A stretch of 64,000 nt of DNA from NCBI GenBank assembly GCA_036279355.1, contig DASUJH010000025.1, forward strand, positions 1 to 64,000, in the 5' to 3' direction. Shown in pieces: positions 1-64,000 of the stretch. A program made the position numbers and the translations under genes. The notes under the pieces were generated by a model that was not told the DNA's origin, did not search any database, and saw only the letters and a program-made list of their open reading frames with translations. Numbering within the stretch: the first letter of the stretch is position 1; each line of letters begins with the position of its first letter. Source of the stretch: Gemmatimonadales bacterium (GTDB lineage: Bacteria; Gemmatimonadota; Gemmatimonadetes; Gemmatimonadales; GWC2-71-9).

Positions 1-70
1 GGTACCCTGGCTCCGAGCCCGTTGGCTCGTCGAGGTCCGCCCACCAGACCTCGCCGCGCTCGATTACCAC
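1..70 (-). CDS. mazF: MazF-type endoribonuclease toxin, N-terminal fragment (runs off window)
   Basis: Reading leftward from a GTG at 70, the first 23 codons give VVIERGEVWWADLDEPTGSE followed by PGY. This is the characteristic opening of MazF/PemK toxins (RGEVWW-DL-P..GSEP), mRNA interferases that cleave RNA when released from their antitoxin. The GTG overlaps the stop of the upstream antitoxin gene by seven bases, so the two are translationally coupled as in known mazEF operons. The rest of the gene lies beyond the window, so its integrity cannot be judged. The identification rests on a short but very characteristic stretch. Confidence 0.75.
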   Translation of the reverse strand, partial: MVIERGEVWWADLDEPTGSEPGY

Positions 71-300
71 TCGGGCGTGCGGAGCGACCGAGCTTGGCTG
101 CGGCGGAGCGGGCGCTCCAGGCGACTGGGCTGCTGCGCGTAAACGCGATCGAGTCGCTCGGTCACTTTGGTATTTTGGTGCTTGGCCAGGAATTCCGCCA
201 CGGCGGTGGCGTACAACTCACTGCGCGAGACCCCGAGACGCCGGGCCAGGGCATCGGCAGATTCGAAGAGCTCGTCGGGCAAGGAGATCGCCGTCTTCAT
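64..300 (-). CDS. mazE: MazE-type ribbon-helix-helix antitoxin
   Basis: A 78-residue protein starts at the ATG at 300. Residues 1-40 have the ribbon-helix-helix pattern: a short beta strand (MKTAISLPDELF), then helix A (ESADALARRLG) and helix B (SRSELYATAVAEFLAKH). A basic tail follows that would wrap the toxin. RHH antitoxins bind their own promoter as dimers and neutralise MazF. A longer frame extends upstream to 945, but it has no homology and crosses the remnants of other modules, so the internal ATG is preferred. The stop overlaps the mazF start, which confirms the pairing. Confidence 0.75.
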   Translation of the reverse strand: MKTAISLPDELFESADALARRLGVSRSELYATAVAEFLAKHQNTKVTERLDRVYAQQPSRLERPLRRSQARSLRTPEW

Positions 301-308
301 ACCACGAG

Positions 309-445
309 TATACTGAGGTAGTACCGGCGGCGCAAGCGGACGAGCAGAAGGCCGAGCTCGACCGGCGCCTGGCTTGGCTTGCGCGCGATCCTGGCTCCGC
401 GATCCCTGGGAGCAGGTCCGCCGCGACCTCCTCGAACCGGAGTGA
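309..445 (+). pseudogene. Remnant of an Unstab_antitox-type (addiction module) antitoxin, frameshifted
   Basis: From about 333 the frame reads QADEQKAELDRRLAWLARDP then GSAIP. One base is missing near 404-408, and in the next frame PWEQVRRDLLEPE ends at the TGA at 443-445. Together these match the C-terminal half of the addiction-module family (PF09720/TIGR02574), whose members typically end ..QKAELDRRL..Y..DP..G.PWEEV...L. The N-terminal half is absent and is replaced by the mazE promoter region. The one-base shift and missing start make this a dead gene. The family assignment is from motif recall, not a search. Confidence 0.55.
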
Positions 446-552
446 CGCGCCGGCTCACGTTCCGGCCGCAGGCCCGCACTGAGCTTCGTCAGGTCCGACG
501 CTGGTACGACCTCGTCACCCGAGTGCTGCCACTCGCGAAAGCAGCCCGATGA
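442..552 (+). pseudogene. Truncated RelE/ParE-type toxin remnant
   Basis: A GTG at 442 overlaps the stop of the antitoxin remnant (GTGA) and opens 36 codons. The first 23 read as a ParE/RelE N-terminus: VTRRLTFRPQARTELRQVRR then WYD (family pattern ..F.P.A..EL..A..WYE). After WYD the similarity stops and the frame ends at 550-552, so roughly the last 70 residues of the usual 95-100 are gone. Position and coupling are as expected for the toxin partner of a PF09720 antitoxin. It cannot be a functional toxin. Confidence 0.55.
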
Positions 553-597
553 CGTGCCCACAACCGAAAGGGGATTACTCGACATCGCTGCGCCGGC

Positions 598-708
598 CAC
601 TTGGATCAATTTCTCGACGCATTTCCGTCGGTCTCGCGGGCGCACGCCGTGGCGGCACTCACCTGGGCGCGCGCGGCGCTCGTGACGGGCGCGCGTCCTG
701 GTGGATGA
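598..708 (+). pseudogene. C-terminal remnant of a DUF433 antitoxin
   Basis: From 598 the frame reads HLDQFLDAFPSVSRAHAVAA then LTWARAALVTGARPGG, ending with TGA at 706-708. This resembles the conserved C-terminal helix-turn segment of DUF433 proteins that pair with DUF5615 PIN-like toxins (pattern LD-FL--FPSVSR-QAVA-L--A---L). No convincing N-terminus is found upstream in any frame, so only the last third is preserved. It directly overlaps the next remnant, as the intact modules do. Identification is by recalled motif only. Confidence 0.5.
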
Positions 709-790
709 GGATGTGCCGCGCCAGCGCGCCCCTGCCCTGCGCGGCCACGAGCGCAGGTTCGTAGCCGCCCATGGCCTCACAGACGCGCGC
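695..790 (+). pseudogene. N-terminal remnant of a DUF5615 PIN-like toxin
   Basis: A frame overlapping the DUF433 remnant reads VLVDEDVPRQRAPALRGHER then RFVAAHG. Members of DUF5615 begin (M)RVLVDEDVPR-L---L-GH-V--V---GW, with the Asp pair forming part of the PIN-like acidic site. The similarity fades after about 30 residues, and none of the expected later segment (G.KNGELL) is found. There is no clear start codon; the nearest candidate is GTG at 701. It is best read as the decayed toxin half of a DUF433/DUF5615 module. Confidence 0.4.
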
Positions 791-920
791 CTCGCCACTC
801 GGCCAGCACGCGAATTCGAGCTGGGGTTTGGCCGGCTCGCGTCGGCCCCACCTTGCAGGATGCGGGCACCCAGCCCACGCCTCCGGAACGGAAGAGGCCA
901 CTCATCAGCAGGCACATGCC

Positions 921-1409
921 ATGAAATCTGCAAAGAAGGGTGCACCGAAATCTTCCAAGGGCACCACCGTGACTGGCAAGAAGCCCCAGGGATTCACGGA
1001 CGAGGAGCGAGCCGCCATGCGGGAGCGCGCGCAAGAGCTGAAGGCGGAAGCACACCGTGGCTCGGGCGCGGGCACGGCGGACGGAGAGAACGATGTGCTG
1101 GCGAAAATCGCTGCGATGCACGAACCGGATCGCGCTATGGCGACGCGGATTCATGCCATCATCAAAGCCAATGCGCCAACCCTGTCGCCGAGAACCTGGT
1201 ACGGAATGCCCGCCTATGCCAAGGAGGGCCATGTGGTCTGCTTCTTCCAAAGCGCGCAGAAGTTCAAGGCTAGGTATGCGACGCTGGGTTTCAGCGACAA
1301 GGCGAATCTCGACGATGGCCAGATGTGGCCGACCAGCTTCGCGCTCCAGAAGCTGACTACCGCCGAGGAGGCTCGAATCAGCGCACTCGTGAAAAAAGCA
1401 ATCGGTTGA
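921..1409 (+). CDS. DUF1801/YdhG-like protein
   Basis: A 162-residue protein. The lysine-rich N-terminus (residues 1-30) is followed by the DUF1801 core: a helical segment ([27 protein letters not shown]) and the signature [10 protein letters not shown] with [20 protein letters not shown]. The family is small and soluble. Some relatives are called iron chaperones (YdhG), but the biochemical role is unsettled. The start is the ATG at 921; an upstream extension to 771 shows no family similarity. Its last codons lie inside a 26-bp sequence that recurs at 8349-8374. Genes of this type are common in accessory and cassette DNA. Confidence 0.8.
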
Positions 1410-1420
1410 CTCGGCACCAG
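1395..1420 (+). repeat. 26-bp direct repeat, copy 1
   Basis: This stretch contains the core CGGTTGACTCGGCACCAG and covers the last codons and stop of the DUF1801 gene. It matches 8349-8374 at 25 of 26 positions; the single difference is T versus A at the eighth base. Confidence 0.8.
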
Positions 1421-1569
1421 ATCCACAAGATCGCCGCGGGCTTCGGCTCCGGTTGGAGTGGTGGGTGGCGCGACCGGGATCACGGCCATCGCGCCCGGCC
1501 CGGTGCAGATTCCGGGCGGTGTCGGGGAGAGCACGGCACCCATTCACCGCACCCACGAGGAACTCGGAG

Positions 1570-2232
1570 ATGAAAGCACCACTGAATGCAGGACTCACCG
1601 CGGCGGTCGTCGCCTGTTTGGTCGGCGGCCCCGCCCCTGCCGCTGCCCAGGCGGCCCACACCGGCGGCAACTCGAAAACGGTCTACGTCGCCCACCTGCA
1701 CCCGATGAACACCAAGGTGACCGGGCACGCGACGACGGGCGATGCCCGGTTTTCAATCGAGGGCGACAACCTGACCATCAGCATCAAGGTCAAGGGCGCC
1801 GCACCCGACATCGAGCACTGGCAGCACTTCCATGGATTCACCGACAGCCGGGATGCCACCTGCCCGACGAAGTCGGCCGACAAGAACGGCGACGGCATCA
1901 TCGACCTGATCGAGACCGAGCCGGCGGCCGGCACGACGATGGTGCCGTTCGACTCCGACCCGGCCGCCATGGACGTGGCGCATGGCGCCTACCCGAAGGC
2001 CTCGGCCGGCGGCACGTATGATTATCACCAGGTCGTGTCGCTCGAGGCCCTGAAGGCGGCGTTCGCCAAGGCGTTCGATGGCGCGCAGCTCGACCTCGAC
2101 CGGCGGGTGGTGTTCGTTCACGGGGTGCCTTCGGACACCAAGCTCGCGTCGTCCGTGGCGTCACTCGGACCCATTCCCGCGCAAGTCACGCTGCCGATCG
2201 CCTGCGGCACGATCGAGCGGGCCAAGCGGTGA
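1570..2232 (+). CDS. Secreted CHRD-like protein with an EF-hand loop
   Basis: A 220-residue protein with a clear Sec signal peptide (residues 1-27: hydrophobic LTAAVVACLVGG, then AAAQA-A). The mature part starts with a histidine-containing strand region (VYVAHLHPMN) resembling CHRD or superoxide-dismutase-like beta domains. Around residues 100-111 the sequence DKNGDGIIDLIE fits the calcium-binding EF-hand loop (DxNxDGxIDxxE). Several His and Tyr residues (HWQHFHG, YDYHQ) could bind metal. It is probably exported or periplasmic; no substrate can be inferred. The ATG at 1570 is chosen because the signal peptide begins there. Confidence 0.7.
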   Translation: MKAPLNAGLTAAVVACLVGGPAPAAAQAAHTGGNSKTVYVAHLHPMNTKVTGHATTGDARFSIEGDNLTISIKVKGAAPDIEHWQHFHGFTDSRDATCPTKSADKNGDGIIDLIETEPAAGTTMVPFDSDPAAMDVAHGAYPKASAGGTYDYHQVVSLEALKAAFAKAFDGAQLDLDRRVVFVHGVPSDTKLASSVASLGPIPAQVTLPIACGTIERAKR

Positions 2233-2239
2233 GTCTCGC

Positions 2240-2581
2240 ATGCTTGCCCACCTCTGCGATCAGATGCGCCTGCCCTTCAACGCTGACCCGAGCGGTCCCC
2301 TGCCCGGTCCTCCGCGGCTCCCGGTCGTGCGCGAGGCGCTTCTCTACTTTCTTCCCTGGCCGAGGGGAAAAGTGCAAGGACCGCCCGAGGCGTTTGTAAC
2401 CGAGCCGGGGAGGTGGGCCGATGACCTTGAGACGTTGAGAGCGTTGGTCGATCAGTTCCTCAACGCGGATTCGCGGCGACCGTTGTCGGTTCACCCAAAT
2501 TGGGGACGGCTGATTCGGCGGCAGTGGGGAGTGTTCTTCTATCGCCACATTGATCACCACCTGAAGCAGTTCGGGGTCTGA
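2240..2581 (+). CDS. DUF1569 (DinB-like) protein, N-terminally short
   Basis: A 113-residue protein carrying the core of DUF1569: MLAHLCDQMRLPF at the start and the C-terminal signature WGVFFYRHIDHHLKQFGV, whose histidines match the DinB-fold metal site. Family members are usually about 145-150 residues and begin about 30 residues earlier, with a Trp/Gly segment before the Q-MLAHL motif. Here that part would lie in the 3' end of the preceding gene, so the gene looks truncated at its 5' end or has been restarted at ATG 2240. The function of the family is unknown. Confidence 0.65.
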   Translation: MLAHLCDQMRLPFNADPSGPLPGPPRLPVVREALLYFLPWPRGKVQGPPEAFVTEPGRWADDLETLRALVDQFLNADSRRPLSVHPNWGRLIRRQWGVFFYRHIDHHLKQFGV

Positions 2582-2683
2582 GCCCCGCCGCGACGCCGCC
2601 GCAAGCGGGCCGTCGTGGTTGCCGGACGTACTGATGCCAGTTGGCGGGGACGCGGCCGCTGTCGGCCGGCCCCGCGCAGGTGG

Positions 2684-2689
2684 TACATT
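2684..2689 (+). promoter_or_regulatory. TACATT -10-like box before a leaderless GTG
   Basis: TACATT is followed by seven bases (CGCCGGC) and then the GTG at 2697. The same spacing is seen before the starts at 15124, 33312, 53146 and 62057, suggesting transcription begins at or next to the start codon. Confidence 0.45.
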
Positions 2690-2696
2690 CGCCGGC

Positions 2697-4493
2697 GTGA
2701 TCACCGACCGAAAGGAATGGCAGTTCTTCGTCGCCCTGCGGCGCGCGGACGGCGCGCTCGCCGCCGCGTGGTGGGCGACGCTCATCCTGCGCGGCGTGCT
2801 GCCGGCGGTCTTCGCGGTGGCGATGGGCGTGCTCATTGCCGCCGTGCAGCATAAGGGCGCACTCGGCACACCCCTCGCCGTCGTCGGCGCCGTTTTCGTT
2901 CTCCTCCAGGTGCTGCCGCCCGTGCACACCGCCCTCGGCTACAACCTGGGCGACCGCACCTCCGCCTGGCTCTACGACCGCCTCACCGAGGCGTGCGTGC
3001 GCCAACCCGGAATCGCCCACCTCGAGGATCCGGAGCTCACCAGCGACCTCACGGTGGCGCGCGACTTCGACCTCGGCATGACGGGGCCGCCGCTCAGCGT
3101 CTCGATGGATTTCATCGCCGGCGGGATGGCCGAGATGATCGGCGGACTCGCCTCGGCGGCGGTGCTGTTCGCCTTCGTTTGGTGGGCGCCGCTGGTGCTC
3201 GTGGCGGCGTGGCTCTCGACCCACTGGCTGCTGCGCGAGAGCGCCATCTGGTTCGACCGCAATACGCCCGAGGTCCGCGCCGCCCAGCGCGACGCCGAGT
3301 ATCTGTACCGGCTCGCCGTTGACCCGCCGGCGAGCAAGGAGCTGCGGCTGTTCGGGCTCGCCGGGTGGACCCTGGACCGGTTCATCGCGCGGCGGAAGCG
3401 GCTGCACACGATTCAGTACGAGGCCACCCGGATGCGCGAGCGGCCGATGCTGTGGAGCCTGCTGATCGTGGTGGCGGCCAACGTCGCCGTGCTCTGGGTG
3501 CTGGCGGCGCGCGCGTCGGCCGGCGCCATCTCGGTGGGCGAGCTGGTGGCCTACGCCCAGTGCGTGATCGGGACGTCGCTCATTGCGTTCGGCGGCTTCA
3601 GCTGGGCGCTCGACGGCGCGTCGGCGCCGGTGGCTGCCGTCCTCCGGCTCGAGAAGGCGATGGCCCCGGAGGGGGCCCTCGCGATGGGTTCGCGATCCGC
3701 GCGCGGGCTGCCGGCCGGCGAAATCCGGTTCCGCGGGCTGCGGTTCGCCTATCCCCACGGCGGCGGCACGCCGGTGCTCGACGGCGTCGAGCTCACCATT
3801 CCCGCGGGCACATCGCTGGCGATCGTCGGGCAGAACGGTGCGGGGAAGACCACGCTCGCCAAGCTGCTCTGCCGCCTCTACGATCCCGCGGAGGGAGCGA
3901 TCGAGGTCGACGGCGTGGACATCCGCGCGCTCGACCTCGCGGAGTGGCGCGGCCGGCTGTCGGCCGTCTTCCAGGACTTCGTGCGCTTCGAGCTGCCCCT
4001 GCGCGACAACGTCGCGCCAGAGGGCGCGCCTGACGAGACGATTCGGGAAGCGCTGGCGGCGGCGGGCGCGGGCACGCTCGCGAGCCTCGACACCGTCCTC
4101 TCCCGCGCGTACGAAGGGGGCACAGACCTTTCCGGAGGCCAGTGGCAGCGGATCGCCCTTGCCCGCGCGCTCTGCGCCGTCGCGACCGGCGCCCGGGTCG
4201 TGCTGCTCGACGAACCGACCGCGCAGCTCGACGTGCGCGGCGAAGCGGAGATCTTCGAGCGCATCCTCGGCGCCACCCGCCACTGCACCACCATTCTGGT
4301 GTCGCACCGCTTCTCCACCGTACGCCGCGCCGACCGCATCTGCGTCCTCGAGCACGGCCGCGTCGTGGAACTGGGGACCCATGACGAGCTGATGGCGAAG
4401 CACGGCCGCTATCGCACCATGTTCGATCTCCAGGCACAGCGGTTCGGCCGCGCCGAGGAGGACGAGGGGGTGACGTACGATGTCCTCGGCTGA
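2697..4493 (+). CDS. ABC transporter, fused permease/ATPase (half-transporter 1)
   Basis: 598 residues from GTG 2697. An alternative upstream ATG at 2619 has no support, and the GTG is placed just after a -10 box. Residues 1-310 form the membrane domain with about six hydrophobic segments. The C-terminal nucleotide-binding domain has Walker A GQNGAGKTT (about residue 377), signature LSGGQWQRIALARAL, Walker B VVLLDEPTAQLD and the H-loop LVSHRFSTV. It resembles exporters of peptides or lipophilic compounds in GC-rich bacteria. It overlaps the next gene by 14 bases, so the two products probably assemble as a heterodimer. The substrate is unknown. Confidence 0.88.
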   Translation: MITDRKEWQFFVALRRADGALAAAWWATLILRGVLPAVFAVAMGVLIAAVQHKGALGTPLAVVGAVFVLLQVLPPVHTALGYNLGDRTSAWLYDRLTEACVRQPGIAHLEDPELTSDLTVARDFDLGMTGPPLSVSMDFIAGGMAEMIGGLASAAVLFAFVWWAPLVLVAAWLSTHWLLRESAIWFDRNTPEVRAAQRDAEYLYRLAVDPPASKELRLFGLAGWTLDRFIARRKRLHTIQYEATRMRERPMLWSLLIVVAANVAVLWVLAARASAGAISVGELVAYAQCVIGTSLIAFGGFSWALDGASAPVAAVLRLEKAMAPEGALAMGSRSARGLPAGEIRFRGLRFAYPHGGGTPVLDGVELTIPAGTSLAIVGQNGAGKTTLAKLLCRLYDPAEGAIEVDGVDIRALDLAEWRGRLSAVFQDFVRFELPLRDNVAPEGAPDETIREALAAAGAGTLASLDTVLSRAYEGGTDLSGGQWQRIALARALCAVATGARVVLLDEPTAQLDVRGEAEIFERILGATRHCTTILVSHRFSTVRRADRICVLEHGRVVELGTHDELMAKHGRYRTMFDLQAQRFGRAEEDEGVTYDVLG

Positions 4494-6267
4494 TCGCGAT
4501 CTGCCCGCTGCCCTCCCGTCGATGTGGCGACTGCTCCGGCTCGGCTACCGCTACGAGCCGGCGCTCATGGGGTGGGCGTTCGTGCTCTCGCTCGCCGGCG
4601 CGCTGCCCGACGCCCTGCTCGCCTACTGGTTCAAGCTCATGGCCGACGCGGTGGTGGCGGGCAACGCCTCCCGCGTGCGGCTCTGGGTGGTGGTGCTCGG
4701 CCTGTCGGCGGTGGGGACCTGGTTTCTGCGAACGGTGAGCACGCGGGTCCAGCGGCGTTTTCGCGACCGTGTCACCATCGCCCTCGAGGCGCACGTCGCG
4801 CGGCTCCAGGCCGGCATCACGACCATCGCCCATCAGGAGCGCCCGGAGTACCTCGACCGCCTGGCGATGCTGCGGAACCAGGTGTTCGTGCTCGACCACA
4901 TGTACATGTCGGTCTTCTCAACCGCCGGTTGGATCCTGCGGTTGGGGGTGACGCTGGCGCTCCTCGTCTCGGTGCACCCGGCGCTGGCGCTGCTGGTGGT
5001 GTTCGCGCTGCCGACCGTGATCACCGCGACGTGGCGCCCGGGCGTGGAGCGGGCGGCGGAGGAAAAGGCCGCTCCGTTCTACCGGCTGGCGCGGCATCTC
5101 TTCACCATCCTCACGACGGCGTCGCCGGGCAAGGAAGTGAGGCTCGCCGGCATCGGCGCGGAACTCTCGGATCGGCGGCGCCGCACCTGGGAGGATGGCT
5201 ACGGTACGATCGCCCGTGCGCGCTGGGGATCGATGCTCTGGAACGCTGCCGCATGGGCGGTGTTCGGCGCGGCCTATGTCGGATCGATCGTGTTCGTCTC
5301 GGCGGGGCTGCGCGCATCGGCGGGCGCCGTGCTGCTCGTGCTCGCGGCGGGGGCGCGGCTCTCGGCGTACATCGGTGCCACGGTCGGCGAGCTGGGATTC
5401 CTGCGTGGGTTCTGGGTGTACGGCGCGCGGCGCCTCGCCTGGCTGGAGGACTATGCCGCGTCGGTCGCCGCCGCGGGAGATCTGCCGGCGCCGGACAAGC
5501 TCGAGCGTGGGATCCGGTTCGACCACGTCTCGTTCGCCTATCCGGGCACCGACCGGCTGGTGCTGGACGACGTGTCGCTCGACCTGCCCGCGGGATCCGT
5601 GGTCGCTATCGTCGGTGAGAACGGCGCGGGAAAAACTACGCTGGTGAAGCTCCTCGCGAAGATGTACGAGCCGACGTCGGGCCGGATCCTCGTCGACGGC
5701 GTGCCGCTCGCGCGCATCAGTCCCGAGCAGTGGCGGGAGAAAATGGCCGGCGCATTCCAGGACTTCTTCCGGTTCGAGCTGCGTGCGCGCCTCACGGTGG
5801 GCGTCGGCGACCTGCCGAGGGCCGGCGACGACCCCGCCGTGCGGGCGGCGGTGTCACGCGCCGGCGCGGACGACGTGGTGGCGCGGTTGCATGCCGGCCT
5901 CGACACCCAGCTCGGCCCCACGTGGCCGGGCGGGGTGGACGTGAGCTTCGGCCAGTGGCAGAAGATGGCATTGGCCCGCGGGTTCATGCGCGACGCCCCG
6001 CTGGTCCTCGTGCTGGACGAGCCGACCGCCGCGCTGGATTCGGAGACCGAGCACGCCCTGTTCGAGCGCTATGGCGCGGCGGCGCACGGGGCCGGAGGCC
6101 GCGTCACGCTCCTCGTCTCGCATCGCTTCTCGACGGTGCGGATGGCCGACCTGATCGTGGTGCTCGACGGCGCGCGGGTGACGGAGGTGGGCACGCACGA
6201 GGCGCTGATGGCGCGCGGCGGCCAGTACGCGGAGCTGTATACGATCCAGGCTACGGCGTATCGGTAG
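4480..6267 (+). CDS. ABC transporter, fused permease/ATPase (half-transporter 2)
   Basis: A 595-residue partner of the preceding gene, starting inside its 3' end. The membrane domain spans roughly residues 20-310 (for example LMGWAFVLSLAGALPDALLAYW and LALLVSVHPALALLVVFALP). The ATPase domain has Walker A GENGAGKTT, Walker B LVLVLDEPTAALD with the catalytic Glu, and the H-loop SHRFSTV. The signature motif is VSFGQWQKMALARG rather than LSGGQ, so one of the two composite ATP sites would be degenerate, as in many heterodimeric exporters. It is followed after 16 bases by a VOC gene that may be co-transcribed. Confidence 0.88.
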   Translation: MSSADRDLPAALPSMWRLLRLGYRYEPALMGWAFVLSLAGALPDALLAYWFKLMADAVVAGNASRVRLWVVVLGLSAVGTWFLRTVSTRVQRRFRDRVTIALEAHVARLQAGITTIAHQERPEYLDRLAMLRNQVFVLDHMYMSVFSTAGWILRLGVTLALLVSVHPALALLVVFALPTVITATWRPGVERAAEEKAAPFYRLARHLFTILTTASPGKEVRLAGIGAELSDRRRRTWEDGYGTIARARWGSMLWNAAAWAVFGAAYVGSIVFVSAGLRASAGAVLLVLAAGARLSAYIGATVGELGFLRGFWVYGARRLAWLEDYAASVAAAGDLPAPDKLERGIRFDHVSFAYPGTDRLVLDDVSLDLPAGSVVAIVGENGAGKTTLVKLLAKMYEPTSGRILVDGVPLARISPEQWREKMAGAFQDFFRFELRARLTVGVGDLPRAGDDPAVRAAVSRAGADDVVARLHAGLDTQLGPTWPGGVDVSFGQWQKMALARGFMRDAPLVLVLDEPTAALDSETEHALFERYGAAAHGAGGRVTLLVSHRFSTVRMADLIVVLDGARVTEVGTHEALMARGGQYAELYTIQATAYR

Positions 6268-6283
6268 CGCCGCGTCACTCTCG

Positions 6284-6898
6284 GTGGATCACCTCGTCTG
6301 GGGCGGCCGGAACCTCGACGAGGAAATCGACCGGCTCGAGGCGCTGACCGGCGTCCGCGCCGCCCGCGGCGGGGCGCATCCCGGCGCCGGCACCCACAAC
6401 GCGCTCCTCCGCCTCGGGGCCGCCAGCTACCTCGAGCTCATTGCACCCGATCCCGCACAAGCACCGCCCGCCGGTCCGCGGTGGTTCGGGCTGGACGATC
6501 TCACCGCGCCGGGCCTCGTCACCTGGGCCGCCAGGGCGACGGACCTCGAACGCCGCGTCGCCAAAGCGCGCGAGGCCGGGCTCGATCTCGGCGAGGTGCG
6601 ACGCGGGCAGCGCCGGCTGCGCGATGGCGAGCTGCTCACCTGGCGACTTACACAACCCGAGATTGCTCGGGGCGACGGGCTCGTGCCGTTCCTGATCGAT
6701 TGGGGCGAGAGTCCGCACCCGGCCGAGCGTGCGCCCGCCGGAATCGCGCTCGTGGCACTCGGGGCAGAGCACCCCGACCCGCCGCGCATCCGCCGGATGC
6801 TGGAGCAACTCGGCGTCGAGCTCCAGGTGTCGCGCGGACCGACGCCCGCGCTCATCGCCACGCTCGACACGCCGCGCGGACGCATTGCGCTGCGTTGA
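6284..6898 (+). CDS. Glyoxalase-like (VOC superfamily) protein
   Basis: 204 residues from a GTG. The N-terminal MDHLVWGGRNLDEEIDRLE and the GG-HPG-GTHNALLRLG segment match the Glyoxalase_3 type (PF13468), in which His3 and later Glu/His residues form a metal site. A second half-domain (GIALVALGAEHPDPPRIRRML) completes the beta-alpha-beta-beta-beta pair. Members carry out isomerase, dioxygenase or resistance reactions, and the substrate cannot be told from sequence. It lies 16 bases after the ABC pair on the same strand, so it may belong to that transcript. Confidence 0.75.
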   Translation: MDHLVWGGRNLDEEIDRLEALTGVRAARGGAHPGAGTHNALLRLGAASYLELIAPDPAQAPPAGPRWFGLDDLTAPGLVTWAARATDLERRVAKAREAGLDLGEVRRGQRRLRDGELLTWRLTQPEIARGDGLVPFLIDWGESPHPAERAPAGIALVALGAEHPDPPRIRRMLEQLGVELQVSRGPTPALIATLDTPRGRIALR

Positions 6899-7184
6899 TT
6901 GGAGACCGCCGTCACGCCACGGACATCGTCGCCCGACCCGCTGGCCATGGGGCCGGCGCAGTGCGGGCACCCGCCGAGTTCATGTACTCCCGCCTTGCCG
7001 CGCGCGCCCTGACGCTCGTCGAGGGTACCTATCGCATCGCGTGATGCGCCGCCGTCGCCGGGCGGGCCCACACCGGCTACCTTCCCGGCGCGCCTGCGAA
7101 CGTGAGGCGGGGGTGGAGTGCGCATGACGGGCGCAGGTTCCGCAGCATGGGCGAATTAGGCTGCGGCACCGCAGTTGAATACAA
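6899..7184. other. Intergenic DNA with eroded cassette-boundary sequence
   Basis: No convincing gene is seen. Near its right end an ATTAGGCTGCGG stretch (about 7155) precedes a perfect CTGCGG-CA-CCGCAG hairpin (7161-7174), and the TTAGGCTGCG word recurs at 7186. This looks like the right-hand half of an attC-type site whose left half is not recognisable. Confidence 0.4.
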
Positions 7185-7191
7185 GTTAGGC
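7185..7191 (+). other. attC-like R' core box (GTTAGGC) at the left boundary of the HNH cassette
   Basis: GTTAGGC fits the integron recombination core GTTRRRY and is preceded by GCAGTTGAATACAA, which resembles an L' arm. Integrase cleavage would fall between G and TT, giving the left end of a cassette that carries the HNH gene. Confidence 0.5.
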
Positions 7192-7223
7192 TGCGTCCGG
7201 CATTGCGCCAGGAGGAGGAGATA

Positions 7224-7652
7224 ATGGACACCGGCGAAGCGCGGCAGCTTCTCCTCAAAGAGCATGGGTGGAGCCCTGAAACTCTCGATATCTGGCTGCG
7301 TGCGGACTGCAAGTGCGAGGTTTGCGGTCGAGACCTCTTAGGGTGCATCGATGACTACTTCTACGGGGCTGAGATCGACCACTTGCAGCCGGCGTCTCGC
7401 AAAGGTGGTGATGACGCATCCAACAGGGCGCTGCTTTGCAAGATGTGTAACAGGTTGAAGCGGAATACTGAGCTGTGCGATCCGACGCGGGGATTGCCGC
7501 GAGAAGCGATAGTCGAACTGGCCCGCAAGCACATCGTGCCGATTCGGCTTGACAGGCAGCACAAGCTAGATGCGGCAAAGCGGCTTCTTGAGGTGTTGAG
7601 TCGAGCCCAGAACCCGGCAGGGGCGACCAGTAGCCCAGAACCCGCAGCCTAA
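7224..7652 (+). CDS. HNH endonuclease domain protein, probable integron gene cassette
   Basis: 142 residues from ATG 7224, preceded by a strong ribosome site (AGGAGGAGATA). The HNH fold is evident: CEVCGRDL (first zinc-knuckle pair), AEIDHLQPASRKGGDDASN (the DH of the catalytic His and the later Asn) and LLCKMCNRLK (second Cys pair). Such proteins are nucleases in mobile elements and defence systems. The codon choice is visibly more AT-rich than in the neighbours (aag atg tgt aac agg ttg aag). The stop TAA lies inside an attC-like R'' box and the gene is bounded on both sides by attC-type cores, which points to acquisition as a cassette. Confidence 0.85.
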   Translation: MDTGEARQLLLKEHGWSPETLDIWLRADCKCEVCGRDLLGCIDDYFYGAEIDHLQPASRKGGDDASNRALLCKMCNRLKRNTELCDPTRGLPREAIVELARKHIVPIRLDRQHKLDAAKRLLEVLSRAQNPAGATSSPEPAA

Positions 7653-7775
7653 CCCGCAAATGCAGCCGACAAGCGCGAAGCGGATCAAGCTCCGGGCTCA
7701 GCAACCCTCCGATGGCGCGCTGTGGAACGTGGGTTTTCTTCAAGTCGCTTGCAGCTGATTTGCAAGTCGTTGGGC
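7647..7775 (+). other. attC-like integron recombination site
   Basis: This 129-bp site begins with R'' GCCTAAC (7647-7653, overlapping the HNH stop) and ends with R' GTTGGGC (7769-7775). Just inside, GCAAATGCAGCCGACAAGCG can pair with the complement of CGCTTGCAGCTGATTTGC. The arms match apart from one extra G and a CGA/TG difference, the kind of extrahelical base attC sites use for strand choice. Length, core boxes, imperfect arms and position at a gene end all fit attC. Confidence 0.65.
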
Positions 7776-7780
7776 AGACA

Positions 7781-7808
7781 GTACCCACGCGTACGTCGGA
7801 GTGGGTAC
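7781..7808. promoter_or_regulatory. Inverted repeat (possible operator) upstream of the PhnB-like gene
   Basis: GTACCCAC and GTGGGTAC form a perfect 8-bp inverted repeat around a 12-base centre, immediately upstream of the TATCTT box at 7811. Placement suggests a regulator-binding site, though an attC-adjacent hairpin is another reading. Confidence 0.35.
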
Positions 7809-7810
7809 GC

Positions 7811-7816
7811 TATCTT
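7811..7816 (+). promoter_or_regulatory. TATCTT -10-like box
   Basis: TATCTTC occurs 37 bases before the ATG at 7854, which has its own ribosome site (AAAAGGAG). The same word appears before the gene at 33684. Confidence 0.4.
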
Positions 7817-7853
7817 CGGTCACCATCGCCCCCCGAAAAAAGGAGCATCTCCG

Positions 7854-8315
7854 ATGGCCAAGGTGACACCCTTCCTGATGTTCAACGATCAGCTCGAGGC
7901 GGCCATGGAGTTTTACACCGCCACGTTCCCGGACTCCCAAATCAGGAACGTGGCCCGCACTGGCAACGACGGTCCGATCGCCTCCGCCGAGTTCGTCGTC
8001 GGTGGTCAGGTCTTCATGGGCTACAACGGGGGCCCGTACTTCACCTTCTCCGAAGGCTTCTCCCTCTATGTGGACTGCGAGGACCAAGCGGAAGTTGACG
8101 AGTATTGGGACAAGCTCGTCAAGGCCGGCGCGAAGCCTACCCAGTGCGGCTGGATCAAGGATCCGTTCGGCATCTCGTGGCAGATTGTCCCACGGCGATT
8201 CATCGAGCTGATCCGCGACGGGAACCCTAGGAAGGTGAAGGCCGTGATGGAAGCCATGATGACGATGGTGAAGCTCGACGTAGCGGCCCTTGAGAAAGCC
8301 TACATTGAGGCGTAG
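7854..8315 (+). CDS. PhnB-like VOC protein (3-demethylubiquinone methyltransferase-like domain)
   Basis: 153 residues from ATG 7854. The family pattern is clear: MAKVTPFLMFNDQLEAAMEFYTATFPDS at the start, FVVGGQVFMGYNGGP in the middle, and CGWIKDPFGISWQIVP near the end, typical of PF06983/PhnB-like proteins of about 150 residues. These have a VOC fold; most have no assigned reaction. An upstream extension to 7722 runs through the attC-like site and is rejected. Preceded by an inverted repeat, a -10-like box and AGGAG, so it is probably its own transcription unit. Confidence 0.85.
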   Translation: MAKVTPFLMFNDQLEAAMEFYTATFPDSQIRNVARTGNDGPIASAEFVVGGQVFMGYNGGPYFTFSEGFSLYVDCEDQAEVDEYWDKLVKAGAKPTQCGWIKDPFGISWQIVPRRFIELIRDGNPRKVKAVMEAMMTMVKLDVAALEKAYIEA

Positions 8316-8348
8316 CAGTGTCAAACGCCCGCGCCTTGAGCGCTGAGG

Positions 8349-8374
8349 AAAGCAAACGGTTGACTCGGCACCAG
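8349..8374 (+). repeat. 26-bp direct repeat, copy 2 (3' end of a lost DUF1801 gene)
   Basis: Matches 1395-1420 at 25 of 26 bases. Read in the equivalent frame it gives LRKANG-stop, close to the VKKAIG-stop that ends the DUF1801 gene. It is probably the surviving 3' tip of a related gene or the footprint of a duplication. The flanking sequences are otherwise unrelated. Confidence 0.7.
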
Positions 8375-8504
8375 GGCTCCAGCTGGTACCGGAATAGCCT
8401 TGGGAACGCAGCGCCTCATGCCCGAGAGGCGCTTTGGAGGGACTTCGCTCAGGTGAGCGGCCCAACACCGGTTGCAATCCACCACTGACCTCCGCGAGGC
8501 AGCC

Positions 8505-8948
8505 ATGGCTCTGGCACCGATCCTGATGCTGTACCTGGTCATTGGCGTGGTGGCGGCCACCGGGTCGGTGACGATCAGCCGCTCGCGGTTCTCGCCACGG
8601 GTGGAGCACACCTTCTTCGCGCTGCTGCTCATTCCGATCGCCGCGATGTACCTGGCCTTCGTCGCGTACTTCGGCGACTCCTCGGCGCTCCGGCCCGAGG
8701 CCTGGGCGGTCGCGGTATTCGCGGTGCTCGGGCTCCTGGGCCTCGGGTTTCCTGCGCTCGTCGTGCTGGGCTATGGGCTCCACGGCGGTTGGGACCTGGC
8801 GCACGAGATCTGGGTGCACCTCGGAGCCGGGGCCGGCGGCGCGCGGCCGTTCACGCACTTACCGCTCGCGTACGGGGTGTTCTGCGCGGCGTACGACTGG
8901 TGCATGGCGGGGTACTTCTTCACCCGGCGTGCGGCCTGGCGGCAGTGA
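8505..8948 (+). CDS. DUF6010-like integral membrane protein
   Basis: 147 residues with four likely membrane spans: ILMLYLVIGVVAATGSV, FFALLLIPIAAMYLAFVAYF, WAVAVFAVLGLLGLGFPALVVLGYG and a C-terminal segment before YFFTRRAAW. The conserved LHGGWDLAHEIWVH between spans 3 and 4 is the hallmark I associate with DUF6010 (pattern LH--WD--H). The start at ATG 8505 follows directly on a hydrophobic segment. Function unknown. It stands alone between a VOC gene and DUF1272, with a decayed DUF1801 tip upstream. Confidence 0.65.
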   Translation: MALAPILMLYLVIGVVAATGSVTISRSRFSPRVEHTFFALLLIPIAAMYLAFVAYFGDSSALRPEAWAVAVFAVLGLLGLGFPALVVLGYGLHGGWDLAHEIWVHLGAGAGGARPFTHLPLAYGVFCAAYDWCMAGYFFTRRAAWRQ

Positions 8949-9077
8949 GCGGGCGTCACGGCGGCGTAGCCGAACGGACGTTGCCGGGTAAACATTATCG
9001 ACGGCGTTGCTGAGTCCGCTTCGCCGAGGATTGGAAAGTTCTGACATTGTGCCGCCGGCCGCCCTCAAGGACCTCCG

Positions 9078-9272
9078 ATGACCCTCGATATGCGCCCCCA
9101 GTGTGAGAAGTGCGACGCACCGCTCGACTTCCGCGACCTGGCCTTCATCTGCAGCCACGAGTGCACCTTCTGCCCGGCCTGCGCCGTGAGCCTGGGCCAG
9201 GTCTGCCCCAACTGCGGCGGTGAGCTGGTCCGCCGCCCGCGGCGCCCCGTGAACATCTCAGCTGATTCGTAA
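9078..9272 (+). CDS. DUF1272 small zinc-ribbon protein
   Basis: 64 residues, the normal size for DUF1272. Three Cys pairs are arranged as C..C (CEKCDAPL), CSHECTFCPAC and CPNCGGEL, a pattern able to hold one or two zinc ions, followed by the basic VRRPRRP tail seen in homologues. It is likely a small cytosolic regulatory or binding protein; no role has been assigned to the family. The start ATG at 9078 has only a weak purine-rich stretch (AAGGACCTCCG) before it. Confidence 0.85.
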   Translation: MTLDMRPQCEKCDAPLDFRDLAFICSHECTFCPACAVSLGQVCPNCGGELVRRPRRPVNISADS

Positions 9273-9288
9273 CAGGTGTTATCACCTG
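9273..9288. terminator. Short hairpin after the DUF1272 gene
   Basis: CAGGTG-TTAT-CACCTG is a perfect 6-bp stem directly after the stop codon. No T-run follows, so it may be a weak terminator or an end-protecting hairpin. Confidence 0.3.
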
Positions 9289-9480
9289 ATGGGTGCCGCC
9301 CTTTCGCTTTCTCCGCCGCGGCGACATCTTTGTCTCGCTCCCCGACGTACGACTGCTCTCCTCATCGCGAAGGGCGCTGAGCCTCCTCCATAGGCTCGGG
9401 CCCCGAGCGCACGCCAGTTGCCATGCCCGCTGAGGCAATGAGCAGGCTGCGTAACTGAGCCGGCACGGGGCGCACGCATC

Positions 9481-12264
<2,784 letters not shown>

Positions 12265-12299
12265 CCAACGCGTGGGCGACGAGCCCGCCCGGAGGGCCT

Positions 12300-12878
12300 A
12301 TGGTCGCTCGTTCGGATCTTCCTGGCGTGCTTCTCTTGCTTCCACTCGTTCTGCTGCTGCCGCGGGCGGCCGACGCGCAATACAGCCCGGTGCACCGCGG
12401 CTCCATTCAACTGGCCGGCACCGCTCAGCTCAGCCACTTCCGTGATATCGGCAACGACTTCAGCAGCAGCGTCATCGAGCTCGCTCCGCGGCTCGGCTAT
12501 TTCGTCGCCCCGGGCCTCGCGCTGAACGCGAACCTGCAGTTCCGGCACGATGCGTCGGAGGTCGCCGCGGCTACGCAGTGGGGCGTGGGGCCCGGGCTCA
12601 CGTACTACGTGTCCGGGCTCTCGCGCCGCGTCTATCCGTTCGTGTCCGGCCGGACCCTGTTCACCTGGAGTCACGCGTGGGACGGGAGCGGGGTCGTACT
12701 GGATCGGCGCAACTCGACCAGTTGGCTGGTTTCCAGCGGCGCGCTCGTGCTCCTGGCCGAGCATGTCGGGCTGACGGCCGAGCTGTACTATCAGCACGAC
12801 CGGTTCACGGTTGAGCCCTCGACCAACTCCGACGAGCAGTATGGGCTGCAATGGGGCTTCGCGATCTTCGTCCATTAG
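12300..12878 (+). CDS. Predicted outer-membrane beta-barrel protein
   Basis: 192 residues from ATG 12300, which follows GGAGG at close spacing. Residues 1-27 are a signal peptide (LLLLPLVLLLPRAADAQ). The mature part alternates polar and hydrophobic residues in strands such as GSIQLAGTAQLSHF, LALNANLQFRHD, GPGLTYYVSG and VGLTAELYYQHD, and ends in a strand with an aromatic near the terminus (LQWGFAIFVH), as expected for BAM-dependent barrels. About eight strands are likely. It starts 36 bases after the kinase gene and may be co-transcribed. No specific function can be given. Confidence 0.6.
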   Translation: MVARSDLPGVLLLLPLVLLLPRAADAQYSPVHRGSIQLAGTAQLSHFRDIGNDFSSSVIELAPRLGYFVAPGLALNANLQFRHDASEVAAATQWGVGPGLTYYVSGLSRRVYPFVSGRTLFTWSHAWDGSGVVLDRRNSTSWLVSSGALVLLAEHVGLTAELYYQHDRFTVEPSTNSDEQYGLQWGFAIFVH

Positions 12879-12923
12879 GGTATGCCGCGCCCCCGCACCG
12901 GGCGACCGAATGACAGGGTCCGC

Positions 12924-13466
12924 ATGAATTTCGACCTCGAATCATCGATGGACGTACTTCGCCGTACCCCGCCTGCCCTGGAGCAATTGCTCGGCGGGCT
13001 GGCGGAGCCGTGGATCCGGGGCGCCGAAGGCCCCGACACCTTCAGCCCGTTCGACGTGGTGGGGCATCTCATCGACGGCGAGGAGACGGATTGGATCCCG
13101 CGGGCGCAGATCATTCTGGCCCGGGGAGCCGATCCCCGCTTCGAGCCCTACGATCGATTCCGGCATCGAACGAGAAACGTGGGGTGCTCGCTCAGCTCGT
13201 TGCTCGCGGAGTTCGGCCGCTTGCGCGCGGCCAATCTGGCGCTGCTCCGCTCCTGGCAACTGACGGCGGCCGAGCTCGAGCTGCCCGGCAATCACCCGAG
13301 CCTCGGGCGTGTGACGCTCCGCCAACTGCTGGCCGCCTGGGTCGTGCACGACCTCGGGCATCTGGCTCAGGTGGCGCGGGTGATGGCCAAGCAGTATCGG
13401 CAGGAAGTCGGGCCGTGGGTGCCGTTCCTGCCGGTCCTGACCGACCACGAGGTGCCGCGCTCCTGA
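12924..13466 (+). CDS. DinB-family protein
   Basis: 180 residues from ATG 12924. The four-helix DinB fold is indicated by the three-His metal set: the first His in FDVVGHLIDGEE (helix 2) and the HDLGH pair in WVVHDLGHLAQVARVM (helix 4). This is the layout of DinB/DfsB proteins, some of which are thiol transferases using bacillithiol or mycothiol. The substrate is not predictable. Its stop overlaps the next small ORF (TGATG), so the two would be coupled. Confidence 0.8.
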   Translation: MNFDLESSMDVLRRTPPALEQLLGGLAEPWIRGAEGPDTFSPFDVVGHLIDGEETDWIPRAQIILARGADPRFEPYDRFRHRTRNVGCSLSSLLAEFGRLRAANLALLRSWQLTAAELELPGNHPSLGRVTLRQLLAAWVVHDLGHLAQVARVMAKQYRQEVGPWVPFLPVLTDHEVPRS

Positions 13467-13606
13467 TGTTCTTCCGAGCCGTCGTGATCTGGTTGGCCAT
13501 CCTCGTGCTCGCGAGCCTCAACGGTGCCCTTCGGGACCTGCTCCTGGCGCCGCTCTGGCTCGCGCAATCCCGGGGTGTGCTCGGAGGTGCGGCTGATGTC
13601 CGCTGA
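13466..13606 (+). pseudogene. N-terminal fragment of a small membrane protein
   Basis: A 46-residue frame that starts at an ATG overlapping the DinB stop. It reads MFFRAVVIWLAILVLASLNG then ALRDLLLAPL, which resembles the first membrane helix and loop of a family of roughly 130-140 residue integral membrane proteins (pattern ..WL.IL.LAS.NGALR..LL.P). After residue 33 the similarity stops and the frame ends. It may be a truncated gene rather than a genuine micro-protein, though coupling to DinB means it could still be translated. Confidence 0.4.
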
Positions 13607-13612
13607 ACGGCC

Positions 13613-14125
13613 ATGAGCGTGGTGATCGATACGTTTCGACCGGAGCACGCGGCGGCGTTCGACTCGCTGAATCGAGCGTGGCTCACCGCCTATGACCTGC
13701 TGGAGCCGGTTGACGAGCTCCACCTCACCGATCCGGCGGGCGCGATCCTGGCCCACGGCGGCCAGATCTTCGTGGCGCTCGAGGACGACGTCGTGATCGG
13801 CACATGTGGGGTCGTACCCCACGGACCGGGGACTTTCGAAGTGGTCAAATTGACGGTGGCACCCACTGCCCGCGGCCGCGGCATCGCACGCGAGCTCGTG
13901 GATGCCTGCCTTGCCTACGCGGTCCAGCAGAGGGCGCGGCAAGTGGTGCTCGTCTCCAACTCCCGCCTGCAAGCGGCGCTCAGGTTGTATGAGCGGCTTG
14001 GCTTTCGGTATGCGCCGATGCCGGCCGCGATGCCTTACGCGACCGCGGATGTGTACATGGAGCTGGAGCTCGCCCCGGGTCTGCCCGCCGCGCCCGCCCG
14101 TCCGCCCGTCCGCCCGTCCGCCTAG
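13613..14125 (+). CDS. GNAT-family N-acetyltransferase
   Basis: 170 residues with the GNAT core: motif A VVKLTVAPTARGRGIARELV (the R-G-R-G-I loop binds acetyl-CoA pyrophosphate), then the C-terminal motif LQAALRLYERLGFRYAP. It transfers an acetyl group to an amine; the acceptor is unknown. The last residues (ARPPVRPSA) are encoded by three copies of the octamer CGTCCGCC, suggesting the tail has been extended by repeat DNA. Its stop and that of the opposite-strand nucleotidyltransferase share the palindrome CTAG. Confidence 0.82.
   Translation: MSVVIDTFRPEHAAAFDSLNRAWLTAYDLLEPVDELHLTDPAGAILAHGGQIFVALEDDVVIGTCGVVPHGPGTFEVVKLTVAPTARGRGIARELVDACLAYAVQQRARQVVLVSNSRLQAALRLYERLGFRYAPMPAAMPYATADVYMELELAPGLPAAPARPPVRPSA
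14099..14122. repeat. YGWCCGCC octamer array (3 units)
   Basis: Three exact tandem copies of CGTCCGCC lie at the 3' end of the GNAT gene. The same octamer family recurs near 37.6-37.9, 47.7 and 62.0 kb. Confidence 0.75.
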
Positions 14126-14610
14126 TGCCCCTGCCGCATCATTTCCCGCATTACCATCACATCGTCGAGGTCTTGGGGCCGGCCGGCGGCCTCCTTGTAA
14201 CGGATGATGTCAGAGAGACTGGCGGCCAGAATCGTGGTCCCGTACACCTCGAACCTGACTGCGTCGCGTGCCAGGTCGTCAAATCCATCCGTTCCGCTCG
14301 GCGTGAAGGCGATATCCAGCCGGCCGGCGTCGGTGACGAGATTCCAGAGCCGGGCGCGGCGCAGGGTCGTAGCGGAGCAGTCAAACGCCAGCCCCTCCGG
14401 AACTCCCTCGGTGAAGACCCGTGCGTCGAGCTGGCGCAGCGCGGCGGCGAGTCGGTCGAGGTTCGCCGGATTCGCGGCTGGCGTGATGTCGGCATCGGCG
14501 GTGGCCCGGGGGAATCCGTAGAGCCGGGCGGCCATGGCGCCGATCAGAACGTAGCGCACCTTGTGGCGCGCGAGCGTCGCGATGAGCAGCGCGGGGTCGA
14601 GCGGCTTCAC
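14122..14610 (-). CDS. Nucleotidyltransferase (AbiEii/DUF6036-like), putative toxin
   Basis: 162 residues from a GTG at 14610 that overlaps the stop of the upstream HTH gene (GTGA). The nucleotidyltransferase pattern is visible at residues 17-40: YVLIGAMAARLYGFPRATAD then ADIT, with the D-A-D metal pair. LDIAF supplies a third acidic position, and the C-terminal YKEAAGRPQDLDDV matches the K-x-x-x-R-x-K/Q-D-x-x-D segment of AbiEii/MenT-like proteins. With the XRE gene it forms a likely toxin-antitoxin pair (type IV/MenAT-like). The first motif is G-A rather than G-S/G-G, a common variant. Confidence 0.72.
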   Translation of the reverse strand: MKPLDPALLIATLARHKVRYVLIGAMAARLYGFPRATADADITPAANPANLDRLAAALRQLDARVFTEGVPEGLAFDCSATTLRRARLWNLVTDAGRLDIAFTPSGTDGFDDLARDAVRFEVYGTTILAASLSDIIRYKEAAGRPQDLDDVMVMREMMRQGH

Positions 14611-14930
14611 GCGGACGTGCGCCGGGCTAAGGAGAGGAAGCGTGACAGATTGCCGAGTTCGGTGAGCCGTGCCTCGGGGGGCAGGCCGAGAATCCGAGGC
14701 ACGTCGGCCAGCATATGACTCCGGGCGGCGCGGCGCGGAACGACGGTGGCGTTGAGCGTGACGCCGGCGGCACGCAGCAGGCGCAAGAGCGTATCCCATG
14801 AGGGACTGGTCTCGCCGAGCTCGATACGGGCCACGACCGACTGCGCGGTGCCGGCGCGCCTGGCCAGAGCGCGCTGGCTGAGGCCACTTCGGGCGCGGGC
14901 CTCGCGAAGGAGCGTGGCAGGCGTGACCAT
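14607..14930 (-). CDS. XRE-family HTH regulator, putative antitoxin
   Basis: 107 residues. Residues 5-58 are a standard lambda-repressor-like helix-turn-helix (LLREARARSGLSQRALARRA, then the recognition helix TAQSVVARIE and LGETSPSWDTLLRLLRAAG). The C-terminal part is basic and could contact the partner enzyme. It is the first gene of a two-gene leftward operon with a 4-base overlap. The start region carries three TGATAGC half-sites (14938-14957), a natural autoregulatory operator. An XRE/nucleotidyltransferase pair is a known toxin-antitoxin arrangement. Confidence 0.78.
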   Translation of the reverse strand: MVTPATLLREARARSGLSQRALARRAGTAQSVVARIELGETSPSWDTLLRLLRAAGVTLNATVVPRRAARSHMLADVPRILGLPPEARLTELGNLSRFLSLARRTSA

Positions 14931-14937
14931 CGGCGCA

Positions 14938-14957
14938 TGATAGCTATCAAGCTATCA
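14938..14957 (-). promoter_or_regulatory. Operator-like TGATAGC repeats before the XRE gene
   Basis: TGATAGCTATCAAGCTATCA contains a perfect 12-bp palindrome plus a further half-site and ends eight bases upstream of the ATG. It would cover the promoter of the XRE/nucleotidyltransferase operon. Confidence 0.5.
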
Positions 14958-15110
14958 GGCCACAAGTCTCCCCGCTTTCATTGCTGACGCACCGTATATT
15001 GTACGAGCTCAAGTCGCTCGCCAACGCGCGCCGCGCCGTATCAGTCGCTCATGAGGTGTATCTGGCCGAGCCCATCAGCCGCGAGCGCCGGCGCCGGCGC
15101 GCATCCGCCT

Positions 15111-15116
15111 TAACTT
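15111..15116 (+). promoter_or_regulatory. TAACTT -10-like box before a leaderless ATG
   Basis: TAACTT is followed by seven bases and then ATG 15124, the same geometry as at 2684. Confidence 0.4.
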
Positions 15117-15123
15117 CGGAGCC

Positions 15124-16659
15124 ATGCCCTCCACCGCCCCTCGCCTGCTGCTCATCGGACTCGACGCCGCCGACCCCGAGCTGATCGACCGCTGGACCAG
15201 CGACGGCACGCTCCCGAACCTCGCCGCGCTGCGCCGCGCCGGCATCTCCGGCCGCCTCGCCAGCTCCGCGCAACATCTCGCCGGCTCGCCCTGGCCCACC
15301 TTCTACACCGGCCAGCCGCCGTCGCAGCACGGGCTCTACCACGACTATCAGTGGCGCGCCGAGTCAATGGGATTTGCCGCGCCCGGCGAGGACTGGCTCT
15401 CGCTCTCGCCCTTCTGGCGCCACCTCGGCGCCCGCGTTTCCTCCGTCATCTACGACATGCCGATGGCGCTCGGCATGGAGCCGTTCAACGGCGTCGAGGT
15501 CGCGGGCTGGGCCGCGCACGACAAGCTGGCGCCGCCCGCTTCGCACCCCGCCGATCTCCTGAGCGAGATCAAGCGCCGCTTCGGCGAGTGGCACATCGGG
15601 CCCGAGTCGTACGGGGCAGTGTCGGCGGCCGAGCTGCTCGAGCTGCGCGACCAGTTGCGCGACGGCGTTCGCCGCTCGACCGACCTGGCGCTCTGGCTGC
15701 TCGAGCGGCCGTGGAACCTCGCGATCGTCGCGTTCGGCGCGCTGCACCGCGGCGGCCACCGGCTCTTCGACCGCACGAGCATCGCGGGCGCGGCCACCAA
15801 AGCCCAGGGCGCGAGCTTCGACGGCGCCCTGCGCGAGCTGTACGTCGAGTGCGACGCGGCCCTCGGCCGGCTGGTGGCCGCGGCGCCCGACGCCACCGTG
15901 ATCGCGTTTTCGGTCCACGGCATGATGGCCAATACCGCGCGCGTGGATCTGCTGGAGGACATGCTGGCGCGCGTGCTCAACGGGAACAGCAGCGCGCACC
16001 CGAAGCGCGGCATGATGCGCCGATTCGGCGAAGCGATTCCGACCGAGTGGCGGCGCGCCATCACCGCCCGGGTGCCGCGCGCCTTTCGCGAGCGGCTGGT
16101 GAATCGATGGGCGACCGGCGGCATCGCGTGGGATCGCACCCGCGCGTTCACCCTCCGCGCCGACTTGCAGGGCTACGTGCGACTGAATCTCCAGGGGCGC
16201 GAGCGGCAGGGCATCGTACCCCCCGCGTCAGTCGCAGCGTTGCGCGACCAGATCGCCGAGGGGCTGCTCACCTTTCGCGATGCCGCCACCGGCGAGCCGC
16301 TGATCGCCGCCATCGAGCCGATCGACGGGCTCTTTCCCGACGGCAATCGGCGCGACAACCTGCCCGACATCGTCGTGCGCTGGAGCGACGCGCCCGCCGC
16401 GCCGCACGTCGCGGTGGAGTCGCCGCGGTTCGGCCGGATCGAGCGCGCGACGCCCGGCCGGATTCCGAACGGGCGGAGCGGCAATCACCGCGGCGAGGGT
16501 TTCATCATTGCGCGCGGGCCCGGCATTGCGGCCGGCGCGCGGCTCGGCGCCACGCCGCACATCCTCGACCTCGCGCCGACCGTCGTGCGCCTGCTCGGCA
16601 CCACCTCGAGCGTGCCGCTCGCAGGCCGCGTGCTTCCGGAGCTCGTCGGGTCGGTGTGA
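15124..16659 (+). CDS. Alkaline-phosphatase-superfamily protein (type I phosphodiesterase-like), first copy
   Basis: 511 residues. The N-terminus LLLIGLDAADPELIDRW supplies the first metal Asp, GSPWPTFYTGQPPSQHGLYH the nucleophile Thr and the H-G turn, and GNHRGEGFIIARGPGI the last metal His. These mark the nucleotide pyrophosphatase/phosphodiesterase group. Two usual ligands deviate: the S-D-H-G motif reads SVHG, and the Asp of the D..xH helix is absent (FGALHRGGH). Activity is therefore uncertain. No signal peptide is seen. It is the first gene of a tight operon with a glycosyltransferase, so it may act on a sugar-phosphate or lipid-linked intermediate. Confidence 0.75.
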   Translation: MPSTAPRLLLIGLDAADPELIDRWTSDGTLPNLAALRRAGISGRLASSAQHLAGSPWPTFYTGQPPSQHGLYHDYQWRAESMGFAAPGEDWLSLSPFWRHLGARVSSVIYDMPMALGMEPFNGVEVAGWAAHDKLAPPASHPADLLSEIKRRFGEWHIGPESYGAVSAAELLELRDQLRDGVRRSTDLALWLLERPWNLAIVAFGALHRGGHRLFDRTSIAGAATKAQGASFDGALRELYVECDAALGRLVAAAPDATVIAFSVHGMMANTARVDLLEDMLARVLNGNSSAHPKRGMMRRFGEAIPTEWRRAITARVPRAFRERLVNRWATGGIAWDRTRAFTLRADLQGYVRLNLQGRERQGIVPPASVAALRDQIAEGLLTFRDAATGEPLIAAIEPIDGLFPDGNRRDNLPDIVVRWSDAPAAPHVAVESPRFGRIERATPGRIPNGRSGNHRGEGFIIARGPGIAAGARLGATPHILDLAPTVVRLLGTTSSVPLAGRVLPELVGSV

Positions 16660-16682
16660 CCGCCGCGGGGGACCGGCATCCG

Positions 16683-17852
16683 ATGAAAGTCGTCCACCTG
16701 ATCGATCACATGGGCCTCGGAGGCCAGCAGCTCGTCGTGCGCGACCTCGCCACCGCGCACGCGGCCGACGTGGAGCCCGCCGTCTGGGCGCTGAGCCGCC
16801 GCGAGCTGCCCGGTACAGCCGAGCGATTCGCCGCGGCCAGCGTGCCGTACTGCACGCTGGGCCTTTCGCGCACGAGCCCGCTTGCGCTCGCCGGCCTGCG
16901 CCGAGCGCTCCGTGACGCGCGGCCCGACGTGCTCCACCTCCACCTCGAGTACGCCACGCTGTTCGGCACCCTTGCCGCGCTCTCGCTCGCGGCGCCGCGC
17001 CCGTTGCTCGTCGCGTCGCTGGCGAACGATCCGCACCGGCACTCGTCGCTCCACCGTCGCGCCGGGCGCCTGCTCGCGCGCTACATCGACCTGCACATCA
17101 CGATCTCGCCGAGCCTGCACGATGCCGTGCTGCGCGCCTATGCCGGGCGCCCGCGCCGCGTGGTTCTCGTGCGCTTAGGGATCGACCTCGCCTCCGCGGA
17201 GCGATCCGCGGCCGACCCGCGCCGAGTCGCCGAGTATCGGGCCGCTGCGCGGCGCGTGATCGGCACGGTGGCGCGGCTGGTGCCCCAGAAAGCCGTCCAC
17301 GTGCTGCTCGACGCCGCGCCCGCGCTGCTCCGCGCGGAGCCCTCCACGCGGATTCTGATCGTGGGCGACGGGCCGCTCCGGAGCCAGCTCGTTGCACAGG
17401 CTCATCGGCTCGGCATTGCCGGGGCCGTGACGTTCGCGGGCTACCAGGGGGACACGGTGTCAGCCTACGCCGCGATGGACGTGTTCGTGCTTCCGTCGCG
17501 CGACGAGGGATTCGGGCTCGTCTTTCTCGAGGCGATGGCGATGGGCGTGCCGGTGGTCGGCACCCGCGTGGTGGGGAGCCAGGATGCGGTCGAAGACGGC
17601 GTCACGGGGCTGCTGGTACCGTTCGGCGATCCGGCGGCGCTCGCGGGCGCGGTCCTTCGCCTCTTTGCCGACGAGCAGCTCCGCCACCGGCTTTGCGCCA
17701 CGGCGAGTGCGCGGGTGCGGCGAGATCACTCGCGCGAGCGCCCGGTCAAAGAGATCGAATCGCTCTATCGCGAATTGATGGACCGGCGGATCGCCGCCCT
17801 GAATGGCCCGCCGCGCGCACCGGTGGCGGTCGAGGCACGCACCCATGGGTGA
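16683..17852 (+). CDS. GT4-type glycosyltransferase
   Basis: 389 residues. The GT-B fold is evident: an N-terminal domain beginning MKVVHLIDHMGLGGQQLVVR (the G-G-Q loop of GT4 enzymes), and a C-terminal donor-binding domain with IGTVARLVPQKAVHVLLDAA, ILIVGDGPLR, and the E-x7-E-type motif in LPSRDEGFGLVFLEAMAMGVPVVGT. It transfers a sugar from a nucleotide donor, probably in surface polysaccharide or glycolipid synthesis at the inner membrane. It is 23 bases after the first AP gene and overlaps the second AP gene by eight bases, so the three are one operon. Confidence 0.88.
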   Translation: MKVVHLIDHMGLGGQQLVVRDLATAHAADVEPAVWALSRRELPGTAERFAAASVPYCTLGLSRTSPLALAGLRRALRDARPDVLHLHLEYATLFGTLAALSLAAPRPLLVASLANDPHRHSSLHRRAGRLLARYIDLHITISPSLHDAVLRAYAGRPRRVVLVRLGIDLASAERSAADPRRVAEYRAAARRVIGTVARLVPQKAVHVLLDAAPALLRAEPSTRILIVGDGPLRSQLVAQAHRLGIAGAVTFAGYQGDTVSAYAAMDVFVLPSRDEGFGLVFLEAMAMGVPVVGTRVVGSQDAVEDGVTGLLVPFGDPAALAGAVLRLFADEQLRHRLCATASARVRRDHSRERPVKEIESLYRELMDRRIAALNGPPRAPVAVEARTHG

Positions 17853-19368
17853 CGCGGCGTACGATCGCGTTTTCATCCTCGAGCTCACGGGACCGACGCT
17901 CGATTTCATCCTCGAGCGGCGCGCGGCGCTCCCGAACTTCGGGCGCTTTCTGGCCGAGGGCGCCTGGGGGCGACTCACCGGCCCGCCCCAGCCGGTGGCG
18001 CCGCAGTCGTTCGCGACGCTGCTCACGGGGCGCAACCCGGGTGCGACGGGGCTCTTCGATTTCTTCACGTTCGCCGCCGGCGGCTACGACCGCGTCCCCT
18101 ACAGCACGACCCTGCTGCGCCAGCCGACGTTCGTCCAGCGGCTGTCGGACCAGGGCAAGCGCGTCGGGCTGGTCAACGTGCCGCTCACTTTCCCGCTGCC
18201 GAAGCTGAACGGGTTCGTGGTCTCGGGCGACGAGGGCATCGGCGACGAGTTCGCCTGGCCGCCGGAGGTGTGCCGGCAGCTCACCGCGGATGGGTACGTC
18301 GTGCCGTTCGGCGCGTCGTACTCGCCCGGCCGCGAGCACGAGCTCACCGACCACGCGATGCGCGTGCTCGCGATGCGGCGCCGCGCGCTGCGCACGCTGT
18401 TCGGCGGCGGACAGTGGGACTTCGGCATGCTCACGTTGCACATGTACGGCGAGCTGCTGCACGCGTTCTGGAGGTTTTACGACCCGGCCCACCCGGAGTA
18501 CCGGCCCCTGGCCGAGGTGTTCGGCGATCGCGATCCGTTTCTCGAGCCGCTGGTCGAGATCGACGACATGCTGGGCGAGATCGTGGAGCTGGCGGGCCCG
18601 CGCGCGCTCGTGCTCGTGCTGGGCGCGTGGGGCCATCGGCTGGAGCACACCCGGGTGCACCTCAACGCCGCGCTCGCGCGCTCGGGTGACCTGCATTTTC
18701 GCCGCAATCCGCGCGCGCTGGTGAAGCGCGTCATGTTTCGCTCGGGCGTGACCGCCGCGTCGGCCGAGCGGCTGGCCCATCGGCTCAATCTCTGGAAGCT
18801 GTTCCACTACGGGCTACCCCGCGGCAAGCGCGCCAACGTGACCGGGGCGACATTTCTCTCGTTTCGCGACGTCGACTGGGCCCGCACGCGTGCCGTGGCA
18901 ATGGGCTATCTCGGCCAGGTCTTTCTCAACGTGCAGGGCCACCGCCCGCTCGGTGTCATCCCGGCGGCGCGCTACAATGCCGAACGCGAGCGAATCGCGC
19001 GGCTGGTGAGTGAGCTGCGCGACCCCCGCAACGGCAGGCCGATGGTGCGGCGTGTGCTCGCGCGCGACGAGATTTATCGGGGCGATGCGCTCACCGACGC
19101 CCCCGATCTCGTCGTCGAATGGATGCCGGGCTATTCCGGCGACACCGGGCTCGCGGGCGGCGGCCGGCTGGTCACGCTGAGCGCGGCGAACCACTCCAGC
19201 GACCACTGCACGGAGAGCGTGATCCTGGCACTGGGCCGCGGCGTGCAGCGAGGCGAAATTACGGCCATCCTCCAGGACATCGCGCCGACGGTGCTCGATG
19301 CACTCGGCGTCGCCGTGCCTGCGGAGCTCGAGGGCAGCGTGCTTTCATTCAACACGGAGTCTCCATGA
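17845..19368 (+). CDS. Alkaline-phosphatase-superfamily protein, second copy with eroded metal site
   Basis: 507 residues from ATG 17845. The fold is recognisable by VFILELTGPTLDFILERRAA, PQSFATLLTGRNPGATGLFD, VNVPLTFPLPKLNGFVVSGD and ANHSSDHCTESVILALGRGV. Compared with active relatives several metal ligands are missing: the first Asp (L-T-G instead of L-D-G), the Asp of the D..xH helix (MYGELLHAFW), and S-D-H-G (GAWG). The Thr position and C-terminal His remain. It may be a non-catalytic partner or bind a different ligand. It is translationally coupled to the GT4 gene upstream and the flavin-fold gene downstream. Confidence 0.72.
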   Translation: MGDAAYDRVFILELTGPTLDFILERRAALPNFGRFLAEGAWGRLTGPPQPVAPQSFATLLTGRNPGATGLFDFFTFAAGGYDRVPYSTTLLRQPTFVQRLSDQGKRVGLVNVPLTFPLPKLNGFVVSGDEGIGDEFAWPPEVCRQLTADGYVVPFGASYSPGREHELTDHAMRVLAMRRRALRTLFGGGQWDFGMLTLHMYGELLHAFWRFYDPAHPEYRPLAEVFGDRDPFLEPLVEIDDMLGEIVELAGPRALVLVLGAWGHRLEHTRVHLNAALARSGDLHFRRNPRALVKRVMFRSGVTAASAERLAHRLNLWKLFHYGLPRGKRANVTGATFLSFRDVDWARTRAVAMGYLGQVFLNVQGHRPLGVIPAARYNAERERIARLVSELRDPRNGRPMVRRVLARDEIYRGDALTDAPDLVVEWMPGYSGDTGLAGGGRLVTLSAANHSSDHCTESVILALGRGVQRGEITAILQDIAPTVLDALGVAVPAELEGSVLSFNTESP

Positions 19369-20027
19369 CCGACCTCTACAGCGACGCACATCGCGCGTTG
19401 CAGGACCGCTTCGACACCCGCCGTCTGGCCGACAAGCTCGACGAGATCAACGTGCGCACCGAGTTCTCCGACGCCGACCGCGCGTTCATCGAGAGCCGGG
19501 ACATGTTCTGGCTTGCCACGGTGGACCACCTGGCCCGGCCCACCGTGTCGTACAAGGGCGGCGCGCCTGGGTTCGTGCGCATGGTCGATGCGACCACGCT
19601 CGCGTTTCCCGCCTACGATGGCAACGGGATGTTCTATTCGCTCGGTAACATCGACACGACGGCGCAGGTGGGGCTCCTGTTCATGGACTTCGAGCGGCCC
19701 TATCGGCTGCGGGTCCAGGGCGAGGCGCGCGTCGAGCTCGACGACCCGCTGCTGGCGGAGTTTCCGGGCGCGCTGCTCGTGGTGCGCGTCGGCCTCACGT
19801 ACGTCTTCCAGAACTGCCCGCGCTACGTGCACCGCTATCAGAAGGTGCAGGCCTCGCGCTATCTGCCTCGGGCCGACGGGAAAGCCCCGCTCGCGGGCTG
19901 GAAGCGCATCGACCTGATCCAGGACGATCTGCCCGCGGCGGACCAGGGCCGCGCCGCACGCGAGGGCGGCTGCATGTCGATCGAAGAGTGGGCGGCGAAG
20001 TCGGAGGCGGGGGATCCGGAGGCGTGA
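19365..20027 (+). CDS. Pyridoxamine-5'-phosphate-oxidase-like (split-barrel flavin-binding) protein
   Basis: 220 residues, ATG overlapping the previous stop (ATGA). The split-barrel core lies at about residues 40-160: DMFWLATVDHLARPTVSYKG, FPAYDGNGMFYSLGNI, VGLLFMDFERPYRLRVQGEA. This resembles PNPOx-fold proteins that bind FMN, F420 or heme, often oxidoreductases of unknown substrate. The C-terminal half contains NCPRYVHRYQK, conserved in the long subgroup. It closes a four-gene operon, but its link to the AP/GT genes is not obvious. Confidence 0.8.
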   Translation: MTDLYSDAHRALQDRFDTRRLADKLDEINVRTEFSDADRAFIESRDMFWLATVDHLARPTVSYKGGAPGFVRMVDATTLAFPAYDGNGMFYSLGNIDTTAQVGLLFMDFERPYRLRVQGEARVELDDPLLAEFPGALLVVRVGLTYVFQNCPRYVHRYQKVQASRYLPRADGKAPLAGWKRIDLIQDDLPAADQGRAAREGGCMSIEEWAAKSEAGDPEA

Positions 20028-20037
20028 GGCGGGCGCG

Positions 20038-20478
20038 CTAGAAGAGTTCCTCGGCCAGCGCGACGATGATGCCCGCAGGGCCTCGCACGTAGCAGAGTCT
20101 GTACAAGTCCTTGTACTGGGCCACCTCGCCGACGAGTTCGGCGCCGTTGGCGCGCAGGCGAGCGACGGTGTCGTCGACGCTTTCGACTGCAAACATGACG
20201 CTCCGGAGGCCCAGCGTGTTCGGCGGTGCGATCGCCGGTTCGATCTCGACCAGCTTTGGATTGCGAAACTTCGTCAGCTCGAGCCGGCCGTGCCCATCCG
20301 GGGTCCGCATCATAACGATGTCCACCTGGACACGTTCGAGCCCATTGACGCGGTCCACCCACGCGCCCTCGACCGGCATCTCGCCTTCGACCGTCATGCC
20401 GAGCGCGGTGAAAAACGCGATAGCGGCTGCAAGATCGTCGACGACCACGCTGACATGGTCCAATCTCTTGATCGTCAT
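20038..20478 (-). CDS. VOC-family protein (glyoxalase/dioxygenase fold)
   Basis: 146 residues. Two beta-alpha-beta modules: residues 5-60 (RLDHVSVVVDDLAAAIAFFTALG, metal His in the first strand) and 85-140 (LRSVMFAVESVDDTVARLRANG, ending YVRGPAGIIVALAEE with a metal Glu). This is the usual length for single-chain lactoylglutathione-lyase-like proteins that act as dimers. Reaction unknown. It converges with the operon to its left and lies head-on after the LuxR gene without overlap. Confidence 0.82.
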   Translation of the reverse strand: MTIKRLDHVSVVVDDLAAAIAFFTALGMTVEGEMPVEGAWVDRVNGLERVQVDIVMMRTPDGHGRLELTKFRNPKLVEIEPAIAPPNTLGLRSVMFAVESVDDTVARLRANGAELVGEVAQYKDLYRLCYVRGPAGIIVALAEELF

Positions 20479-20546
20479 GTCCCTAGTTTAGCAGAGGCAT
20501 GCGCGGCGGCCCAGGCCGGCCGTTCTGCGCATCCGTAGTCGCGCCC

Positions 20547-20963
20547 TCACAGCGCCACGATCCCCATCCGCACCCCCTCCCGCACCGCCTCCGCCCGGTT
20601 GCTCACGTCGAGCTTGGTGAAGATCGTGGCGAGGTGATGCTTCACCGTCGACGCCGTGATGCCGAGCGCGGCGCCGATGGCGCGGTTGGCGAGGCCGTCG
20701 GCGACGAGGCGGAGCACCTCGGCCTCGCGCAGGGTGAGCGCGGCGCCCGCGACGGCATCTCCCAGGCCCGCATCGGCCGGCAGGAGATCGCGCGCGGCGG
20801 CGCCCGCGAGGCCGGCGGGCTCGCCGGGCTCGTCGCGACAAACGACGTCCGCCTCCTCGATCGTCCCCACCACGCGCATCGACGGATCCGAACGGAAGAG
20901 CCGGAGCAGCGCGGCACGGCGCGCTGGGTCGGCGACGGCGACGAAGATGCGGGTCACTTCCAC
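20547..20963 (-). CDS. LuxR-type HTH response regulator with reduced receiver
   Basis: 138 residues from a GTG at 20963 (alternative GTG at 20957), four bases after the stop of the protease gene. The C-terminal LuxR/NarL helix-turn-helix is clear: LTLREAEVLRLVADGLANRA, then IGAALGITASTVKHHLATIF and TKLDVSNRAEAV. The N-terminal 70 residues begin like a receiver (RIFVAVADPARRAALLRLF) but are too short, and no phosphoacceptor Asp is seen, so phosphorylation is unlikely. It is the third gene of an operon with two trypsin-fold proteins, suggesting regulation by interaction or proteolysis. Confidence 0.8.
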   Translation of the reverse strand: MEVTRIFVAVADPARRAALLRLFRSDPSMRVVGTIEEADVVCRDEPGEPAGLAGAAARDLLPADAGLGDAVAGAALTLREAEVLRLVADGLANRAIGAALGITASTVKHHLATIFTKLDVSNRAEAVREGVRMGIVAL

Positions 20964-20967
20964 GTGC

Positions 20968-21630
20968 TCATGCGGCGCCGCGGTTGATGCCGCCGTCGAA
21001 GGCCCAGAGTAGCGCCCGCACGTCGGGCGCGGGCACCGCGAGCGCGAGGCCACCCACCACCATCGTGTTGATCCCGATCACCTGCCCCGCCGCGTCGCAC
21101 AGCGGGCCGCCGGAGTTGCCGGGCGCGAGCCGCACGTCGGCCTGAAGCCACGGAAGGTCGCGGTGCGCGGGGGGCAGATTCGCGGCGACGCGCACCGGAC
21201 CGATGCCGTGCACGATTCCCGCGGTGGCGGCATTGGCGATGCCCATCGGATGCCCGACGGCAACGACCAGATGCCCGGGCCGGATCGCGCCGTCGTCGGC
21301 GAGCGGCGCCGGAGCGGGCAGCGACGCCGCGGTCCGGTCGCGCCGCAAATCCAACGGCGTGAGGACGGCGAGGTCGCGCCGCGGATCGCGCAGCACGAGC
21401 TCGAGCTCGAGCGCCGCTCGGTCCGCCGTCACCCCGGCGAAGCGGGCGCCCGGCCCGCCCCGCGCCACGTGCGCGTTGGTGACGACGACGTGCCGCCCGC
21501 TTGCGTCGGCGACCACCACGCCGGCGCCGCCGCCCCAATCACCCGCGCGGAGTTGAACCACGCTCCGCCCGATGCGATCCACCACCCGCGCAAGCTCGCC
21601 CGCCAGCACCTGCATCGCGCTCGCGCTCAC
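20968..21630 (-). CDS. Trypsin-like serine protease (S1C) with intact catalytic triad
   Basis: 220 residues from a GTG that overlaps the upstream stop (GTGA). The triad is complete: His in VVVTNAHVARGG, Asp in RRDLAVLTPL, Ser in LAPGNSGGPLCD. The second half has the expected IVHGIGPVRV and VIGINTMVVGGLALAVP. No signal peptide and no PDZ domain are visible, so it is likely cytosolic and differs from periplasmic DegP. It sits between a PDZ-bearing pseudoprotease and a LuxR regulator, all on one transcript, pointing to a dedicated proteolytic or signalling unit. Confidence 0.82.
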   Translation of the reverse strand: MSASAMQVLAGELARVVDRIGRSVVQLRAGDWGGGAGVVVADASGRHVVVTNAHVARGGPGARFAGVTADRAALELELVLRDPRRDLAVLTPLDLRRDRTAASLPAPAPLADDGAIRPGHLVVAVGHPMGIANAATAGIVHGIGPVRVAANLPPAHRDLPWLQADVRLAPGNSGGPLCDAAGQVIGINTMVVGGLALAVPAPDVRALLWAFDGGINRGAA

Positions 21631-22562
21631 CGGCGCCGCCCGTCGCCCCGCGGGCGCTCGCCCACCAGCACCTCGATCTCGGCCCGCGCACCGCCCCGCA
21701 CGAGCGACAGCTCGAGCGTGCGGCCCACCGCGTCGCCCGTGAGCACGTGCAGCACGTCCTCGGGCTCGCGCATCGGGCGGCCGTCGATCGCCACGATCAC
21801 GTCGCCCACCAGCAACCCGCCGAGCGCCGCCGGGCCGTCCGGCTCCACGGTGGTCACCAGCAGACCGCCCTCGCGCTCCAGGGCGAGTCGCTGGCGGAGC
21901 GCCGGCGAGAGGCGCACCGCCTGCATGCCCGCGCCGAGCCAGCCGCGCGGGACGTAGCCGCGGCTCAGCAGCACGTCGAGCACGCGATTCACCGTCTCCA
22001 CCGGCAGCGTGGTCGCGAACGGCCGGCTCAACCCGCCCGAGTTGATGCCGAGCACCCGGCCTTCGATGTCGACGAGGGGGCCGCCGCCGAAGCCCGGGTA
22101 CAGCGTCAGGTCGCTCTGCACCAACCGCGCGATTTCGCCGCCGCGCCAGCAGCGCCACGGGCCGCCGGTGGCGCTCACCGCGCCGAACGCCGCGCGCGGT
22201 CCACTCGCGTCGAGCCGGGCGAGGGCGAGCACCAGGTGGCCCGGCTTCGCCGCGCCCACGTCGCCCGGCTCCGCCACCGGCGCCTTGCCCGGCTCGATCC
22301 GAAGCGCCGCGAGATCGGTCGACGGGTCGCGCCCTTGCAGCGTGGCGGCGACGCGCTCGCCGCCCGGCAGCGTCACCCAGAGATCCTGCTCGCGCCGCAC
22401 CGTGGCGTGCGTGGTGACGATCACGCCATCGCGCCAGTGGACGCCCGTCGAGGCGAGCTGCGGGCGGGCGTGCACCGCCACGGTGCTCTGCGCACCGCGC
22501 TCGACCGCGGCGGCGAGCTGATTGGAGAGATCGAGCAATGCGGAGGTCGCGGGGGCTGCCAT
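21627..22562 (-). CDS. Trypsin-fold PDZ pseudoprotease (Ser replaced by Gly)
   Basis: 311 residues. Residues 10-195 follow the S1C fold: His in GVIVTTHATVRR, Asp in STDLAALRI, but the serine loop reads LYPGFGGGPLVD where active enzymes have GNSGGP, so the nucleophile is Gly. Residues 200-300 are a PDZ domain (GWLGAGMQAV, EREGGLLVTTVEPDGPAA, GDVIVAIDG). It may deliver substrates to the active protease encoded next, with which it overlaps by four bases. It starts at ATG 22562 after AAGGAGC, and its leader holds a long hairpin and a 15-bp tandem repeat. Confidence 0.8.
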   Translation of the reverse strand: MAAPATSALLDLSNQLAAAVERGAQSTVAVHARPQLASTGVHWRDGVIVTTHATVRREQDLWVTLPGGERVAATLQGRDPSTDLAALRIEPGKAPVAEPGDVGAAKPGHLVLALARLDASGPRAAFGAVSATGGPWRCWRGGEIARLVQSDLTLYPGFGGGPLVDIEGRVLGINSGGLSRPFATTLPVETVNRVLDVLLSRGYVPRGWLGAGMQAVRLSPALRQRLALEREGGLLVTTVEPDGPAALGGLLVGDVIVAIDGRPMREPEDVLHVLTGDAVGRTLELSLVRGGARAEIEVLVGERPRGDGRRR

Positions 22563-22574
22563 GGAAAGCTCCTT

Positions 22575-22621
22575 CGTTCGTCGGGTCGCGGCCGGTGCGG
22601 CCGGCGACGTAGGAACGAACG
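22575..22621 (-). promoter_or_regulatory. Long hairpin in the leader of the pseudoprotease operon
   Basis: CGTTCGT (22575-22581) pairs with ACGAACG (22615-22621), and inside it GTCGC pairs with GCGAC and GGCC with GGCC around a GGTGC loop. It ends just upstream of the ribosome site for 22562 and could control translation or mark a DNA-binding site. Confidence 0.4.
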
Positions 22622-22644
22622 ATAGGAGCCTGGAGGTCCGCCGG

Positions 22645-22704
22645 CATCGGCCGAATGGCCATCGGCCGAATGGCCATCGGCCGAACGGCCATCGGCCGAA
22701 CGGC
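22645..22704. repeat. 15-bp tandem repeat (4 copies)
   Basis: Four consecutive units of CATCGGCCGAATGGC; copies 3 and 4 have AAC for AAT. The array lies upstream of the pseudoprotease operon, between it and the membrane-protein gene. Confidence 0.85.
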
Positions 22705-22734
22705 CAGCGTGGCGCGAAGAGTGGTCGCTCGACG

Positions 22735-23253
22735 CTACTGCGGCGCCATCACCCCCGCCGGGCAGCGCCACACCGCGTGCTCGGCCGCGTAGCCGGTGCG
22801 CGGGAGGAGTTGCGATGCGAAGAGCACGGCACCCCAGAAGACGACGGCGAGCGCGACCAGGTGAGCGAGCCCCGCGCGAATGCGCCACGCCGCGAGCGCG
22901 CACCAGGCGCCGCCCACCAGCACCATCGCGACGGCACCGAGATATCCGGCGAGCGGCAGGTCGCACGCGCGGGCGTACGGCCACCAGACGATTGCCGCGC
23001 CGAGCGCGACGACCAGGATGAGCCGCGCCCAGAGACCCGCGAGCTCAGCGCCGGCCCGGTCACGCGCCGCGGCCGCGCCGCGATAGCGAGTCCAGCGCTT
23101 GGCCGAGGTCGCAGCCGTCGAACCGCCCACGGCCCCGCGCGGCCCGGAGCGGTGGAGGCTCGGCTCGGCATCGTGGCCGGCGAGTTGCGCGAGGAGTCGG
23201 TCCACCTCGCGTGCCATCGGATCGGGCTGGCGGCCGGGCGGCGGCTTGGGCAT
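22735..23253 (-). CDS. Conserved membrane protein of unknown function
   Basis: 172 residues from ATG 23253. Residues 1-75 are soluble and charged (MAREVDRLLAQLAGHDAEPS, KRWTRYRG). Three likely membrane spans follow: LWARLILVVALGAAIVWWP, YLGAVAMVLVGGAWCALAAW and LVALAVVFWGAVLFASQLLP, then a short tail with Cys. I do not recognise a named family. An upstream extension of the frame to 23457 is very Arg-rich and not credible. It lies 180 bases before the protease operon on the same strand, with the tandem repeat between them. Confidence 0.55.
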   Translation of the reverse strand: MPKPPPGRQPDPMAREVDRLLAQLAGHDAEPSLHRSGPRGAVGGSTAATSAKRWTRYRGAAAARDRAGAELAGLWARLILVVALGAAIVWWPYARACDLPLAGYLGAVAMVLVGGAWCALAAWRIRAGLAHLVALAVVFWGAVLFASQLLPRTGYAAEHAVWRCPAGVMAPQ

Positions 23254-23493
23254 GGATGCCTGCCGGAGATGTGCTGGTGCGCTGCGGCGACGCGGTAATC
23301 GATCGGACCGCGCTCGCGGCATTTGCCGTACCAGCCACCTGCCCCGCGCGACCCGCTTGCGCCGCTTCACGCTGGCCGAGAAGTCACACCGCGCCTGCGT
23401 CCGGTGCCCTTGCAATCCGCGTTGCATCGTTCGGCGCGCCCATGCAGCTCCCTGCACGGGACCGACCGCGCCCCGTCGTGCGGCGCCTGCAAC

Positions 23494-24165
23494 TCACTCG
23501 GGCGTGCCCGCCGCCTTGAGTCGCTCGACCACCGCGTCCTGGTGTTGTTCCGCGGCGATCGTGCGGGCGCTCTTGTTCCGGTCGTCGCGCACGGCCGCAT
23601 CGGCCCCGCGCGCGAGCAACAACTCCACCACCGGCAGCTGCCCGTACGCCGACGCCCACATGAGCGCCGTCTCGCCGTGCGCGTAGCGGGCGTTCACGTC
23701 CACGCCGGCATCGAGCAGCGCCTGCACGCAGTCGGCATGTCCCTCGCCCGCGGCGTAGATCATCGCCGTCTTGCCCACCCGATCCACCGGCCGCGTGTCG
23801 GCGGCCTTGGCGAGCAGCAGCCGCACCATCGCAATGTGGCCGGCGTACGCGGCTCCCATGAGCGGCGTGTCCCCCGCGATGTCGGCGAGGTTCACGTCGG
23901 CACCGTGCGCGAGCAGGAGCTGCGCGAGCGCCGTGTCGCCCCTGGTCGCGGCCATCATGAGCGGCGTGTCGCCCTTCCGATCGCGGGAGTTCGCGACCGC
24001 GCCGCGGGCGAGCAGCGCCTCCACGTCCGCCAGCCGCCCGGCGCGGGCCGCGGTGAGGAGGTCGAAGTTGTCGTTACGCCGCTGAGCGTGGGCCTGATCC
24101 GGCACCAGGCCGCCCAGCGCGACCATAGCGGCGAGCGCGAGTGAACGCCGCCCGAGCGAAGACAT
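23494..24165 (-). CDS. Exported ankyrin-repeat protein
   Basis: 223 residues from ATG 24165. Residues 1-28 form a signal peptide (LALAAMVALGGLVPDQAHAQ). Five to six ankyrin repeats follow at 33-residue spacing, recognisable by GDTPLMMAATRGDTALAQLL, GDTPLMGAAYAGHIAMVRLL, GKTAMIYAAGEGHADCVQAL and GETALMWASAYGQLPVVELL. The repeats form a protein-binding surface, probably in the periplasm. It is divergently arranged with the PQQ dehydrogenase; the 163-bp space between them must hold both promoters. The partner is unknown. Confidence 0.85.
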   Translation of the reverse strand: MSSLGRRSLALAAMVALGGLVPDQAHAQRRNDNFDLLTAARAGRLADVEALLARGAVANSRDRKGDTPLMMAATRGDTALAQLLLAHGADVNLADIAGDTPLMGAAYAGHIAMVRLLLAKAADTRPVDRVGKTAMIYAAGEGHADCVQALLDAGVDVNARYAHGETALMWASAYGQLPVVELLLARGADAAVRDDRNKSARTIAAEQHQDAVVERLKAAGTPE

Positions 24166-24328
24166 ATGGGACTCCAACTGAGTGAGTCGCGAGGTGATAC
24201 GTCGCACCACACCTTGCGCGCGGCACCGGGGAACGTAACGTAGAGCCGCTCCGCTGGAACATAGCGCGCCAACTCCCCGGGTGGTCGCTCCACTCCTTCG
24301 TCGGCTCCTCGAGCCGGGAAAGGCTGGT

Positions 24329-26059
24329 ATGCACATGTCGATGCGCATCCTGCCGGCAGCATCCGTCCTGTTCTGTCCACTGCTCCTTCTCTGGCCCGCC
24401 GCCGGCAGCGCGCAGGAAGTCGGCACGGCGGGACCCGGAGCGGGAGGCGTCCCCCGCGACATCAACGTGTCGCAGCAGATGCTGAGCGGCGCCGGCAGTC
24501 AGAACAACAACTGGCTGCACACCAACGGCAACTACGACCAGACCCGCTTCTATCCCGGCAACCAGATCAACACCGGCAACGTCAAGAAGCTCCGGCCGGC
24601 ATTCGTCTTCCAGACCGAAGTGCTGGAGACGATGGAAACCGCCCCGGTCATCGTGGACGGGACGATGTACATCACCACGGCGTACGACCACGTGTACGCG
24701 CTCGATGCCGCCACCGGCCAGCAGTTCTGGCACTACAAGCACCAGATGGGCCCGGTGACGACGTTCTGCTGCGGCCCGAACAATCGCGGCGTCGCCGTGA
24801 ACGGCGGCCGCGTGTACCTCGGCACCCTCGACTCGAAGCTGGTCGCGCTCGATGCCAAGACGGGCGAAGTGATTTGGCAGAAGCAGATCGCCGATCCGGA
24901 GCAGGGCTACAGCGAGACGATGGCCCCGACGGTGGTGGACGGCAAGGTGCTCATCGGCACCAACGGCGGCGAGTACGGCATCCGCGGCTTCGTGAAGGCG
25001 TTCGACGCCAACAGCGGCGACCTGCTCTGGACCTTCTACACGATTCCCGAGAAGGGGCACGAGGGGACGTTCTCGCCGACCGACGCCACGGGCCGCGACG
25101 AGCACCGCGACATCGCGGCGGAAAAGGCGGCGTTCGCCAAGGACGCGTCGTTCTACAAGACGCTGGGCGGCGGCGTGTGGATGAATCCCTCGGTCGATCT
25201 CAAGACCCGCACGATCTACTTCGTCGTCGGCAACCCCTCGCCCGACCTCTATGGCGCCATCCGGCCCGGCGACAACCTCTACACCGACGCGCTCGTGGCG
25301 CTCGATCTCGACAACGGCACCTACAAGTGCCACTTCCAGTACGTGCCGCACGACGTCTGGGACCTCGACGCGGTGAGCCCGACGATCCTGATCGACGCCA
25401 AGGACAAGAGCGGGAAGATGATTCCCGCCGTCATGCACGGCGGCAAGACCGGGCACGTGTACGTGCACGACCGGTCCAACTGCCAGCTCATCCGCTACTC
25501 CGAGGCGATGATCCCGCAGGAGAACATGTGGGTGCTGCCGGAGCCGAACGGCGCGCGCATGCTGCCCGGCGCCAACGGCGGCGTCGAGTGGTCGCCCATG
25601 GCGTTCAGCCCCAAGACCCGCCTGGCGTACGCGCTCAACCTGCACCAGCCGATGACCTATCACGTCGAGGAGGCGAACTACCCCGGCGGGTCGAAGCTCT
25701 GGCTGGGCGGCGCGTTCAAGACGATCCCGGCCGAGAAGCAGTGGGGCCGGCTCGCGGCGGTGAACGTGGACGATGGCAAGGTGGCGTGGAAGTACGACAC
25801 CGAGCAGCCGCTCATGGGCGCGGCACTGGCCACCGGCGGCGATCTCGTCTTCTTCGGCGAGGGCAACGGCAACTTCAACGCGCTCGACGCCAGGACGGGC
25901 AAGCGGCTCTGGAGCTTCAACTGCGGCGCCGGCGCCAACGCGATGCCGGTCTCCTACATGGTGGGCGGCAAGCAGTACATCGCCGAGGGCTGCGGGGGCA
26001 ACACGCAGATCGACTTCAAGCGCGGCAACAGCGTATTCGTGTACACGCTCGGCGATTGA
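24329..26059 (+). CDS. PQQ-dependent alcohol dehydrogenase (quinoprotein)
   Basis: 576 residues from ATG 24329 (ATG 24335 also possible), with a Sec signal peptide to about residue 28. The eight-bladed propeller shows repeated W-type docking motifs ([45 protein letters not shown]) and the vicinal disulfide CC in [11 protein letters not shown], which closes over PQQ. The active-site region [13 protein letters not shown] has D-x-D; the second Asp is the residue associated with lanthanide use. It oxidises an alcohol in the periplasm and passes electrons to the cytochrome encoded next, whose ATG overlaps this stop. Confidence 0.88.
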
Positions 26060-26661
26060 TGCCCGCCGGGCGGGGCATGCGTCGTATCGGAGTTCCGTGC
26101 GTTGCCGCCGCGGCGAGCTTGGCACTCGTTGCCGCGGCGGCGGCGCAGGACACCACCGCGGGGCAATCCAGGGCGCAGATATGCACGGCGTGCCACGGGC
26201 CGGGCGGCAGCTCGGCCCAGCCGCTCGTGCCCAATCTCGCCGGCCAGACCTCCCGATACCTTTATCTCCAACTCAAGGACTTCAAGGAAGACCGCCGGGC
26301 GGACCCGCTCATGACGCCCGTCGCCAAGTCGCTCGAGCGGCAGGACATGTACGACGTGGCCGCGTATTTCTCCGCGCAACCGCTGCACCCCGCCGAATTC
26401 AAGACCGATCCGGCGCGCGTGGCGCGCGGCGAGAAGAAGGCGGCCGAGACGCTCTGCACCATGTGCCACCTGGGGGAGTTCAAGGGGCAGAACGAGATTC
26501 CGCGCGTGGCGGGGCAGCAGCACGACTATGTGGTGAAACAGCTCACGGCGTTCAAGACCGGCACACGGACGAACGACGCGGGAACCATGGCGAGCGTCGC
26601 CAAGACGCTTTCGGACGAAGACATCGAGGATCTGGCGCACTATCTCGCAAGCCTTCGGTGA
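26059..26661 (+). CDS. Di-heme c-type cytochrome (c4-like)
   Basis: 200 residues with a signal peptide (CVAAAASLALVAAAAAQ). Two heme attachment motifs, CTACH (about residue 42) and CTMCH (about residue 134), each followed by a domain with a Met ligand candidate (RRADPLMTPVAKSL and TNDAGTMASVAKTL). This duplicated layout is cytochrome c4-like. The start overlaps the dehydrogenase stop (TGATG), so it is almost certainly the direct electron acceptor of the PQQ enzyme in the periplasm, feeding a terminal oxidase. Confidence 0.88.
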   Translation: MPAGRGMRRIGVPCVAAAASLALVAAAAAQDTTAGQSRAQICTACHGPGGSSAQPLVPNLAGQTSRYLYLQLKDFKEDRRADPLMTPVAKSLERQDMYDVAAYFSAQPLHPAEFKTDPARVARGEKKAAETLCTMCHLGEFKGQNEIPRVAGQQHDYVVKQLTAFKTGTRTNDAGTMASVAKTLSDEDIEDLAHYLASLR

Positions 26662-26782
26662 CCTCACGCGCGCCCGCCGCGGCCTTCCGCCCCGGCTCGC
26701 CGCCGCGCTCGCGTTCGGGGCGGCGGGCGCGCTGCTGCCGGCGGTCTGGTTCGGCCCCGTTCTCGTCACCAGCCGAGATTGG

Positions 26783-27121
26783 GTGAGTTGGCTCCTCTAC
26801 CTGGGCCTGCCCGCGCTGGCGGCTGCTGCCGCGGGCGCGCTCTTCGGCCGGCCGCTGGTGGCGCCGTCGGGCCCGGGGCGCGACGGCGCGGCCATGCTGC
26901 GCGGGGCCGGCATCGCGACGGTCGCCCTCATCTTCTTCGCCCCGCTCTATGCCTGCGTGGTCAAGTGGACCGAGCCGGGATGGACCAGCGTGGTCGGCCT
27001 CACGCTCCTCGTCATCTTTTTCGCGGCGCTCGCCATGTGGTGGGCGCTCGCCGCCATGGGCGGGCTCGTGGGCTGGGCGCTCTACCGGTTCTCGCTCCGC
27101 GCGGGGCGGCCGGGCGCCTGA
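26783..27121 (+). CDS. Small integral membrane protein
   Basis: 112 residues if the GTG at 26783 is the start. Three membrane spans: LLYLGLPALAAAAAGALFG, GIATVALIFFAPLYACVV and VVGLTLLVIFFAALAMWWALAAMGG. The same frame stays open upstream to about 26657 and encodes another hydrophobic stretch (AALAFGAAGALLPAVWFGP) but without a standard start codon, so the true N-terminus may be longer or a first helix was lost. It follows the cytochrome gene on the same strand. No family recognised. Confidence 0.5.
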   Translation: MSWLLYLGLPALAAAAAGALFGRPLVAPSGPGRDGAAMLRGAGIATVALIFFAPLYACVVKWTEPGWTSVVGLTLLVIFFAALAMWWALAAMGGLVGWALYRFSLRAGRPGA

Positions 27122-27202
27122 GGCGGCCCCGCGCCGCGCCGGCCGTTGCGGTCGGGAGCCGCGGCGCGCAGCTTGGGTGGGCCACTTGCTCCGGAGGACC
27201 CC

Positions 27203-27436
27203 ATGGCACAATGTGAAGTCTGCGGCAACGACTACGAGCTGTCGTTTCAGGTCGTCGCCGCCGGCCATACCCATACGTTCGACAGCTTCGAGTGCGCCAT
27301 CAACAAGCTGGCGCCGATTTGCGACCACTGCGGCTGCAAGATCATCGGCCACGGCATCGCGGCCAGCGGCACGTTCTACTGCTGCGCCCATTGCGCGCGC
27401 AAGGAAGGCGTCACGACGGTAGCGGACCGCGCGTAG
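27203..27436 (+). CDS. Small cysteine-rich zinc-binding protein (metallothionein-like)
   Basis: 77 residues from ATG 27203, preceded by GGAGGACCCC. Ten cysteines occur in pairs or clusters: CEVCG, FEC, CDHCGC and YCCAHC, with several His residues (GHTHTF, GHG). The arrangement of two zinc-ribbon knuckles is like the small proteins often labelled prokaryotic metallothionein. It probably binds zinc and may buffer metals. It is a single gene between a membrane protein and a methyltransferase. Confidence 0.7.
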   Translation: MAQCEVCGNDYELSFQVVAAGHTHTFDSFECAINKLAPICDHCGCKIIGHGIAASGTFYCCAHCARKEGVTTVADRA

Positions 27437-27466
27437 GCGACAGCGAACGCGACAGCGAACGCGAAC
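27437..27466. repeat. 12-bp tandem repeat
   Basis: GCGACAGCGAAC occurs twice in tandem, followed by GCGAAC and a GCGCGC run, in the short gap between the zinc protein and the methyltransferase. Confidence 0.6.
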
Positions 27467-27517
27467 GCGCGCGCGCCAGGCGGCGCGGCGGCGGCGATGA
27501 ACTCGCGAGGTGCGGCG

Positions 27518-28330
27518 ATGACGACGTACGCGATTCGCGGCGGTGAAGAGGGCGCGCGGCGGCTCGAGCTGGTCGCGCATATCATGGAACCGGCGACCGC
27601 AGCGCTCCACGCGGCCGCCGGCGTCGGTCCCGGCATGACCTGCCTCGACTTCGGCTGCGGGCCCGGACACGTGAGCCGCGCGCTGGCTCGGCGGGTCGCA
27701 CCGGGCGGACGCGTCGTCGGCATCGACGTCGACGCGGTCAAGCTCGACGCGGCCCGGCGCGAGTGCGACCGCGCCGGCCTCGCCAACGTCGAGTTCCGGA
27801 TGAGCGACGCGACCCTGTGGGCCGAGCCGGACAGCTACGACGTCGCGTACGGCCGCTTCATCATGTCGCACCTCGCCGAGCGCGGGGCGATCATCGGCCG
27901 GCTGGTCGAGGCGCTCCGCCCGGGTGGAGTGCTGATGCTGGAGGACATCGAATTCGCCGGCTCCTTCTGCTGGCCGCCGAATGCCGCCTATACCCGGTAT
28001 TGCGAGCTCTACGGCGCCGTCATTGCGCGGCGCGGCGGCGACCCCGATCTCGGCCCGCGGTTGTACCCGCTCTGCGTCGACGCGGGACTCGAGGACGTGC
28101 ATGTCGGAGTCGTGCAGTTCGTCCATGCCGCCCGCGCGCCCGAGAAGCAGCTCTGTCTGACGACGATGGTGAACATCTGCGACGCGGTCGAGGCCGAGGG
28201 GCTCGCGAGCAGCGAGGAGCTGGCGGAGACCGTCGCCGCGCTCGCCGCATTCACCGACGACCCGCGGTCGCTCCTGGGCTCGCCCCGCGTTTTCCAGGTG
28301 TGGGGACGGAAGCCCGCACGCCGCAGCTGA
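27518..28330 (+). CDS. Class I SAM-dependent methyltransferase
   Basis: 270 residues from ATG 27518 (a longer form from 27497 is possible). Motif I is CLDFGCGPGHVSRALA, with the following acidic strand VVGIDVDAVKL and a DATLWAEP/DSYDVAYGRFIMSHL region for motifs II-III. The C-terminal third resembles that of the methyltransferase at 28823, suggesting a paralogous pair. It methylates a small molecule not identifiable from sequence. The next gene starts five bases downstream, so they form one operon. Confidence 0.85.
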   Translation: MTTYAIRGGEEGARRLELVAHIMEPATAALHAAAGVGPGMTCLDFGCGPGHVSRALARRVAPGGRVVGIDVDAVKLDAARRECDRAGLANVEFRMSDATLWAEPDSYDVAYGRFIMSHLAERGAIIGRLVEALRPGGVLMLEDIEFAGSFCWPPNAAYTRYCELYGAVIARRGGDPDLGPRLYPLCVDAGLEDVHVGVVQFVHAARAPEKQLCLTTMVNICDAVEAEGLASSEELAETVAALAAFTDDPRSLLGSPRVFQVWGRKPARRS

Positions 28331-28334
28331 GGCC

Positions 28335-28826
28335 ATGCCGGCACGCAGGCCGGTGAATCGACGCGCCGCGCCGACGCACTCGATCGCCACGATCGGCTAT
28401 CAGGGCGCCACCGCACGGAACGTGGTCGACACGCTGCTGGCCGCCGGCATCGATCTGCTCGTCGATGTGCGCGCCGTCGCCAGCTCGCGCCGCCCCGGCT
28501 TTTCCAAGTCGCTGCTCGCCGCGCACCTGATGGAAGGCGGCATCGAGTACCTCCATCTCCGCGCGCTCGGCACGCCGGCCGCGGGGCGCGCCGCCGCCCG
28601 CGCCGGGCGGCATGAAGAAATGCGGACGATCTACCTGGGCCACCTCGTGCTGCCGGAGGCGCAGGCGGCGCTCGATGCGTTGGCCGACCTGGTGCGCGCC
28701 GGCCGCCGCGCCTGCCTCCTCTGCTTCGAGGCCGACGCCGCCCACTGCCACCGGAGCATGGTGGCCGCCGCACTCGACGCGCTGGTGCCGGTGCGCGTCG
28801 TCCACCTCGACCCGTCCGGAGCATGA
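28335..28826 (+). CDS. DUF488 family protein
   Basis: 163 residues. The family signature is complete: IATIGYQGATARNVVDTLLA, LLVDVRAVASSRRPGFSKS (the D-V-R and P-x-F motifs), YLHLRALGTP, and CLLCFEADAAHCHRSMVA with the conserved Cys/His. DUF488 proteins are cytosolic and of unknown activity. Overlaps the next methyltransferase by four bases (ATGA), so three genes are coupled. Confidence 0.85.
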   Translation: MPARRPVNRRAAPTHSIATIGYQGATARNVVDTLLAAGIDLLVDVRAVASSRRPGFSKSLLAAHLMEGGIEYLHLRALGTPAAGRAAARAGRHEEMRTIYLGHLVLPEAQAALDALADLVRAGRRACLLCFEADAAHCHRSMVAAALDALVPVRVVHLDPSGA

Positions 28827-29656
28827 CCATGGCCCCCGCAGCGCCCAGCTACGCGCTCGGCCACTCCGAGGCGGAGCTCGAGCGGCTGATCCAGCAGTCG
28901 CGATTCTTCGGCGAGCTGACCGAGGAGCTGTTCCAGCGCGCCGGCATCCTCCCCGGCATGCGCGTGCTCGACATCGGCTGCGGCCCGGGCGACGTGTCGT
29001 TTCTCGCCGCGCGCGTGGTGGGGCCATCGGGCTCGGTGCTCGGCGTCGACCGCTCGGCCGACGCCATCCGCCTCGCGCGCGAGCGGGCCGCGGGCGCCGG
29101 GCTCACGAACGTCACCTTCGCCGAGGGCAGCCTCGACGAGCTCGACGTGGGCGGGGAGTTCGACGCGCTCGTCGGCCGCCTCGTGCTCCTGTATCTCGCC
29201 GACCCGGCGGCCACCCTGCGGCGGCTCCGGCGGCATCTCAAGGCCGGCGCGCTCGTCGTGATGCACGAGATGATCATGAGCACCGCCGTCGCCCTGCCCG
29301 CGTACCCGCTCTTCGAAAACGTCGGCTGGTGGGTCCTCGAGTCGTTCAGGCGGAGCGGCGCGGACACCGAGATGGGCGCGAAGCTCTTGACGACGTTCGT
29401 CGACGCCGGACTGCCGGCGCCGCAGATGGTGATGCGCAATCGGATCGACGGCGGCCCCGGTGCCCCCACGTACGCCGCGCTCGCGCATCTGATCCGCAGC
29501 CTGCTCCCCGCGATCGAGCGCTACGGCGTGGCGACGGCCGACGAAATCAGGATCGATACGCTGGCCGACCGCCTCCGCGAGGAAACCGTCCGGGGGCGCG
29601 GTGTCGTCATCGCGCCCGCGCTGGTAGGCGCGTGGGCCGTCGAGCCGGGGGGGTAG
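28823..29656 (+). CDS. Class I SAM-dependent methyltransferase (paralogue)
   Basis: 277 residues with motif I VLDIGCGPGDVSFLAARVVG, acidic end of strand 2 in LGVDRSADAIRLARE, and FDALVGRLVLLYLADPAATL. The GRLVLLYL helix and HEMIMST-AL-AYPLF segment parallel GRFIMSHL and EDIEFAGSFCWPPN of the gene at 27518. The acceptor substrate is unknown. It ends 110 bases before the kinase gene; a GC-rich hydrophobic tail frame (to 29712) follows but looks non-coding. Confidence 0.85.
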   Translation: MTMAPAAPSYALGHSEAELERLIQQSRFFGELTEELFQRAGILPGMRVLDIGCGPGDVSFLAARVVGPSGSVLGVDRSADAIRLARERAAGAGLTNVTFAEGSLDELDVGGEFDALVGRLVLLYLADPAATLRRLRRHLKAGALVVMHEMIMSTAVALPAYPLFENVGWWVLESFRRSGADTEMGAKLLTTFVDAGLPAPQMVMRNRIDGGPGAPTYAALAHLIRSLLPAIERYGVATADEIRIDTLADRLREETVRGRGVVIAPALVGAWAVEPGG

Positions 29657-29765
29657 TCATTCTCGCCGTCGTGCTGGTGCTGCTCCGCTACGTGCTCGTC
29701 CATTACGCCTGACGCACCGCCTCCGTCTGGCGATTTCGCGCCCGCCGGGCCACCTTCACAGCCAA

Positions 29766-31796
29766 ATGACCGATCTCGCCGCGCAGCTCCAGGCCACCCT
29801 GGGCGACGCATATCGCCTCGACCGCGAGCTGGGCGGCGGTGGGATGTCGCGCGTCTTCCTGGCCCATGAGACGGCGCTCGGCCGGCGGGTGGTGGTCAAG
29901 GTGCTGCTGCCCGAGCTCGCGGCGGGTGTGAGCGTGGAGCGCTTTCGGCGCGAGATCCAGCTGGCGGCGCAGCTCCAGCACCCGCACATCGTCCCGCTGC
30001 TCTCTGCCGGCGAGTCGGAGGGGCTGCCGTTTTTCACGATGCCGTTCATCGCGGGCGAATCGCTCAGGGTGCGCCTCGGCCGCGAAGGCGAGCTGCCGAT
30101 CAACGAGACGCTGCGCATCCTGCGCGATGTGGTGTCGGCAATCGCATACGCCCACGGCCACGGCGTCATGCACCGCGACATCAAGCCGGACAACGTGCTG
30201 CTCTCGGGCGGTGTCGCGGTGGTCACCGACTTCGGCGTGGCCAAGGCGCTGCGCGAGTCGGGGACGAGCAGCCACGCGATCGGCGACGCCGAGGCGGGCC
30301 CCACGGCGCTCACCTCGATGGGCATCGCCCTCGGTACGCCGGCGTACATGGCGCCCGAGCAGGCCACCGCCGATCCCACGACCGACCACCGCGCGGACAT
30401 CTACGCCTTCGGTGCCATGGCGTACGAAATGCTCGCGGGGCGAGCGCCGTTTGCCGGCCGCTCGCCCCAGGCCACGCTCGCCGCGCATGCGATCGAAGCG
30501 CCCGAATCGGTGGACCGGCTCCGTCCCGGCGTGCCGCCATTGCTCGGCACACTCGTCATGCAGTGCCTCGCCAAGCGACCGGCCGATCGGCCACAGACGG
30601 CGCTCGAGGTGCAGCACACGCTGGACGCGATCGGAACGCCGACCGGCGGTACCACGCCCACGCGCGTCGTCGCACCCGCAGGGCGCGGCACCGCCGCGGC
30701 GACGACGCCGGCCGGCACGCACCCCGGCGGCGATGCTGACGCACCGGAAGCGGCGGGGACGCCCACGGGCCACGGACAACGGGGGCGCGCGGTGACGCTC
30801 GCCGCGGCCGGCGGTGTGCTCGTGCTTGCCGCGGCCGTCCTGCTCCGGCAGGCGCGCACGCCCAACCCGCAGTCGGGACCGACTGAGGCGCCGATCACGT
30901 CGCCGGCTGCGGCGCCCGCGGTGCCGTCGCCGCCGAAGCCAGCGGCGCCGGCTGCTTCAGCGGGGGACTCGGCAGCGGCAGATTCGTCCCCCGCGGCCGC
31001 GCAGGCGCAGCGACCGGAGCACGCGGCGCCGGAGAAGCACGAAGCCGAATCGGCGAGAACTCGGCCTCCGACCGCTGCACCGGTCAGACGTGCGCGGGCC
31101 CGGGATTCGTCGGCGGGAGCGGCCCGGGATTCGCTCGCCGCCGCGGCCCGAGAGCGCAAAGCGCAACTATCCGCGCCCCCAACATCCGCGCGGCAACCAT
31201 CCGCGCCGCCACCAGCGCTTCGCGATTCCGCCCGCCGCACCGCACCGAGCGACTCCGCCCTTGCGCGCGTTCGCCCGCGGGACTCGGCGGTCCCTGCGCC
31301 GGTGACGCCTTCCCTTACGCCGCGGGTGAGCGCGCCGCCCTCATCGAGCGCGGTTCTTCCGCAGCGCGCCTCGTCGGCCGCAGTGACCCCCTCCCCCTCG
31401 CCGTCGGCTCAGTCGCAGGCGCCCCCACCCCCGCCCCCGCCGGCGGCGGCGCCGCGGCCGGCCCAGGTCGATGCGCGCGCGGCGATTCGCGGCCTCGTCG
31501 CCGACTACGCGGCCGCAGTCCGGTCGCGCAGCGTGGCCGACCTCCGCCGCATCTATCCGGCAATGACCGCTTCGCAGCAGCAGTCGTGGGAGCAGTTTTT
31601 CACGATCGTGAGCCACGTCGACGCGCAGCTTGGGCTCGCGCAGCTCTCGATCGGAACGGGCGCGGCCGACGGACAGGTGACCGGCTCCTACACCTACACC
31701 AACGAGAGCACACACCGGCGCGAGGAGCAGGCGATTTCCTTCCACGCGGCGTTCCGGCTCGCGCCGGGCGGCTGGCAGATCAGCGAGGTGCGCTAG
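29766..31796 (+). CDS. Transmembrane Ser/Thr protein kinase with C-terminal SnoaL-like domain
   Basis: 676 residues. Kinase domain 1-285: glycine loop LGGGGMSRVFLA, Lys in VVVKVLLPEL, catalytic loop MHRDIKPDNVLL, DFGVAKAL and GTPAYMAPEQA, all intact. A low-complexity linker (285-345), one membrane span (VTLAAAGGVLVLAAAVLL, about 340-357) and a long Pro/Ala/Ser-rich stretch (360-580) follow. Residues about 585-676 look like a SnoaL/NTF2-type fold (AAIRGLVADYAAAVRSRSVA, YTNESTHRREEQAISFHAAF), exposed outside. The N-terminal sequence is typical of Gemmatimonadota kinases, which are numerous per genome. Confidence 0.88.
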   Translation: MTDLAAQLQATLGDAYRLDRELGGGGMSRVFLAHETALGRRVVVKVLLPELAAGVSVERFRREIQLAAQLQHPHIVPLLSAGESEGLPFFTMPFIAGESLRVRLGREGELPINETLRILRDVVSAIAYAHGHGVMHRDIKPDNVLLSGGVAVVTDFGVAKALRESGTSSHAIGDAEAGPTALTSMGIALGTPAYMAPEQATADPTTDHRADIYAFGAMAYEMLAGRAPFAGRSPQATLAAHAIEAPESVDRLRPGVPPLLGTLVMQCLAKRPADRPQTALEVQHTLDAIGTPTGGTTPTRVVAPAGRGTAAATTPAGTHPGGDADAPEAAGTPTGHGQRGRAVTLAAAGGVLVLAAAVLLRQARTPNPQSGPTEAPITSPAAAPAVPSPPKPAAPAASAGDSAAADSSPAAAQAQRPEHAAPEKHEAESARTRPPTAAPVRRARARDSSAGAARDSLAAAARERKAQLSAPPTSARQPSAPPPALRDSARRTAPSDSALARVRPRDSAVPAPVTPSLTPRVSAPPSSSAVLPQRASSAAVTPSPSPSAQSQAPPPPPPPAAAPRPAQVDARAAIRGLVADYAAAVRSRSVADLRRIYPAMTASQQQSWEQFFTIVSHVDAQLGLAQLSIGTGAADGQVTGSYTYTNESTHRREEQAISFHAAFRLAPGGWQISEVR

Positions 31797-31802
31797 CCGC
31801 CG

Positions 31803-33143
31803 TCAGAAGTTGTACTCGAGCCCCGCCGTCCAGATGAGGTTCGGCCGGAGCCCGCCGCGGTTGAGCGGCCACTCGGTGTTGGCGATGAAGGTGACGCCCT
31901 GCACCGCCGTGAGCTTGACGCCGAGCGAAGCATCGACCAGATCGTCGCGGGTGTCGGGGATCGTGGTGGGCGTGATGACGCGGCGGTAGGGTGACTGGAT
32001 CACGACCGGCGCCGGCACCACGAGCGGATTGGTGCCGACCTGCAGCTCGGAGATGACGTCCGCCGCGAGCGTAGCCCACGGCGCCAAGAGCTGGTCGAAC
32101 CCCGCCGTGGCCAGCACCGCGTCGGTCTGGAACTCGCCGCCGCGGTAGGCATACCCCACGTTCACGTGCGGCGAGAAGGCGCCGAACCGGGCCGACGCCA
32201 CGGCGAGCCCGCGCACGGCAAAGGCGCCCGCGCCGAGCAGGTCCTCTTCGCTGCCGGTCGGGAAGCGCACGTCGGCGAGGAGCGCGAGCGAGAGCGGATC
32301 GCCCCGGCGCAGGTTGACCTTGGCTCGCGCGGCCACGTCGCCCAGGCCCGTCGCCGCTCCCTCGACGAAGCGCGTCGCGGTGAGCACCGGATTGGTGGGC
32401 GTGCCGCCGAAGAAGTGGACGGCGGGCGGCGGCCCGAACGGGTTGATCTGCGCGCTGCTGTTGCCGCGCATCGAGGTGGTGACGATCGGCAACACGACCC
32501 CGAGGTCCACCCGATCGGTGATGCCGTAGGTGAGCAGAAACGAGGTGACCGTGACGTGGATGTCGAGCGCGAGCCCGAGGTCGATCGTCTCGTTCTCGAC
32601 CGTCGGCACGCCCATGAGCGAGCAGTCGCCCCCCGCCACCGAATCACAGCCGGGAAAGTCCACGTTGGCGTGGGTGAAGGTGAAGCGTACATTGTCGAGG
32701 TCCACGCCGCGGAACGTCTTGAAGCTGAGGCCCGTGCGGGTCACCCCCGCCAGCATGCGCCCGCGGCCCAGCGTCTGCGCGCGCTCGCCGAAGATGGGCC
32801 CCGCCGATGTCGACGTGCGGGTCGGCACGCCGCCCTCGAAGCTGAACGTCGAGCCGCCGCTCGCCGCGCTCACCGGCACGTCCGCCGCGCTGCTCCCCAC
32901 CGCGTCGGTGAGGAAGGCAATCACCGTTCCGTTGCTCGAGGCCGCCGAGGGAATGAAGTGGCTGCCGTGGATGCGGATCGACTCGGGATTGTTGGGATCG
33001 CCCGAGCCGCCGAGGAAGAGCGGGTCCTGGCCGGCGGTAAAGATGAAGAGCTGCGAAATCTGATCGCGGAGGTGCTGGGCGTACGCGGGCGCCGGGAGGG
33101 CAGCGGGCACGGCCAGCGCGACGGTCACGAGAAGGCGGCGCAT
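31803..33143 (-). CDS. Outer-membrane beta-barrel protein (transporter-like)
   Basis: 446 residues with a signal peptide (VTVALAVPAALPAPAYAQ). The body is a series of amphipathic strands such as LLTYGITDRVDLGVVLPIVT, LSLALLADVRFPTGSEED, FSPHVNVGYAYRGGEF and VSLGVKL-type repeats, and it ends in the C-terminal signature LIWTAGLEYNF (final Phe). PTGSEEDLLGAG resembles the loop of the phenol/alkane OM-channel (MetA-pathway) type of proteins. It likely sits in the outer membrane; ligand unknown. It converges with the kinase gene and is divergent from the small gene at 33312. Confidence 0.7.
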   Translation of the reverse strand: MRRLLVTVALAVPAALPAPAYAQHLRDQISQLFIFTAGQDPLFLGGSGDPNNPESIRIHGSHFIPSAASSNGTVIAFLTDAVGSSAADVPVSAASGGSTFSFEGGVPTRTSTSAGPIFGERAQTLGRGRMLAGVTRTGLSFKTFRGVDLDNVRFTFTHANVDFPGCDSVAGGDCSLMGVPTVENETIDLGLALDIHVTVTSFLLTYGITDRVDLGVVLPIVTTSMRGNSSAQINPFGPPPAVHFFGGTPTNPVLTATRFVEGAATGLGDVAARAKVNLRRGDPLSLALLADVRFPTGSEEDLLGAGAFAVRGLAVASARFGAFSPHVNVGYAYRGGEFQTDAVLATAGFDQLLAPWATLAADVISELQVGTNPLVVPAPVVIQSPYRRVITPTTIPDTRDDLVDASLGVKLTAVQGVTFIANTEWPLNRGGLRPNLIWTAGLEYNF

Positions 33144-33297
33144 GCAGTTTGCTGGCGAAATGGTGGAGGGGCACCGGACGTCACCGGCCCGCCATGACTA
33201 GCACGGATTCGACCACTCGGCAAGGGGCGCTGCAGAGCGTGTCGCCGGCGGCGTCGGACCGGCTGCACGGAAGCGAGCCGCCGTACGGATTCCCGGT

Positions 33298-33303
33298 TAG
33301 ATT
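33298..33303 (+). promoter_or_regulatory. TAGATT -10-like box before a leaderless GTG
   Basis: TAGATT is followed by eight bases and then GTG 33312. It fits the short-leader pattern seen at five other starts. Confidence 0.4.
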
Positions 33304-33311
33304 TCGGCCGC

Positions 33312-33620
33312 GTGCACGACTTGGCGCGCGATCCGACCTCTGAAATCGAGACTCACGTGAGCAGCTATAAAGTCGAACAGCGGCGCCTGGTCCACCGCGG
33401 CCGAGAGTTCCATTTCGTGTCCTACGAGGGCCGGGTCGCCAACGAGCGCCGCGGGGAGTCCGCCCTGCCGCCCATGTGGTTTCTCATGAGCGAAGGCAAG
33501 CGCCGCGAGGTGATGCCGCAGACGATGGACCAGCCGGTCGAGGAAATCGACGGCGCGCTGCTGCGCTGGGTCGATGAGCAGGTGTTCGGGCTGGTCAGCG
33601 GCAGAGTGCGCTCCGCGTGA
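33312..33620 (+). CDS. Conserved hypothetical protein
   Basis: 102 residues from GTG 33312, with a second in-frame GTG at 33357 that would give an 87-residue form (VSSYKVEQRRLVHRG). No known domain is recognised. The sequence alternates charged and aromatic residues (REFHFVSYEGRVANERRGES, PPMWFLMSEGKRREVMP), resembling a small beta-rich cytosolic protein. The upstream GTG is preferred because a -10-like TAGATT box ends eight bases before it. Confidence 0.55.
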   Translation: MHDLARDPTSEIETHVSSYKVEQRRLVHRGREFHFVSYEGRVANERRGESALPPMWFLMSEGKRREVMPQTMDQPVEEIDGALLRWVDEQVFGLVSGRVRSA

Positions 33621-33650
33621 TGGCGCGCTGACAGGCGCCGCCGGCTCCGC

Positions 33651-33656
33651 TATCTT
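33651..33656 (+). promoter_or_regulatory. TATCTT -10-like box
   Basis: TATCTTCGCC occurs 27 bases before ATG 33684, the same word as upstream of the PhnB-like gene. Confidence 0.4.
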
Positions 33657-33683
33657 CGCCAGGCAACCCGGAGATCGACCTCG

Positions 33684-33887
33684 ATGCGATTCGCTTCCCT
33701 GCTCCTCATCCTGCTCGGCGTAATCGGGACCGTGCTGGGCCTCGTCACCTTTGTCGAGCATCTTCGGAGCGCCACCGAGCGGCCGTTCTGGCTCGAGACT
33801 TACGGCGGCCCGGGGCCGATCATGGCGGGCGTCGCGCTGCTGCTGGTTGGACTCTATCTCCGCTCGACGAGCCGCTCGGAACAATAA
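33684..33887 (+). CDS. Small two-span membrane protein
   Basis: 67 residues: span 1 FASLLLILLGVIGTVLGLVTF, an outside loop (VEHLRSATERPFWLETYGGP) and span 2 PIMAGVALLLVGLYL, ending in a polar tail. The size and layout suggest a minor membrane subunit or membrane-stress peptide, with no family named. It has a -10-like box upstream and is followed after 24 bases by another small gene with a good ribosome site. Confidence 0.6.
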   Translation: MRFASLLLILLGVIGTVLGLVTFVEHLRSATERPFWLETYGGPGPIMAGVALLLVGLYLRSTSRSEQ

Positions 33888-33911
33888 GCGCCGCGCGGCC
33901 TGGAGGACTAC

Positions 33912-34241
33912 ATGCCGATACCGCTCAGGCTGGACACTGACGACATCACCATCGCGTTTGACATTATGAGCATGAACGGCTCGCTCCAGCCGGGCGCGAC
34001 CGTCACTACACCCGGCGGCGGGCGGCTCCGGTTCGACGGCCGAGTGCCGGCGGGCCAGGGCGGCGGCTCATCGGGGCGGCTCGATTTCGAGCTGCTCGAC
34101 CTGCCGTCGGACGCCGCGGCACCGGTCGCGGCGTGGCTCTCCGAGCGTCTCAACGGGCGGGTGGCGACCGTGCGCGTGGGCGGCGTCGCCGTGCCCGCCG
34201 AGCCCGACGCCTTGCGCCGCGCGCTCGGCGGGCGCGCGTAG
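33912..34241 (+). CDS. Conserved hypothetical protein
   Basis: 109 residues from ATG 33912 with GGAGG ten bases before it. Predicted as beta-rich with a Gly-rich middle ([20 protein letters not shown]) and a C-terminal helix ([12 protein letters not shown]). No signal peptide, no recognised domain. It lies 30 bases before the MOSC-DinB gene on the same strand and may share its transcript. Confidence 0.5.
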
Positions 34242-34270
34242 GCGCGTCGGGTTTCCCGAGCCGCCGATCC

Positions 34271-35284
34271 GTGCCCGGGCGCCTCGAGGCGATCTGGATC
34301 AAGCGGGCGCACTGGGGACCGATGGACCCGGTGTCCGCCGCAACGCTCGTCGCCGGTCAGGGGCTCGTCGGCAACGCTGACCAGGGTCGCCGGCGGCAGG
34401 TGACGATCATCGAGCGCGAAACGTGGGATCGCCTCATGCGCGAGGTGGGCGGCGCGGCACCGCCGTCGGCCCGGCGGGCCAACCTGATGGTGAGCGGCGT
34501 GCCGCTCGTCGAGAGCCGCGGCCGCGTGCTCCGCGTGGGCGGCTGCCGGCTCCGGATCGGCGGCGCCACCATGCCGTGCGAGCGGATGGACGAGGCGGTG
34601 CCGGGCCTGCAGGCGGCGATGCGGCCGGATTGGGGCGGCGGCGCCTTTGCCGAGGTGCTGGACGACGGCGAGATCGCGGTCGGCGCCGCCGTCGCGTGGG
34701 TCGAACCGGAGCGAGCGGAGCCCGACCACCAGGGGGAACACATGCCAGTCGCCGCCCTCGCCCGCCCCGAACCCGGCGAGTACGATCCGTTCTACGAGCA
34801 GTATCTCGTCGAGCTCACCGCCGATGACGTGCTTCCCGTGCTGGCGAGCCAGCTCGAGGAGACGGTCGCACCGTTGGCCGCGCTCTCGGACGCCCAGGCG
34901 AACTTCCGCTACGCGCTGGGCAAGTGGAGCGTGAAGGAAGTCGTTGGGCACCTCGCCGACGCCGATCGCATCTTCACCTATCGTGCCCTCTGCATCGCGC
35001 GCGGGGACAAGACGCCACTGCCCTCGTTCGACGAGGAGGCCTATGTGAACGGCGCCGGGTTCGAGCGGCGCTCGCTCGCCTCGCTGGTGGACGAGCTGCG
35101 CGCGGCGCGGGCCTCTACGCTGGCGCTCTTCCGCTCGCTCGATCCGGAGACGCTGCGGCGCCGCGGCGTGGTGAGCGGCAGGGAGGTCACCGCGCGTGCG
35201 CTCGGCGCGATCATCGCGGGGCACGAGCGGCATCACGCGCGGGTGTTGCGGGAGCGGTATCTCGCGAAGATGCCGGCGCGCTAG
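34271..35284 (+). CDS. MOSC domain-DinB fusion protein
   Basis: 337 residues from GTG 34271. Residues 1-150 are a MOSC domain ([50 protein letters not shown] with the conserved Cys), the sulfur-carrier fold of Moco sulfurases and YiiM. Residues 160-337 are a DinB domain with metal His in [10 protein letters not shown] and [10 protein letters not shown]. There is no stop between them. An internal ATG at 34742 preceded by AGGGGGAA could give a separate DinB protein. In other genomes the domains are usually separate, so this may be a true fusion or two overlapping products. Confidence 0.75.
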
Positions 35285-35314
35285 AACGGCCTCCGTGTGG
35301 GGCTGCCAACCTTC

Positions 35315-35343
35315 GCGCTCCGAGCGGCCGCGGTTCGGAGCGC
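35315..35343. terminator. Hairpin after the MOSC-DinB gene
   Basis: GCGCTCCGA and TCGGAGCGC form a perfect 9-bp stem around an 11-base loop, 31 bases after the stop. No T-run follows; it may still help end or protect the transcript. Confidence 0.4.
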
Positions 35344-35349
35344 CGGCGA

Positions 35350-35465
35350 GCCCGCAACGGAGGGGGTGGCGCCGGAGCGGACGTCAGTGAGCGGTAGCCC
35401 CCCTTGGGATCTCGCCGATTGAGCGAACTGCAGTCCGCGCAGGCGCGACCCCCTCCGTTGCGGGC
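35350..35465. repeat. 116-bp element with 24-bp inverted ends
   Basis: Bases 35350-35373 are repeated in inverted form at 35442-35465, with a single mismatch at position 19 of the arm, enclosing 68 bp without a gene. It could be a miniature inverted-repeat element, a REP-like sequence or a bidirectional terminator between the convergent MOSC-DinB and DUF5985 genes. No obvious target-site duplication was found. Confidence 0.65.
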
Positions 35466-35490
35466 GAACGAGCACCGATCGGCGGCCGCC

Positions 35491-35772
35491 CTACCTCTTC
35501 CCCCCGCGATTCTTGTCGAAGATCGCCCAGAGTATGAGCACGAACGCCGCGAGCCGGAGCAGGTAGAGCCCCGTCACCGCCTCGTCCGGCGGATCGTTGA
35601 GCAGCGCGAGCGTGAGCCGCTGCACGCCAAGGGTCCAGAACGCCACGGCGAAGACGGCGAACAGCCGGTCCCGCGTCTCCCGCCAGAAGCGCAGGAAGAA
35701 GAGCCCCGCCACCGTGTAGCCCGCGACGATTGCGCCCGAGATGATCGGCAGCACCGGCGTGTAGGCGCGCAT
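35491..35772 (-). CDS. DUF5985 family membrane protein
   Basis: 93 residues from ATG 35772, which shares one base with the stop of the preceding gene (TGATG). Three hydrophobic segments: LPIISGAIVAGYTVAGLFFL, LFAVFAVAFWTLGVQRLTLA and LYLLRLAAFVLILWAIF. The FFLRFWRETRDRLFAVFAVAFW signature is that of DUF5985. Function unknown, usually encoded beside a second copy and a small regulator as here. Confidence 0.8.
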   Translation of the reverse strand: MRAYTPVLPIISGAIVAGYTVAGLFFLRFWRETRDRLFAVFAVAFWTLGVQRLTLALLNDPPDEAVTGLYLLRLAAFVLILWAIFDKNRGGKR

Positions 35773-36029
35773 CACCGCGTCTCCCAGATGAGGCCGTACA
35801 GCATGACCGCGAGTCCCGCCAGGATCGGCACGCTCCGGAGCAGCGCCAGATCGTAGCTCGGCAGCACCAGCACATCGACCACCAGCATGATGTTGCCGAG
35901 CGCGAATCCGACGAATCCGAGGCCGCTCCAGAACAGGAGTCCCACCCCGCGGGTCCGCCAGCCCCGGAGCAGCAACGCGGCGCACGCGAAGCTCGTGAGG
36001 GCGCAGAGCACGTAGACGAACGGAGCCAT
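35772..36029 (-). CDS. DUF5985 family membrane protein (second copy)
   Basis: 85 residues from ATG 36029, with GGAGGAATA immediately upstream. Spans: FVYVLCALTSFACAALLLRGW, LLFWSGLGFVGFALGNIMLVVDVL and SVPILAGLAVMLYGLIW. The RGWRTRGVGLLFWSGLGF segment is the counterpart of FFLRFWRETRDRLF in the neighbour. The pair may form a hetero-oligomer. It is the middle gene of a three-gene leftward operon headed by a winged-helix regulator. Confidence 0.75.
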   Translation of the reverse strand: MAPFVYVLCALTSFACAALLLRGWRTRGVGLLFWSGLGFVGFALGNIMLVVDVLVLPSYDLALLRSVPILAGLAVMLYGLIWETR

Positions 36030-36030
36030 G

Positions 36031-36432
36031 TTATTCCTCCGCCGGCTTCCGCAGCCGGAAGGCGTCCGAGAACGCACGCACGTTTTCCATGGGGCGTGAA
36101 GCGATGGCCGTGATGACCGCGACCCGGCGCTCGCGATAAGTCTCCGCCAGCCGCCGGACTGTGGCGTCGAGCTCCGGCGTCGCCGGGCCGTAGGAGTAGG
36201 CCCGAGGGTCGGTATGCTCCGTCGACTCCTTCGCCAACCCCTGTTCCCTGAGCAGCGCGAGGCGCCGCGCGGCCGAGGTCGGCTGGCTGTAGAGAGCGCG
36301 CGCCACCGCGTCCGCCGTCCATGCCTCGGATGGCGAGCGGTAGATCAGGAGCAGAACTTCGAGATGTTCGATGGTGTCGACGTGACGCGCGAGGAAGCGG
36401 TCCACGTCTTCCGGAATGCTGCCCGGGCTCAC
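36031..36432 (-). CDS. Winged-helix (MarR-like) transcriptional regulator
   Basis: 133 residues from GTG 36432. The DNA-binding part lies at residues 20-75: IEHLEVLLLIYRSPSEAWTA then DAVARALYSQPTSAARRLAL (recognition helix) and the wing LAKESTEHTDPRAYSYGP. The C-terminal helix (LAETYRERRVAVITAIASRP) should dimerise. It is the first gene of the operon with two DUF5985 membrane proteins, which it may control in response to a membrane or stress signal. A longer frame upstream overlaps the kinase gene and is rejected. Confidence 0.7.
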   Translation of the reverse strand: MSPGSIPEDVDRFLARHVDTIEHLEVLLLIYRSPSEAWTADAVARALYSQPTSAARRLALLREQGLAKESTEHTDPRAYSYGPATPELDATVRRLAETYRERRVAVITAIASRPMENVRAFSDAFRLRKPAEE

Positions 36433-36463
36433 CGGGCGCTCCCCGTGGGTGCGCCGCCCGCCA

Positions 36464-37765
36464 CTACGCCCGGGACCTGCCGAGCGTGAATTGGAACGTC
36501 GCCCCCTGCCCCGGCGTGGCCTCGGCCCAGATCCGGCCGCCGTGCCGGTGGATGATGCGCTGGACCGTGGCGAGCCCGATGCCCGTGCCGGGGAACTCAC
36601 TCGCCAGGTGGAGGCGCTGGAACGGACCGAAGAGCCGATCGGCGTGGGCCATGTCGAAGCCGGTCCCGTTGTCGCGGATGAAGTAGGTGGGCTCGCCGGC
36701 GACCTGGGTCATGCCGAACTCGATGCGCGCCGCCGGCTCCCTGGCGGTGAATTTCCAGGCGTTCTCCAGCAGATTCTCGAGCGCGATCCGGAGCAACTGC
36801 CCGTCGCCTTGGGCCGTGACGCCGGGCCGGATGCGTACCTCCACCTCGCGCGCCGGCTCGGCCTCGTGCAGCCGGTCGACGATGACCCCCACGAGCCCGC
36901 TCAGATCGACCTCGTGCTCGCGCAGCTCGGCCCGGGTCACCCGCGCGAGGTAGAGCACGTCGTCGATGAGCTGCGCCATCTGCTGGCTCGCCTCGCGCAT
37001 CCGGTCGATGCAGCGGCGGCCGCTCTCGTCGAGGTGCGGCCCCTGCGTTTCGAGCAGCATGCGTCCGAAGCCGTCGATGCGCCGGAGCGGCGCGCGGAGG
37101 TCGTGCGAGACGGCGTAGCTGAAGCTCTCCAGCTCCCGGTTCTTGTGCTCCAGCTCGCGCACCAGCGCCGCCTGCTCCGCCGCCATGGCGTGCGCCGCCT
37201 GCTCGCTCGCCTGCAGGAGCTCCGTCTGGCGGCTCAGCTGCGCCGTCTTCTTGGCCAGCTCGACGAACACCGCCACCTTCGACCGCACGAATTCAGGCAC
37301 GATCGGCTTGACGAGATAGTCGACCGCGCCCACCGCGTAGCCGTGCACCGCCTCGGTCTGCGTGCGGTCGGCGGCGGTGAGAAAGATGATCGGCGTGTGG
37401 CGCGATTTGTCCCGCTCGCGGATCAATGTGGCGGTCTCGAAACCGTCCATGTCCGGCATCTTCACGTCGAGCAGGATCACGGCGAACTCGTCGGTGAGCA
37501 GCCGCTTGAGCGCTTCGCGCCCCGACTGCGCCGTGACGAGGTTCTGCCCGAGCGACCCCAGCATCGCCTCGAGCGCCACGAGGTTGGCCGGCTGATCGTC
37601 GACGAGCAGGATGTTGACCGGGGCGGGCGGCCGGGCGGCCGGACGGGCGGCCGGACGGGCGGCCGGTCGGGCGGTCCGGCGGTCGGGCGGTCCGGCGGCC
37701 GGGCGGTCGGGGTCGTCGTCGAGATCGGTCAGAGGGGGCGGCGCATGAGTTTCGGTCTCGGCCAT
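36464..37765 (-). CDS. Receiver-histidine kinase hybrid protein
   Basis: 433 residues from ATG 37765. After a Pro/Ala/Arg-rich N-terminus (residues 10-48, encoded by GC-rich tandem repeats) comes a receiver domain (NILLVDDQPANL, phosphoacceptor in VILLDVKMPDMDGFE, Lys in YLVKPIVPEF). A coiled coil and a HisKA/HATPase core follow (SYAVSHDLRAPLRRIDGFGR, ENLLENAWKF, DNGTGFDMAHADRLFGPF, GTGIGLATVQRIIHRHGG). It is soluble; a receiver-before-kinase order suggests it accepts phosphate from another kinase and passes on a signal. It lies 104 bases downstream of the giant poly-HAMP kinase and is probably on the same transcript. Confidence 0.85.
   Translation of the reverse strand: MAETETHAPPPLTDLDDDPDRPAAGPPDRRTARPAARPAARPAARPPAPVNILLVDDQPANLVALEAMLGSLGQNLVTAQSGREALKRLLTDEFAVILLDVKMPDMDGFETATLIRERDKSRHTPIIFLTAADRTQTEAVHGYAVGAVDYLVKPIVPEFVRSKVAVFVELAKKTAQLSRQTELLQASEQAAHAMAAEQAALVRELEHKNRELESFSYAVSHDLRAPLRRIDGFGRMLLETQGPHLDESGRRCIDRMREASQQMAQLIDDVLYLARVTRAELREHEVDLSGLVGVIVDRLHEAEPAREVEVRIRPGVTAQGDGQLLRIALENLLENAWKFTAREPAARIEFGMTQVAGEPTYFIRDNGTGFDMAHADRLFGPFQRLHLASEFPGTGIGLATVQRIIHRHGGRIWAEATPGQGATFQFTLGRSRA
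37621..37710. repeat. GC-rich tandem repeats inside the kinase gene
   Basis: Repeats of GGCGGCCG/GGCGGTCC units, partly as 12-bp units (ACGGGCGGCCGG), encode the PAARPAARPAARPP linker. They are the complement of the YGWCCGCC octamers found elsewhere. Confidence 0.7.
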
Positions 37766-37770
37766 TTCCG

Positions 37771-37869
37771 GACCGCCTGACCGCCCGATCGGCTGCCCGT
37801 CCACCTGACCGCCTGACCGCCCGCCCGGCTCGTCCATCTGACCGCCCGACCGCCCGACCGCCCGACCGC
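37771..37869. repeat. YGWCCGCC octamer array between two kinase genes
   Basis: Many degenerate and several exact copies of CGACCGCC and TGACCGCC fill the gap between the giant kinase and the receiver-kinase. The last 30 bases are tandem CGACCGCC. Confidence 0.75.
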
Positions 37870-40800
37870 CTACCGGTACAGCCATACCCGAAGCAACGAC
37901 AGTAGCTGTTCCATGTCCACCGGCTTCGCGATGTAATCCGACGCGCCCGCCTCGATGCACTTCTCCCGGTCGCCTTTCATCGCCTTGGCAGTGACCGCGA
38001 TGATCGGCAGGTGGCGGAACCGCTGCAGCTCGCGGATGGCCTGCATCGTCTCGTAGCCGTCCATCTCCGGCATCATCACGTCCATCAGCACCACGTCCAC
38101 CCCGGGCGTCTCCTGCAGCCGCGCGATCCCCTCCCGCCCGCTCTCGGCGTATACCACCTTCATCTCGCTCCGCTCGAGGAAGGTCGTGAGCGCGAAGATG
38201 TTGCGCACGTCATCGTCCACGATGAGCACCGTGCGGCCCGCAAGCGTGGGGTCGGAGCGGTGAAGCTGCTCGAGCATGGCACGGCGCGAGTCGGGCAGCG
38301 TCGCCGTCACCCGGTGGAGGAAAAGCGCGGTTTCGTCGAACAGCCGCTCGGGCGAGCGCGCGTCCTTGATTACCACCGACTCCGCGAGCCGGCGGAGCTC
38401 CGCCTCCTCGTTCCTGGAGAGCTGCTTCCCGGTGTACACGATGGTCGGGAGCTTGCGGAGGCCCACCTCGCTCTTCACCCGGGTCACGAGCTGGAAGCCC
38501 GTCATGTCGGGAAGCCCGAGGTCGAGCACCATGCAGTCGAACGACTGCCGCTGCAGGAGATCGAGCGCCGCTTCGCCGGTGGCCGCCGTGGTGGTCTCCA
38601 CGTCGTCCGAGTGGCCGATCAGCTCCACGATGCTCTCACGCTGCGCCTCGTCATCCTCCACCACGAGCAGGCGCTTTACCGGCCGGTCGAGGAAGTCGTG
38701 CAGCGAGCTGAACGCCTCGGAGAGCGTTTCCCTGGTGGCCGGCTTCACCAGAAAGTCGCGCGCGCCGAGCCGGAGGCCGCGCTGCCAGTTCTCCTCGACC
38801 GAGATGATGTGCACCGGAATGTGCCGGGTGCCGGGGTCGTGCTTGAGCCGGTCGAGGATGGTCCAGCCATCGGCATCGGGGAGCCGGAGGTCGAGCGTCA
38901 CCGCGGTGGGGTGGTACTCGCGCGCGAGTTGCAGCGCCTTGTCCGCCCGTTGCGCCACGAGCCCCTTGAACCCGCGCTCGCGCGCCATGTCGAGCAGGAT
39001 CTGCGCGAAGTTCGGGTCGTCCTCGGCGATGAGCAGGATGCGGTCGCCGGCCTGGATCTCCGAGCGGTCGTCCGCCACCGCACGCTCCACCACCGGCGCC
39101 AGCACCGGGCGCGCCGTGGCGGTCGCGGCGGTGTTGGAGGCGAACTCGGCGCCCGCCTCCGCCACCGCCACGGCGAGGTCGTCCACGCTGGGCGGCTGGG
39201 GCACGGGCTGCGTCGGATAGATGAGCGGCAGGTACAGGGTGAACGTGCTGCCGAGGCCGGGCTGGCTCGCGAGCCGGATCTCACCACCCAGCAGGCGCGT
39301 GATCTGCCGGCTGATGGAGAGGCCCAGGCCGGTGCCGCCGTACTTCCGGCTGGTCGTCCCGTCGCCCTGCTGGAACGCCTCGAAGATGACGCTGTGCTTG
39401 TCCTTCGGGATGCCGACGCCGGTGTCGTGTACCTCGAACGCCACGACGCTGTTGGCCGCGTTGAGCAGCTCCTGCTCCGGGTTCCAGCCCGACGTGGCGA
39501 GGTATGCCCGGAGCGACACGTTTCCGCGCTCGGTGAACTTGAACGCGTTGGACAGGAGGTTCTTGAGCACCTGCTGCAGGCGCCGCGCGTCGGTCTGGAT
39601 CGCGGGTGGCAGGTCGGTCTGCACGTCGACGTTGAAGTCGAGGCTCTTGAGATCCGCCACCTGGCGGAAGGTGCTCTCGACGAATCGCCGGAGCTCGGCG
39701 AACGGCACCGATCCCACATCGATCTGCATCGTGCCCGACTCGATCTTGGAGAGATCGAGGATGTCGTTGATGAGGTCGAGCAGGTCCGACCCCGAGCTGT
39801 GGATCGTCTGCGCGAACCCGACCTGCTTGATGGTGAGGTTGCCGTCGGAGTTCTCGCTCAGCATCTGCGACAGGATGAGCAGGCTGTTGAGCGGCGTCCG
39901 GAGCTCGTGCGACATGTTGGCCATGAACTCGGACTTGTACTTGGAGATGAGGGCGAGCTGCTCGGCCTTCTCCTCCAGCGCCTGCTTGGCCTGCCCCACC
40001 TCCATGTTCTTCTGCTCCACCTCGGTCTTCTGGTCGGAGAGGAGCTGCGCCTTTTCCTCCAGCTCCACGTTCTTGCGGGTGAGCTCGTCCTGCTGCTTCT
40101 TGAGCAGCTCCTCGGACTGCTGCAGCGAGCGGGCCTGCTCCTCGAGCCGGCTGTTCGTTTCGGTGAGCGCCTCCTGCTGCCGCTGCAGGCTCTCGGTGAG
40201 CGCCTGCGACTGCTTGAGCAGGCCCTCCGTCCGCATGTTCGCCTCGATCGTGTTGAGCACGATGCCGATGCTCTCGGCGAGCTGCTCCAGGAACGAGAGG
40301 CGGATTTCGTCGAAGTCGTCCAGCGTGGCGAGCTCCAGCACCGCCTTGATCTCGCCCTCGAAGAGCACCGGCAGAATGACGAGGCCGCGGGGCGGCGCGT
40401 CGCCCAGGCCGGAGCTGATCCGCACGTAGTTGCGCGGCACCTGCTGGATGGTGAGCATCCGCCGCTCCATCGCACACTGGCCCACCAGGCCTTCGCCGAA
40501 GCGGAAGACCCGCGCCACCTTCTTGCGGTCCTGGTAGGCGTAGCTCGCCAGCAGCTTGAGGGTGGGCTCGTCGCCGATGGCGTCCACCACGTAGAACGAG
40601 CCGTGGTGCGCCATGACGAGCGGGGCGAGGTCCGAGAGGATGAGCTGAGAGACGGCGGCGAGGTCGCGCTGGCCCTGCAGCGTGCGGCTGAACTTGGCCA
40701 GGTTGGTCTTGAGCCAGTCCTGCTCGGTGTTCTTCCGCGTGGTGTCGCGGAGGTTGCGGATCATCTCGTTGATGTTGTCCTTGAGCTCGGCCACCTCACC

Positions 40801-43800
40801 CGGCGCCTCGACCGCGATGCTCCGCGTGAGGTCGCCCTTGGTGACCGCCGTCGCCACCTCCGCGATGGCGCGGACCTGCGTGGTGAGGTTGCCCGCGAGC
40901 TGATTCACGTTGCCCGTGAGCTCGCGCCAGGTGCCCGCGGCGCCCGGCACCCGGGCCTGGCCGCCGAGCTTGCCTTCGACGCCCACCTCGCGGGCCACAT
41001 TGGTCACCTGGTCGCCGAAGGTGGCCAGCGTGTCGATCATGTTGTTGATCGTGTCGGCCAGCGTCGCGATCTCGCCCTTGGTTTCCACCACGAGCTTCTG
41101 CTTGAGGTCGCCGTTGGCCACCGCGGTCACGACCTTCGCGATGCCGCGCACCTGGGTCGTGAGGTTCGCGGCCATCGAGTTCACGTTATCGGTGAGGTCC
41201 TTCCAGACGCCGGCGACGCCGGTCACCTGCGCCTGACCGCCCAGTTTGCCTTCGGTGCCCACCTCGCGGGCCACGCGGGTCACTTCCGACGCGAATGAAT
41301 TGAGCTGGTCCACCATCGTGTTGATGGTGTTCTTGAGCTCCAGGATTTCGCCCTGGACGTCCACCGTGATCTTCTTGTTGAGCTCGCCCTTGGCCACGGC
41401 GGTCGTGACGTCGGCGATGTTGCGGACCTGGGCGGTGAGGTTGCCGCCCATGCTGTTCACCGAGTCGGTGAGGTCCTTCCAGACGCCCGCCACGCCGGTC
41501 ACGTGGGCCTGGCCGCCGAGCTTGCCCTCGGAGCCCACCTCGCGCGCCACACGCGTGACTTCCGACGCGAATGAGTTGAGCTGGTCCACCATCGTGTTGA
41601 TGGTGTCCTTGAGCTCGAGAATTTCGCCGCGCACGTCCACGGTGATCTTCTTCGAGAGGTCCCCGTTGGCCACCGCCGTCGTCACCTGGGCGATATTGCG
41701 CACCTGCGCCGTCAGGTTGCCGCCCATCGAGTTCACGTTATCGGTGAGGTCCTTCCAGATGCCACCGACGCCTTTCACCTGCGCCTGGCCGCCGAGCTTG
41801 CCCTCGGTGCCCACCTCGCGCGCGACACGCGTCACCTCGGAGGCAAACGAGTTGAGCTGGTCCACCATCGTATTGATGGTGTCCTTGAGCTCCAGAATCT
41901 CGCCCTTCACGTCCACGGTGATCTTCTTGTTGAGCTCGCCGCGGGCCACCGCGGTCGTCACCTCGGCGATGTTGCGGACCTGACCGGTCAGGTTGTTGGC
42001 CATCAGGTTCACGTTGTCCGTGAGATCCTTCCACACACCGGCGACACCCGGCACCTGGGCCTGGCCGCCCAGTTTGCCGTCCGTGCCCACCTCGCGGGCC
42101 ACACGCGTGACTTCCGACGCAAACGAATTGAGCTGGTCCACCATCGTATTGATGGTGTTCTTGAGCTCGAGGATCTCGCCGCGCACATCGACCGTGATCT
42201 TCTTGTTGAGCTCGCCGCGGGCCACCGCGGTCGTCACTTCGGCGATGTTCCGGACCTGACCGGTGAGGTTGTTGGCCATCAGGTTCACGTTGTCGGTCAG
42301 GTCCTTCCAGGTGCCGGCCACGCCTTTCACCTGCGCCTGTCCGCCGAGCCGGCCCTCGGTGCCCACCTCGCGGGCCACGCGGGTCACCTCCGCGGCGAAC
42401 GAGCTCAATTGATCGACCATCGTGTTGATCGTGTTCTTGAGCTCGAGAATTTCTCCGCGCACGTCGACGGTGATCTTCTTCGACAGGTCGCCCGTGGCGA
42501 CGGCGGTCGTCACTTCGGCGATGTTCCGGACCTGCGCCGTGAGGTTGCCGGCCATCGAGTTCACGTTGTCGGTGAGGTCCTTCCATACCCCCGCGACGCC
42601 GCTCACCTGGGCCTGGCCCCCCAGCTTGCCTTCCGTACCGACCTCGCGCGCCACGCGGGTCACCTCGGACGCGAAGGAGCTCAACTGGTCCACCATGGTG
42701 TTGATGGTGTTCTTGAGCTCCAGGATCTCACCCTTCACGTCCACCGTGATCTTCTTGTCCAGCTCACCGCGGGCCACGGCCGTCGTCACTTCGGCGATGT
42801 TTCTCACCTGCGCCGTGAGGTTGCCGGCCATCGAGTTCACGTTGTCGGTGAGGTCCTTCCAGGTGCCGCCGACCCCCTTCACCTTGGCCTGGCCGCCGAG
42901 CTTGCCCTCGGTGCCCACCTCGCGCGCGACACGCGTCACCTCGGAGGCGAAGGAGTTGAGCTGGTCCACCATCGTGTTGATGGTGTTCTTGAGCTCGAGG
43001 ATCTCGCCGCGGACGTCCACCGTGATTTTCTTGTTGAGGTCGCCGCGGGCCACGGCCGTCGTGACCTCGGCGATGTTGCGCACCTGGCCGGTCAGATTGC
43101 TCGCCATCAGGTTCACGTTGTCGGTGAGGTCCTTCCACACCCCCGCGACGCCGCCCACGCGCGCCTGCCCGCCGAGCTTGCCCTCGGTGCCGACTTCGCG
43201 GGCGACGCGGGTCACCTCTGACGCAAACGAATTGAGCTGGTCCACCATCGTATTGATGGTGTTCTTGAGCTCCAGGATTTCGCCCTTCACGTCCACCGTG
43301 ATCTTCTTCGAGAGGTCTCCGTTCGCCACCGCCGTGGTCACCTGCGCGATGTTGCGGACCTGACCCGTGAGATTGCTGCCCATCAGGTTCACGTTGTCCG
43401 TGAGGTCCTTCCACACGCCGGCCACGCCCTTTACCTGCGCCTGGCCGCCCAGCTTTCCTTCCGTGCCCACCTCGCGCGCTACGCGCGTGACTTCGGACGC
43501 AAACGAGTTGAGCTGGTCGACCATCGTGTTGATGGTGTCCTTGAGCTCGAGGATTTCGCCGCGCACGTCGACTGTGATCTTCTTCGAGAGGTCCCCATTC
43601 GCCACCGCCGTCGTCACCTGGGCGATGTTGCGCACCTGCGCCGTCAGGTTGCCGGCCATGCTGTTGACCGAGTCCGTGAGATCCTTCCACGTGCCGCCGA
43701 CTCCCTTCACCTTGGCCTGCCCGCCAAGCCGCCCTTCGGTGCCGACCTCGCGCGCCACGCGGGTCACCTCCGAGGCAAACGAGCCGAGCTGGTCCACCAT

Positions 43801-44319
43801 GGCGTTCACGGTGCGGCCGATGCGGAGGAACTCGCCCTGCAGCGGGCGCCCCTCGATGTCGAGCGACATCGATTGCGTGAGGTCGCCGCGGGCCACGGCG
43901 CCGATCACGCGGGAGACCTCGTTGGTGGGCTGCACCAGGTCTGCAATCAGCGTGTTCACCGAGTTGAGCGACGCCGCCCACGAGCCGCCCGCCGCGTGCA
44001 GGCTGGCCCGCTGGGTGATCTTGCCCTCCTTGCCCACCGTCTTGCCGACGCGCGCAAGCTCCTGGGCGGTGCTCTCGTTCAGATCGATGATATCGTTGAG
44101 CGTGTCCGCCACTTTGCCCGCGATGCCGGTGAGCGTGCTCGGCATCCGGATGGTGAAATCGCCACGCCGCACTGCCGTGAGCACGGCCAGCAATTGATTC
44201 AGATCGAGCGCATCGGGGGGCGGCGGCAACGTGCGGTCGGAGGCGGCCTTCGACGTGCGGCCATTGGCCCGGCGATCCGCCGCGGCCCGGCCGTTGGTGG
44301 TCGAATGCGAGGTCGGCAT
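37870..44319 (-). CDS. Giant poly-HAMP hybrid histidine kinase (2149 residues)
   Basis: Soluble hybrid kinase without membrane spans. Two divergent HAMP-like modules (residues 40-175) are followed by eleven 92-residue repeats (about 181-1192), each holding NLT-QVRNIA-VTTAVA-GDL and [16 protein letters not shown]. Then come a GAF domain (about 1210-1360), a long coiled coil, the kinase core with H in [20 protein letters not shown] (about 1471), and three receivers with acceptors in [10 protein letters not shown] (about 1809), [10 protein letters not shown] (about 1932) and [11 protein letters not shown] (about 2076). The last lacks nothing needed for phosphotransfer. Relatives include fungal group III kinases. 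The repeats differ at DNA level while keeping protein sequence, so they are under selection. It heads an operon with the receiver-kinase. Confidence 0.92.
40744..43779 (-). repeat. Eleven 276-bp tandem repeats encoding HAMP modules
   Basis: The DNA repeats with period 276 bp inside the giant kinase gene. Synonymous differences (for example GAATGAATTG, AAACGAATTG, AAACGAGTTG) distinguish the units, so they are not a recent expansion; unit 11 is the most divergent. Confidence 0.9.
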
Positions 44320-44390
44320 CTGAACTCCAGGGGCAGAACGGTGGGCCGTCGGGCAAACTGCTCAAATCTCAACGGGAATCACGCGGGGTC

Positions 44391-44406
44391 TGTGACCGGG
44401 GTCACA
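44391..44406. promoter_or_regulatory. CRP/FNR-like palindrome TGTGACCGGGGTCACA
   Basis: Matches the TGTGA-N6-TCACA consensus of CRP-family regulators exactly. It lies midway between the divergent giant kinase (start 44319) and the hybrid kinase at 44514 and could control both. Confidence 0.5.
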
Positions 44407-44513
44407 CTCGCCCGCCCGATGGCCGCTGGCCACGAGGCTTCTCAGTGCCCATTTTAAGTGTGTCTCGTCACCCGGCCGCGGGCCGGCGCCCAACTCCTGT
44501 CAATCAACCCGGT

Positions 44514-46856
44514 ATGCCGGCTCCGGACAAGCTCAGAGTTCTGATTCTGGAAGACATGCCGATGGATGCCGAGCTGGTCGAGTACGAGCTCGAGCGGGCC
44601 AACATCGGATTCGTCGCATGTCGGGTCGATACGGAAGACGGGTTTCGCCGCGCGCTCGACGAATTCCATCCGGATGTGATCCTCTCCGACTACACGCTGC
44701 CCCGCTTCGACGGGATGGCGGCGCTCGCCCTGGCCAAGCAGTGGGCGCCGGCGACGCCGCTCCTCATCGTCACCGGCTCGGTCAACGAGGAGACCGCGGT
44801 CGGCTGCATGAAGGCGGGCGCCGCCGACTACCTGCTCAAGGGCAATCTCTCCCGCATCGGCCCGGCCATCGAGGCGGCCCTGATGCGCGCCAACGCGCAC
44901 GCCGAGCAGAGCCGGGCCCAGCTGGCCCTCCGCCGCTCCGAGGCCAACCTGCGCGCCCTCTTCAATAACAGCCTGCAGTGCTTCGTGCTGGTGGACCGCA
45001 CCGGCACCGTGCAGGCCTTCAATCCGACGGCGGACGACTGGGCCGTGCGGCTCACCGGCCGCCGACTCGCGGAGGGCGAGCGGATCGAGGAATTCCTCCC
45101 CGGCACGGCGGAGGGCCTCGCGGCCGCCCAGGCCGGCGAGACCCACCGCCGCGAGTACTGCATCGTCGACACCGCGGGCACCACCCGCTGGTTCGAGACG
45201 AGCGATGTCCCCGTGGTGGACGATGCGGGCGACGTGATCGGCGTATGCATGAGCGCCGTCAATATCGACGAGCGCCGCCGCGCCGAGCAGGCGTTGCGGG
45301 AGAGCGAGGCGCGCTACCGCGACCTCTTCGACAACGCCAGCGATCTGGTCTGCGTGACGTCACCCGGCGGCACGTTCCTCTACACCAACGCCGCCTGGCA
45401 TGCCGCCCTGGGTTACGCGCCGCAAGAGCTGGCCGAGCGCCAGCTTGCCGACGTGGTGGATCTCGAAGACCTCGACCGCTGCGCCGACGCCTTTGGCCGC
45501 GTGCTCGCCGGCGAATCGGTAGGGCACCTCGAGATCGTGCTCCGCACCCGGGCCGGCGCCTCGCTCACCGTGGAGGGAAGCGTGAGTGCCACGTTCAAGA
45601 GCGGCCGGCCGGACGTGGTACGCGGCATCTTCCGCGACGTAAGCGAGCGGAAGCGGGTCGAGGAGCAGCTCCGCCGCGCCGAGCGGATGCAGGCCGCCGG
45701 CCGCCTCGCCGGCGGCGTGGCGCACGAGGTCAACAACATGATGACCGGCGTGCTCGGCTTCGCGAGCTTCGTCCAGAAGAGCCTTGCCCCCGACGACGCG
45801 CGCCACGGCGATCTCGACGAGATCGTCCGCGCCGGCACCCGCGCTGCCGACATCACCCGGCAGTTGCTGGCCTTCACCCGCCAGCAGTACCGCCGCGTCG
45901 AGCTGATGGACATCAACACCGTGCTCGACCGCAGCCAGCGCATGCTGCGGCGCTCGCTCGGTGACGATCACGTGCTCGATCTCAAGCGGGCGCCCGAGCC
46001 CTGCATCGTGCGGGTGGACCACGCGCAGCTCGAGCAGGTGCTCGTAAACCTCGTGCTCAACGCGCGCGATGCGATGGCCGAGCCGGGGCGAGTGTCCGTC
46101 GAGGTCACGTCGGTCTCGCTCGACGGCGCGTACGCCGAGAGCCATCCCGGCGTGCGGATTCCGCCTGGTGCGTACGTCATGCTGGCCGTGAGCGACACCG
46201 GCAGCGGCATCAGCGCCGAGGTGCAGGCGCAGATGTTCGAGCCCTTCTTTACCACCAAAGCGGTGGGCAAAGGCACCGGGCTCGGCCTCTCGACCGTGTA
46301 CGGCATCGTGAAACAGAGCGACGGGTTCGTCTGGGCCTACAGCGAGGTGGGGCACGGCACCGTGTTCAAGATTTACCTGCCGCGGGTGAAGACGTCGGGG
46401 CCGATCGCGGCGGCCGGCAACGGCGCGAGCGGCGATGCGCGGGGGACCGAGACCATCCTCGTCGTGGAGGACGAGGCGATCGTGCGCGCGCTCACCAGCC
46501 GCGGATTGCGCGAGCACGGCTATACCGTCGTCGAGACCTCCACCGTGTCCGACGCGGTGGCGTATCTCGACGCGCACCGGGGCGGCGTGCATCTGGTGGT
46601 CTCGGATGTCGTGATGCCGGTGGCCGGCGGCCGGGAGTTGGGGCAGCGCATGGCGGTCATGGAACCGGGCATTCCGATCCTCTACATGTCGGGATATACG
46701 GGAGAAGACGTGGTGGAGCGCGGCCTCCTTTCGCCGGGCGCGCTCTTCGAGCAGAAGCCGTTCGCGCCCGACCGGCTGGCGCAACGCGTGCGGCAGGTGC
46801 TCGACACGGCCGAAGCCGCACGCCGGCGGCACAGCGGCCCGATGCCCACCCTCTGA
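44514..46856 (+). CDS. Receiver-PAS-PAS-histidine kinase-receiver hybrid protein
   Basis: 780 residues from ATG 44514. Order: receiver (5-125; LRVLILEDMPMDAELVEYEL, acceptor in VILSDYTLPRFDG), two PAS domains (about 140-265 and 275-395), kinase core (H in LAGGVAHEVNNMMTGVLGFA, NLVLNARDAM, DTGSGISAEVQAQMFEPFF, GKGTGLGLSTVYGIV) and a C-terminal receiver (ETILVVEDEAIVRALTSRGL, acceptor in LVVSDVVMPVAGG, Lys in EQKPFAP). No membrane span. With receivers at both ends it can both receive and relay phosphate. It is transcribed away from the poly-HAMP kinase and shares its promoter region. Confidence 0.88.
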   Translation: MPAPDKLRVLILEDMPMDAELVEYELERANIGFVACRVDTEDGFRRALDEFHPDVILSDYTLPRFDGMAALALAKQWAPATPLLIVTGSVNEETAVGCMKAGAADYLLKGNLSRIGPAIEAALMRANAHAEQSRAQLALRRSEANLRALFNNSLQCFVLVDRTGTVQAFNPTADDWAVRLTGRRLAEGERIEEFLPGTAEGLAAAQAGETHRREYCIVDTAGTTRWFETSDVPVVDDAGDVIGVCMSAVNIDERRRAEQALRESEARYRDLFDNASDLVCVTSPGGTFLYTNAAWHAALGYAPQELAERQLADVVDLEDLDRCADAFGRVLAGESVGHLEIVLRTRAGASLTVEGSVSATFKSGRPDVVRGIFRDVSERKRVEEQLRRAERMQAAGRLAGGVAHEVNNMMTGVLGFASFVQKSLAPDDARHGDLDEIVRAGTRAADITRQLLAFTRQQYRRVELMDINTVLDRSQRMLRRSLGDDHVLDLKRAPEPCIVRVDHAQLEQVLVNLVLNARDAMAEPGRVSVEVTSVSLDGAYAESHPGVRIPPGAYVMLAVSDTGSGISAEVQAQMFEPFFTTKAVGKGTGLGLSTVYGIVKQSDGFVWAYSEVGHGTVFKIYLPRVKTSGPIAAAGNGASGDARGTETILVVEDEAIVRALTSRGLREHGYTVVETSTVSDAVAYLDAHRGGVHLVVSDVVMPVAGGRELGQRMAVMEPGIPILYMSGYTGEDVVERGLLSPGALFEQKPFAPDRLAQRVRQVLDTAEAARRRHSGPMPTL

Positions 46857-46867
46857 GGAGCGTAGCC

Positions 46868-47689
46868 ATGCCGCTGGGCATCACCCAGATCGATGCCTTC
46901 ACGGCGACACCGTTCGCCGGCAATTCCGCCGCGGTGTGCCTCCTGCCCGCGCCACGCGAGGACGCGTGGATGCAGGCCGTGGCGCGCGAGATGAACCTCG
47001 CCGAGACGGCGTTCCTGCTCCGCGCGGACGGGCAGCTCGCTCCTGGCCGGCCCGGGAATGGCTCGTACCAGCTCCGCTGGTTCACACCCGCGGTGGAAGT
47101 CGACCTCTGCGGCCACGCCACGCTCGCAAGCGCGCATTTTCTCTGGGAGGCGGGCCACCTGCCGCCGGACGCGACGGCCCGATTCGAGACCCGGAGCGGC
47201 CTGCTCACGGCGAGCCGCGCCGGCGAGTGGATCTCCCTGGATTTTCCCGTGACGCCGGCGGTGCCGTGCCCGGTGCCGCCCGCGCTCGAGCGGGCGCTCG
47301 GCGCGCGCCTCTGCCAGGTGGCGCAGAGCCGATTCGATTACCTGGTCGAGCTCGAGTCCGCCGCCGCCGTGCGGGCCATTGCGCCCGACTTCACACTCCT
47401 CGAGCGCATCGGCGGACGCGGTGTCATCGTGACCGCCGCCTCCGACGACCCGAAATTCGATTTCGTTTCACGCTTCTTCGCGCCGGCGAGCGGGATCCCG
47501 GAAGACCCCGTCACCGGCTCCGCGCACTGCGTGCTGGGCCCATTCTGGGGGCCGCGTCTGAGCAAGAGCGACATGGTGGGGTATCAGGCGTCCGCGCGCG
47601 GCGGTGTCGTGCGGGTCGGCCTGCGCGGCGACCGCGTCCTGCTCGGCGGCCAGGCAGTGACGGTGCTGCACGGTCAGTTGTTGTACTGA
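46868..47689 (+). CDS. PhzF-family protein
   Basis: 273 residues. Family features: ITQIDAFTATPFAGNSAAVC at the N-terminus (F-x-G-N-P/S-x-A-V motif), MNLAETAFL with the catalytic Glu, RWFTPAVEVDLCGHATLASA, and the second half with FDFVSRFFAPASGIPEDPVTGSAH. PhzF-like isomerases/epimerases have a diaminopimelate-epimerase fold; most have no known substrate. It begins 12 bases after the hybrid kinase and may be read through from it. Ends in front of a short octamer-rich gap. Confidence 0.85.
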   Translation: MPLGITQIDAFTATPFAGNSAAVCLLPAPREDAWMQAVAREMNLAETAFLLRADGQLAPGRPGNGSYQLRWFTPAVEVDLCGHATLASAHFLWEAGHLPPDATARFETRSGLLTASRAGEWISLDFPVTPAVPCPVPPALERALGARLCQVAQSRFDYLVELESAAAVRAIAPDFTLLERIGGRGVIVTAASDDPKFDFVSRFFAPASGIPEDPVTGSAHCVLGPFWGPRLSKSDMVGYQASARGGVVRVGLRGDRVLLGGQAVTVLHGQLLY

Positions 47690-47722
47690 CCGCCTGTCCG
47701 TCTGTCCGTTTATTGGTCCGCC
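47688..47722. repeat. Short YGWCCGCC-like repeat
   Basis: TGACCGCC-TGTCCGTC-TGTCCG units sit between the convergent PhzF and lipoprotein genes, related to the octamer arrays at 14.1, 37.8 and 62.0 kb. Confidence 0.5.
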
Positions 47723-48111
47723 GGCCTCACCACCAGCCCGCTCACCGTCCCCTCCGGCGTGAGCGACCACTCGATCGTCACCGGCTTGCGCGAGCTGGTG
47801 AACGAGGCGGTCCTGCTGTACACCTGCTCCGGGCCGCGCCCGGCCACCTGCTCCTCCGCCTTCCCTTCCTCGCGGCCGAGCCGCGTCACCGCGCGGCCGG
47901 CAAACGCGCCAAGTTCCGCCGCGCTGCCGAAGACCTGACGCATTTCCGGCGTGAGCCGATCCCAGAGCTTGGAGTATTGGCTGCCGTAGAGCCAGTTGGT
48001 GTACGTCCTTCCCTCGGCCAGCACCGAATGGGCCGTCCGTTCCTTTGCCGGTGCGCAGGCGAAGATGCCGAGCGCGGAAAGCAGAACCGGTACCTTCCAG
48101 AAGCTCTTCAT
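47710..48111 (-). CDS. Lipoprotein with DUF3887-like domain
   Basis: 133 residues from ATG 48111. The N-terminus has a lipoprotein-type signal peptide (VLLSALGIFACAPAKE; Cys 19). The rest (SVLAEGRTYTNWLYGSQYSK, LWDRLTPEMRQVFGSAAELG, EQVYSRTASFTSSRKPVTIE, LTPEGTVSGLVVRPA) resembles DUF3887, a small fold like NTF2 found on exported proteins. It probably sits in the periplasm attached to a membrane; function unknown. It converges with PhzF. Confidence 0.6.
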   Translation of the reverse strand: MKSFWKVPVLLSALGIFACAPAKERTAHSVLAEGRTYTNWLYGSQYSKLWDRLTPEMRQVFGSAAELGAFAGRAVTRLGREEGKAEEQVAGRGPEQVYSRTASFTSSRKPVTIEWSLTPEGTVSGLVVRPADQ

Positions 48112-48262
48112 GCGCGCGTCAACCCGGTCGAGGGAGAGAACGAGTGCGGCCCGTGCAGAGGGATCCCGGGCCGGCGCAACAAAGTAATCAGGTGTGGGGT
48201 GTCGTGCAGTGGGCGGCGCGGCACCTCGCGTCCGGCGCGATCGCCGCGCGCCGGCCAGCGCG

Positions 48263-49090
48263 TCAGGCTCGCGTGAGCGTGAAGATCGGCAACTCCGGCG
48301 GACAGAAGAGCCGGGCCCGGATGTCGGCGGTGCCGATGCCGCGGGAGACGTAGAGCGGCGCCAGCGTATCGCGATACCAGCCGGCGACGAACCGCCCCGA
48401 TCCGACGGGCGTGTACGCGGGGAGTCCGGGGATCCGGATCTGCCCGCCGTGGGTGTGGCCGGTGAGAAGCACTGAGGGCCGCGCCCCGAGTCCGAACGGC
48501 AGGCGATCCGCGAGGCCGGGCGCATGGGTGAGCCAGAGCTCGGGCGCGCCGATGGGACGGCGGGCGAGCGCGGTGCGCGGATTCGGATCGCCGGCAACGA
48601 GGTCGTCGAGCCCCACGAGCAGCAGCGTGCCACCGGCGTGCTCCACGGCGAGATGTGCATTGGTGAGGAGCGGCACGCCGGCCGCCGCATATGCCCGGCG
48701 CCCCGCCTCCCCGCCCAGGCCGCCGCGATACTCCCAGTTGCCGAGCGTGGCTGCGGTAGCGATGGTGCCCCGCGCGCGCCGGGCAAAATCGGTGAGGTCG
48801 GCCGACGCCTCGACGGTCTCGCAGATGTCGCCGGTGAGAACGACGATCTCGGGCCGCTCGCGCTCGAGCGCGTCGAGGGCTTCGGCGGCGACGGCGCGAT
48901 TGGCCGGAAGATGAACGTCGCTCACGTGGGCCACGCGCACGCCTTCGAGCGCGCGCGCGAGGCCACGGACGGGCAGCATTGACCGGGTGATCTGGAGGCG
49001 CCGGGGCTCGACAGCGAACATGTCGCCCGCGAGAACCGTGGCGGCCGCACCGCCCGCGGCGAGGAACTGGCGTCGGGTGAGCTGCCTCAT
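48263..49090 (-). CDS. Tat-exported metallophosphoesterase (YkuE-like)
   Basis: 275 residues from ATG 49090. A Tat signal (LTRRQFLAAGGAAATVLAG) starts the protein. The calcineurin-like motifs are VAHVSDVHLP (metal D and H), VLTGDICETV, LGNWEYRGG (the usual G-N-H-E has Trp for His, as in some YkuE relatives), LTHAPGLAD and LLTGHTHGGQ. It likely hydrolyses phosphoesters outside the cytoplasm. Its start overlaps the stop of the debranching-enzyme gene by four bases, so the two are co-translated, although their functions are not obviously linked. Confidence 0.82.
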   Translation of the reverse strand: MRQLTRRQFLAAGGAAATVLAGDMFAVEPRRLQITRSMLPVRGLARALEGVRVAHVSDVHLPANRAVAAEALDALERERPEIVVLTGDICETVEASADLTDFARRARGTIATAATLGNWEYRGGLGGEAGRRAYAAAGVPLLTNAHLAVEHAGGTLLLVGLDDLVAGDPNPRTALARRPIGAPELWLTHAPGLADRLPFGLGARPSVLLTGHTHGGQIRIPGLPAYTPVGSGRFVAGWYRDTLAPLYVSRGIGTADIRARLFCPPELPIFTLTRA

Positions 49091-51123
49091 GCGCAGGCGG
49101 AACTTAATCGTGGACGCCTGAGCACCACCTGGTCGAGCCGGAGCGCCTCGCCCACCGACCACGCCTGGAACGGGCAGCCGCGCGGCGTGTGCGGCGGCTC
49201 CGCGTCAGCGATCTCGGAGACGTGGCCGAGTCCGGCCTCGCCCATGTGGCGGAGCAGCGGCTCGAGAAAGCAGTGGCGGGCGCGGCGCCGGGTGTCCGCC
49301 GTGTCGCCATGCACCCGTAACCACGCTTCCACGAACGGGCCGAGCAACCACGGCCAGACGGTGCCCTGGTGATAGGCGCCGTCGCGCTCGCGCACGCCGC
49401 CCTCGTAGCGCACGGCGTAGCGCGGATCGTCCGCCGCGAGCGAGCGGAGCCCGAGCGGGGTCCAGAGCGCGCGCTCCACCACGTCCACCACTCGGCGGGC
49501 GCGGACGCCGTCGAGCAACGCGAAGGGCAGCCCGCCCACCGCAAGGATCTGATTGGGCCGGAGCGATGCATCCACGGCGCCCGGCTGGTGGTCCGCATCG
49601 ACGATGTCATAGAGACATCCCGCGGCCTCGTTCCAGAACCGCTCGAGAAAGGATTTCCTGCCGCGCTCGTACGGCTCGCGCCACGCCGGGTCCCAGTCAC
49701 TCACGATCCGGAGCGCGTTGAGCCAGAGCGCCTGCACCTCGACCGGCTTTCCGATTCGCGGTGTCACCACTCGATCGCCCACCTTCGCATCCATCCAGGT
49801 GAGCTGCACGCCCGGCTCACCCGCCGCGAGCAGCCCGTCGACATCCATGTGGATCCGGTGGCGCGTACCGCTGGCGTAGCCCCCGATGATCGCGCGACAC
49901 GCCGCTTCCAACCGCTCGCGGTCGCTGACGCCCACCGGCGGCTCCGGCGACCACCCGTCGCCCTGCAGGTATTCGTGCACGGCCACCACGTACCAGAGCG
50001 CCGCGTCCACCGCGTTGAACTCCGGCGCATCGCCGGCGTCGGCAAATCGGTTCGGCAACATGCCGCCCGATACCCGTTCGGCCCACTCGAGCAGGATTGC
50101 GCGGGCGTCATCGCGCCGACCCGCGGCGAGACAGAGACCGCGGAGCGCGACGAAGGTGTCGCGGCCCCAATCGCCGAACCAGGGATAGCCGGCGATGATC
50201 GTCTTGCCGGCGCCGCGCTTCACGAGATACGCGTCGGCCGCGCGGTGGAGTGGTGTAGCGAAGCGCGCGCGACGCAGCGCCTCGGCCGCACGCAGGCGGG
50301 CAAAGGCGTCAGCCGGCGATTCACCGTCACGCGCGAGCGCCGCGGGATCGGTCGTGAAAAGGAGTACTGCATCGCCGGCGGCGAGGTCCCAGGTGAACAC
50401 ACCCGGCGCCGCGAGATCGGTGACGAAATCGAGCCCGCGCGCCAGCTCCTCCGTACAGACGAAGCGGCGATACCAGAGCGGTTCGGGGGCATACTCGGCG
50501 TTGGCGAGCGCGGTCACCGCGGGAACGCCTTCATACGGGTGCCAGCGAACGCGGCCCTCGCCCATCTCCGCTCCAAAATCGAAGACCGCGTTCTCCTGGT
50601 GCATCGCGTGGAAGTTGCGACCGGAGAGAAAGGGCCGTACGACGAGCTGCACCGGCTTGGCCGCGGAATCTGTCGCACCGGTGCGCACCGCGCCGCCAGT
50701 GCCGCCCACGAGCCGCCACCGGAGGGCAACGGCGGGGAGGCCGGCGGGCACGAAGAGCTCCTGCTCCACCAGGTACCCGGTCGGTGTGCGCAGCGTCCAC
50801 GCAGGCCACGGCTCGTGGATGAATGCCTCCAGCTCCGCCGCGTCGGCCGGCGCCGTGACGTCGGGCGCGTAGTGCTGTCGCGAGAGAAACTCGCGCCGGC
50901 CGCCCGCCTCGATCGCGGCCTCGAAGCCGTCCACCAACACCATCCGCCCCGACGGCGGCGTCGTGGCCACGAGCAGCAGAGCGTGGTAGCGCCGCGTGCG
51001 GATGCCGGACACGGTGCCCGAGGCGAAGCCGCCGAGGCCATCGGCCTCGAGCCACTCGAGGGAGCGCGGGTCGGTGGTCTTCCGCGACGCGTTGATGGCG
51101 GGCACCAGGGCCATGTCTGGCAT
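49087..51123 (-). CDS. Glycogen debranching enzyme (GDE-type, GH133-like)
   Basis: 678 residues from ATG 51123 (GTG 51132 and ATG 51114 also possible). The N-terminal beta domain (LEWLEADGLGGFASGTVSGI, TRRYHALLL) is the GDE_N type; the C-terminal (alpha/alpha)6 barrel has AGYPWFGDWGRDTFVALRGL with the catalytic acid, GMLPNRF, LTWMDAKVGDRVVTPRIGK and AYHQGTVWPWLLGPFVEAW. It hydrolyses alpha-1,6 branch points, freeing glucose from glycogen branches. Cytosolic. The stop overlaps the phosphoesterase start. Confidence 0.88.
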   Translation of the reverse strand: MPDMALVPAINASRKTTDPRSLEWLEADGLGGFASGTVSGIRTRRYHALLLVATTPPSGRMVLVDGFEAAIEAGGRREFLSRQHYAPDVTAPADAAELEAFIHEPWPAWTLRTPTGYLVEQELFVPAGLPAVALRWRLVGGTGGAVRTGATDSAAKPVQLVVRPFLSGRNFHAMHQENAVFDFGAEMGEGRVRWHPYEGVPAVTALANAEYAPEPLWYRRFVCTEELARGLDFVTDLAAPGVFTWDLAAGDAVLLFTTDPAALARDGESPADAFARLRAAEALRRARFATPLHRAADAYLVKRGAGKTIIAGYPWFGDWGRDTFVALRGLCLAAGRRDDARAILLEWAERVSGGMLPNRFADAGDAPEFNAVDAALWYVVAVHEYLQGDGWSPEPPVGVSDRERLEAACRAIIGGYASGTRHRIHMDVDGLLAAGEPGVQLTWMDAKVGDRVVTPRIGKPVEVQALWLNALRIVSDWDPAWREPYERGRKSFLERFWNEAAGCLYDIVDADHQPGAVDASLRPNQILAVGGLPFALLDGVRARRVVDVVERALWTPLGLRSLAADDPRYAVRYEGGVRERDGAYHQGTVWPWLLGPFVEAWLRVHGDTADTRRRARHCFLEPLLRHMGEAGLGHVSEIADAEPPHTPRGCPFQAWSVGEALRLDQVVLRRPRLSSACA

Positions 51124-51149
51124 CACGATCACACCGCCCGACCCGGCCG

Positions 51150-51400
51150 CTCGACCTCTACGCCCGTCGCGGGCGGGTCGTCACCCCCTCGGCCCGGACG
51201 TGGCGCGAATCGGGTGACCTCCTGTCCGATCTGGCTCATCGGGATCGGCTCGAGGTCGGGCGCGTCTCGAAGGCGTTCGGCAACGATGCGCTGTTGGCGC
51301 TCTCGTGCCGAGACGAAGGGATGGTGCTGGTGACGGACAACGGAAAGGATTTCGCGCGCATCGCGCGCGTGGCACCGTTCGAGTTCGTCGAGCCCTGGCC
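51150..51400 (+). pseudogene. C-terminal remnant of a VapC-type PIN-domain toxin
   Basis: From about 51150 one frame reads LDLYARRGRVVTPSARTWRE, then SGDLLSDLAHRDRLEVGRVS, KAFGNDALLALSCRDEGMVL and VTDNGKDFARIA, ending FEFVEPWP. This is the C-terminal two-thirds of a PIN-domain toxin; the acidic D in FGND and in VTDN are PIN catalytic positions. The N-terminus with the first Asp is lost, displaced by the start of the debranching-enzyme gene. There is no proper start codon. It runs opposite to uppS, whose stop is adjacent. Confidence 0.6.
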
Positions 51401-52144
51401 TCAGCTCGCCGCCGCTGCGTCAGGCAGCGCGCCGAACCGCCGCTCCCGGTGCCGGAAATCCGCCACCGCTTCGGCCAGGTGCTCGGGCCCGAAGTCGGGC
51501 CACATGATGGGCATGAAGCAGAGCTCGGCGTAGGCGCATTCCCAGAGCAGAAAGTCGCTCAGGCGCCGCTCGCCGCCCGTTCGAATGAGCAGATCCACCG
51601 GCTGCGCCGCCGGCCCGCCGTGATCCACGATCGAGAGCAATCGCCCGAACGACTCGCGCGAGGGCACCGTGTCGGCGCTCAGGCACTGCGCCGCGCGCAG
51701 GATGGCATCGCGCGCCGAGTAGTCGATGGCGATGCGCAGGTGCAGGCGATGCCCGCCCGCCGTCGTCGACTCGGCGATCTGCACCGCCTCGAGCAGCCCC
51801 TTCGAGAGCCGGTCGCGCCGGCCGAGGACCGTGAGACGCACGCCGGTCGCGGCACACCGCATTGCCTCGGTGCGCAGGTACTCGCGGAAGAGTCGCATCA
51901 GCCAGTTCACTTCGCGATCGGGGCGCTGCCAGTTGTCGGCCGAGAAGGCGAAGACCGTGAGCATGCCCACGCCCAGGTCGGGCGCGACCTCGGCGATGCG
52001 CCGCACCACCTTGGCACCCTGGCGATGGCCGGCCGCGCGCGAGCGGCCCTGGCGGGTGGCCCAGCGGCCGTTCCCGTCCATGATAATGCCGACGTGCAGG
52101 CTGGATGGCGTGACCGGCAGGGGTGCGGCGGGCGGTTTGATCAC
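51401..52144 (-). CDS. uppS: Isoprenyl transferase (undecaprenyl diphosphate synthase family)
   Basis: 247 residues from GTG 52144, which overlaps the regulator stop (GTGA). The cis-prenyltransferase signature is complete: HVGIIMDGNGRWATRQGRSR (catalytic Asp), GHRQGAKVV, VFAFSADNWQRP, LRIAIDYSARDAI, and the C-terminal DLLIRTGGERRLSDFLLWEC and ELCFMPIMWPDF. It makes the C55 lipid carrier for peptidoglycan synthesis in the cytosol/membrane interface. It lies third in a leftward operon with a membrane protein and a winged-helix regulator. Confidence 0.9.
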   Translation of the reverse strand: MIKPPAAPLPVTPSSLHVGIIMDGNGRWATRQGRSRAAGHRQGAKVVRRIAEVAPDLGVGMLTVFAFSADNWQRPDREVNWLMRLFREYLRTEAMRCAATGVRLTVLGRRDRLSKGLLEAVQIAESTTAGGHRLHLRIAIDYSARDAILRAAQCLSADTVPSRESFGRLLSIVDHGGPAAQPVDLLIRTGGERRLSDFLLWECAYAELCFMPIMWPDFGPEHLAEAVADFRHRERRFGALPDAAAAS

Positions 52145-52539
52145 GAGGTCGTCTCCGAACCACCGGGGCCGCGGGGCCGCGTCTCCCGGATCAGGGCTTC
52201 CATATGGTCGAGGTAATGCTCCAATGCCTTGCGACCTGCGGCGGTCAGTCGGTATTCGGTCCGGGGCAGGCGGCCGGCAAACGACTTGGTGCAAGCGATG
52301 TACCGGGCCTCCTCGAGTCGCCGGGCGTGCACGCTCAGGTTGCCGTCGGTGGTCTCGAGCAATGCCTTGAGCTCGTTGAAGGTGAGCGATTCGTTCACCG
52401 CGAGCGCGCTCACGATGGCGAGCCGCATCCGCTCGTGGATGAGCCGGTCCAGTTCCAGCGCGCTTTGATGCGCCGGCGGTTCGGACCGCTCGCGCGCGGC
52501 GCCGCCAAGGTCGCGCCGGGCGGCGTTCGATTCAGCCAC
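52141..52539 (-). CDS. Winged-helix transcriptional regulator (PF13601-like)
   Basis: 132 residues. The winged helix spans residues 30-100: [20 protein letters not shown] (helix 1), [20 protein letters not shown] (recognition region T-D-G-N-L-S) and [18 protein letters not shown] then [18 protein letters not shown] (wing and helix). This T-D/E-G-N-L-S-x-H motif marks the HTH_34 group, which often regulates adjacent membrane proteins through a TACTTTG-type palindrome. Such a palindrome lies upstream of this operon. It overlaps both neighbours. Confidence 0.82.
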
Positions 52540-53146
52540 CGTACCTCCGCGCGATAATGAGTCCGAAGCCGATGTGGAGCCCGCCGAACCCGAGCGCCAT
52601 GAGCGCGCCCGCCCATGCGGGCGGGGCGAAGAGCGCCACGGTGCCCAGCGCCATGAAGCAGAGACCCATGAGCGGCACTACGCGCACGGAGTACGCGCCG
52701 CCCGTCACGATTCCGGTCCCGTAGAGCAGGAGCCAGGTGCCGGGGAGTGCGCGCTCGAACCCGGCGCGCGCGAGAACCGCGGTGAGGAGCCCCGCGACGA
52801 CAAATGGCGGGATGAAGCTCAGCACGAACCGCCGACCCGAGCCCGAGAAGATCGAGGTGCCGCACCGCCGCGCCTTGATGCGCATGGCTGCCCAGCCGAT
52901 CGCGAGCGCGACGAGTGCGGCGCCGAGCCAGGTGCCGAGCCAGCCCCTGAGACTTTCCGCAGGTGAGGTCGCGAGTGCGGCGGCGAGTGCCACGAAGCCC
53001 ATGATGACACCGCCCCAGCCGGGGACGGCCGTGAACGGCGTCGCGCGCTCCATGGTGCGCCGGATGAAGGAGAGGTTATCCATCGCCCGCGCATGGAGCG
53101 CGGGCGACTCTCGATTCTCCGTGTGGACCCGGGGGGCTGCGGCCAT
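52532..53146 (-). CDS. Multi-span membrane protein linked to HTH_34 regulator
   Basis: 204 residues from ATG 53146. After a hydrophilic lead and [20 protein letters not shown] there are five or six spans: [94 protein letters not shown] and [20 protein letters not shown]. The arrangement (membrane protein then HTH_34 regulator) is widespread, suggesting a membrane-sensing pair. A TATCAT box seven bases before ATG supports the chosen start. Function unknown. Confidence 0.75.
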
Positions 53147-53153
53147 GGCGGCA

Positions 53154-53159
53154 ATGATA
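53154..53159 (-). promoter_or_regulatory. TATCAT -10-like box before a leaderless ATG
   Basis: On the minus strand TATCAT is followed by seven bases (TGCCGCC) and ATG 53146, the geometry seen at five other starts. Confidence 0.45.
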
Positions 53160-53183
53160 GACGGGCCAGGGTGGATCAGGAAG

Positions 53184-53202
53184 TACTTTGCATCACAAAG
53201 TA
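53184..53202 (-). promoter_or_regulatory. Operator palindrome TACTTTG-N5-CAAAGTA
   Basis: TACTTTGCATCACAAAGTA has perfect 7-bp arms and lies 25 bp upstream of the -10 box of the membrane protein/regulator/uppS operon. It is the likely target of the HTH_34 regulator encoded by that operon. Confidence 0.65.
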
Positions 53203-53275
53203 TGGCCCCGCTCCGCCGCCCGCAAGGTCTCCCCGCCCTGCGATGCCGAATTCCGATGGCGGGCGCTGGCGGGGG

Positions 53276-53731
53276 CTACGCCGCCTTCGCCACCTCGGAC
53301 GTGCAGTTGGGGCACCGGCGCGCGGCCAGCGGAATCGGGGTGGCGCAGTAGGGGCAGTCCCGGGTGTTGGGCGCCGCCACGGGTGCCGGCGGATACAGCT
53401 TGACCGCCGCCCGCATCACCATGAACACCGCAAAGCCGATGATGAGGAACGAGACGATCGCGTTGATGAAGACGCCGTAGTTGAGCGTCACCGCGCCGGC
53501 CGCCTTGGCGTCGGCGAGAGCGGCGTAGGGCCCCGCCGCCTTGGCGCCTTCCTTGAGGACGATGAAGAGATTGGAGAAGTCGACGTTGCCCAGCGCGAGG
53601 CCGATCGGCGGCATGATGATGTCGTTGACCAGCGAAGAGACCACCGTGCCGAACGCCGCGCCGATGATGACGCCGATGGCGAGGTCCAGCACGTTCCCGC
53701 GCAAAATGAAGGCCTTGAAGTCCTTGAGCAT
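53276..53731 (-). CDS. mscL: Large-conductance mechanosensitive channel with C-terminal zinc ribbon
   Basis: 151 residues from ATG 53731. The MscL pattern is clear: MLKDFKAFILRGNVLDLAIG then VIIGAAFGTVVSSLVNDIIM (TM1), and TM2 NAIVSFLIIGFAVFMVMRAA. It opens under membrane tension to release solutes. The C-terminal extension has two Cys pairs (CPYCATPIPL and CPNCTSEV) forming a zinc ribbon, found in some GC-rich lineages but absent in E. coli MscL. Single gene, convergent with nothing, with the sigma-factor gene to its right on the same strand. Confidence 0.9.
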   Translation of the reverse strand: MLKDFKAFILRGNVLDLAIGVIIGAAFGTVVSSLVNDIIMPPIGLALGNVDFSNLFIVLKEGAKAAGPYAALADAKAAGAVTLNYGVFINAIVSFLIIGFAVFMVMRAAVKLYPPAPVAAPNTRDCPYCATPIPLAARRCPNCTSEVAKAA

Positions 53732-53807
53732 CGCCCGCGCTCCGACGAGATAGGGGGAGGCATACGATACGCCGCGGGGCGGGCGGGCGTAAGAGCCGCG
53801 CACTCCG

Positions 53808-55088
53808 TCACCGCTCGGCCGGACGACCACTCCCGCATGCGGCGGCGCGATCGAGCAGCAGCCTGCGCTCCCTCGAGTTGCGGGTGAGCGAGGCGGCACG
53901 CTCGAACTCCGCTCGTGCCTCGTCCGCGCGGCCGAGCTTGGCGAGGAGGTCGCCGCGCACACTCGGCAACAGGTAATAGCTCTCGAGCGCGGGATCCGAT
54001 GCGAGTCCATCAACGACCGCCAGCGCCGCCGCCGGCCCGAACGCCATGCCGACCGCGACGGCGCGGTTGAGCTCTACCACGGGGGATGGATCGATGCGGG
54101 CCAGCGCCTCGTAAAGCGCCACGATCCGTACCCAATCGGTTTCCTCCGCGGTCCGGGCGCGCGCGTGGCATGCGGCGATCGCCGCTTGCAGCGCGTACGG
54201 CCCGGGCGCATCGCTCGTCCGCTCGGCGCGCTCGAGCGCGCCGAGCCCGCGACGAATGAGAAGCTGGTCCCAACGCCCGCGGTCCTGGTCGAGCAGCAGG
54301 ATCGGCGCACCCGACGGGTCGACTCTGGCGCGGAATCGCGACGCCTGGATCTCCATCAGCGCCTCGAGCCCGTGGACCTCCGATTCCCCGGGTGCCAGCT
54401 CGGCCAGGATGCGGCCCAGGCGGAGCGCGTCGTCCGAGAGCGCGGGACGCACCCAGTCATCGCCCGCCGTGGCCGAGTAGCCTTCGTTGAAGATGAGGTA
54501 GATGACCTCGAGCACCGACGAGAGCCGCGCGGCCAGCTCGTCGCCGCGCGGCACCTCGAAGGCAACGCGTGTTTCAGCCAGCGTGCGCTTGGCCCGGACG
54601 ATCCTCTGCGCAATCGTCGTGGCGGGGACGAGAAACGCGCGCGCGATCTCGTCGGTCGTGAGGCCGCCCAGGAGGCGGAGGGTGAGCGCGGCTCGGGCCT
54701 CGGCCGAGAGCACGGGGTGACACGTGGTGAATATGAGGCGGAGGATGTCGTCGCCGACCGGATCGTCAAGGGCGGCGTCGAGATCGGGCGCGGCCAGCTC
54801 CCGCCCAGTTTGGAGCTCGTGGCCGAGTTGATCGTGCTTCCGCTCGAGCATTCGGTTTCGGCGGAATTGATCGATGGCGCGCCGCTTGGCGGCCGTCATG
54901 AGCCAGGCGCCGGGGTTTTCCGGAATGCCCGATGCGGGCCACCGCTCGAGCGCCGCCACCAGCGCATCCTGTGCGAGATCCTCGGCCAGCCCGACGTCTC
55001 CCACCATCCGCGCCAGCCCGGCGATGAGCCGGGCCGATTCGATCCGCCAGACGGCGTCGATAGCGCGGTGGGTGTCGGGAGCCGTCAC
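53808..55088 (-). CDS. ECF42-type RNA polymerase sigma factor with C-terminal TPR-like domain
   Basis: 426 residues from GTG 55088 (TTG 55097 is alternative). The sigma2 region (RIESARLIAGLARMVGDVGL then AEDLAQDALVAALERWPASG), sigma4 region (LTLRLLGGLTTDEIARAFLV, PATTIAQRIVRAKRTLAE) and the long C-terminal domain (YLIFNEGYSATAGDDWVRPA, LYEALARIDPSPVVELNRAV) are typical of the large ECF42 group. These are usually encoded next to a YciI/DGPF protein; one lies 0.7 kb upstream at 55751, with a DinB gene between them on the opposite strand. Confidence 0.88.
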   Translation of the reverse strand: MTAPDTHRAIDAVWRIESARLIAGLARMVGDVGLAEDLAQDALVAALERWPASGIPENPGAWLMTAAKRRAIDQFRRNRMLERKHDQLGHELQTGRELAAPDLDAALDDPVGDDILRLIFTTCHPVLSAEARAALTLRLLGGLTTDEIARAFLVPATTIAQRIVRAKRTLAETRVAFEVPRGDELAARLSSVLEVIYLIFNEGYSATAGDDWVRPALSDDALRLGRILAELAPGESEVHGLEALMEIQASRFRARVDPSGAPILLLDQDRGRWDQLLIRRGLGALERAERTSDAPGPYALQAAIAACHARARTAEETDWVRIVALYEALARIDPSPVVELNRAVAVGMAFGPAAALAVVDGLASDPALESYYLLPSVRGDLLAKLGRADEARAEFERAASLTRNSRERRLLLDRAAACGSGRPAER

Positions 55089-55206
55089 GGCTCCCAATCA
55101 CACCACGCCCGAGCACGAGGGCAAGCCCGCGCCGTGAGGGCTCATTGAATCGTGCGACACCCCGCCCTACCATTGATCCGCCCAGCATCTTTCAGGAGAC
55201 TGTCCC

Positions 55207-55740
55207 GTGACCCCTGCGCGTCGAGCAGCAGCCGCGCCCTCGCTCTCGCCGGTCGAGCTGCTGTTCTCGGATTTCGCAAACGAGCATGCGCTCACCCGCC
55301 GCATGCTCGAGCGCTTCCCCGATTCCGACCCGGCTTGGCGTCCCCACCCCAAGTCCAGGACCGTCGCCGAGCTCGCGACCCACGTCGCGGCCATCATCAA
55401 CCGCGGCTGGGTGATTCTCGAGACCGACACGATCGAGGCCAGAGAGCGGTCGCGATTGGCCCCGATCGAGTCGGCCGCGCGTCTCGTCGAGTTCTTCGAC
55501 GCCAGCGTGGCTCGCTTCACTGCTGCGCTCGCCGCGACCGACTTCGACGCGCTCAAGCGCCCGTGGGAGCTCAGTCTGGCCGGGCGTGTCGTCGCCACAT
55601 ACCCCAAGCGGGTGGCGCTCCGGGTGGTCATGATGAGTCATCTCATCCACCACCGCGGCCAGCTCGGCGTGTACTACCGGCTGCTGGGCATCCCGATCCC
55701 GGCCCTCTACGGCCCCTCCGCGGACGAGTCGGTGCTCTGA
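55207..55740 (+). CDS. DinB-family protein
   Basis: 177 residues from GTG 55207. DinB helices are visible in FSDFANEHALTRRMLERFPD, ELATHVAAIINRGWVILETD (first metal His) and VVMMSHLIHHRGQLGVYYRL (HxxHH pair), the usual metal-site layout. It lies between the ECF42 gene and its YciI partner but runs on the other strand. A ribosome site (CAGGAGACTGTCCC) precedes GTG. Substrate unknown. Confidence 0.82.
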   Translation: MTPARRAAAAPSLSPVELLFSDFANEHALTRRMLERFPDSDPAWRPHPKSRTVAELATHVAAIINRGWVILETDTIEARERSRLAPIESAARLVEFFDASVARFTAALAATDFDALKRPWELSLAGRVVATYPKRVALRVVMMSHLIHHRGQLGVYYRLLGIPIPALYGPSADESVL

Positions 55741-55750
55741 CCGCCTTGGC

Positions 55751-56182
55751 CTAGCGCTTCGCCTTCGCCGCCATCTGCTCGCCGAGGCGCTTCTCCTGCT
55801 CGCGCAGCTCGGGGGTGAGCGCCGGGCCGAAGTCCTCCGCCTCGAACACCTGGCGGATCTCGAGCACGGATTCCTCGCCCGTGGGGTTGGGGCAGCGCTT
55901 CGCCCACTCGATCGCCTCGTCCAGCGACTTCACCTGCCAGAGCCAGAATCCGGCGACCAGCTCCTTGGTTTCGGTGAACGGCCCGTCAATCACGGTCCGC
56001 TTGCTGCCCGAAAATTTGACCCGCGCACCCTTCGAGCTCGGCTGCAGGCCCTCACCGGCCAGCATGATGCCGGCTTTGACCAATTCCTCGTTGTACTTGC
56101 CCATTGCGGCCAGCAGCTCGTGGCTGGGCAGCACGCCGGCCTCGGTGTTCTTGTCCGCTTTGACGATCACCATGACGCGCAT
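55751..56182 (-). CDS. YciI/DGPF-domain protein
   Basis: 143 residues from ATG 56182. The YCII-related signature is complete: MRVMVIVKADKNTEAGVLPS, the MGKYNEELVKAGIMLAGEGL helix and the D-G-P-F motif in RTVIDGPFTETKELVAGFWL then WQVKSLDEAIEWAKRCPNP. These are the partners of ECF42 sigma factors; they are thought to act as the sensing or effector protein of the sigma pair, though the mechanism is unproved. It converges with DinB and is transcribed toward the sigma gene. Confidence 0.85.
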   Translation of the reverse strand: MRVMVIVKADKNTEAGVLPSHELLAAMGKYNEELVKAGIMLAGEGLQPSSKGARVKFSGSKRTVIDGPFTETKELVAGFWLWQVKSLDEAIEWAKRCPNPTGEESVLEIRQVFEAEDFGPALTPELREQEKRLGEQMAAKAKR

Positions 56183-56219
56183 TGGCGTATCTCCTCTTCA
56201 GGTTGGAGTCGGGAGCCGG

Positions 56220-56247
56220 GCCCGCGGATCTGCTGTCGCGGGCTTTT
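56220..56247 (+). terminator. Terminator-like hairpin
   Basis: GCCCGCG (56220-56226) and CGCGGGC (56237-56243) form a 7-bp stem followed by TTTT. It lies upstream of YciI (opposite strand) and of the BNR gene, so as a plus-strand terminator it would stop transcripts from the left. Confidence 0.35.
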
Positions 56248-56476
56248 CCGGACTCTACCCTGGCGTCGATCTAGGCGCCGCCGGATCGACATCCGGCCCT
56301 CCCGCCCGGTGAATCCCGGCCCTCCCCGCCCCCGTATGGCGTACCCCGCGCCCGGACGAGTAAGTTATCCGACCCCATCGAGAACCCGTCGCGCTCGGAA
56401 AGCGGTGTCGAGTTTCCGCTTCTCCGATCGACGATTCATTGTCCAAGGGCCGTGCAACGTGCACAAGGAGTGAGCC

Positions 56477-57661
56477 ATGCCAGGAATGAGCGGCGTACGA
56501 GTGCTGGTCGGCACGCGCAAGGGCGCGTTCATCCTGACCGCCGACGGGAAGCGCGATCGCTGGGACGTGAGCGGTCCGCATTTCGGCGGCTGGGAGGTGT
56601 ACCACCTCAAGGGCTCGCCCGCCGATCCAAACCGGCTCTACGCGTCACAATCGAGCGCCTGGTTCGGGCAGATCATCCAGCGATCGAGCGACGGCGGCAA
56701 GACGTGGGAGGTGCCAGGCGGGGAAAAAATCCCGGGGCCGACCGACATGCCGGGCGGAGTGAGCAACAAGTTCGCCTACGATACCTCGGAGAAAACCGGC
56801 AAGCCGCTCACCACGCACCAATGGTATGACGGCACGCAGCACCCGTGGGAATTCAAGCGCGTGTGGCACCTGGAGCCCTCGCCGACCGATCCCGATGCAG
56901 TCTATGCCGGCGTGGAAGACGCCGCGCTGTTCCGCACGACCGATGGCGCCCGCTCATGGCACGAGCTGCCCGGCCTCCGCGGCCACGCCACGGGGCCCAA
57001 GTGGGCGCCCGGCGCCGGCGGGATGTGCCTCCACACCGTCGTGCTCGACCCCACCAACCCCGCGCGCATGTACATCGCGATCTCGGCCGCGGGCGCGTTC
57101 CGCACCGACGACGGGGGCAAGAGCTGGCGCCCGATCAATCGCGGCTTGCGCTCCCAGTACATTCCGGACCCGGAGGCCGAAGTGGGCCACTGCGTCCACC
57201 GGATCGCGATGCACCCTTCGCGGCCCGACGTGCTCTTCATGCAGAAACACTGGGACGTGATGCGGAGCGACAACGCCGGCGACCAGTGGACCGAGGTGAG
57301 CGGCGATCTGCCCACCGACTTCGGCTTCGTGATCGACGTGCACGCGCACGAGCCGGAGACCATCTACGTGGTCCCGATCAAGAGCGACTCGGAGCACTAC
57401 CCGATGGATGGCAAGCTGCGCGTGTTCCGGAGCCGCACCGGCGGCTGCGACTGGGAGCCGCTCACGAAAGGCCTGCCCCAGTCGGACTGCTACGTCAACG
57501 TGCTGCGCGACGCGATGGCGGTGGACAAGCTGGATCCCTGCGGCGTGTATTTCGGCACCACCGGCGGGCAGGTGTACGCCTCGGCCGACGCCGGCGACCG
57601 CTGGTCGCCCATCGTGCGCGATCTGCCGCCGGTGCTCTCGGTCGAGGTGCAGACGCTCTGA
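56477..57661 (+). CDS. BNR/sialidase-like beta-propeller protein
   Basis: 394 residues. Asp-box (S-x-D-x-G-x-T-W) type repeats appear as [36 protein letters not shown] and [23 protein letters not shown], typical of BNR-repeat propellers (sialidase-like or Vps10-like). There is no signal peptide, so it is probably cytosolic and unlikely to be a secreted sialidase. Its stop overlaps the start of a MoaD-like gene (TGATG). This pairing recurs in Actinobacteria and relatives, suggesting the propeller works with the sulfur-carrier-like protein. Confidence 0.82.
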
Positions 57662-57957
57662 TGATCCGGGTGGAATTGCCCCAGCACCTGCGCACGCTCG
57701 CGCGGGTGGGCGGTGCCGTGGAGCTCGAGGTCGCAGGACCCGCCACGCAGCGCTCGGTGCTCGACGCGCTCGAGGCGACCTATCCGGTGCTCCGCGGCAC
57801 CATCCGCGACCACGTCACCCAGCGGCGGCGGCCGTTCGTGCGCTTCTTTGCCTGCGAGGAGGATCTCTCCCACGAATCGCCGGACGCGCCGCTGCCGGAG
57901 CCCGTGGCACGCGGCGCCGAACCGTTCCTCGTCGTCGGGGCGACGGCGGGCGGGTAG
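57661..57957 (+). CDS. MoaD/ThiS-like ubiquitin-fold protein
   Basis: 98 residues. The beta-grasp pattern ([50 protein letters not shown]) ends in Gly-Gly, the C-terminus of MoaD, ThiS and ubiquitin-like sulfur carriers. The internal [17 protein letters not shown] is characteristic of this subgroup. It is translationally coupled to the BNR protein upstream. The terminal GG would be adenylated by a MoeB/ThiF-like enzyme, none of which is in the window. Confidence 0.82.
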
Positions 57958-58267
57958 GGCCGCCGGTCCGGCAGAGCCGTTTCGCCGCTCCGAGCACGGG
58001 CGCCTCTGTCGGGGGCGCCCGCTGCGCGAATCCAACCTGTCTCAACCCAACTCAGCGACCACGCCAACACTTGCAGGTCGGTTCGATGCCCGCGGGACTC
58101 GCACGCCGAGCACGACCGCTGGCGAGGAACTTGCCTTTTCGCTCGGCGATCGCGCGATGGCAATCGCGAAGCATCCGCGACTCTCGCGGAACTCGCGTGC
58201 GGCCGTGCAGAGCGCATGACGCGCAAACTGCTGCATCGCTCGATGAGCCCCGCTCCGGAGAGGCACC
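57958..58267. other. Intergenic region with a hairpin, no gene seen
   Basis: GGGCGCC (57999-58005) and GGCGCCC (58015-58021) form a stem 42 bases after the MoaD-like stop, a possible transcription end without T-run. The remainder has GC-rich short inverted repeats but no coding frame and no recognisable RNA. Confidence 0.4.
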
Positions 58268-59323
58268 GTGTTCGACCCGACAATGCACCGATTGCCCCGC
58301 CGCCGGTTCATGGTGACGGCGGTCGTTGTGGTCTGGCTCGGCGTGGCGGCGCGATATCCGGAGCGGGCTTCCGCGCGATCGACGGCAGCCACCGCATCTC
58401 CGACCGGCGCGAACGTCGACCTCGCCGGCGTGCGGGCGGGCGTCACGAGCACGGCGCCCCGGCCCGCGGCGCCGGTGGCCGCGATCGGCTCCGCTCCTCG
58501 TGCGCGCGGCACCACACCAGCCAACTGGCCCGTCGGTCCGGCGCCGCTTCCCGGGGCGATGTTTCCGGGCCATCGCATCGTCGCCTACTACGGGAATCCG
58601 TATTCCAAGCGCATGGGCATCCTGGGCGAGCTGCCGCCCGACTCGATGATGGCGAGCCTGCGCCGCACCGCCGCCGAGTGGGCGCGGGCAGACACGGCCC
58701 TGACGGTAATGCCGGCGCTCCACCTCATCGTGACCGTAGCGCAGGGCGCGGCGGGACGGGACGGCGGGCACCGGCTGCGGATGCCGGACAGCCTGATCGA
58801 CCAGGTGGCCGGCTGGGCGGAGGCCAATCACTGGCTCATGTTTCTCGACGTGCAGGTGGGCCACAGCAGCGTGGAGGCCGAGCTGCCAAGGCTCGTGCCG
58901 TACCTCGCGCGCCCGTACGTGCATCTGGCGCTCGATCCGGAGTTCGCGATGAAGGACGGCTCCGCGCCGGGCCGGCGGATCGGCACGATGGACGCACGCG
59001 AGGTGAACTACGCCGCCCACATGCTCGAGCACCTGGTGGACAGCCTGCATATCCCACCCAAGGTGCTGGTGGTGCACCGCTTCACTCAGCGAATGCTCAC
59101 CGGCTACGACCGGATCGAGCTGGACCCGCGGGTGCAGGTGGTGATCGACATGGACGGTTTCGGCGATCGGCCGCTCAAGCGGAGCGTGTACCGCGACTTC
59201 ATCGTGAAGGAACCGGTGCAGTTCACCGGGTTCAAGCTCTTCTTCAAGAATGACCGACCGATGATGACGCCGGAGGCGGTGCTCACGCTGTCACCGAATC
59301 CGGTGTACATCCAGTACCAGTAG
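58268..59323 (+). CDS. Conserved exported protein of unknown function
   Basis: 351 residues. A signal peptide or N-terminal anchor (FMVTAVVVVWLGVAARYPER) is followed by a low-complexity Pro/Ala/Arg stretch (residues 35-90) and a conserved core: HRIVAYYGNPYSKRMGILGE, ANHWLMFLDVQVGHSSVEAE, RPYVHLALDPEFAMKDGSAP, VLVVHRFTQRMLTGYD and VQVVIDMDGFGDRPLKRSVY. The core has several conserved acids and repeats like those of TIM-barrel proteins with a glycosidase-like pattern; I cannot assign a reaction. Homologous cores are known in lipoproteins of Firmicutes and Actinobacteria. Confidence 0.6.
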   Translation: MFDPTMHRLPRRRFMVTAVVVVWLGVAARYPERASARSTAATASPTGANVDLAGVRAGVTSTAPRPAAPVAAIGSAPRARGTTPANWPVGPAPLPGAMFPGHRIVAYYGNPYSKRMGILGELPPDSMMASLRRTAAEWARADTALTVMPALHLIVTVAQGAAGRDGGHRLRMPDSLIDQVAGWAEANHWLMFLDVQVGHSSVEAELPRLVPYLARPYVHLALDPEFAMKDGSAPGRRIGTMDAREVNYAAHMLEHLVDSLHIPPKVLVVHRFTQRMLTGYDRIELDPRVQVVIDMDGFGDRPLKRSVYRDFIVKEPVQFTGFKLFFKNDRPMMTPEAVLTLSPNPVYIQYQ

Positions 59324-59337
59324 CGGAGGCTCGACTC

Positions 59338-59796
59338 GTGCCCGTTGCCCGGCCACTCGTCCCCGTCGCGGTGAACGCGATTGCCGGCGCCGCCATCGTG
59401 GCGCGCGCAGGCTATCTCCACTGGCGTGGCAGGCGCACTCGGCACTGGCCGTCCACGGCGGGGCGCCTCACCGATGCGTACGTCCTCAAGTATCACCACA
59501 TGCGGAGCGGGCCCGGCTACGGGGCCCGGGTCGAGTACGAGTACGACGTGGGCGGCCGGCGATACAGGGCAAGCCAGCGGGTGATCGGCGCGGTAGAGTA
59601 CGCGACGCCCGCGCGCGCGAGCGCCGAGCTGGCCGATCTCGAGCATGCGCCGCTCCGGGTGTACTACGATCCGGCGAATCCGGCTGATGCGGTACTCCGG
59701 CCCGGAATTGCGCCCGTGGCGCGGCGGCTCGCGCTCGGCGGCGTGGCGCTGCTCGCGGTGGGAGTCTGGTTCTGGTGGCGGGCGATGGGAGGGTGA
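59338..59796 (+). CDS. DUF3592 membrane protein
   Basis: 152 residues from GTG 59338. The N-terminal part (LVPVAVNAIAGAAIVARAGY) and the C-terminal part (LALGGVALLAVGVWFWWRAM) are membrane spans, enclosing the DUF3592 beta region: WPSTAGRLTDAYVLKYHHMR, YGARVEYEYDVGGRRYRASQ and PLRVYYDPANPADAVLRPG (the Y-D-P-x-N-P motif is diagnostic). Function unknown. It follows the exported protein by 14 bases and may be co-transcribed. Confidence 0.8.
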   Translation: MPVARPLVPVAVNAIAGAAIVARAGYLHWRGRRTRHWPSTAGRLTDAYVLKYHHMRSGPGYGARVEYEYDVGGRRYRASQRVIGAVEYATPARASAELADLEHAPLRVYYDPANPADAVLRPGIAPVARRLALGGVALLAVGVWFWWRAMGG

Positions 59797-59836
59797 CCGC
59801 GCCCGACGGCCGCGGCGAGCTGGCGATCCGCCGCGC

Positions 59837-61120
59837 TCAGAACTTCGCCGATACCCACCACACGGCCAGCCAGAGCGCGGCCCCCGCCATGACGACGGCG
59901 GCGATCCCGGTGAGCAGATTGAGCACCCAGCCGTTCGTGTGCTCTCCCATCACCGCGGAATTGTTCGCCACGAGCAGCACCACGAACAGAAACGGCGGCG
60001 CCAGGATACCGTTCACCACGGCCGAGCCGAAGAGCATCGTCACCGGACTCACCCCGGTGAAGTCCCCCGCCACAGCGATGAGGATGCCCGCCGCAATGAC
60101 GGCGTAGAAGAGGGGCGCGCCCTTCACCCTGTCGGTCATGCTGGCCGGTCGATTCGCGAGCGCCGCGACCGCGAAGGCAGACCCTCCGGTGAGCGTCGGC
60201 ACCGCGAGCAGGCCGGTGCCGATGAGCCCCACCGAGAAGAGAAATGTCCCGATCCCGCTGCCGATCGGCTGCAGCGCCTGCGCCGCCTCGCGCGCGGTGC
60301 CGATGTCGCGGTTTCCGGCGGGATAGAGCGTGGCGCCCGCGGCGATGATGATGAAGAAGCCGATGAGCTGCGAGGCGACCATGCCGATGATCGTGTCCAG
60401 GCGCGCGCCCGGCGCTTCGGCCGGCCCGGTGCGTCGCCGCGCGGCAAGCGTGGTCCGCCCCTTCTGGATCTCCTCGTCCACCTCCTCCGCCGATTGCCAC
60501 ACGAAGAGATAGGGCGAGATCGTCGTCCCGAACACGCCGACAAAGGTCACCAGGTAGTCGTACGAATGCCGGAGGCCCGGCACGAACGTGCGGTGCAGCA
60601 CGCGGCCCCAGTCCGGTCCCGCCATCACTCCCGCGAAGAGATAGCCGAAGAGCGCGAGGGCGAGCCACTTGAGGGAATCGGTGAGCAACCTGTAGCTGCC
60701 GAAGACGACGACGCCGATGAGAATCGCGCCGGCGATCGGCACGAATACCGTCTTGGACACGCCGGTGAGGAGCTCCGCACCCGCCGCGATTCCGGCGATG
60801 TCGGCGGCGGCGGTGATCGTGTTCGCGATGACGAGCAGCACGACGACGACCCACAGGAGCCAGCGCGGATAGTGGTCGCGCAGCACGCGCGCCAGATTGC
60901 GGCCGCTCATGAGGCCGATCCGGGCGCACGTATACTGCACCCCGATCATGAGCGGAATCTGAAAGAGGGCGGTCCAGAGCAGTCCGTATTGAAAGGCCGC
61001 GCCGGCCTGCGAATACGTCGTGATGCCCGCGGGGTCATCGTCCGCGGCGCCGGTGATGAGCCCGGGGCCGAGGGTCCGCAGGATCTTGCGGAGCGGACCG
61101 CCCTGCTTCGAATCCGCCAT
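59837..61120 (-). CDS. NRAMP-family divalent metal transporter
   Basis: 427 residues from ATG 61120. The NRAMP hallmark near the N-terminus (LRTLGPGLITGAADDDPAGI TTYSQ) has the D-P-A-G motif that lines the metal site (usual form DPGN/DPAG). About eleven spans follow, for example WLLWVVVVLLVIANTITAAA, LIGFFIIIAAGATLY and AVIAAGILIAVAGDFTGVSP. It imports Mn2+ or Fe2+ with protons. Positions 400-425 are a final span. The gene converges with DUF3592 and is divergent from the lipoprotein at 61246. Confidence 0.88.
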   Translation of the reverse strand: MADSKQGGPLRKILRTLGPGLITGAADDDPAGITTYSQAGAAFQYGLLWTALFQIPLMIGVQYTCARIGLMSGRNLARVLRDHYPRWLLWVVVVLLVIANTITAAADIAGIAAGAELLTGVSKTVFVPIAGAILIGVVVFGSYRLLTDSLKWLALALFGYLFAGVMAGPDWGRVLHRTFVPGLRHSYDYLVTFVGVFGTTISPYLFVWQSAEEVDEEIQKGRTTLAARRRTGPAEAPGARLDTIIGMVASQLIGFFIIIAAGATLYPAGNRDIGTAREAAQALQPIGSGIGTFLFSVGLIGTGLLAVPTLTGGSAFAVAALANRPASMTDRVKGAPLFYAVIAAGILIAVAGDFTGVSPVTMLFGSAVVNGILAPPFLFVVLLVANNSAVMGEHTNGWVLNLLTGIAAVVMAGAALWLAVWWVSAKF

Positions 61121-61245
61121 GCCACCTCCCGCGGGTGCGGTCGTCCGGCGCTTGCGATCTCCGCCGGCCCTCAAGAATACTCCGAGCGCCGGCCGGCCGG
61201 GCAGCGCGCCCGGTTCCGACCCGGACTCGGCGCAAGGAGACGACG

Positions 61246-61755
61246 ATGCCAGGGATGTCAGTGCCGCTGCATGCGGTCGCCGCGGCGATCGCGATTGCAA
61301 CCGCGGCCTGCGGTGGAAAAGGAAGCGGCGGAGGGCAACAATCCGGCGCCCAGCCGGTCGACACCGCGGCCGAAGCCAAGCTCATCCGCGACCTCGATAA
61401 CGAGTGGCAACGCCGCATCCACGACCAGGACACGGCGCTCGTCACCATCATCTACGGCGACCACGCCGCGCTGCTGCCGCCCGATGCCCCATCGGTCGAA
61501 GGCCGCTCGGCGATCGCCTCGTTTTACCGGGACCTGTTCAACCGCCCGAATTTCTCGCTCACCTTCGAGTCGACGCAGTCGGAAGTCGGCGAGGGCGGCA
61601 AGATGGCCTTCGAGCGCGGCACCTACCGGCTCACCGTGGGCCCGTCGGATCGAAAGCAGACCGAGCAGGGCAAGTATCTCGTCGTCTGGAAGAAGGTCGA
61701 TGGCCGCTGGCGGGTCGTGGCGGACATGTTCAGCCGCAACCAGGGGCCGCGCTGA
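61246..61755 (+). CDS. DUF4440/SnoaL-like lipoprotein
   Basis: 169 residues from ATG 61246 with AAGGAGACG before it. A lipoprotein signal (VAAAIAIATAACGGK) gives Cys 20 or so as lipid anchor. The rest (AEAKLIRDLDNEWQRRIHDQ, DTALVTIIYGDHAALLPPDA, GRSAIASFYRDLFNRPNFSL, GKYLVVWKKVDGRWRVVADM) is the DUF4440 fold, a cone-like beta sheet of the SnoaL/NTF2 superfamily. It probably sits in the periplasm; the ligand is unknown. Confidence 0.78.
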   Translation: MPGMSVPLHAVAAAIAIATAACGGKGSGGGQQSGAQPVDTAAEAKLIRDLDNEWQRRIHDQDTALVTIIYGDHAALLPPDAPSVEGRSAIASFYRDLFNRPNFSLTFESTQSEVGEGGKMAFERGTYRLTVGPSDRKQTEQGKYLVVWKKVDGRWRVVADMFSRNQGPR

Positions 61756-61785
61756 CGGCCGGCCGCCACGTTGCGGGGCCCGGCG

Positions 61786-61965
61786 TGATTTCTGGAGCGC
61801 GCGGGCCTGGCGCGCAGCCGCCGCCACCCGCACCATCGCGTCGGCTTCGCCGCTGCGGCCGAGTGCGCGGAGCACCGGCGCGTAGCCATCGCGCGTCGAC
61901 CTGATCTCGGGACTGTCGGCCGGGAGCGCGCGCATCTGGAGCGCGAGCGCGCGCCGAATAAATGC
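61786..61965 (-). pseudogene. Remnant of a tetratricopeptide-repeat gene
   Basis: On the minus strand one frame reads AFIRRALALQMRALPADSPE then IRSTRDGYAPVLRALGRSGE and ADAMVRVAAAARQARALQKS. It resembles the end of a TPR array of the kinase-associated type (pattern ALALQ-RALP-DSPEVR-TR-GYA-VLR-LGR). No start codon, no domain upstream. The similarity is by eye and weak. Confidence 0.3.
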
Positions 61966-62005
61966 GCCAGGACGGCGCGACCCGACGCCGCCCCCGGCGG
62001 CCGCC

Positions 62006-62037
62006 TGTCCGGCCGTCCGCCTGTCCGCCCGTCCGCC
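62006..62037. repeat. YGWCCGCC octamer array (4 units)
   Basis: TGTCCGGC-CGTCCGCC-TGTCCGCC-CGTCCGCC in tandem, directly upstream of the -10-like box of the MFS gene. Confidence 0.75.
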
Positions 62038-62044
62038 TGTGCCC

Positions 62045-62050
62045 CATATT
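62045..62050 (+). promoter_or_regulatory. CATATT -10-like box before a leaderless GTG
   Basis: CATATT is followed by six bases and GTG 62057. It fits the short-leader pattern, with an imperfect first base. Confidence 0.35.
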
Positions 62051-62056
62051 CCCGCC

Positions 62057-63394
62057 GTGCCCCCAGACATGTCCGTTTCCTCCGCCGCCCTGCGTAAGGT
62101 CTCGCGCCGGCTCATTCCGTTCCTCTTCCTGCTTTACCTGCTCAACTACCTCGACCGGGTGAACGTCGGCTTCGCGGCGCTCGAGATGAATCGTGACCTC
62201 GGGTTCAGCGCGTCGGTGTACGGGTTCGGCGCCGGCGTCTTCTTTCTCGGCTACTGTCTGTTCGAGGTGCCGAGCAACCTCATCCTGCTCAAGGTGGGTG
62301 CGCGCATCTGGATCGCGCGGATCATGGTGTCGTGGGGGTTGGTCGCCTCGGCGATGCTCTTCGTGCGAAGCCCGGCAAGCTTCTACGGACTCCGCTTTCT
62401 GCTCGGGCTCGCGGAGGCGGGATTCTTTCCGGGGATCATTCTCTACCTCACGTTCTGGTATCCCGCGCGCGAGCGGGCGCGTGCCTACGCCTGGTTCCTC
62501 GCGGCGATCCCGATTTCCGGCATGATCGGTGGTCCGATCTCGGGGGCGTTGCTTGGCCTCCACGGCTGGCTCGGGCTTACCGGATGGCAGGTGCTCTTCC
62601 TGCTCGAGGGCGTGCCGTCGGTCATCGTCGGCGTGCTCGTGCTGGTTCTCCTGCCGGACCGCCCGGCGGATGCGCGGTGGCTCGCGCCGGCTGAGCACGC
62701 GGCGCTCGACGCGGCGCTGCACGAGGACCGCGCGCGCCACGCCGGCGAACACGACGGTGCCCACGCGGCCGGCGCCCACGTCACGAGCCTGCGGCACGCG
62801 CTGCGCGATGCCCACGTCTGGTTGCTCGGCCTGGTGTACTTCCTCATGATCGTCGGCCTGTACGCCTTCGGCCTCTGGCTGCCGCAGCTCCTCAAGAGCG
62901 CCTCGGGACTCGGAGACTTTGCGGTGGGGCTGCTCTCGGCCGTGCCCTACGCGGTCGCGGCGGCGGGCATGGTGCTGGTCGGCGTGCGCTCCGACCGCGC
63001 CGGCGAGCGGCATCGGCACGTGGCGCTGCCGGCACTTGTGGGTGCCGCCGGTTTCCTTGCGGCCGCTGCGCTCCACCACCCCGTCCCCCTCATCGCCGCG
63101 CTCTCGCTCGTGGCGCTCGGAGTGCTCGGCGCACTGGGGCCCTTCTGGGCACTACCGACCGCATTCCTCGAGAAGCGGGCGGCGGCCGGTGGCATCGCGC
63201 TCATCAACTCGATGGGCGCGCTCGGTGGATTCGTGGGTCCCTATCTGCTCGGCGTGGTGAAGGATCGCACGGGGAGTTTCGCGGGGGGACTCGTCGTGAC
63301 CGCGCTCATGCTGGTGGCCGCGGCGGTCGTGGTGCTCTCGCTCCGGAGGCCGGTCACTCGCACGGAGCGGCGGCCGGGCTGGACAGGCGCCTGA
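62057..63394 (+). CDS. MFS transporter (anion:cation symporter / phthalate permease type)
   Basis: 445 residues from GTG 62057 (ATG 62069 is alternative). Twelve spans; the ACS-family opening SRRLIPFLFLLYLLNYLDRV NVGFA has the D-R-V motif, LGYCLFEVPSNLILLKVGAR and GLAEAGFFPGIILYLTFWYP are hallmark loops of the family. A cytosolic loop (residues 210-240) is rich in His/Asp/Glu (HEDRARHAGEHDGAH). Members carry organic anions such as aromatic acids, tartrate or glucarate with cations. Substrate not predictable. It runs toward the YdeI-like gene. Confidence 0.85.
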   Translation: MPPDMSVSSAALRKVSRRLIPFLFLLYLLNYLDRVNVGFAALEMNRDLGFSASVYGFGAGVFFLGYCLFEVPSNLILLKVGARIWIARIMVSWGLVASAMLFVRSPASFYGLRFLLGLAEAGFFPGIILYLTFWYPARERARAYAWFLAAIPISGMIGGPISGALLGLHGWLGLTGWQVLFLLEGVPSVIVGVLVLVLLPDRPADARWLAPAEHAALDAALHEDRARHAGEHDGAHAAGAHVTSLRHALRDAHVWLLGLVYFLMIVGLYAFGLWLPQLLKSASGLGDFAVGLLSAVPYAVAAAGMVLVGVRSDRAGERHRHVALPALVGAAGFLAAAALHHPVPLIAALSLVALGVLGALGPFWALPTAFLEKRAAAGGIALINSMGALGGFVGPYLLGVVKDRTGSFAGGLVVTALMLVAAAVVVLSLRRPVTRTERRPGWTGA

Positions 63395-63415
63395 GCAGGC
63401 GACAGAATATTTCGC

Positions 63416-63865
63416 ATGCCACCAATCACAACGGCCACGGTGTGCGACCCGCGAGTCGACGCCTGCATTGCCCGTTCGGCCGAGTTCGCGCGGCCGATTC
63501 TCACCCACCTGCGCGAGGTGGTGCACGCGCGGGGCGAGCAGGCGATGGGCCAGTTCGGCCGGATCACGCGCATGGCCGACCTGCCGCCACAGCGGGTGCT
63601 CGAGGGTTACGGCAAGCAGGCACTGCGGCTTCACGAAGCCGGAATCGGATCACCGGCGCGATCAAAGCCCCGAGCGGCAAAGCCGCCCGCCATGCCCGCT
63701 GACGTGAGGCGCGCGCTCGCGCAGAGCGCGAAGGCCCGTGCCACCTATGATGCGCTGAGCCGGAGCGGTCGCCGTGAGTACGTCGACTGGATCAGCGAGG
63801 CCAGGCCGCCTGACCGCGCGACCACCGGTCCCGCTCAGCGCAGATCGTCCCGCAGCATCGAGTAG
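63416..63865 (+). pseudogene. YdeI/OmpD-associated-like gene with internal deletion
   Basis: 149 residues. The start PRVDACIARSAEFARPILTH LREVVHARG matches the YdeI family (DUF1801-type N-terminus), but it jumps directly to EQAMGQFGRITRMADLPPQR. The usual 55-60 residues between (the C-P-x-V-E-E-x-M-K-W segment with the FGFWKG motif) are missing. The C-terminal ARATYDALSRSGRREYVDWI is family-typical, then ends early. Thus the reading frame is kept but the core is gone, and its tail overlaps the convergent GNAT gene by 31 bases. It is probably non-functional. Confidence 0.6.
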
Positions 63866-64000
63866 TAGACCACATCTTCCAGCTCGCCGTCCTTCGGCGA
63901 CGGCTGCCGCACCTCCCGCTCCCGTCCCATCCCGATGCGCTCGAGCACGCGGCCCGACGCCGGATTGCGCGCGAGGTGGTGCGCGTGGATCCGGGCAAGG
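63835..64000 (-). CDS. GNAT-family N-acetyltransferase, C-terminal fragment (runs off window)
   Basis: On the minus strand the last 55 codons before the TGA at 63835-63837 read LARIHAHHLARNPASGRVLE, RIGMGREREVRQPSPKDGEL and EDVVYYSMLRDDLR. The N-P-A-S-x-R-V-L-E-R-I-G-M motif is the acetyl-CoA-binding end of RimJ-like GNAT enzymes. The start lies beyond 64000. It converges with the YdeI-like remnant. Confidence 0.78.
   Translation of the reverse strand, partial: LARIHAHHLARNPASGRVLERIGMGREREVRQPSPKDGELEDVVYYSMLRDDLR

Follow-up and report, generated by a model that had tools for sequence, protein, structure and literature searches.

An HNH nuclease gene cassette at an attI-like site in a Gemmatimonadales genome

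A complete gene cassette with its attC site

The interval 7186-7769 (584 bp, forward strand) of the window, by which we mean the whole 64,000-nt stretch of Gemmatimonadales DNA analyzed, is a complete integron gene cassette, and the locus is an attI-bearing, integrase-less array of this one cassette. The cassette contains a single compact open reading frame in cassette orientation, its 5' end is at the G/TTRRRY position, and its boundaries were set from attI, attC and an 11-bp complementarity between its ends. An earlier note on this DNA had proposed such a cassette, and the core boxes, the start codon, the stop codon within R'' and the 129-bp span from R'' to R' were all found where it had placed them. 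The gene (7224-7652, forward strand) starts with ATG at 7224, encodes 142 amino acids and terminates with TAA at 7650-7652, within R''. Upstream of the ATG, a Shine-Dalgarno-like sequence judged strong, AGGAGGAGGAG, can be read at 7210-7220 (forward strand). A scan for sigma-70 promoters around the cassette found none, and an Rfam scan of the window gave nothing at gathering scores.

The attC site (7647-7775, forward strand; 129 bp) consists of R'' (GCCTAAC, 7647-7653), L'' (GCAAAT-g-CAGC, 7656-7666), L' (GCTG-ATTTGC, 7754-7763) pairing with L'', and R' (GTTGGGC, 7769-7775); in a second arm, CAAGCG (7670-7675) pairs with CGCTTG (7746-7751). The asymmetry reported for the inner arms was confirmed: G7662 is extrahelical, and the arms are separated by CGA facing CA. 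The site therefore has both core boxes, and its L arms pair around an extrahelical base.

As the earlier note had suggested, we searched for the site with an attC covariance model, which was generated from the R and L stems of 13 aligned, complete attC sites, from G008 and G154 only, two genomes of the host's family, with the window's genome left out. The window site matched at 106.9 bits (genome-wide E 1.8e-25), a score to be read with caution in that the G008 and G154 sites had been located by a DNA search with the window locus, i.e. by likeness to the window's attC. Elsewhere in the same genome the model recognized one site on contig C27 (11198-11337, 118.6 bits) and two on contig C52 (435-562, 101.6 bits; 1111-1250, 82.9 bits), and the next best match scored 17.6 bits. 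Over 17 attC sites, 93.5% of the stem cells were paired (slid controls, 40% or less). Changes on both sides were seen in 27 cells, compared to 9.3 in shuffles. In an independent check, the model found nine sites in Gemmatirosa kalamazoonensis KBS708, in tandem, all on the integrase strand, downstream of the integrase and with cassette-like spacing; an integron had been reported on the large replicon of this strain by IntegronFinder 2.0 (PMC9024848). A home-made generic attC scan was set aside, as it missed most VCRs. The window's attC had no blastn match among plasmid records.

Folding of the bottom strand, also proposed in the earlier note, gave the expected hairpin, but with an energy that was ordinary relative to shuffled sequences (z -0.12) and was for that reason not used. 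The evidence for attC is homology and covariation, not energy.

The left end of the cassette, GTTAGGCTGCG, is the exact 11-bp complement of CGCAGCCTAAC, the left flank (outer edge) of its own attC, and these partnered ends indicate that both boundaries belong to one cassette. In 16 cassettes of the host's family, the bases inside the 5' end agreed with the complement of those outside the cassette's own R'' at 76 of 128 positions; the shuffled mean was 52 of 128, and none of 2000 shuffles reached 76. Such pairing outside the R box is a general feature of arrays in this family.

The HNH gene is more AT-rich than its surroundings, as had been claimed: its GC content is 0.59 versus 0.70 for the window, and its GC3 is 0.68 versus 0.83-0.91 in neighboring genes, a contrast tempered by the gene 3' of the cassette, whose overall GC is 0.60. 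That gene (7851-8315), a member of the 3-dmu-9_3-mt/VOC family, has conserved counterparts in G213 (88%) and G396 (77%); there is no attC 3' of it.

The HNH protein and its relatives

The product of the cassette gene matched PF01844 with 37.3 bits (E 3e-9; cut-off 21.4 bits) and possesses the DH, N and CxxC elements of an HNH endonuclease, with C31, C34, D52, H53, N67, C72, C75 and N76 as the invariant residues. It shows weak similarity to the HNH domains of IscB, Cas9 and restriction enzymes. A single-sequence AlphaFold model was of low confidence (mean pLDDT 48.9), and no fold search was made from it. To judge by this domain, the cassette most likely encodes a small HNH DNA nuclease that depends on metal and serves an optional accessory function.

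Among 102 genomes of the host's family, which include no other genome of the host's genus, a full-length match to the protein was found only in the host genome, with one weak domain match elsewhere, in agreement with an accessory gene. HNH-like proteins, mostly similar in the domain only, were present in 31 other genomes of the phylum. No attC was detected at E 0.01 in the phylum loci fetched, and the best of them (G216) showed no cassette features. A DNA search with the flanks gave no relative with the same flanks and thus no example of the empty site; the downstream gene alone was conserved, in G213 and G396, without its neighbors. A search of genome contigs gave one spurious 22-residue match and that of viral contigs none.

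Only one relative was found among 72,556 plasmid records, namely a gene carried as a cassette in the superintegron of Vibrio sp. HDW18 (NZ_CP049914.1, WP_240911943.1). It likewise encodes a small HNH protein, 36.5% identical over residues 15-104, and lies between two VCR attC sites; its host is distant and its attC type different. Its reading frame (L089:3962-4222) is interrupted by a stop codon 3' of the HNH motif.

The earlier note took a nuclease as cassette cargo to suggest a defense role. An anti-phage function, which would be compatible with insertion as a cassette, is possible but on balance doubtful. Restriction systems often contain HNH domains, and Vibrio integron cassettes are rich in defense genes (review, PMC12409362); on the other hand, PADLOC returned only weak matches (best E 1.3e-4), all confined to the HNH domain, the cassette has no partner gene, and the functions of most cassettes are unknown. 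No match to a system-specific protein of a known anti-phage system, with its partners, was found, recent papers show just some integron cassettes to be defense genes, and the proposed role was not upheld.

An attI copy at the left boundary

The earlier note recognized GTTAGGC at 7185-7191 as the left boundary. The box is there, but it is the end of something larger. Judged from its sequence, this boundary is a copy of the attI of the genome itself (7156-7191, forward strand; core TTAGGCTGCGGCACCGCAGTTGAATACAAG followed by TTAGGC, with the crossover between G7185 and T7186), a point new to this analysis. Allowing up to three mismatches, we searched the 3.25-Mb genome for the 20-mer GCAGTYGAATACAAGTTAGG (7171-7190) and found exactly three copies, each directly 5' of a cassette, whereas the reversed pattern, used as a control, gave none. 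One of the copies, on C27, lies directly 3' of the stop codon of an intI fragment, so that the same sequence adjoins intI there, with the crossover at GTTRRRY. The bases 5' of the left boundary, GCAGTTGAATACAAGTTAGG, also follow the stop of this fragment and precede the first cassette of C52. Furthermore, the motif TTAGGCTGCG...GTCSAATnnnnGTTAGGC, or a close variant, is located 3' of the stop codon of intI in relatives whose integrase is intact (G284, G193, G237, G021 and G087). The window copy is about 20 bp shorter in the middle than the copy adjoining intI, and it may therefore be less than fully active.

No intI was found within the window, as the earlier note had stated, and none is located beside the window's attI and cassette to make up a complete integron. 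The search of the rest of the genome that it had recommended yielded a single intI, on C27 (G000:C27:10258-10590; 165.5 bits to TIGR02249, positions 204-314 of 315). This is a fragment of 111 residues, the C-terminal third, with residues 1-203 (the N-terminal two thirds) missing; it is 63-76% identical to the IntI of relatives over the same stretch. Other matches to the integrase profile in this genome were weak, discontinuous tyrosine-recombinase hits; 14 control genomes gave matches of the same weak level, none over the cut-off. The claim of a lone cassette holds for the locus but not for the genome, which has the intI fragment and three further attC sites, one on C27 and two on C52, the contig overlapping the window's. 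With one attC, as against the two or more of the IntegronFinder 2.0 default, the window is not a CALIN, although two sites are present on the adjoining C52; single-attC cases can be true (PMC9024848). The assembly is a draft of 60 contigs with breaks at arrays and may therefore lack an intact intI or further cassettes.

The second attI copy is on C52, whose end overlaps positions 1-141 of the window exactly. Its array consists of attI, a PIN/RHH gene pair with attC, a small hypothetical gene with attC, and then a MazF-like gene in reverse. To judge from the contig overlap only, the C52 array probably precedes the HNH cassette by about 9 kb. A MazF/PemK-like toxin gene and an RHH antitoxin-like gene span the overlap (window 1-300, L056 1-419), run opposite to the cassettes and adjoin the last attC of C52.

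A stretch of about 400 bp (window 6792-7190; C52, L056, 1978-2263) is duplicated at these two cassette-bearing sites with a 111-bp difference, since the two share a 176-bp segment (7015-7190, forward strand, 93%), which ends at the cassette boundary with attI as its right end, and the 3' end of the upstream glyoxalase-like gene (6792-6903, forward strand), which recurs next to the C52 attI copy with 99% identity.

Integrons in the host's family

Integrons of Gemmatimonadota are already on record (PMC8618304). Sites of the attC type were found in 66 of the 102 genomes of the host's family, and a full integrase over the cut-off was present in 23 of 61. Where seen, attC sites were downstream of intI on the same strand. 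Among plasmid records, the integrase of the family is closest to that of Gemmatirosa kalamazoonensis, which makes the Gemmatimonadota affiliation suggested in the earlier note very likely.

Two relatives of another genus have attI copies whose upstream 1.5 kb lacks an intI motif (G284:C31:4782-4798, L120; G193:C411:3120-3136, L116). Both are at contig ends, as if variable cassettes follow, and the copy in G284 still includes the final codons of intI. Arrays without intI are already known; the intI-less attI copies are the only mildly unusual part.

Origin of the locus

The HNH gene very probably entered as a cassette inserted by IntI, through attI x attC recombination at the attI copy. The substrate of IntI would have been the bottom strand of attC in its folded form, with the cut falling between the G and the TT of GTTAGGC. 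Duplication or rearrangement may have moved attI copies away from intI, or an intI beside the copies may have been deleted. The only intI found being a fragment without residues 1-203, the cassettes would now be frozen, unless an intact IntI is absent from the assembly or arrives from outside. We infer, then, insertion by IntI, later loss of intI, present immobility and a nuclease activity of the product.

In a less conventional scenario, which we consider rather unlikely, attI itself travels in the family: intI-less copies would seed new arrays at other chromosomal places, and one integrase could feed several of them in trans. The copies counted for it are two in the host genome, one in G284 and one in G193.

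The three attI/array pieces might instead derive from a single chromosomal integron split by assembly, as its parts or as strain variants. Arrays break at contig ends in drafts (PMC9024848), C27 ends within its own array, and C52 joins the window's contig (C25) at the 141-bp overlap. This is nevertheless improbable: the window copy is embedded, 7 kb from the end of an 81.9-kb contig, between genes unrelated to it, sequence or flanks distinguish the three attI copies, and a different cassette follows each.

Still less probable is an off-target, attG-type insertion at an unrelated genomic GTT site, with the attI likeness a coincidence. IntI-mediated insertion at attG has been described (PMC12901181), and a lone cassette without adjoining intI would be its expected leftover. 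But the 20 bases 5' of the crossover match the intI-linked attI, for which the chance expectation is about 1e-6, TTAGGCTGCGG lies upstream in both, and the 20-mer search, with three copies and none in the control, largely refutes this origin. That the gene is itself the mobile agent, a homing endonuclease with incidental boxes, is scarcely credible: HNH domains do occur in homing endonucleases and phage HNH profiles match weakly, but the boundaries are precisely those of a cassette, with a complete attC, no target gene is interrupted, and the other cassettes of the genome carry unrelated genes (PIN/RHH, hypothetical).

Comparison with known systems and implications

The locus stands close to sedentary chromosomal integrons and CALIN cassettes (IntegronFinder classes), as found in Gemmatirosa kalamazoonensis KBS708, which has attC of the same R''-L''-L'-R' type, one model recognizing both. 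In Gemmatirosa, as in the host's family, the sites are in tandem on one strand with cassettes downstream of intI, whereas the window has one cassette, attI kept and intI absent, and its attC is 129 bp rather than about 96 bp. In Treponema, intI is transcribed toward attI (PMC3607928), and in archaeal integrons attI is just downstream of intI (PMC9668308); the host's family shares with them attI directly after the intI stop and cassettes in the direction of intI, but they belong to a different phylum and have a different attI sequence. Truncated attI copies are known from delta-attI-type cassettes of class 1 and 2 integrons (PMC12901181), where, as in the window, attI pieces away from intI still mark cassette junctions; there the piece replaces attC at the 3' end of the cassette, whereas in the window attI is 5' of a cassette with a full attC.

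The HNH cassette locus, though neat, is an ordinary leftover of gene capture by a system common in the host's family. The analysis provides an attC model and an attI motif for this little-studied family, in which integrons are common and often decaying and their cassettes share the direction of the integrase. Since small HNH nucleases recur as cassettes in bacteria that are only distantly related, the gene is a reasonable, though unproven, candidate to assay against phages. If the intI-less attI copies are active, satellite arrays served by an integrase elsewhere would become testable.
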